Source: a virus
DNA: 20,160 nt
IMG/VR virus record: IMGVR_UViG_3300032194_000098
Coordinates: 1-20,160 of that record
Reading direction: 5' to 3' (one strand)
Shown in pieces: positions 1-20,160 of this stretch (position 1 is its first letter; each line of letters starts with the position of its first letter). Both the position numbers and the translations under genes were made by a program. The notes below the pieces were generated by a model. That model was not told where the DNA came from and did not search any database. It saw only the letters and a program-made list of their open reading frames with translations.

Positions 1-3000
1 CGGTATAACCACTACCTTGGTTAGTGACAGTAAATGATGTCAGACTACCATTAACGATAACTTCACCAGAAGCACCTGATCCGCCACCACCTGTAATCTC
101 AAGGTTGGGTTTGTTACCAGCGTCATAGTTTTCGCCCTGGTTAGTTACTGTAATACCAGTCAGAGGTCCAAACTGGACATACTCAGAAGACTTGTAGGAC
201 CAGATAGACACACCATTGATCCATGCACCAATAGGTGAGTTTGCAGCAACATTCTGACGCTCAGAGATAGTCTGGACGTTTCTGGGGAATCTCAGCAGTT
301 TACGCTGGTTACCAGGGATGAGTGCTGACCCTGTGAAAGGACCAATCTTATAGTTGGGCAGACCAGATGCTGCCACATACACATAATCATTATTAAAGAA
401 GGAGTTTTGGATATTAGTCGTAAACTCACTAATAACTTTGTTGATTGACTCTTGATCAGACTTACCTCTGTTAAGGTCAACTGACAACAGGATATTACCT
501 TGAGGGATAATATCAGTAGGTGTATTCAGTTGATAGGAGAAGGTCAGGGGGTCAATACGAGATGTGACGGTAAAGGTGCCGTTATACACAACGGGGTTTG
601 CACCATAGATCGTCACCTGATCAGAAACCAGAAGACCGTGGGGGTTATTGCAATAAACAGTTGCAGTCTGGTTATTAACACCACCAGACTCAATGCGATC
701 AACTTGAATGAGTTTCTTGACGTTATACAACCAAGAAGACAGTCTCTCATCGAGTGCTGTCGATCCCAGGTTAGCAACTTTCAGTTTGTCACCCTGAATG
801 TAGTAAGATCCAGTGTCATCCAGGACGGTAGTGCCTGCTTCAGCAATACCCAAGACACGCATCTTACATTCTTGGTCTGTGCCTCTGTTGACATACACAA
901 AGATGTCAGATTGGACCACAGTGCCAGGATCCCAGTCCTCAACAACACCATTTCTGCTTCTGGTGCATTCAATAAACTGGTTGAGTGATTTTTCCTTATA
1001 CTGGACCTCTTCCTGGTCGTTAATACGGATTGTGCCGTTTCTAGATGGCCATCCAATAGTAGAGTCAACGGTAATAATCTGACCATCAGTAGTCAGAGGC
1101 TCTACGAGGCTAGTTTTGTAAGGAATCTTGAATTCGCCAGTCAGAGTTTCCTCTGAGATTGCCAATTCGTAGATTGTGTCTGTGCCTTCAATAATAGTGA
1201 TGACGTTTTCAATCAGAGCAGACGCTGCCTTGATATTCTGGTCAACGGGGTCGGCATACTGATTCAACTGAGAGTCGATCAGGTTATTTGGGTCACCTTC
1301 GAGCAACTCAGCACGCAACACGGTGTCAACCACCCAAGTTGCATGGGAGGGACTAATAATCTCATCTTTGGGATAGAAGATAGAGACTTCTTCACCAAAC
1401 AGGATCTTAAACAGATACTGAGTAGCAAGCTCGGTGCCTTTTGAGATATAGAAGTCTTTAATGGTCTTAATGACCTGAATTGGGTTGACCTTAGCAAAGT
1501 CAACGTCAATAGTAGGCAGAAACTGTCTTCTAAACTTATCAAAGACTTCTCTCAGGAAGAGAGAGTCCAAATTAGTCACAACAGACCCCTGAGGGTGTGT
1601 GGACTGCCTCAGAGCAGACTCTCCAGCATAGATTTCGTTGTGGAGTTGATCATATCCAACAGGACCAGACACACCACGAGAAACACCCAAGAATGCCGAA
1701 GGTGAGTAACCTTCACCACGCTCAATAATGTCAAAACCAGTAACTTCGTCAAAACCAACGTCTACAGACGCTCTGGCAGCACGAGGCTCTGCAATGTAGA
1801 TCTTGGGAGGGAATTCAGTTGAATATCCTTCACCAAAGTTGACAACGTTAATATCAGTGATCTCACCATTGAAGATCGTTGCAATTGCTTCTGCTCCTGT
1901 GCCGCCAATAGGCTCACCGTAAGCATCTTTGCGATCATCGACAATATAAACAGAAGGAGCGTCAGTATAACCCTGTCCACCAGTCAACATTTCGATATTG
2001 GTGACAGATCCTGATGCAACCGTCACATCAAGCACCTGTGCGCCCACAGGTTGGATAATACGGGTCCTAGGAGGTGTGAGATACCCTCTACCTCTATTTG
2101 TGATCAGGACTTCGTAGACCTGACCATCTTGGTTAATTCTGGAAACTGCCTGAGCATTGATACCACCTTCTGGGGCGGGATCAATATAGACAATAGGGGG
2201 ATTGGAATATCCCTGACCCATTTCAGATACAGCAATGCTATTGGCAACCAATCTACCTTCAGAATCAATCTGAGGTTGTCCACATGCAGCACCACTGGGG
2301 TTTCTAAATGTAATAGCAGGAATGAAGTCATATCCACTACCAGAATTCTCGATGGTAACGGAATCAACTTGTCCTGTTGTGTCATCAACAGTCAGAGACA
2401 ACACAGCAAAGCTACCACTGCTGTTTGTGGGTTCTGAGATGACTGGAGTGGGTGGGTTATATGATGAATAACCTTGACCACCATCAATAAGACGAATATC
2501 CTTAACACCACCAATCAATGACTTGGCAGTTGCACCATTACCATTATTTGAGATGATGGTAACCTTAGGATTAAAGTCCAGACGATAACCACTACCACCT
2601 GACTTAGGAATCAGACGATCAATAGCACCACTTTCTGCTACCTGGACAATAGCATCTGCACCAGATCCAAATGATGGTGCAATATATTCAACAGAGCGGA
2701 TGTGAATGATATCAGCAGCACCCAGTTGTGCATCAAAGATCAGTTTGTCTTCAAATACAGAATAATCCTCATATGGTTTGAGGAGTCTACCGTTTCTATG
2801 GACAATCAGACCAATTTCTGATGTAGGACGATATGCCTGAGTATTGAGACGCATTGGATACTCATGACCACCCTGCCACTCTTCAAAAGAGACAGCATCC
2901 AATGTCAAAATAGGTTGGTTTGCATAACCAACCAGATAAATGATCTGAGTAAAGTCTGAATTGTCAACACCAGTCCTCTGACGGGGTGGAGTGGTGAAAC

Positions 3001-3559
3001 GAATCTCATCTCCCTCAAGGTAATAGTCAACCCCAGGGATATTGAAGTAGTTGTAAGTGACTACAAGGAGGTGCTCAGCACTTGGGGGTGAAGTGGGAGT
3101 GCCAAGGAAACTCAGAGGAAATTGTGACCTTACACCATCGAACAGTGTAAAAGGATTTTCCAGTTGTTGTTTCTTCTTATCAAACTGAGCGATAGATACG
3201 CCAGGAGTGATGATAGCGTCAGGACCACGAGTTACAGACTCGTAATACATGACTTCATTATCAATCATGATGGATCCATTCTGATCCAGGAATCCATCAA
3301 TACCCTCTACTTCCAGTTTGTCTTCATAAAGACCAACATTGGAAAGCAGTTGTGTGCTACTAGAAAGCTGCTCAGCATTATACTCGTCTATGTCGAGATA
3401 ATTGAGAAGGTTATTGAGGATATCATACGGTCTGCCTGTTTTCTCCTGAGACTTATAATACTCGAAGAGAAAGTTGACAAACTGCTGATCTTCTTCCCTG
3501 ATAAACTCAGGTAGTTGACCTTCGACGCGATCAGATACGTTAATGTTTTTGTTTTGCAT
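1..3559 (-). CDS. Giant baseplate/virion structural protein, partial (position of T4 gp7)
   Basis: An open frame runs without a stop from the ATG at 3559 to the left edge, giving at least 1186 residues; the C-terminus is missing. It begins 5 nt after the gp6 stop. The N-terminus (MQNKNINVSDRVEGQLPEF) leads into a helical part with an EYYKSQEKTGRPYDIL motif. Residues about 318-625 hold eight GxGY repeats (GGSGY, GGQGY, SGSGY, MGQGY, RGRGY, GGQGY, FGEGY, RGEGY), mostly followed by P-P and a beta strand, about 40 residues apart; two more lie near 1138 and 1180. Residues about 695-755 hold FYISKGTELATQYLFKILFG and FYPKDEI, a segment I recognise from large baseplate proteins of cyanomyoviruses. 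Position after gp25-gp6 matches T4 gp7 (about 1030 aa), but I cannot show homology to gp7 by reading. Structural role confident; gp7 identity an inference. Confidence 0.85.
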   Translation of the reverse strand, partial: MQNKNINVSDRVEGQLPEFIREEDQQFVNFLFEYYKSQEKTGRPYDILNNLLNYLDIDEYNAEQLSSSTQLLSNVGLYEDKLEVEGIDGFLDQNGSIMIDNEVMYYESVTRGPDAIITPGVSIAQFDKKKQQLENPFTLFDGVRSQFPLSFLGTPTSPPSAEHLLVVTYNYFNIPGVDYYLEGDEIRFTTPPRQRTGVDNSDFTQIIYLVGYANQPILTLDAVSFEEWQGGHEYPMRLNTQAYRPTSEIGLIVHRNGRLLKPYEDYSVFEDKLIFDAQLGAADIIHIRSVEYIAPSFGSGADAIVQVAESGAIDRLIPKSGGSGYRLDFNPKVTIISNNGNGATAKSLIGGVKDIRLIDGGQGYSSYNPPTPVISEPTNSSGSFAVLSLTVDDTTGQVDSVTIENSGSGYDFIPAITFRNPSGAACGQPQIDSEGRLVANSIAVSEMGQGYSNPPIVYIDPAPEGGINAQAVSRINQDGQVYEVLITNRGRGYLTPPRTRIIQPVGAQVLDVTVASGSVTNIEMLTGGQGYTDAPSVYIVDDRKDAYGEPIGGTGAEAIATIFNGEITDINVVNFGEGYSTEFPPKIYIAEPRAARASVDVGFDEVTGFDIIERGEGYSPSAFLGVSRGVSGPVGYDQLHNEIYAGESALRQSTHPQGSVVTNLDSLFLREVFDKFRRQFLPTIDVDFAKVNPIQVIKTIKDFYISKGTELATQYLFKILFGEEVSIFYPKDEIISPSHATWVVDTVLRAELLEGDPNNLIDSQLNQYADPVDQNIKAASALIENVITIIEGTDTIYELAISEETLTGEFKIPYKTSLVEPLTTDGQIITVDSTIGWPSRNGTIRINDQEEVQYKEKSLNQFIECTRSRNGVVEDWDPGTVVQSDIFVYVNRGTDQECKMRVLGIAEAGTTVLDDTGSYYIQGDKLKVANLGSTALDERLSSWLYNVKKLIQVDRIESGGVNNQTATVYCNNPHGLLVSDQVTIYGANPVVYNGTFTVTSRIDPLTFSYQLNTPTDIIPQGNILLSVDLNRGKSDQESINKVISEFTTNIQNSFFNNDYVYVAASGLPNYKIGPFTGSALIPGNQRKLLRFPRNVQTISERQNVAANSPIGAWINGVSIWSYKSSEYVQFGPLTGITVTNQGENYDAGNKPNLEITGGGGSGASGEVIVNGSLTSFTVTNQGSGYT

Positions 3560-3564
3560 CTATC

Positions 3565-5679
3565 TCAGAAACAACCGTCTGGCACTGGATACTCGAAAGA
3601 ATCCATTGGGTAATCAATGATATTTATACCCCCTGTAGGACCGAAGTTGTATCCCGAGAAGTTGTTGGGATCGAAGGAGGGGACAGGGATTGTGTTAATC
3701 GTAAAGTCGATTGGATTAACCGCAGGATTAAAGATTGTGGGGTCAACGCCAGGTGGAATATCGATAGATCCACTGTAAGGCACGACCTGAATGGGTAGTC
3801 TTTCTGTATTATCGGGAGTATCCGAAATTGCCAGAGGACCAACGCAAACTTTGCCAGATTCGTAGTCAACCGTGCCAACGGTTGGGTTGAGAATCAATTC
3901 TGTCTCATCACGCTTGGTAACCAGCATCAAGTTGCCCTTACCATCGTCTCTGATGTTGACAGGGACCAGGACTTCAGTTGCAACGTTGGAATTAAACGCA
4001 GGGGTGATGATCTGAGCGCCAGTTGATTCGTCAAGTGCAAGGTTTACCAAATCTTCGGTATAACCAGTTGCATAGAATGTGCCAGATTTGACCACAGAGA
4101 ATGAGGGGTCACATTTTGTGCCACCGACGTTACCATCAGGGTCTGTGCCGTCTCCATTCTTAGGCTCGTCGCCAGCATAGGCTGAAGGATCGTAAATTCT
4201 GTTACCAAAGTCTAAACATTGGGTAAATACGTTACCCCAAGTAAATTGATCCAGATTTTGACCCAAAGTAATCTGAGTTACGCTACCAGCAATGGATGTA
4301 TCGCTTTGATCAATTACAGCACCAAACTTAGATCCGTCAATACGGTTATTGAAGCGGTTTGTTTGACCTGCTTTGTTAAATTGATCAATTGACTGCAGCA
4401 CTTTGGTGCCAATACCCGATCCAGTGTTGGAAGTTGCGTTTCCGTCGTAGTAAACGTAAGATTTGGGAATGATGTAGTAAGAAGTGGGATCAACGATGAC
4501 AGGCTCGATCGATGCAACCGCAAACTTCTTCAAATCATTCTTGATTTTCGCTTTTGTGCTCGCATTGAGCTTTGTGCCCGTCTTAGGGCGGATAGCGATA
4601 AAGACTTTGCCGTAGATTGGAGGAGAAAGTCTCTCTCCACCGTATGCAGTAATTGCTGCCGCTTGGGGATACACTTCAGAGACGATGTGCTCATAATCAT
4701 TCTCAGTCACAGCACGGTTTTGCGTTGCATACGCTCTAGGTGCTCTGAATTTGACGCTCAGACCCGATTCGCGGTCTTCACCTTGCTGTGCTGCTTCTTT
4801 GACAGTCAGATTCATACCTGAAGTGGGCAATACGCGCCCATCAGAGTCAACAATGTTACCAATAAAGCTAAATGACTTCGATCCGTTTGCTGCTACACCG
4901 TCAGTTTGCACATATTCCAGTCTGATAAATTCACCATCGATCAATTTGCGCCCCAAAACGCCATCACCGAAGATTAAGCGGTATCTGAGGTCATCAGTTT
5001 CCTCCAAATAGTAGATTCTGGAGGTTTCGGTCAACGCAGTCGCGTTATTTACGAGACTGTATGTGTCAGTTTCCGAAGATTGTGCGTTTGGAGAGATATC
5101 AACGTTGAGAAGATCGGTATCTACGTTTTCTGCGGGGATCAGAAACTCTTGTTGCTTCGTATAATCAACTGTATAGTTGTATGTGAGCAGATTTCCTTGA
5201 TAAATGACGACATTATCAAACATCGCGATCCCAGTTGAGGAATTTACGGGGACTGTGATGTCTTTTGTGAGTGTAAACGTGAAAGAATCGAGTGCATTCT
5301 CCGCAACAAAGACATCTCCCTTCTGCAAAGTCGCAAATTCGGGGAATGTGATGCCATTCAGCGACAATTCTGCTTTTGCTTCAAGAGAAATACACGCTTT
5401 AGGCGCTTTAATTGACCTAGGAGTGTAATTTAACTGCTTCGCAATGCGGACAATGTTGTCTCTAACGGTTGCAGTCTCAAGAAATGACTCATTCAGCGCC
5501 ATATTAGCGTTGAATGCTGTATAATATGTGTTATAAGCGAGGATATCGATCAAGTACGATGCGCTACTTCCCTCAAAATCGTAATCTGAAAACTCTTTAC
5601 GAGTCCTGAGGTAAGATCTGATGGATTCTTTGATCTCAAAGAAGTCCAGAGACGTAAGTTGTGAGGGAATTGCGGACAT
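3565..5679 (-). CDS. 6: Baseplate wedge protein gp6
   Basis: This 704-residue protein is the T4 gp6 counterpart (T4 gp6 is about 660 aa). gp6 dimers join neighbouring baseplate wedges and form the ring around the central hub. The N-terminus has the family signature: LTSLDFFEIKESIRSYLRTR, then FSDYDFEGSSASYLIDILAYNT, NANMALNESFLETA and AKQLNYTPRS (residues about 8-110). The middle contains a J-like baseplate part (FRAPRAYATQNRAVTENDYE, about 315-335), typical of gp6/gpJ proteins. The C-terminus is rich in Pro, Asp and Gly. The ATG at 5679 follows the gp25 stop by one base and has an AGAAGG ribosome site about 6 nt upstream, inside gp25, so the two genes are probably translationally coupled. 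A late promoter element lies inside its 3' end and should serve the next gene. Confidence 0.95.
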   Translation of the reverse strand: MSAIPSQLTSLDFFEIKESIRSYLRTRKEFSDYDFEGSSASYLIDILAYNTYYTAFNANMALNESFLETATVRDNIVRIAKQLNYTPRSIKAPKACISLEAKAELSLNGITFPEFATLQKGDVFVAENALDSFTFTLTKDITVPVNSSTGIAMFDNVVIYQGNLLTYNYTVDYTKQQEFLIPAENVDTDLLNVDISPNAQSSETDTYSLVNNATALTETSRIYYLEETDDLRYRLIFGDGVLGRKLIDGEFIRLEYVQTDGVAANGSKSFSFIGNIVDSDGRVLPTSGMNLTVKEAAQQGEDRESGLSVKFRAPRAYATQNRAVTENDYEHIVSEVYPQAAAITAYGGERLSPPIYGKVFIAIRPKTGTKLNASTKAKIKNDLKKFAVASIEPVIVDPTSYYIIPKSYVYYDGNATSNTGSGIGTKVLQSIDQFNKAGQTNRFNNRIDGSKFGAVIDQSDTSIAGSVTQITLGQNLDQFTWGNVFTQCLDFGNRIYDPSAYAGDEPKNGDGTDPDGNVGGTKCDPSFSVVKSGTFYATGYTEDLVNLALDESTGAQIITPAFNSNVATEVLVPVNIRDDGKGNLMLVTKRDETELILNPTVGTVDYESGKVCVGPLAISDTPDNTERLPIQVVPYSGSIDIPPGVDPTIFNPAVNPIDFTINTIPVPSFDPNNFSGYNFGPTGGINIIDYPMDSFEYPVPDGCF
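3621..3628 (-). promoter_or_regulatory. Late promoter element TATAAATA
   Basis: The minus strand reads TATAAATA, the exact T4 late-promoter consensus recognised by the gp55-type sigma. It lies inside the end of gp6, about 62 nt before the start of the giant structural gene at 3559, so it could drive that gene separately from gp6. The match is seen; activity is inferred. Confidence 0.6.
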
Positions 5680-5680
5680 T

Positions 5681-6094
5681 TTATGCCTTCTCTAAGAGAA
5701 ACTCGATAGTTTGGACGACAGTTTCACCAACAATGGTATAATCAAGCTCAACTGCAATAGCATTTAGGTCAGAATCATCAGTAAGAGTCACTTTTGTGAC
5801 TTGAATTCTAGGTTCTAGACGACTCAAGCAGTTTCTAATCTCACCTTTGATCTCATCTGCACTAAAAACATCCCAAGGCTCAAACAAAAGACCCTTAATC
5901 CTTGACCCAACAGAGGGTTGAAAGGGTCTTTCACCGAGATCAGTCAGTAAAAGGTTTCTTACTGCCTGCTTAATCGCATTTTCATTCTTAACTATGCCAA
6001 AATCGCCAGTAGATGGATTAGACTTGAATGAAACAGACAAGTCTTTGTATCCTCTACTGACGTATTTCTCGGATCTGAATCTGTAAGATGCCAT
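5681..6094 (-). CDS. 25: Baseplate wedge protein gp25
   Basis: This 137-residue protein matches gp25 of T4 (132 aa), a small baseplate wedge component belonging to the gp25/gpW-like (lysozyme-like fold) family shared with contractile injection systems. The family block GERPFQPSVGSRIKGLLFEP is at residues 54-73, and the conserved EPR triad of the family is at 94-96 (LEPRI). In this family the EPR segment anchors sheath initiation and wedge contacts. The ATG at 6094 overlaps the previous stop as TAATG and is preceded by an AAAGGA ribosome site. Directly followed by gp6, the order seen in cyanomyoviruses. Confidence 0.95.
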   Translation of the reverse strand: MASYRFRSEKYVSRGYKDLSVSFKSNPSTGDFGIVKNENAIKQAVRNLLLTDLGERPFQPSVGSRIKGLLFEPWDVFSADEIKGEIRNCLSRLEPRIQVTKVTLTDDSDLNAIAVELDYTIVGETVVQTIEFLLEKA

Positions 6095-6282
6095 TACATC
6101 CTTTCTACATAGTCGTCAAACCCATTTTTACCACCACACCATTTTGAATTCCGATCTTTGGGTGGATCGGATTGGCGCTTACGCGCCATGTTGAGATATT
6201 TATCACTTCTAGGATCAGTTATTAGCGTCATCCCAGATTCCAGGAATGCTTTTCCCTGGTCAGGTACTGGTGAATTAGCCAT
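6094..6282 (-). CDS. Small uncharacterised protein upstream of gp25
   Basis: A 62-residue basic, polar protein (MANSPVPDQGKAFLESG... ending GFDDYVERM) with no membrane segment and no motif I recognise. The start at 6282 is well supported: AGGAGA sits about 8 nt upstream. Its stop overlaps the gp25 ATG as TAATG, so the two are likely coupled, which suggests a late, virion-related role. The sequence KWCGGKNGFDDYVERM near the C-terminus looks structured, with a single Cys. A late-type element lies inside the gene and another just before it. Function unknown. Confidence 0.75.
   Translation of the reverse strand: MANSPVPDQGKAFLESGMTLITDPRSDKYLNMARKRQSDPPKDRNSKWCGGKNGFDDYVERM
6197..6204 (-). promoter_or_regulatory. 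Late promoter-like element GATAAATA
   Basis: The minus strand reads GATAAATA, seven of eight bases of the T4 late consensus, about 103 nt before the gp25 start and inside the small upstream gene. It could give gp25-gp6 their own late transcript. Match seen, function inferred. Confidence 0.4.
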
Positions 6283-6310
6283 TGTTAGTCTCCTGCATAG
6301 TGCATAAAGT

Positions 6311-6317
6311 TATTTAG
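6311..6317 (-). promoter_or_regulatory. Late promoter-like element CTAAATA
   Basis: The minus strand reads CTAAATA about 29 nt before the ATG at 6282, overlapping the 3' end of the upstream gene. The same heptamer stands about 26 nt before the 1245-aa structural gene (11466-11472). The matching placement suggests a late promoter variant with a short leader. Confidence 0.4.
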
Positions 6318-6823
6318 TGCCAATCCCAATGATTATTGGGACGCTCCCACCAATAATGTAGGTCTTCTTTACTGTCGTCGTAATACAATCCGACAAAATC
6401 AGACTGGAATTGACTTCCAGTATTCTCAGCAAGTGCAACAGTATAGTAATTTTCAGGTGAGAAGTCTTCCATTGCCTTGGTAATCCAGGTGTAAGTGCCA
6501 CCTCTGATCACTCCTGCTTCGATAAGCACAAAGTTGTCCCATTCTAAGACCCACTCTGCATAGTTGAGACTGAAATCTATCTGATATTTTTTAGGACTTT
6601 CGTCTGGAAAGTTGACATTTACTGCTTCAATATGAAAAATCTCCCCATCCATCGACAAACCGTGACTCAAATGTTGAGCAACGATGCTTGAATAGTCAGG
6701 AGAGACACAAAGAAAACAAGTTTTGGACGGATGAATGTCAAGACGTGCCATCTTGATCTTGTAAATCAGCTCTTGGATGAGAGCCATTTCCTTATCCTGA
6801 CTGATGAAGAGGAGATCTCGCAT
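6314..6823 (-). CDS. Uncharacterised protein, possible phosphoribosyltransferase-like fold
   Basis: A 169-residue protein. It has alternating hydrophobic strands and helices (FLCVSPDYSSIVAQHL, residues 37-52) and a segment NFVLIEAGVIRGGTYTWI (97-114). That segment resembles the PRPP loop of type I phosphoribosyltransferases (hydrophobic strand, acidic residue, then GGT), but the usual D-D/E pair is reduced to a single Glu102. The C-terminus is aromatic and His/Trp rich (GLYYDD, then WWERPNNHWDWH). I have a vague memory of similar proteins in cyanophages, without an assigned activity. It sits between a small HTH-like gene and the gp25 block. The ATG at 6823 starts 2 nt after the previous stop. 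Enzyme assignment is weak; reality of the gene is clear. Confidence 0.8.
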   Translation of the reverse strand: MRDLLFISQDKEMALIQELIYKIKMARLDIHPSKTCFLCVSPDYSSIVAQHLSHGLSMDGEIFHIEAVNVNFPDESPKKYQIDFSLNYAEWVLEWDNFVLIEAGVIRGGTYTWITKAMEDFSPENYYTVALAENTGSQFQSDFVGLYYDDSKEDLHYWWERPNNHWDWH

Positions 6824-6825
6824 GA

Positions 6826-6975
6826 TTATTGCTCCTGATACTTGAGGAATTCTCTAAATGTCATTTTCATCTCCCTTTCTGTCATGCCACAGTGCTTTGC
6901 TGCATGTGGGAGATTCATTGTTGCATGGTAAAGTGCGTTGTTTGCTTCATTTACCAACTCAGGCGTGGTCTTCAC
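6826..6975 (-). CDS. Small HTH-like protein (GTG start preferred)
   Basis: The frame can start at an ATG at 7032 (68 aa) or at a GTG at 6975 (49 aa). I prefer the GTG. It has AAGGA seven bases upstream, directly follows the stop of the preceding 49-aa gene, and avoids a 56-nt overlap; the ATG has no clear ribosome site. The protein reads MKTTPELVNEANNALYHATM, then NLPHAAKHCGMTEREMKMTF and REFLKYQEQ. The order helix, LPHAAKHCGMTEREMK, helix resembles a helix-turn-helix in which 'AAKHCGMTEREMK' spans the turn and recognition helix. It may be a small DNA-binding protein, but this is by pattern only. Confidence 0.7.
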   Translation of the reverse strand: MKTTPELVNEANNALYHATMNLPHAAKHCGMTEREMKMTFREFLKYQEQ

Positions 6976-6976
6976 C

Positions 6977-7126
6977 TTATCGTCCTTGACCACGGTATCT
7001 CTTTTTCGCGTTGTTTCGTGATGTCGCGGCATACTTTGTGTTTTTAGATGATCCTTGTCGAGTTGCTTTGGGTTTGCCAGGCATGAAATTAGTGCCTGAG
7101 ATACCGACTTTGCTTCGAGTTGCCAT
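6977..7126 (-). CDS. Small highly basic protein (49 aa)
   Basis: A 49-residue gene, found by reading. It starts at ATG 7126 with a strong ribosome site GGAG four to five bases upstream. The product begins MATRSKVGISGTNFMPGKPK and continues with TRQGSSKNTKYAATSRNNAK and KRYRGQGR. It is extremely rich in Lys and Arg and has the look of a nucleic-acid-binding or virion-internal basic peptide; I recall similar short basic proteins in cyanomyoviruses. A TATAAT element lies about 24 nt upstream. Its 3' end overlaps the longer possible form of the next gene in another frame. Function unknown. Confidence 0.8.
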   Translation of the reverse strand: MATRSKVGISGTNFMPGKPKATRQGSSKNTKYAATSRNNAKKRYRGQGR

Positions 7127-7149
7127 TTTTCTCCGTTGTGGACCTACTA

Positions 7150-7155
7150 ATTATA
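7150..7155 (-). promoter_or_regulatory. Sigma70-type -10 element before the 49-aa basic gene
   Basis: The minus strand reads TATAAT 24 nt before the ATG at 7126. A TTGCCT hexamer stands 16 bases upstream as a partial -35 (four of six). It overlaps the end of the PAAR-like gene region. Confidence 0.4.
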
Positions 7156-7166
7156 GCAGATTTGCT

Positions 7167-7700
7167 TCATGAGGCAAGCACAGTGGGGTGTCCAAAGGCA
7201 ACAACCGACGAACAAGGGTAAGAGAAACCAGGAAATCCGACTCCGAGGGGGTCTAGGATGCGTGCAACAGGCAATTTCAGTGCAAAGACTGTCAAAGTTG
7301 TTGCCATAACAACTCTTGGGTGTCCAATAACACCCATATCTTCAATAGTTAAGGGACTACATGGGATAGGAGTTGGGATTGCACAAATTGCTTTGCCACA
7401 AGGGCACAGGTAAATGATGATATTTGAGCAAACTGCAGGGTGATTGATGAAAACATCACCCATCAACATGATCGGAATCATGTTTACCAGCACTGTTGCC
7501 CTAAATGGGTTGATCGCTGTCAACGGAATTAGGGGCAAAGGGGGCCACCAGCATGTAAAATTCTTAATAACGATGCTGTAGGGGATTGGAGGGGTGCCAC
7601 ACGCCTGTACAGAGTGAATGGTGGATGGTATACAAAGTCCATGTCCAGAGCATGGTAGACCATTCAGTGATGCAACAGGTTTTAGAAATCCATATGCCAT
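7167..7700 (-). CDS. PAAR-like tail spike tip protein
   Basis: A 177-residue protein, rich in Pro, Cys, Ile and Val. Repeated segments fit the PAAR pattern of short strands with GHP/VxxN/PxxxxGD: ATVLVNMIPIMLMGDVFINH with following PAVC (residues 68-91), IGHPRVVM (125-132), LTVFALKLPVARILDPLG (136-153) and SSVVAFGHPTVLAS (164-177). Several His and Cys residues (H20, C23, H87, C91, H127, H171) could bind the metal that stabilises PAAR tips. PAAR proteins sharpen the membrane-piercing spike of contractile tails; T4 has gp5.4 in this role. It lies between a large structural gene and the gp25-gp6 block, which fits. No clear ribosome site; start 2 nt after the upstream stop suggests coupling. Confidence 0.7.
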   Translation of the reverse strand: MAYGFLKPVASLNGLPCSGHGLCIPSTIHSVQACGTPPIPYSIVIKNFTCWWPPLPLIPLTAINPFRATVLVNMIPIMLMGDVFINHPAVCSNIIIYLCPCGKAICAIPTPIPCSPLTIEDMGVIGHPRVVMATTLTVFALKLPVARILDPLGVGFPGFSYPCSSVVAFGHPTVLAS

Positions 7701-7702
7701 AG

Positions 7703-10700
7703 TTAAAGGATGTCGTCGTTAATTGAATTACCTGCTCTCCAGGAATTGAGTCCATCACATTCGTCAAAGTATGGGTTGCCCATATTCCTGATGGTCCTAC
7801 CAAGTTGAATCGAGCCACCAGTCAACCAGTTTCTGACTAGCATGGTGCCATCGTATGATCCCATCTGCATAACTTTACCCACACCGTCTCCATGATCGTA
7901 AATACGTTGGGGGTCAACAGCGATAGATGCATCATTCACATTATCTAGACCACAAGCAGGAGGTCCACCGCCAAAGACAATAGACCATGTGGGATATGTT
8001 GATGATCCTGTGCATTGAGAGCAGAAGGGATTCACTGGTCCAGTTGGTGTTGTATATCCATCAGGCACCGTGCCGTTAGCGGGTCCTCTGATCTCCCAGA
8101 ATCGCTGTCCACCTATCCCATTACCACTTGTATCATATCCACAGTAAACGTCCAGAGGAGCGTCTGAGGGCGCTCCTGTGGCACGCACATACTTATCCCA
8201 ACAATCTGCATTAGGGACATTAGTGCTACCAGGGTCAGGACTACAGTCTACAGTGAATGCAGTGTATGAAGTTGACGTGGTGCCACCGTAACTTGTAGTC
8301 GATGAATTACCTTCAGAGTCGGTAGTTGTCTCATCATCAACCCATGACCATGATGTGCTACCAGAAGTCAGTCCACCGCCAGTTAGGTTGTCTCCTAACC
8401 AGAGTCTAAACTGCTCATACTCTGAGAATCCTTGACGGTTGTAGTCAAATGTATTTTCATCCAAACCCACAGGCACAAAGATGATGTCACTGGAGTTTGT
8501 TGGGTCGCGATAGCATCTGCCATCAACACCACTCTGCCTGCAACTCCATGTCTTATATCCACCTGATACTTTTCTTGTGGGTGTCAGGCGAGGTTTCTGC
8601 ATACCATTGAGGAAATCCATGAAGTCAGGACCCATAGATCCAATGGTCTTACCTTCAATCTCCAAAGAAACACGGAATGATGCCTCTTGCTCTTCCGATG
8701 CGTTATACTTGTAGACCAAATAACCGTATGCTTTCTGCTCACCTGCCTCATCACCGCCTGCAGCAAGGAATGCACAGGGCATATCAAACCATCTTCTGAT
8801 GTTATACAGTTTAGGTTGCGCTGAAGTGATGCAGTTTGATCCACCAAACGCACCATAAGCACTGCTCATGTTGTCAACGTATGCATCACCCTTACGGAAA
8901 GCATCCGAGATCAGTCCAGAAGAGTCCTTATACCACTGAGCAACACCAGGATCTGCGGTTGTATATGTAAACAGCGACTCCCAGTTGGCGGGGACGGATG
9001 ACAAAGTGCCTGACACAGGAATAGAAATACACTTTGCAGGGATGTCAAAGCAATATTTTGTCTCATGTCCGTCTTCACGATCGGGCACACGCAGATAAGT
9101 ATCAACAACTGCGGTCTTTGGTCCTGCTGTTGCAGTAACAAAGGAGCTTGTCATGTAGTTGTTGAATTGATTAAACTCGGTTGAGGGCATTGCATCCTTA
9201 AACTTGGAAGCAAAGTCCGTGCCCATCTGTGTAATCGTTTCTCTTACCTGCTCTTCATTGCCCTCTGCAATCTCTGGGGACTTGTAATCAAAGGTTTCGG
9301 GCTCAACAATCATCACTGTTGGTGGCTCTGACTGGTTATATCCCGCACCACCATCAACAACACGGATGCTCATGATCTCACCATCTTCGGTGATCTCCGA
9401 TACCTCTAGGATTGCTTTCTTAAGTTTGACTTTTTCTGCATTTTTATCTGAAGCAAAGGGTATCTGACCTATGTCTACACCGAAATCAGTAAACGTATCG
9501 CGCACGTTATTGTCGATCTCGTTAGATGTGTCGGGTGTTAGGAACGAAGTCTGGATTTCATTCTCTGGTGCCCGCACAACACCGTCCTGCATAAACCTAG
9601 ATTTGTCTCCAGGGGAGAATGCATCCAATACTCTGGGGTTGATTGCCTCAACAGTTGGATTCTTATATCCCTTACCACCCGCAATCATCAGCACTTCTGT
9701 AATCGATCCGTTGTTATCGACTACTGCTTCCGCTTCTGCTGCGTCAAGTGTGCGTGTAGGGATGAGTGCTCTGGGGTTAATCTCTACCTGATAGTAAGAG
9801 ATACGCTTAGGAAATTCATAGACACCCGCAAACGCTGCTTTGTTGGGGATACCATATCCCGCAAGGACAATAGCAGTCGCACCATCTGCAGAAGTAATGG
9901 TGCCATTGTATGTAAATGTCTGACCTACTGTGCCAGCATTGAGCTCAATGATGCCTGCTCGCATCTCATCACCGAAGTAAACTACGGATGTGATGATCCA
10001 ACCATTAAGAGTCTCTCCTCGTTTGAAACTACCAGTGGTAGATGTGTATCGGAATAAGAGACGACGATCATCTGTAGCAATGGGAAGGAATGCTTCCTTT
10101 ACACCATTGGTGCTAATGTCATTGATACTAATGCGTGACTTAGTTGTCTCCCAGGAATCTTCACGGATCTCATAAAAGTGTGAGTAGAAGTGGTCGTTAG
10201 GGTCACAACAAGGTTGTGGTCTCCCGCTGCTGCTGGGGCATGTAGTGTTAGGACAGCATGGTATATCATTCAGTTGATACTGAATACCAAAGATCGGACC
10301 ATTCCAAGGATATGATGTGTCGTAGAGATAATAGTAATACTGTGAGTCGTAACTATCTTCAAATCCTAGGAAGCGTGGCACTGCTCCTTTGATTGCACCA
10401 TTCAGACCATACAACCATTCAAAGTTTGCTTCTTCACTTAAGATCTCAGCATTGTCTGGATTACCAAATCCCAGCACACCAGGAGTTTGACCACTAGGTC
10501 CATTACCATAACCACCAGGATATCCACCTCTGTTATAAACTCTCCAGTTGAAAGGTTGATCATCTGCTTCAAACGCATACCAACCACGCTTGTTAATGCA
10601 CTGACCAGTAGGACCGATCTTACCAATGTCTCTATACTGCCTCTTAGGTGCAGAGGGGTCTTCTCCGCTATAAACATAGCATTCGATACCCTGATACTGC

Positions 10701-11440
10701 CAGGACCCGTCTCGCGCCTTCCTGGGGGGTATAGGACCGCCTCCTAGGTCAACTTCTTGAGAGGGGTCGATAGTATAGAAGTCATCGATGTCTCTACCTT
10801 TAGATGCACCGTAGTTACCATATCGATAATGATACAGAGGCACAGTGCCGCTCTGCTGGGAGGTATAGGCATATCCAATGATACCTAGGTCAGCGTGCTT
10901 ACCTTTACCATTACCTACATTGACGCCTGGAGGATTACCACTACCAGCATGTAGTAGAGTATTGTCAGGCCAATATGAATAGAATAGTTTGACAGGGACA
11001 GTATTCTCTAGTTGCTCTCTCAGTAGATAGAATACAGGTTTGCCATTCTTAGGCTCAGGTCTGTAACCACCTGCTGCCTTTTGCCAATCTTCATTCTCAA
11101 CACCCATATCCCTCTCTTGGAGTTGGGGTGTGATTGAATACTTATGATCTCTTTTGCAACTTCTCCAGAAACGATAGATCGCTTGACGCTCTCCATCACA
11201 GTTGCCTACGCATTGAGGATCGTTATCACCAATATAGTGTACAGAGTCTTTCCCCAGGGGATATGATCCAGGACCCGCACCTTGAAAGGTGATCTGATAA
11301 TCGGTGCCTGTGCCTACTCCTGGGGCAGATTCATGCGAGCGGTATTTCGACGACGATGGTCGCTTGAAACTTCCCGCCATCTCTTGTGACGATATTGGAT
11401 TGGGGTAACTCCTAGAAGTCTCCTCAACATACGCTGCCAT
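7703..11440 (-). CDS. Large virion structural protein with DUF5648-like segment (1245 aa)
   Basis: The largest complete gene here. Residues about 133-256 show two repeats of the type P-V/L-Y/F-x-Y, then FYTIDPSQE, then YQGIECYVYS. This resembles the DUF5648 repeat (a FYT-D-P ... GW-Y-GI-YVY pattern found in secreted and surface proteins). Two glycine motifs, GGKGYKNPTV (about 590) and GGAGYNQSEPPTV (about 700), match the repeats of the giant gene at the left edge. The C-terminal third is rich in Ser, Thr, Gly and Asp, with many Cys, as in adhesins. The ATG at 11440 overlaps the previous stop as TAATG, and a late-type CTAAATA lies 26 nt upstream. It sits directly before the PAAR-like gene, so a tail tip, hub or receptor-contacting role is likely. 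I could not see a lysozyme domain, so I do not call it gp5. Confidence 0.85.
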   Translation of the reverse strand: MAAYVEETSRSYPNPISSQEMAGSFKRPSSSKYRSHESAPGVGTGTDYQITFQGAGPGSYPLGKDSVHYIGDNDPQCVGNCDGERQAIYRFWRSCKRDHKYSITPQLQERDMGVENEDWQKAAGGYRPEPKNGKPVFYLLREQLENTVPVKLFYSYWPDNTLLHAGSGNPPGVNVGNGKGKHADLGIIGYAYTSQQSGTVPLYHYRYGNYGASKGRDIDDFYTIDPSQEVDLGGGPIPPRKARDGSWQYQGIECYVYSGEDPSAPKRQYRDIGKIGPTGQCINKRGWYAFEADDQPFNWRVYNRGGYPGGYGNGPSGQTPGVLGFGNPDNAEILSEEANFEWLYGLNGAIKGAVPRFLGFEDSYDSQYYYYLYDTSYPWNGPIFGIQYQLNDIPCCPNTTCPSSSGRPQPCCDPNDHFYSHFYEIREDSWETTKSRISINDISTNGVKEAFLPIATDDRRLLFRYTSTTGSFKRGETLNGWIITSVVYFGDEMRAGIIELNAGTVGQTFTYNGTITSADGATAIVLAGYGIPNKAAFAGVYEFPKRISYYQVEINPRALIPTRTLDAAEAEAVVDNNGSITEVLMIAGGKGYKNPTVEAINPRVLDAFSPGDKSRFMQDGVVRAPENEIQTSFLTPDTSNEIDNNVRDTFTDFGVDIGQIPFASDKNAEKVKLKKAILEVSEITEDGEIMSIRVVDGGAGYNQSEPPTVMIVEPETFDYKSPEIAEGNEEQVRETITQMGTDFASKFKDAMPSTEFNQFNNYMTSSFVTATAGPKTAVVDTYLRVPDREDGHETKYCFDIPAKCISIPVSGTLSSVPANWESLFTYTTADPGVAQWYKDSSGLISDAFRKGDAYVDNMSSAYGAFGGSNCITSAQPKLYNIRRWFDMPCAFLAAGGDEAGEQKAYGYLVYKYNASEEQEASFRVSLEIEGKTIGSMGPDFMDFLNGMQKPRLTPTRKVSGGYKTWSCRQSGVDGRCYRDPTNSSDIIFVPVGLDENTFDYNRQGFSEYEQFRLWLGDNLTGGGLTSGSTSWSWVDDETTTDSEGNSSTTSYGGTTSTSYTAFTVDCSPDPGSTNVPNADCWDKYVRATGAPSDAPLDVYCGYDTSGNGIGGQRFWEIRGPANGTVPDGYTTPTGPVNPFCSQCTGSSTYPTWSIVFGGGPPACGLDNVNDASIAVDPQRIYDHGDGVGKVMQMGSYDGTMLVRNWLTGGSIQLGRTIRNMGNPYFDECDGLNSWRAGNSINDDIL

Positions 11441-11706
11441 TATATACCGTTAACGGTTTCAATCGTATTTAGTCGGTCAAAGATATTATCCAGCAACTCT
11501 TTGAGATTACTGTATTCGTCATCACCTGGAATCTTATACTTCACCATATCCGCACCAGGGGGCGGAAGTTTCTGAAACGCTTGCTCCAACACCGCTTGAC
11601 GCTCCGCAAGATTCTTGATGCTCTTGCTGATCTGCTCAAACGCCCACTTAAAATATTCTGCGTCACTTTCAAATTGTGGGACGGAATTTTCATTACTATT
11701 AGTCAT
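11440..11706 (-). CDS. Small coiled-coil protein
   Basis: An 88-residue protein from ATG 11706; a GTG at 11718 would add four residues, but neither start has a convincing ribosome site. After a polar N-terminus it has heptad-like helices: YFKWAFEQISKSIKNLAERQ with AVLEQAFQKL following (residues about 18-47), a PPPG break, then NLKELLDNIFDRLNTIETVN (66-85). This suggests a coiled coil or helical bundle. Its stop overlaps the start of the 1245-aa structural gene (TAATG), so the two are probably made together, perhaps as a chaperone or minor structural partner. No family recognised. Confidence 0.8.
   Translation of the reverse strand: MTNSNENSVPQFESDAEYFKWAFEQISKSIKNLAERQAVLEQAFQKLPPPGADMVKYKIPGDDEYSNLKELLDNIFDRLNTIETVNGI
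11446..11457. repeat. Perfect 12-bp palindrome before the 1245-aa gene
   Basis: ACCGTTAACGGT is a perfect inverted repeat. It spans the last codons of the coiled-coil gene and lies 6 nt before the ATG at 11440, downstream of the CTAAATA element. It could be an operator or RNA hairpin masking the start, or a coding coincidence. Confidence 0.4.
11466..11472 (-). promoter_or_regulatory. Late promoter-like element CTAAATA
   Basis: The minus strand reads CTAAATA 26 nt before the start of the large structural gene, inside the 3' end of the coiled-coil gene. Same heptamer and nearly the same spacing as at 6311-6317. Confidence 0.4.
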
Positions 11707-11736
11707 TTTAAGGTCCACGCGGTTTTTACGATTTTT

Positions 11737-11901
11737 TTACTCAAGTATCTCTTTCAGGATAATAGATCCATCAATCTCTTCAGACCAATCTAACTCAGTC
11801 CCTACATCCCATCCAGTCTCTTCAAGCATCTCATCAGGGAGTGTGATGAAACATTCCCCATGCTCATCTACTTCTACTTCTAGCACATACCTCTTGCTCA
11901 T
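11737..11901 (-). CDS. AbrB/MazE-like small protein (54 aa)
   Basis: A 54-residue gene found by reading from ATG 11901 to TAA at 11737. The product is MSKRYVLEVEVDEHGECFIT, then LPDEMLEETGWDVGTELDWS, then EEIDGSIILKEILE. The order strand, G-x-C/F-hydrophobic-T-LP-xx-L, G-W-xx-G-xxL-x-W, D-G-x-I-x-L fits the swapped-hairpin AbrB/MazE/SpoVT family, which in bacteria are DNA-binding regulators or antitoxins. It is very acidic, unlike most DNA-binding members. No toxin gene lies next to it; neighbours are a coiled-coil gene and the NlpC/P60 gene. Weak ribosome site. Family assignment is by pattern and may be only structural resemblance. Confidence 0.75.
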   Translation of the reverse strand: MSKRYVLEVEVDEHGECFITLPDEMLEETGWDVGTELDWSEEIDGSIILKEILE

Positions 11902-11926
11902 AACTCATATGGTATTCAGTTTTACT

Positions 11927-12439
11927 TTATGTAGACTCAGAAGTAATTTCACTACATCTCAGAGCGCCAACACATGCCTGCTGATAAACAGCAAACGCAG
12001 GATTGTAAAGATCTGCAATCTGTGAGACATCTCCGTAAGGATGGTGTAGAAGGAATCCATCGCCCAGATACACACCACCATGGTTAGGGATACGACTGTC
12101 TCCTCCCACGGAATACGATCCGCCCAGTGGTGTGGTATACAATCTGAGGACTAGGATATCATCAACACGAAGATCATCCCATTGCACTAACTCATCTCCC
12201 CACTCACTACGGAAGATCCATTCCCCCTTCTGCTCAGCAATTGCTTCATCAGTAAATCGAATCACTCCACGAGCATTGAAGTCGATCATGTCGTAATCAT
12301 GCTTCCATTTCATATACTTACGAATGATCTCGTAGCACCCGTAGAGTCTCCTTCCAGTCCATGGTAGATCTAAGAGGTCTTTGTATTCCTCTACTAAAGC
12401 AAGATACTTCTCGCCTCTTGTCATTGAATTAGTAGTCAT
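11927..12439 (-). CDS. NlpC/P60-type cysteine peptidase (tail-associated)
   Basis: A 170-residue protein that fits NlpC/P60 peptidases, which cut the peptide stems of peptidoglycan. The catalytic Cys is probably C35 in GRRLYGCYEIIRKYM, matching the DCY-L-R-YY motif of phage members although the usual Asp before Cys is Gly. The catalytic His is probably H120 in PNHGGVYLGDGFLLHH (residues 118-133). The order Cys-helix, D-I-L-V-L, then H-G-G-V-Y-L-G-D-G, follows the family. Phage members sit in the tail (as in lambda gpK) and help DNA entry. It stands in the late tail region, so this role is likelier than holin-dependent lysis. The ATG overlaps the previous small gene's stop (ATGA), with GGAG 12 nt upstream. 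Confidence 0.8.
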   Translation of the reverse strand: MTTNSMTRGEKYLALVEEYKDLLDLPWTGRRLYGCYEIIRKYMKWKHDYDMIDFNARGVIRFTDEAIAEQKGEWIFRSEWGDELVQWDDLRVDDILVLRLYTTPLGGSYSVGGDSRIPNHGGVYLGDGFLLHHPYGDVSQIADLYNPAFAVYQQACVGALRCSEITSEST

Positions 12440-12591
12440 ACCTTACTAAGTCTCCTAATACGTTGTAGACCCGTGCTACAGGCGATCCTGAGGGTCTCTG
12501 AGAGTGTTATAGCGATATATTGAAATTGCTCCCAAGGAGTTGTGGTTACCTTAGGAGCAATATAATCAGTTACTGGTTTTCTTAGTTTCAT
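12436..12591 (-). CDS. Small protein overlapping the HNH gene end (51 aa)
   Basis: A 51-residue frame from ATG 12591, overlapping the last 26 nt of the HNH gene in another frame, to a TGA that overlaps the NlpC/P60 start (ATGA). It reads MKLRKPVTDYIAPKVTTTPW, then EQFQYIAITLSETLRIACST, then GLQRIRRLSKV: basic ends around an amphipathic, fairly hydrophobic centre, so it may touch membrane. The tidy overlap with the next gene supports it, but the start has no ribosome site and a strong hairpin lies within it. The true start may have been displaced by insertion of the homing endonuclease. Function unknown. Confidence 0.55.
   Translation of the reverse strand: MKLRKPVTDYIAPKVTTTPWEQFQYIAITLSETLRIACSTGLQRIRRLSKV
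12525..12561 (-). repeat. Long stem-loop just after the HNH stop
   Basis: Arms 12525-12537 and 12549-12561 pair over 13 positions (one G-U in the minus-strand RNA) around an 11-nt loop. It begins 4 nt after the HNH stop codon. No U-run follows, so it is not a standard terminator. It also lies inside the 51-aa frame. Confidence 0.6.
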
Positions 12592-13024
12592 GAGTGATAC
12601 CATGCTTGTCGTAGTCTGACTTTGGAATCAATATCCAATTACCATCCTCCATTATATAATAACTTTTGCGTTTGCGTATCGTCCCATTCGGTAAGCGATT
12701 CCTCGCCATGTTGTCGTCCCTTGAAGACCATCGAAGATTACTTACATGGTTATTGCTTTTAACACAATCAATGTGATCCACATCAGAAAGATTTTCTGGA
12801 TTTGGTATGAATGCTTCGGCAACTAGGCGATGCACATAATGCTTCGTCTGTTTCGCAAACTTTCCGTTTTCATCATAGATTGATATATTGACCGCCATAT
12901 AGCGACTATCGTTGACCTTCGTAAGGTTTCCTCTAGGGTGGGCGGCAATCTCTTTACCATCATGAAAAACCTTTCCAGTATCACTCACGCTATACCTTGG
13001 AAATCTTGTGGGGAGAATTTTCAT
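12566..13024 (-). CDS. HNH homing endonuclease (free-standing)
   Basis: A 152-residue protein with the NUMOD4/HNH arrangement of phage homing endonucleases. The N-terminal YSVSDTGKVF (residues 11-20) is the NUMOD4-like strand. The HNH fold follows: YVHRLVAEAFIPNP (63-76), VDHID (82-86, metal-binding His), NNHVSNLRWSSRDDN (91-105). The C-terminal GTIRKRKSYYIMEDGNWILI is basic and aromatic, perhaps for DNA recognition. Such genes cut unoccupied alleles and spread by repair. It lies between unrelated small late genes with hairpins on both sides and has no ribosome site near its ATG, as expected of a mobile passenger. I see no flanking intron. Confidence 0.9.
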   Translation of the reverse strand: MKILPTRFPRYSVSDTGKVFHDGKEIAAHPRGNLTKVNDSRYMAVNISIYDENGKFAKQTKHYVHRLVAEAFIPNPENLSDVDHIDCVKSNNHVSNLRWSSRDDNMARNRLPNGTIRKRKSYYIMEDGNWILIPKSDYDKHGITHETKKTSN

Positions 13025-13150
13025 ACTGGAAAAATTTTTTAATATGGATAGTATCTCGAAGGCGATACAATACTGTTGTAGGTTAGGGAAGTATACCTTT
13101 TTTATATACCGCCTTCGGCGGCATCAACAACGAGGGACAAAACACTGTCC
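13025..13150. other. Gene-free stretch upstream of the HNH gene
   Basis: This 126-nt gap between the 73-aa gene and the HNH gene holds two hairpins: 13107-13123 (CCGCC/GGCGG around a 3-nt loop) and 13134-13151. A further weak 5-bp inverted repeat, GTATC...GATAC, stands near 13050-13067. It is AT-rich next to the HNH start. I see no clear promoter or ribosome site. It may be sequence brought in with, or left by, the endonuclease. Confidence 0.5.
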
Positions 13151-13151
13151 C
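13134..13151 (-). terminator. Hairpin at the stop of the 73-aa gene, terminator-like
   Basis: GGGACA (13134-13139) and TGTCCC (13146-13151) form a perfect 6-bp stem with a 6-nt loop that touches the stop codon at 13151-13153. In the minus-strand RNA it is followed by UCGUUGUUG, only partly U-rich, and then by the second hairpin at 13107-13123. Termination is possible but not certain. Confidence 0.4.
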
Positions 13152-13372
13152 TAAGTGTCACCTACCTCTACATCATAACATAGACCCTCAGCGATGAAAT
13201 AATCACATAGTGGTTGATACTGTGTGAGGTAATCATCTAGGTCTAAGTCAATCAACTGCTGTGCTAGTTGTACTTGCTCAGCGGGTGGTAAATGTCCCTC
13301 ATCGTATAGATCTAAGAGTGCCTCTAAACTATCAGGAATAGAGGCGATCTTTGCTCCGTAAGTGTCACTCAT
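13151..13372 (-). CDS. Small acidic uncharacterised protein (73 aa)
   Basis: A 73-residue, strongly acidic protein with Leu-rich helices: IPDSLEALLDLYDEGHLPPA, then EQVQLAQQLIDLDLDDYLTQ, and a C-terminal LCDYFIAEGLCYDVEVGDT with two Cys. It looks like a compact helical protein. Its ATG at 13372 overlaps the stop of the preceding gene (ATGA), so it is the last gene of a four-gene chain 13809-13151 with overlapping ends. Function unknown. Confidence 0.8.
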   Translation of the reverse strand: MSDTYGAKIASIPDSLEALLDLYDEGHLPPAEQVQLAQQLIDLDLDDYLTQYQPLCDYFIAEGLCYDVEVGDT

Positions 13373-13533
13373 GCTTCAGAGAATGCAACGGCGTCAGTGT
13401 GTGCTTGCTGCTGTGATTTGAATGGACCATACTTAGGACAACCATCGTAATCGTATGCCCAAAAGTATTTCCTACTCTTCTCCCAGATCTTGATATTTAC
13501 TGGGGGATGTGTGGCAAGTTGAATAGTTTTCAT
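13369..13533 (-). CDS. Small uncharacterised protein (54 aa)
   Basis: Found by reading. The ATG at 13533 has GGAG seven bases upstream and overlaps the previous stop (ATGA); the stop overlaps the next ATG. The product includes IKIWEKSRKYFWAYDYDG then CPKYGPFKSQQQAHTDAVAF. The run of aromatic strands followed by YGPFKSQQQAHTDA resembles small strand-strand-helix proteins in which a turn 'GPF-S---A--DA' joins strand and helix (DUF2188-like), but this is only a resemblance. Function unknown. Confidence 0.8.
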   Translation of the reverse strand: MKTIQLATHPPVNIKIWEKSRKYFWAYDYDGCPKYGPFKSQQQAHTDAVAFSEA

Positions 13534-13643
13534 TCGTAATCTCCAGAGTAGGTGTCACTAAGTGTTTCTTCAGTTAGGTCATCATACTCGGGGCAATCCT
13601 CAGCGAGCATGTCATCAATCCAATCAGTGTCGATCTCATTCAC
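13530..13643 (-). CDS. Very small acidic protein (37 aa, GTG start)
   Basis: A 37-residue frame starting with GTG at 13643, preceded by a full AAGGAGG ribosome site nine bases upstream, the strongest in the window. It reads MNEIDTDWIDDMLAEDCPEY then DDLTEETLSDTYSGDYE. About two residues in five are Asp or Glu and there is no Lys or Arg. Overlaps both neighbours by a few bases. Such short acidic phage proteins are sometimes DNA mimics or inhibitors, but nothing specific is shown here. Confidence 0.75.
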   Translation of the reverse strand: MNEIDTDWIDDMLAEDCPEYDDLTEETLSDTYSGDYE

Positions 13644-13809
13644 GGGTGTAATCCTCCTTGGTGTTGTTGTTATCGTAGCGGGTGGAATAGTCCTCAGAAT
13701 AACTGTCATAATTGGTAGTCTTTTTGCTACCGTTAAATTGACGTTTCTCTCTGATACTTTTCGGTCTACGAGAGTTGTGGAGGTCGTTGCGTTTGTAAGT
13801 CCGTCCCAT
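13636..13809 (-). CDS. Small basic/tyrosine-rich protein (57 aa)
   Basis: The frame is open up to 13941, but that part contains the late promoter element, so I place the start at ATG 13809. The product is MGRTYKRNDLHNSRRPKSIR, then EKRQFNGSKKTTNYDSYSED, then YSTRYDNNNTKEDYTRE: a basic N-terminal half and an acidic, Tyr/Asn-rich, probably disordered tail. Its N-terminus (MG-TY-RND----RPKS-REKR) recalls short basic proteins of cyanophages. No ribosome site is visible before the ATG. First gene of the overlapping late chain after the promoter at 13916. Confidence 0.7.
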   Translation of the reverse strand: MGRTYKRNDLHNSRRPKSIREKRQFNGSKKTTNYDSYSEDYSTRYDNNNTKEDYTRE

Positions 13810-13915
13810 TGTGATTTGTTGACTTGAGTGAATTGTAGAGGATCTTGGAGGTGTTGTCAAGTGTTTGCAATCCTTGCCCTTATGTGTTACAGTCCGAGGC
13901 AACGATTTGTGTGCA

Positions 13916-13923
13916 TATTTATA
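13916..13923 (-). promoter_or_regulatory. Late promoter element TATAAATA
   Basis: A perfect T4-type late consensus on the minus strand, in a gene-free stretch about 107 nt before the ATG at 13809. It is placed to start the leftward late transcript covering the small-gene chain and possibly the tail genes. Match seen; activity inferred. Confidence 0.65.
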
Positions 13924-13939
13924 AGGGCATTTAGAGCAC

Positions 13940-14020
13940 AAAAGTATATTTAATTAACCATTTAATTTATTCCACAGAAACGCGCATAGTTGTGGAAAAC
14001 TTGTTAATAACTGTGGAAAT
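13940..14020. other. Origin-like or operator-like region: AT-rich block plus three phased DnaA-box-like sites
   Basis: Three copies of the 7-mer TGTGGAA, one inverted, start at 13970, 13991 and 14012, exactly 21 bp apart (two helical turns). The nonamers are TATTCCACA (13968-13976, plus), TTTTCCACA (13991-13999, minus) and ATTTCCACA (14012-14020, minus). TTTTCCACA is, as I recall, the DnaA-box form reported for cyanobacteria; the other two differ by one base. An AT-rich block of about 32 nt (13940-13971) lies next to them, like an unwinding element, and a late promoter is 20 bp beyond. A repeat of CATAGTTGT (13985-13993 and 14021-14029) adds to the structure. It may be a replication origin, a host DnaA-responsive switch, or an operator. 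Confidence 0.5.
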
Positions 14021-14028
14021 CATAGTTG

Positions 14029-14658
14029 TTATGCTACTGGGACGATTTGTGCTGTAAGTGTGATTCTATTGCCAGTAGGGTTAGCATCAAATCCATGTGT
14101 AATGTTTGAGGGGTGAATGATAATATCTCCCTCTTTAATGTTGAATGTTGCTTCGGTCATGTTGTAAGGTGTGAAACCTGTGGAATCAAATTGCATGACT
14201 GGATAGAAATTAGAGGCAACGTTTCGTCTCCACTTAATGGGACAATGTTGGTCTGGGTTAAAGTTGACGAAGTAGGTGAGAGAAAATAAACAATTAGAGT
14301 GCTCATGTGGTGCATAGATTGCTTGCACATCTGCGATCTCTAAGTAACTATCTTGGATAGCGAAGTTAGTGTTAAACAGGTGTGCATTTGTGTTGTGTTG
14401 ATTAACAGCATTGATGAGAGTTTCAGCAATCCAAGGCAATGCAGTTAGGCATTCATTGTTATCACCTACCTGTGTGATGTTGTGGCAGATTGCTTCTCTA
14501 CCGTGCTTCTCTTTTAGATCTTGTTGTGACATCCACTTGAGAATATCTTCCTTGTGTTTGTCATGATCAGGGTTGGTATATTTGGTGACAGGGAGTGGAA
14601 ATAGTCCGTAAGTCTCATGTTGAATTTTATCAGTGAGACTAGGGGAAAGATCAGACAT
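14029..14658 (-). CDS. 2-oxoglutarate/Fe(II)-dependent oxygenase (cyanophage type)
   Basis: A 209-residue protein of the 2OG-Fe(II) oxygenase superfamily (2OG-FeII_Oxy_5-like). These enzymes use Fe(II), O2 and 2-oxoglutarate to hydroxylate a substrate. Visible motifs: IYAPHEHSNCLFSLTYFVNF (residues 114-133) with H118/H120 of the metal site, and DIIIHPSNITHGF then NPTGNRITL (178-201) with distal H188 and R198 that would bind 2-oxoglutarate. The N-terminus (GLFPLPVTKY) is typical of the family. Such genes are common in cyanophages and their substrates are unknown. It is preceded by an extended -10 promoter; its leader has no ribosome site (TTAACAACA then ATG), the same leader as the gene at 19117. 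Confidence 0.8.
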   Translation of the reverse strand: MSDLSPSLTDKIQHETYGLFPLPVTKYTNPDHDKHKEDILKWMSQQDLKEKHGREAICHNITQVGDNNECLTALPWIAETLINAVNQHNTNAHLFNTNFAIQDSYLEIADVQAIYAPHEHSNCLFSLTYFVNFNPDQHCPIKWRRNVASNFYPVMQFDSTGFTPYNMTEATFNIKEGDIIIHPSNITHGFDANPTGNRITLTAQIVPVA

Positions 14659-14685
14659 TGTTGTTAATGAGTGTGCGTATTAGTT

Positions 14686-14691
14686 ATTATA
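14686..14691 (-). promoter_or_regulatory. Extended -10 promoter before the oxygenase gene
   Basis: The minus strand reads TGG-TATAAT, an extended -10, with TTGAGC 18 bases upstream as a partial -35. The predicted start point lies about 20 nt before the ATG at 14658. This is a host sigma70-like, early-type promoter. Confidence 0.5.
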
Positions 14692-14884
14692 CCATAGACA
14701 CAGAAAATCGCTCAAATGGGACTTGATAATAGTGCAATTCTTCTTCGATCTTTGTTGTTAGTTTGTTGAGTTGAAGTTTGTGTGATTTGAGTGATTTAGT
14801 GGGTTTCAATTCTCTATATTGGACAAGGTGATAAATGCTGCCATTAGGTTCGATTCGATCGACTTCAATGCAATAACGATTCAT
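14687..14884 (-). CDS. Small uncharacterised protein (65 aa)
   Basis: A 65-residue basic protein from ATG 14884; a TTG two codons earlier is less likely. It reads MNRYCIEVDRIEPNGSIYHL, then VQYRELKPTKSLKSHKLQLN, then a helix KLTTKIEEELHYYQVPFERF. The order of two or three strands followed by a charged helix suggests a small alpha/beta fold. No ribosome site. Its last codons contain the promoter of the next gene. Function unknown. Confidence 0.7.
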   Translation of the reverse strand: MNRYCIEVDRIEPNGSIYHLVQYRELKPTKSLKSHKLQLNKLTTKIEEELHYYQVPFERFSVSMV

Positions 14885-14886
14885 GA

Positions 14887-15075
14887 TCAATAACGGAAGT
14901 TGAGTTGTGCATCAGGGCGGATGATCTCAGAGGCATTGTTGAGTTGATCTGAGATAAAGAAGCGAGCGTCGTTGCTATTGTAGACCAGGACGCCGATGAT
15001 AACTAAGAGAAGAAATCGCATGTGGATTGTGATGAGATTGGATTTGGATCTTTTCTTAGAGAGTGATGCAAACAT
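14887..15075 (-). CDS. Small membrane-anchored protein (62 aa)
   Basis: A 62-residue protein with a basic N-terminus (SLSKKRSKS), one hydrophobic span FLLLVIIGVLVYN (residues about 21-33), and a polar C-terminal half ending EIIRPDAQLNFRY. By the positive-inside rule the C-terminus would face the periplasm. The ATG at 15075 lies two bases after the previous stop; a second ATG at 15021 (MRFLLLVII...) would give a 44-residue form that starts right at the membrane segment and is equally possible. Function unknown; a spanin- or holin-like role cannot be claimed. Confidence 0.7.
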   Translation of the reverse strand: MFASLSKKRSKSNLITIHMRFLLLVIIGVLVYNSNDARFFISDQLNNASEIIRPDAQLNFRY

Positions 15076-15077
15076 AA

Positions 15078-15428
15078 TCAGGCGAAGATGAAACCGTTAG
15101 AGAAATCTTCAACGTTGAAGACTTTACCAGTGATGGAAGATTCTGCAACAAACTTACGCACAAACCACTGGTGATTCTTCTGGAAAACACCTTCGCCAGC
15201 GATGCAGAATTCTTCGCAAAGTGCATTAAGGCGAGATTTTGTGGTGACAGTCTGCCAACCACCGTCGAAAATCGTCATGGAGGTGTCATCAATCTCAGCG
15301 ATCTTGTTGCCGTGGAGACGCACAACAGAGACGCCAGATTCAGCGTCAAAATGCACAGAAGTGTTGCCAGACTGCCAGTCCTTGTTACCTTGGACAGCGG
15401 CACACATTTGAGATTCGATCTTACGCAT
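15078..15428 (-). CDS. Uncharacterised phage protein with 'FDGGWQTVTTKSRLNA' motif
   Basis: A 116-residue protein. The N-terminus MRKIESQMCAAVQGNKDWQS leads to strands (SVVRLHGNKIAEIDDTSMTI), then IFDGGWQTVTTKSRLNALCE (residues about 53-72) and GEGVFQKNHQWFV. I recognise this pattern (FDGGW-T-TTKSRLNA plus VFQK----W) from widespread short phage and plasmid proteins that have no assigned function. Its CT-rich leader has no ribosome site and contains a tandem 9-bp repeat. It follows the helicase gene with a 111-nt gap. Confidence 0.8.
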   Translation of the reverse strand: MRKIESQMCAAVQGNKDWQSGNTSVHFDAESGVSVVRLHGNKIAEIDDTSMTIFDGGWQTVTTKSRLNALCEEFCIAGEGVFQKNHQWFVRKFVAESSITGKVFNVEDFSNGFIFA

Positions 15429-15446
15429 GAGAGTTGAGAGAGTTGA
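15429..15446 (-). repeat. Tandem 9-bp repeat in the leader of the 116-aa gene
   Basis: The minus strand carries two perfect copies of TCAACTCTC touching the ATG at 15428. A similar CACAACTCTC stands in the leader of the gene at 18028. The rest of the 111-nt gap holds a weak GGGGC/GCCCC stem (15455-15475) and no clear promoter. Confidence 0.5.
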
Positions 15447-15539
15447 GGTTGTGGGGGGCGGTCGTTGTGTGCCCCTCCATGTCCTTAAGATACACGATTT
15501 TGGGGGTCTGTGCGGTGATAGTGGACACCGCGCCGATCG

Positions 15540-16778
15540 TCACACGAGAGCGGTGGCAGGGATACCCTTTACGAAAATCTCATCCGTGATACGTTGGAGA
15601 CGCTTAATAACTGCGGCACCATAGTTACGATGCACGGGGACAGTCACAAATCCTGTGGGTTTGTTATACAAACTCCACTGCTGAGGTTGAATCTCACCGC
15701 TCTGCAATCGTGCTGCGTCATCCTTATCGAGACGGATAACTCTGCCGATCGTTTGCGCCATCTCAACCACGTTAAGATTGCGGAGCATGATGCAATGAGT
15801 GAGACCAGGCACGTTGATACCTTCAGACAGAATGGAATAGTGAAACAACACAAATTTGCGTTGCTTATCCTTACCCCATGCAGTCAGCGTGTCAAAGAAT
15901 ACTTCACGCGACACTTTAGTTTGATTCACATAGGCACCAAACTTGCTGGTGACGTGCAACACATCATAACCACGATCAGACAACTCAGAGAGAATATCTG
16001 TGTGACCGAGAATGTTACCCAGCACACGCGAAGAAGGCACAGCAACCAACACTTTTGCAGCGTCAGTCTCATCGAGTTGATCAATAATATCCTGCACAGT
16101 GTTACTGTGGACCATGTGAGGATTCTTCTTATCTACGACGTGATCTGTCTCGAAAGGGACAATCGTAGGGGGAAGAATGTGACCGCCTTGAATCAACTCA
16201 GGAGCAGGGACATTCTCAAGAACGGGACCGAAGATCTCACGGTTATTCATACCACGGTCATGCTTATTGCTGACGCGAGGTGTTGCTGTGAAGAAATACT
16301 TTTGCACGGCAACCATACTCATAGCAGCAACACTTACAAAGAAATGTTTAGTGCAAGCGTTGTGTGCTTCATCAAAATAGATAGCATCAATGTCGATGCC
16401 ACTATCAACAACACGGCGCAGACTGTGGTAGGTAGTGAAGATAATGCAGGACTCATTCGCTGCTCGCGCAGTATCATTGAAGAGAGCAAGTTTGTCGCTG
16501 TTTGTTGTCTTGAAGTGATGCGTTTCACCACTGTGGCAGTGCGCTACATGTGTCCACGTTGTTGGAATAAACTGCAAGAATTCTTCGCTGAGTTGATTAG
16601 CGAGAAGAATGCGCGGAGCAACAACAACAATGGTGCGGGGACCGTTGTTAAGCAGTTGGCGACAATGCTCGATCATGATGATAGTCTTGCCACCACCAGT
16701 AGGCACGATGATTTGACCGTGATCAGCGGCGCTCATTGCAGCGAGGGCGCGAGTCTGATGCGGGCGAAGTGTGATCAA
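15540..16778 (-). CDS. SF2 DEAH-box DNA helicase
   Basis: A 412-residue superfamily 2 helicase. Motifs: LRPHQ (residues 4-8), Walker A PTGGGKT (26-32), TIVVVAPR motif Ia (49-56), DEAH Walker B (136-139), TAT motif III (164-166), LSEGINVPG motif V (317-325) and QTIGRVIR motif VI with arginine finger (342-349). It uses ATP to translocate on or remodel DNA, in the style of UvsW/RecG-like branch migration or restriction-enzyme helicase subunits. It is shorter than T4 UvsW (about 500 aa) and lacks an extra N-terminal domain, so I do not call it uvsW. The start is a TTG at 16778: no in-frame ATG precedes the LRPHQ motif, there is no ribosome site, and a TATAAT lies 26 nt upstream. The gene looks more GC-rich than its neighbours. 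Confidence 0.92.
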   Translation of the reverse strand: MITLRPHQTRALAAMSAADHGQIIVPTGGGKTIIMIEHCRQLLNNGPRTIVVVAPRILLANQLSEEFLQFIPTTWTHVAHCHSGETHHFKTTNSDKLALFNDTARAANESCIIFTTYHSLRRVVDSGIDIDAIYFDEAHNACTKHFFVSVAAMSMVAVQKYFFTATPRVSNKHDRGMNNREIFGPVLENVPAPELIQGGHILPPTIVPFETDHVVDKKNPHMVHSNTVQDIIDQLDETDAAKVLVAVPSSRVLGNILGHTDILSELSDRGYDVLHVTSKFGAYVNQTKVSREVFFDTLTAWGKDKQRKFVLFHYSILSEGINVPGLTHCIMLRNLNVVEMAQTIGRVIRLDKDDAARLQSGEIQPQQWSLYNKPTGFVTVPVHRNYGAAVIKRLQRITDEIFVKGIPATALV

Positions 16779-16803
16779 GGTTTGAATGTTTGTCGTTGAT
16801 AAG

Positions 16804-16809
16804 ATTATA
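16804..16809 (-). promoter_or_regulatory. -10 element before the helicase gene
   Basis: The minus strand reads TATAAT 26 nt before the TTG start at 16778, giving a leader of about 19 nt without a ribosome site. I see no good -35 hexamer. Lies in the 86-nt gap between helicase and the small membrane protein gene. Confidence 0.4.
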
Positions 16810-16864
16810 ACCCCACAACGCGACGGATCGCGATGCAGGGTGTGCAGGTTAGCGGATTGTCACA

Positions 16865-17026
16865 TTAACGATAGTCGCGACACATTTCATCGTAACTAGC
16901 ACCGATCGGCACTTGTTTGCAGAAACGTGTCATCTTAGCGTCTTGCATGTTTGAGACTGCGTTAATAGCGTTGACACCGATTGTGGTGCCGATGATGATA
17001 ACAATAGAAGCGAGAATCAGGCGCAT
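16865..17026 (-). CDS. Small membrane-anchored protein (53 aa)
   Basis: Found by reading. The ATG at 17026 has GGAGG four bases upstream, a strong ribosome site, and the gene ends with TAA at 16865. The product starts MRLILASIVIIIGTTIGVNA, a hydrophobic segment (residues 3-20) that is a membrane anchor or uncleaved signal, followed by a soluble tail with C36 and C49 (FCKQVPIGASYDEMCRDYR) that could form a disulfide in the periplasm. It overlaps the end of the upstream 126-aa gene by 10 nt. Function unknown. Confidence 0.8.
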   Translation of the reverse strand: MRLILASIVIIIGTTIGVNAINAVSNMQDAKMTRFCKQVPIGASYDEMCRDYR

Positions 17027-17397
17027 AGGACCTCCAGGCACTTACGATGTTGGTCGTTAAAGATTGCTTGAGATACAGGGTCGTTGATATATTCAAGGAT
17101 GAATTCCTTGCACTCATTGACAGTATCAAACCCAGCAATCCGTGGGTAGATGTAAGACAGTGCGCCATCAGCAAGTGTCATCTGGCGACGGCAATTCACA
17201 CGATATTTGCCTTCATCGTTGGAATAATCTTCCGTGATAGTGAAAGCAGCGAGACGCCTTTCACCAACCCAGATGCTATCTTCCTGAATCCAGATGTCTT
17301 CACAATATGCTGAAGAATCAAGGCGCTTGGTGTAATCAATGTCGATAGTTTGCATTTGTTTGATGATAGAATAGTAGTGAGAATCGAATTTAGGCAT
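17017..17397 (-). CDS. Uncharacterised protein (126 aa)
   Basis: A 126-residue protein with several Cys and Tyr residues. An aromatic strand-rich centre, EDIWIQEDSIWVGERRLAAF, is followed by CRRQMTLADGALSYIYPRIA and a C-terminal helix ECKEFILEYINDPVSQ. No family recognised. The start at 17397 overlaps the previous stop (TAATG) and the end overlaps the next gene by 10 nt, so the three genes 17585-16865 form one coupled unit, probably transcribed from the TATAAT at 17610. Confidence 0.75.
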   Translation of the reverse strand: MPKFDSHYYSIIKQMQTIDIDYTKRLDSSAYCEDIWIQEDSIWVGERRLAAFTITEDYSNDEGKYRVNCRRQMTLADGALSYIYPRIAGFDTVNECKEFILEYINDPVSQAIFNDQHRKCLEVLCA

Positions 17398-17585
17398 TAT
17401 GCCATCTGGTCAAAGGTCTCGCAGTAAACATCATAAAAGAAGGAGAATGCAGCACCATCGTGTGCAAAAGGTTGAGACATTTCGCAGACCCAATCATATG
17501 CCATATCTACATCTGCATCGGTTTCAGACAAGAATTGAGGCAGTTGACGGAGAGCGTCGATGAACTTGGAATCAGAGAGAAGCAT
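17397..17585 (-). CDS. Small acidic uncharacterised protein (62 aa)
   Basis: A 62-residue acidic protein, MLLSDSKFIDALRQLPQFLS then ETDADVDMAYDWVCEMSQPF, with an aromatic C-terminus SFFYDVYCETFDQMA. Likely helical and soluble. First gene after the TATAAT element at 17610-17615; the leader ends AACAAAGCGACA with no ribosome site. Function unknown. Confidence 0.7.
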   Translation of the reverse strand: MLLSDSKFIDALRQLPQFLSETDADVDMAYDWVCEMSQPFAHDGAAFSFFYDVYCETFDQMA

Positions 17586-17609
17586 TGTCGCTTTGTTTGG
17601 TATGCAACC

Positions 17610-17615
17610 ATTATA
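17610..17615 (-). promoter_or_regulatory. -10 element before the 62-aa gene
   Basis: TATAAT on the minus strand, 25 nt before the ATG at 17585, directly after the GC-rich hairpin at 17625-17644. The region where a -35 would lie is inside the hairpin and is not a good match. Confidence 0.4.
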
Positions 17616-17624
17616 AGCACGGAT

Positions 17625-17644
17625 CCCGCCCGAATCAGGGCGGG
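17625..17644 (-). terminator. GC-rich hairpin between two genes, terminator-like
   Basis: CCCGCCC and GGGCGGG form a perfect 7-bp stem with a 6-nt loop, 11 nt after the stop of the gene ending at 17655. No U-run follows, so it may be a terminator without a tail, an RNA-stabilising end, or an insulator before the next promoter. Confidence 0.45.
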
Positions 17645-17654
17645 GGTGGACACC

Positions 17655-17831
17655 TTACCAATCGCACACGGCGTCGTCGCCTGCCTTGATTAGTGATAGT
17701 TGACGCTTCAATTCACACCGCAGTTTGATACATTTTTCAGTCAAATACTGCTGATAGTCTAGATCTTTTACGAGTGCTTCAATGCCGTCAACTTGATGCA
17801 ATGCAAGGAAGATCTTTTCTGCTTTCGTCAT
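17655..17831 (-). CDS. Small uncharacterised protein (58 aa)
   Basis: Found by reading. ATG at 17831 overlaps the upstream stop as TGATG; another ATG lies one codon before. The product is MTKAEKIFLALHQVDGIEAL, then VKDLDYQQYLTEKCIKLRCE, then LKRQLSLIKAGDDAVCDW: helical and amphipathic, with three Cys residues. No family recognised. Ends just before a GC-rich hairpin. Confidence 0.7.
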   Translation of the reverse strand: MTKAEKIFLALHQVDGIEALVKDLDYQQYLTEKCIKLRCELKRQLSLIKAGDDAVCDW

Positions 17832-18028
17832 CATTGGAGAGTGAGGTTAGGTATAAAAATAAACTCATAATTTCCATCGACAGGATCAACACCGTCAACA
17901 ATCCACTCAGACATAATAGCATCTGCGTTGGCGTAGTTATCACTATTCACAGCATTTTCCAGAGCAATGAGTAAAGAATCGCCCATGTTATCGATGGAGG
18001 TTTCTTTCTCGTTGATGTCGTAATCCAT
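17831..18028 (-). CDS. Small acidic uncharacterised protein (65 aa)
   Basis: A 65-residue acidic protein: MDYDINEKETSIDNMGDSLL, then IALENAVNSDNYANADAIMS, then a strand-like C-terminus NYEFIFIPNLTLQ. The leader is CT-rich with no ribosome site; a TATAAAT sequence lies about 38 nt upstream (18066-18072) and could be a -10. The stop overlaps the next start (TGATG). Function unknown. Confidence 0.7.
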   Translation of the reverse strand: MDYDINEKETSIDNMGDSLLIALENAVNSDNYANADAIMSEWIVDGVDPVDGNYEFIFIPNLTLQ

Positions 18029-18075
18029 GATGAGATGATGAAAAGAATTGGGGAGAGTTGTGAGGATTTATACTA

Positions 18076-18384
18076 TCAGAGATCGTCGTAATTCTCGTTG
18101 TATGCTACAACTTGTGAATAGAGATCTTCTTGTGCCTGAGAGGGTGAAACTTTAGGCATGAGTTTATCTAACGTCTCCTGATCATAAAGATCAAGAATCT
18201 CTGCTTTTACCTCTTCTTCATTGAGTTTCTCATAATTATCAAGCAAGAGATCATAACACATAACCATGAGATCATCCATGTCCATGTTATCAAGAATCAT
18301 GTCACAATAATTCTCTTTGAGTGTTTGCAACTGATGAGGAGACAAGGTAGATTTAGCGATGGAAAAGAGAGTGGGGAAAGGCAT
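18076..18384 (-). CDS. Uncharacterised helical acidic protein (102 aa)
   Basis: Start at ATG 18384, overlapping the previous stop as TGATG; an upstream TTG frame start is unlikely. The product has an N-terminal MPFPTLFSIAKSTLSPHQLQ and then a strongly acidic helical middle, DNMDMDDLMVMCYDLLLDNY followed by EKLNEEEVKAEILDLYDQET. The pattern of paired short acidic helices recalls small phage proteins that bind host enzymes, but no family is identified. The last residues, AYNENYDDL, are polar. Confidence 0.75.
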   Translation of the reverse strand: MPFPTLFSIAKSTLSPHQLQTLKENYCDMILDNMDMDDLMVMCYDLLLDNYEKLNEEEVKAEILDLYDQETLDKLMPKVSPSQAQEDLYSQVVAYNENYDDL

Positions 18385-18668
18385 CAGCAAGCGGCGCAAA
18401 GTGCAGAGTTAAAGAGTTGATAATCAGTGTGAATATCGGTCACTTCATAATTATAAGCATTGACACGAGAATCAATCTCTTGATTCATATCTTTCTTGTT
18501 GATATAACGCTTGGACTGTGATTTGCCCATGAAAGTAACAACTTTGAGCATGTGCTTGTTGTTGACAGTCCCATCAGCAAATTTGACGGGATAGAAGTCA
18601 ACAACCATGTTTCCGCCTTGTGCAGTGAGTTGCATTGGATTCGCTTGACTGAAGTCAGTATAGGGCAC
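18384..18668 (-). CDS. Uncharacterised protein (94 aa, GTG start)
   Basis: A 94-residue protein starting at GTG 18668, with a weak AGG nine bases upstream; an internal ATG at 18635 (MQLTAQGGN...) is a possible start giving 83 residues. Strands GGNMVVDFYPVKFADGTVNN and MLKVVTFMGKSQSKRYINKK are followed by a mixed C-terminus ending CAAC. It reads like a small beta-rich protein. Coupled to the next gene by TGATG. Function unknown. Confidence 0.65.
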   Translation of the reverse strand: MPYTDFSQANPMQLTAQGGNMVVDFYPVKFADGTVNNKHMLKVVTFMGKSQSKRYINKKDMNQEIDSRVNAYNYEVTDIHTDYQLFNSALCAAC

Positions 18669-18710
18669 GGAGAGGCACCTAGAAGGCGCTGTGAGACGGT
18701 TTGGCGACTG

Positions 18711-18878
18711 TCACCACATATTTGTCCATTTAGTGTGATTTGCCTTTGTGATCCTACCGTCTTCCAACATATTGTCGCAGACTTTCACAAATACCTGAAA
18801 CTTTTCCTCTCGTGTGAGAGTATCAGCGCCATCACATTGTGACATCACTTTGATCATTTGTGCTTTGGAAGTAATCAT
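18711..18878 (-). CDS. Small uncharacterised protein (55 aa)
   Basis: Found by reading. The ATG at 18878 overlaps the upstream stop (TGATG). It reads MITSKAQMIKVMSQCDGADT, then LTREEKFQVFVKVCDNMLED, then GRITKANHTKWTNMW. Helical, with two Cys and a basic, Trp-containing tail. No family recognised. A 42-nt gap follows before the next gene. Confidence 0.7.
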   Translation of the reverse strand: MITSKAQMIKVMSQCDGADTLTREEKFQVFVKVCDNMLEDGRITKANHTKWTNMW

Positions 18879-19117
18879 CAGAAAGAAACAGTGAAGTTGT
18901 GAAAATCGTCGCGAGTTACAGTCTCTTTGCCAGATAACATGCTGAATTGATCAAAAACAATCCAGGCATCAGGATCTTCAGAGATAACAGCGAAACCGAA
19001 ACATCCTGCCATTGGCATCATAAACTTGCCATGCTTTTCTGCTTGCTTAGCAGACTCAAACCCACGGGCAGTAATGGTCCAATCTTTACCAAAGTAGGCG
19101 CAGATAAAGTCAGTCAT
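18878..19117 (-). CDS. Uncharacterised protein (79 aa)
   Basis: A 79-residue protein, MTDFICAYFGKDWTITARGF, then ESAKQAEKHGKFMMPMAGCF, then GFAVISEDPDAWIVFDQFSM. Strand-helix-strand organisation with aromatic residues. No family recognised. The leader TTAATTAACAACA then ATG has no ribosome site and shares 13 bases through the ATG with the leader of the oxygenase gene at 14658. Confidence 0.75.
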   Translation of the reverse strand: MTDFICAYFGKDWTITARGFESAKQAEKHGKFMMPMAGCFGFAVISEDPDAWIVFDQFSMLSGKETVTRDDFHNFTVSF

Positions 19118-19136
19118 TGTTGTTAATTAAGGATGA

Positions 19137-19322
19137 TCAGAAAGGGTTAGACCAGGACTCATATTGACGGAGCGTGATGTAACCTTCCTTGCAAAGTTGA
19201 TCAGTGAAGTTACCCCATGCTTCAGACTTAGCAACACTATCAGTCGCCCACTTCGTGCCCTTGGTTGATACTTTCCAGTTGTAGCGAAACTGTTGGAGTG
19301 CTGCTGCTTTAGTGGTCCGCAT
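19137..19322 (-). CDS. Small uncharacterised basic protein (61 aa)
   Basis: I choose ATG 19322, which has AGGGA about eight bases upstream; a GTG at 19355 would add 11 residues but has no ribosome site. The protein reads MRTTKAAALQQFRYNWKVST, then KGTKWATDSVAKSEAWGNFT, then DQLCKEGYITLRQYESWSNP, so it is rich in Trp, Lys and Thr. The segment WGNFTDQLCKEGYITLRQYE looks like two short helices. Function unknown. Confidence 0.7.
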   Translation of the reverse strand: MRTTKAAALQQFRYNWKVSTKGTKWATDSVAKSEAWGNFTDQLCKEGYITLRQYESWSNPF

Positions 19323-19370
19323 GGCGTGAATCCCTTTGACTTCTATAGAATACACGAAAACGGACCCAGA

Positions 19371-19937
19371 TCAACGGTTATGGGATAGTTTGACGATTGG
19401 CACAAGGGGATAGATCGCCCCGAGACTCACCCGATAACCCTCAGACGGTCCCTCACCACGATGCCAGAGCATAGAATTAAATATCACCATTCTTCCCTCC
19501 TTAAATTCTACTCTCTGGATATCTTCATCTTCATTATTAACAAATACTGTCGCACCAGAGTTACCATGACCCATGTAAATTACACTGAGGTAATCTTCAT
19601 AATCTGAATCACAATGATTCTGCCCCTCTTGTCCAGGGACCTGACCATTTAATAGAATGCGATGACAATGACCAGGCAATTCTAAGTCTTTACAAATATC
19701 ATTGTAGATGCACATATTGAAGTAATCAATAAACCACCACCGCTCGATTGGCACAGTCCATTGATCTTCTTCCATCAACATATTGCCGAAGAATCGACAA
19801 CGTTTGAAGTCTCTATATGGTGAGTTGGTGTAAGTAACTGGGAAGTATTCCAGATCTTTACTAACTCTTTCCACTATCCAATCAGGGAAATAGTTATCAA
19901 CAACTCTAGGAGTTTTTGCCTTGATTTCGTTGTGCAT
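19371..19937 (-). CDS. 2OG-Fe(II) oxygenase, prolyl-4-hydroxylase-like
   Basis: A 188-residue protein with a complete 2OG-Fe(II) signature. The metal triad is H108 and D110 in GQNHCDSDYEDYLSVIYMG (H-x-D) and H159 in MVIFNSMLWHRGEG; R169 in GYRVSLGAIY would bind 2-oxoglutarate. The strand SGATVFVNN between them and the RILLNGQVPGQEG strand before are typical of the P4H-like group. Substrate unknown; cyanophages often carry such enzymes. The start overlaps the upstream 64-aa gene by 32 nt and has AAGG six bases upstream. It differs clearly from the oxygenase at 14029-14658 (H-E-H type), so the two belong to different subfamilies. Confidence 0.85.
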   Translation of the reverse strand: MHNEIKAKTPRVVDNYFPDWIVERVSKDLEYFPVTYTNSPYRDFKRCRFFGNMLMEEDQWTVPIERWWFIDYFNMCIYNDICKDLELPGHCHRILLNGQVPGQEGQNHCDSDYEDYLSVIYMGHGNSGATVFVNNEDEDIQRVEFKEGRMVIFNSMLWHRGEGPSEGYRVSLGAIYPLVPIVKLSHNR

Positions 19938-20100
19938 CTCTCGCCTTATTCAGAATGTCTGTGATCTCTTGACAGGTGTTAATCCTGCTGATGATGTTAT
20001 CTTTCAAGTCATCACCATTGTGGAAGACTTTACCATTTAACTCATCCAATTGTTTCTCTAGTTTCTCAAATGCTTTCCTAGCATCATCTCCCTCACTCAT
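19906..20100 (-). CDS. Small coiled-coil protein (64 aa)
   Basis: A 64-residue charged helical protein, MSEGDDARKAFEKLEKQLDE with heptad-like spacing, then LKDNIISRINTCQEITDILN. The start at 20100 is supported by GGAGG about nine bases upstream. It overlaps both neighbours (ATGAGTGA with the upstream stop; 32 nt with the oxygenase). Function unknown. Confidence 0.75.
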   Translation of the reverse strand: MSEGDDARKAFEKLEKQLDELNGKVFHNGDDLKDNIISRINTCQEITDILNKARDAQRNQGKNS

Positions 20101-20160
20101 CTTCAGTTGCCTCCAGATAATCTTTCAATCCGTTTGTAATCATAGCAGACAATTCCTCTT
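20093..20160 (-). CDS. C-terminal end of an upstream gene, partial
   Basis: The right edge cuts a frame whose last residues read EELSAMITNGLKDYLEATED and a final Glu, ending in TGA at 20093-20095. It overlaps the start of the next gene by 8 nt, the usual packing here. Too short to identify. Confidence 0.55.
   Translation of the reverse strand, partial: EELSAMITNGLKDYLEATEDE

Follow-up and report, generated by a model that had tools for sequence, protein, structure and literature searches.

The window, a complete IMG/VR contig of 20,160 bases, belongs to a T4-like cyanophage (cyanomyovirus), and its minus strand carries every gene. Along the direction of transcription, the UvsW-type helicase gene (15540-16778, minus strand; phrog_16, E 1e-69), which forms the outer boundary of the conserved neighbourhood, is followed by the gene of the Kyanoviridae gp96 protein (15078-15428, minus), small genes and the 2OG-Fe(II) oxygenase gene (14029-14658, minus; phrog_81, E 5e-24, with PF13759 below the cut-off). 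The gap at 13810-14028, holding three DnaA-box-like sites and an AT-rich block, comes next and precedes a small conserved ORF beginning with MGRTYKR (13636-13809, minus). Further downstream in transcription lie small genes, including that of an HNH endonuclease (12566-13024, minus), and the genes of a large baseplate protein, a PAAR protein, the gp25 baseplate wedge (5681-6094, minus), from which the cluster position is measured here, and gp6. Since all the genes are on the minus strand, the boxes are located downstream of the oxygenase gene, which is the upstream neighbour of the gap, and upstream of the small ORF. The order oxygenase, boxes, small ORF is common to S-SZBM1 and the loci L045 and L071, with an oxygenase identity of 40-45%. 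At approximately 10100-10500 of L071, an ORF resembling by eye an HNH/NUMOD-type homing endonuclease separates the boxes from the oxygenase gene; the HNH gene of the window is also nearby.

The three sites and the composite element

The heptamer TGTGGAA starts at 13970 (minus strand), 13991 (plus) and 14012 (plus), and the spacing of exactly 21 + 21 bp given in the original prediction was reproduced. Site A, TATTCCACA (13968-13976, plus), is inverted relative to the two others and separated from site B by a 14-nt gap; a box is present at this place in the relatives L009-L013 and L015. Site B, TTTTCCACA (13991-13999, minus), had been described in the original prediction as the cyanobacterial form of the DnaA box, and it does match the published consensus exactly (PMC4674748) and is conserved across Kyanoviridae. 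Site C, ATTTCCACA (14012-14020, minus), lies 21 bp from site B and is an exact TTTTCCACA in L015 and degenerate in L013. The AT-rich block reported beside the boxes was found at 13940-13969, where 27 of the 30 positions are A/T; it is a candidate unwinding element and the counterpart of the conserved AT-rich core of other cyanophages.

Three more features occupy the gap. The late-promoter octamer TATAAATA (13916-13923, minus) is indeed perfect; its distance of 20-odd bp from the boxes was not reproduced, the nearest box being approximately 44 bp away and the AT-rich block approximately 16 bp. The octamer is retained only in close relatives and is therefore probably outside the conserved element. 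The block GTTGCCTCGGACTGTAACACAT (13882-13903, minus) has the form TTGTAGTCTTAGCACGC in most cultured cyanophages. A putative sigma-70 early promoter, TTGACA-N17-TACAAT (13832-13860, minus; 11/12), corresponds to TTGACA...TATAAT in the relatives.

In the alignment of 18 sequences, these parts formed a composite element which, in gene orientation, consists of the box cluster, the AT-rich core (consensus approximately AATAAAT.TAG.TAAGTG), the conserved block and usually the sigma-70 early promoter. Judged by this comparison, the three sites of the window exemplify a cis-element conserved among T4-like cyanophages, located between uvsW and the gp25/gp6 baseplate genes and predicted to comprise a phased cluster of two to four host-type DnaA boxes, an AT-rich core, a conserved block and an early promoter. 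The block TTGTAGTCTTAGCACGC, which has no assigned role, was found in L157-L164, L166-L169 and L174. Phage P-TIM40 has the same neighbouring genes and retains the AT-rich core and a related block while lacking the boxes, which indicates that the boxes are a separable module.

Conservation and fixed position in T4-like cyanophages

In the whole window, the heptamer TGTGGAA occurs 5 times against 4.2 expected and is not over-represented; its local clustering is the unusual feature, and not its frequency. A similar density elsewhere would have spoken against the original prediction, and the outcome was favourable, since the exact 9-mer TTTTCCACA is rare elsewhere in these genomes. Its positions were determined in T4 and in 26 cyanomyovirus genomes, cultured or complete (P-SSM7 being entered twice, as G001 and W26). 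Most of the mapped genomes have 2-8 copies, several of which are usually grouped upstream of gp25. In cultured Kyanoviridae including Syn9, S-PM2, S-RIM2 and S-RIM14, the cluster lies between uvsW and the baseplate genes, at a distance of approximately 4.5-6 kb upstream of gp25, or 7.6 kb in the case of S-PM2. The sites are at 52565/52589 in Syn9, 48122/48145 in S-RIM2, 52810/52833 in S-RIM14, 59568/59580/59592 in Sf-CH1a, 19231/19244/19256 in S-PM2 and 45973/45996 in P-SSM7.

Of the 83 TTTTCCACA sites in the 17 records oriented with gp25 on the forward strand, 42 fell within 3.5 kb (3-6.5 kb upstream of gp25, an interval picked after seeing the data), and 41 were distributed over the remaining 3.1 Mb. 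A pair of sites within 40 bp was present in 12 of these 17 genomes, while random placement gave 0.08 on average; the genomes are related, and neither the sites nor the pairs count as independent events. The spread of layouts is a stronger point than the counts. Among 1260 anagram 9-mers in six whole cyanophage genomes, only TTTTCCACA formed close pairs in five of the six, the next best doing so in two. A one-mismatch scan of six complete genomes, of which five have the cluster and one lacks it, revealed few other groups, none of them equally dense in exact boxes.

A second box pair was observed approximately 0.2-1 kb from the main cluster in ACG-2014d (KJ019057, 37684-37703), S-RIM14 (53067-53091), S-RIM32 (61859-61880) and P-SSM7 (46602-46631).

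The cluster was not found in P-TIM40, P-SSM2, P-SSM4, P-HM1, P-HM2, P-RSM4, P-RSM6, ACG-2014f, RB11-B and the metagenomic L016 and L017, and is thus not essential to all cyanomyoviruses; the T4 genome has no TTTTCCACA cluster. By the strict definition, it was present in one of eight phages isolated on Prochlorococcus and in 14 of the remaining 18, whose isolation host is Synechococcus or which were deposited as phages of Synechococcus (Fisher p = 0.003, phylogeny ignored).

The three-box architecture TTCCACA-N14-TTCCACA-N14-TGTGGAA is present in seven IMG/VR contigs: five relatives of the window, which retain the box block with partly different flanks, and L001 and L004, which have unrelated flanks and genes of the same neighbourhood. 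In the oxygenase-based search, boxes were directly downstream of the gene in L009-L013 and L015 and missing in L014, L016 and L017. At least 120 IMG/VR contigs contain the simpler arrangement TTTTCCACA-N14-TGTGGAAAA. Among the 120 matches listed, 104 encode the uvsW-to-baseplate neighbourhood, and the spacers between the inverted boxes take 96 distinct forms; the reversed-letter control of the same pattern gave zero matches across the IMG/VR collection. BLAST of the 81-bp box region revealed no significant homologue in cultured phages because the flanks diverge. The alignment across relatives, proposed as a check of the original prediction, found both the sites and their phasing conserved.

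Helical phasing and variable layout

Box layouts differ between genera. Some phages have an inverted pair 14 nt apart, others three tandem boxes spaced by 12 bp or four spaced by 11 bp, and the window has an inverted-plus-direct triplet. The scan of pair spacings left gaps free between 2 and 32 nt. In the Kyanoviridae loci, the gaps of inverted pairs clustered at 4, 14-16 and 25-27 nt, and the spacings of direct pairs were mainly 11/12, 21/22 and 32/33 bp. The window fits both series, with an inverted gap of 14 and a direct spacing of 21. For the inverted pairs, Rayleigh R at a period of 10-11 bp was 0.84, the maximum in 20,000 random sets being 0.43; the loci may share ancestry, which makes this significance level optimistic. 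The raw histogram of direct pairs from all viruses was set aside as proof of phasing, as the reversed-letter control peaks at 21-24 and at several codon multiples as well; the phasing therefore rests on the gaps of inverted pairs and on the Kyanoviridae loci.

An RNA hairpin, a terminator or a protein-coding repeat could in principle account for the conservation. The inverted form folds well (z -4.5 in S-RIM2 and -2.1 in the window), and in S-RIM2, S-RIM12, S-CAM8, ACG-2014b and P-SSM7 the inverted pair codes for the C-terminal end (FSTDNAEIVEN) of a small protein. However, a stable stem is not common to all forms, since the tandem ones do not fold (z -0.1 in Sf-CH1a and 1.1 in ACG-2014d); no terminator was found, and Rfam gave no match near the cut-off. 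The same boxes persist in noncoding contexts in other phages, so the peptide is not the explanation. Number, orientation and spacer vary while the boxes persist, which favours a protein-binding cluster and makes the RNA or coding explanation very improbable.

Host DnaA and the proposed origin of replication

For Synechococcus PCC 7942 and Anabaena PCC 7120, the DnaA box has been published as the 9-mer TTTTCCACA, and domain IV of Cyanothece DnaA binds two or more boxes in vitro, binding to a single box being not clear (PMC4674748). Upstream of dnaN, genomes of the host family have boxes of the forms TTTTCCACA, TTTTCCCCA and TTTTCCTCA together with a run resembling CTACTACTA, and DnaA is encoded in all three Synechococcus genomes tested. 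A single exact oriC motif is too narrow a query for host genomes. Since the phage 9-mer equals the published and host oriC box and Synechococcus encode DnaA, host DnaA is, by sequence identity, the leading candidate binder of the phage cluster. The conservation, the fixed position, the helical phasing and the presence of the same 9-mer at the host oriC give strong support to the original description of DnaA boxes in phase next to an unwinding-like element.

Coincidental likeness to the DnaA box, with the 9-mer being the site of another phage or host protein, appears unlikely. Consistent with such a site, most phages isolated on Prochlorococcus lack the cluster, though low-GC picocyanobacterial genomes have boxes upstream of dnaN; against it, the 9-mer is identical to the published cyanobacterial box (PMC4674748) and found at the host oriC, and no candidate binder was identified among the genes of the neighbourhood. 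Prochlorococcus is said to have no DnaA box near dnaA (PMC4674748). A lack of DnaA boxes in this host is not supported as the cause of cluster absence in its phages, boxes being present upstream of dnaN in low-GC members of the family. The picocyanobacterial oriC regions at this place (host loci L328-L357), including those of low-GC Prochlorococcus-like genomes, show TTTTCC(A/C/T)CA boxes beside a CTACTACTA run resembling a DnaA-trio. In the Synechococcus WH7803 chromosome, an inverted pair of exact TTTTCCACA was observed at 1819368-1819420 (L321), far from dnaN and dnaA.

With host DnaA as the candidate binder, the best single explanation is that the element serves as a replication origin or supplies the DnaA-dependent portion of one; we assign this reading a probability of about one half. 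The boxes, the AT-rich core, the early promoter and a position independent of the downstream gene fit an origin best, and the rough match to the neighbourhood of T4 oriE also favours it. As in oriC-type origins, a cluster of host-type DnaA boxes is present, and an AT-rich region adjoins it by sequence (13940-13969, with the core conserved in relatives). The occurrence of host-type boxes at a fixed place in many T4-like cyanophages suggests that host DnaA may be borrowed to start DNA copying. The observations comprise the boxes, with their phasing, constant location, independence of flanks and coding context and identity to the host oriC boxes; from them we infer DnaA binding, strand opening and initiation at the cluster. 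Host DnaA would bind the phased boxes cooperatively on one face of the helix and help to open the AT-rich core. Through the opened core, a phage primosome of the gp41/gp59/gp61 type could enter, or the first replication rounds could be primed, after which recombination-dependent replication would take over.

A single theta origin has been predicted for Syn9, as stated in a review (PMC2984593). GC skew, both raw and at fourfold sites, gave no origin-like switch at the cluster; recombination-dependent replication may mask such a signal. The possible phage origin of the original prediction is thus favoured by the comparative evidence and received no support from GC skew. A DnaA-trio-like run (CTACTACTA) was looked for beside the boxes and was absent from the phage elements in the alignment.

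Two other roles of bound DnaA have been considered. E. coli DnaA is known to regulate transcription (PMC4674748), and the gap with the boxes also holds a sigma-70 early promoter that is retained in relatives; host DnaA could accordingly act as a sensor of the host replication state, regulating this promoter or nearby genes rather than initiating. Yet the boxes are approximately 108 bp upstream of the early -35 in the window and approximately 150 bp or more in other phages, which is far for direct control; they neither overlap nor closely adjoin this promoter, and the nearer late octamer, at 44 bp, is not a conserved feature. The boxes also persist next to different downstream genes, the MGRTYKR ORF in the window and another small ORF in Syn9 and P-SSM7. 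Such regulation, which matches the DnaA-controlled switch named as an alternative in the original prediction, is a minority possibility, though one of some weight. Titration, in which the boxes would sequester host DnaA in a datA-like manner and shut down initiation of the host chromosome as phage genomes accumulate, seems quite unlikely. DnaA boxes on a high-copy molecule would compete with the host oriC, and ACG-2014d, S-RIM14, S-RIM32 and P-SSM7 have two clusters each; however, each genome has only 2-5 clustered boxes, and a titration site could sit anywhere, whereas the cluster has a conserved position and is adjoined by a conserved AT-rich core and block.

Read as an origin, the element would, on the best reading of its sequence, work like the bacterial oriC and T4 oriE while fitting neither definition fully. 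It shares with the cyanobacterial chromosomal oriC, where TTTTCCACA boxes lie upstream of dnaN, the same 9-mer, several boxes and adjoining AT-rich sequence. Unlike the chromosomal locus, the phage element has fewer boxes and no DnaA-trio-like run, and it lies away from dnaN in a lytic phage genome. Host DnaA boxes beside an AT-rich region also characterize phage and plasmid origins of the P1 and R6K type, which belong to mobile replicons with a dedicated Rep protein and iterons; neither of these was identified at the cyanophage element. T4 oriE resembles it in having short repeats kept at a syntenic place and an early-type promoter (PMC3016281), which the window has as TTGACA-N17-TACAAT at 13860-13832. 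In position by gp5/PAAR/gp6-type baseplate genes the two agree roughly: oriE lies within gene 5, whereas the cyanophage element is nearby but upstream of the large baseplate gene, the gene order being similar and not the same. Homology with the oriE repeats was rejected, since T4 gene 5 has 24-bp repeats and not DnaA boxes. The R-loop origins oriF and oriG likewise combine a promoter with an AT-rich element in a T4-like phage; they use MotA middle promoters, while cyanomyoviruses lack motA (PMC2984593), and the AT-rich core of the cyanophage element is upstream and not downstream of the early promoter.

In the limited literature searched, neither an earlier description of the element nor an experimentally located replication origin of a T4-like cyanophage was found. 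T4-like cyanophages are abundant in the sea, and the element gives a precise position in well-studied phages (52.55 kb in Syn9, 19.23 kb in S-PM2 and 48.12 kb in S-RIM2). If the origin reading is true, a T4-like phage with its own replisome would still recruit the host initiator. More tentatively, and with some doubt, lytic T4-like cyanophages might start replication at one main host-DnaA-dependent origin tied to the host replication state, a dependence that Prochlorococcus-infecting lineages would mostly have lost. Closely spaced TTTTCCACA pairs are also present in L022, L046, L050, L095 and other IMG/VR loci without Kyanoviridae markers, and these contigs may represent other phages using host DnaA boxes.
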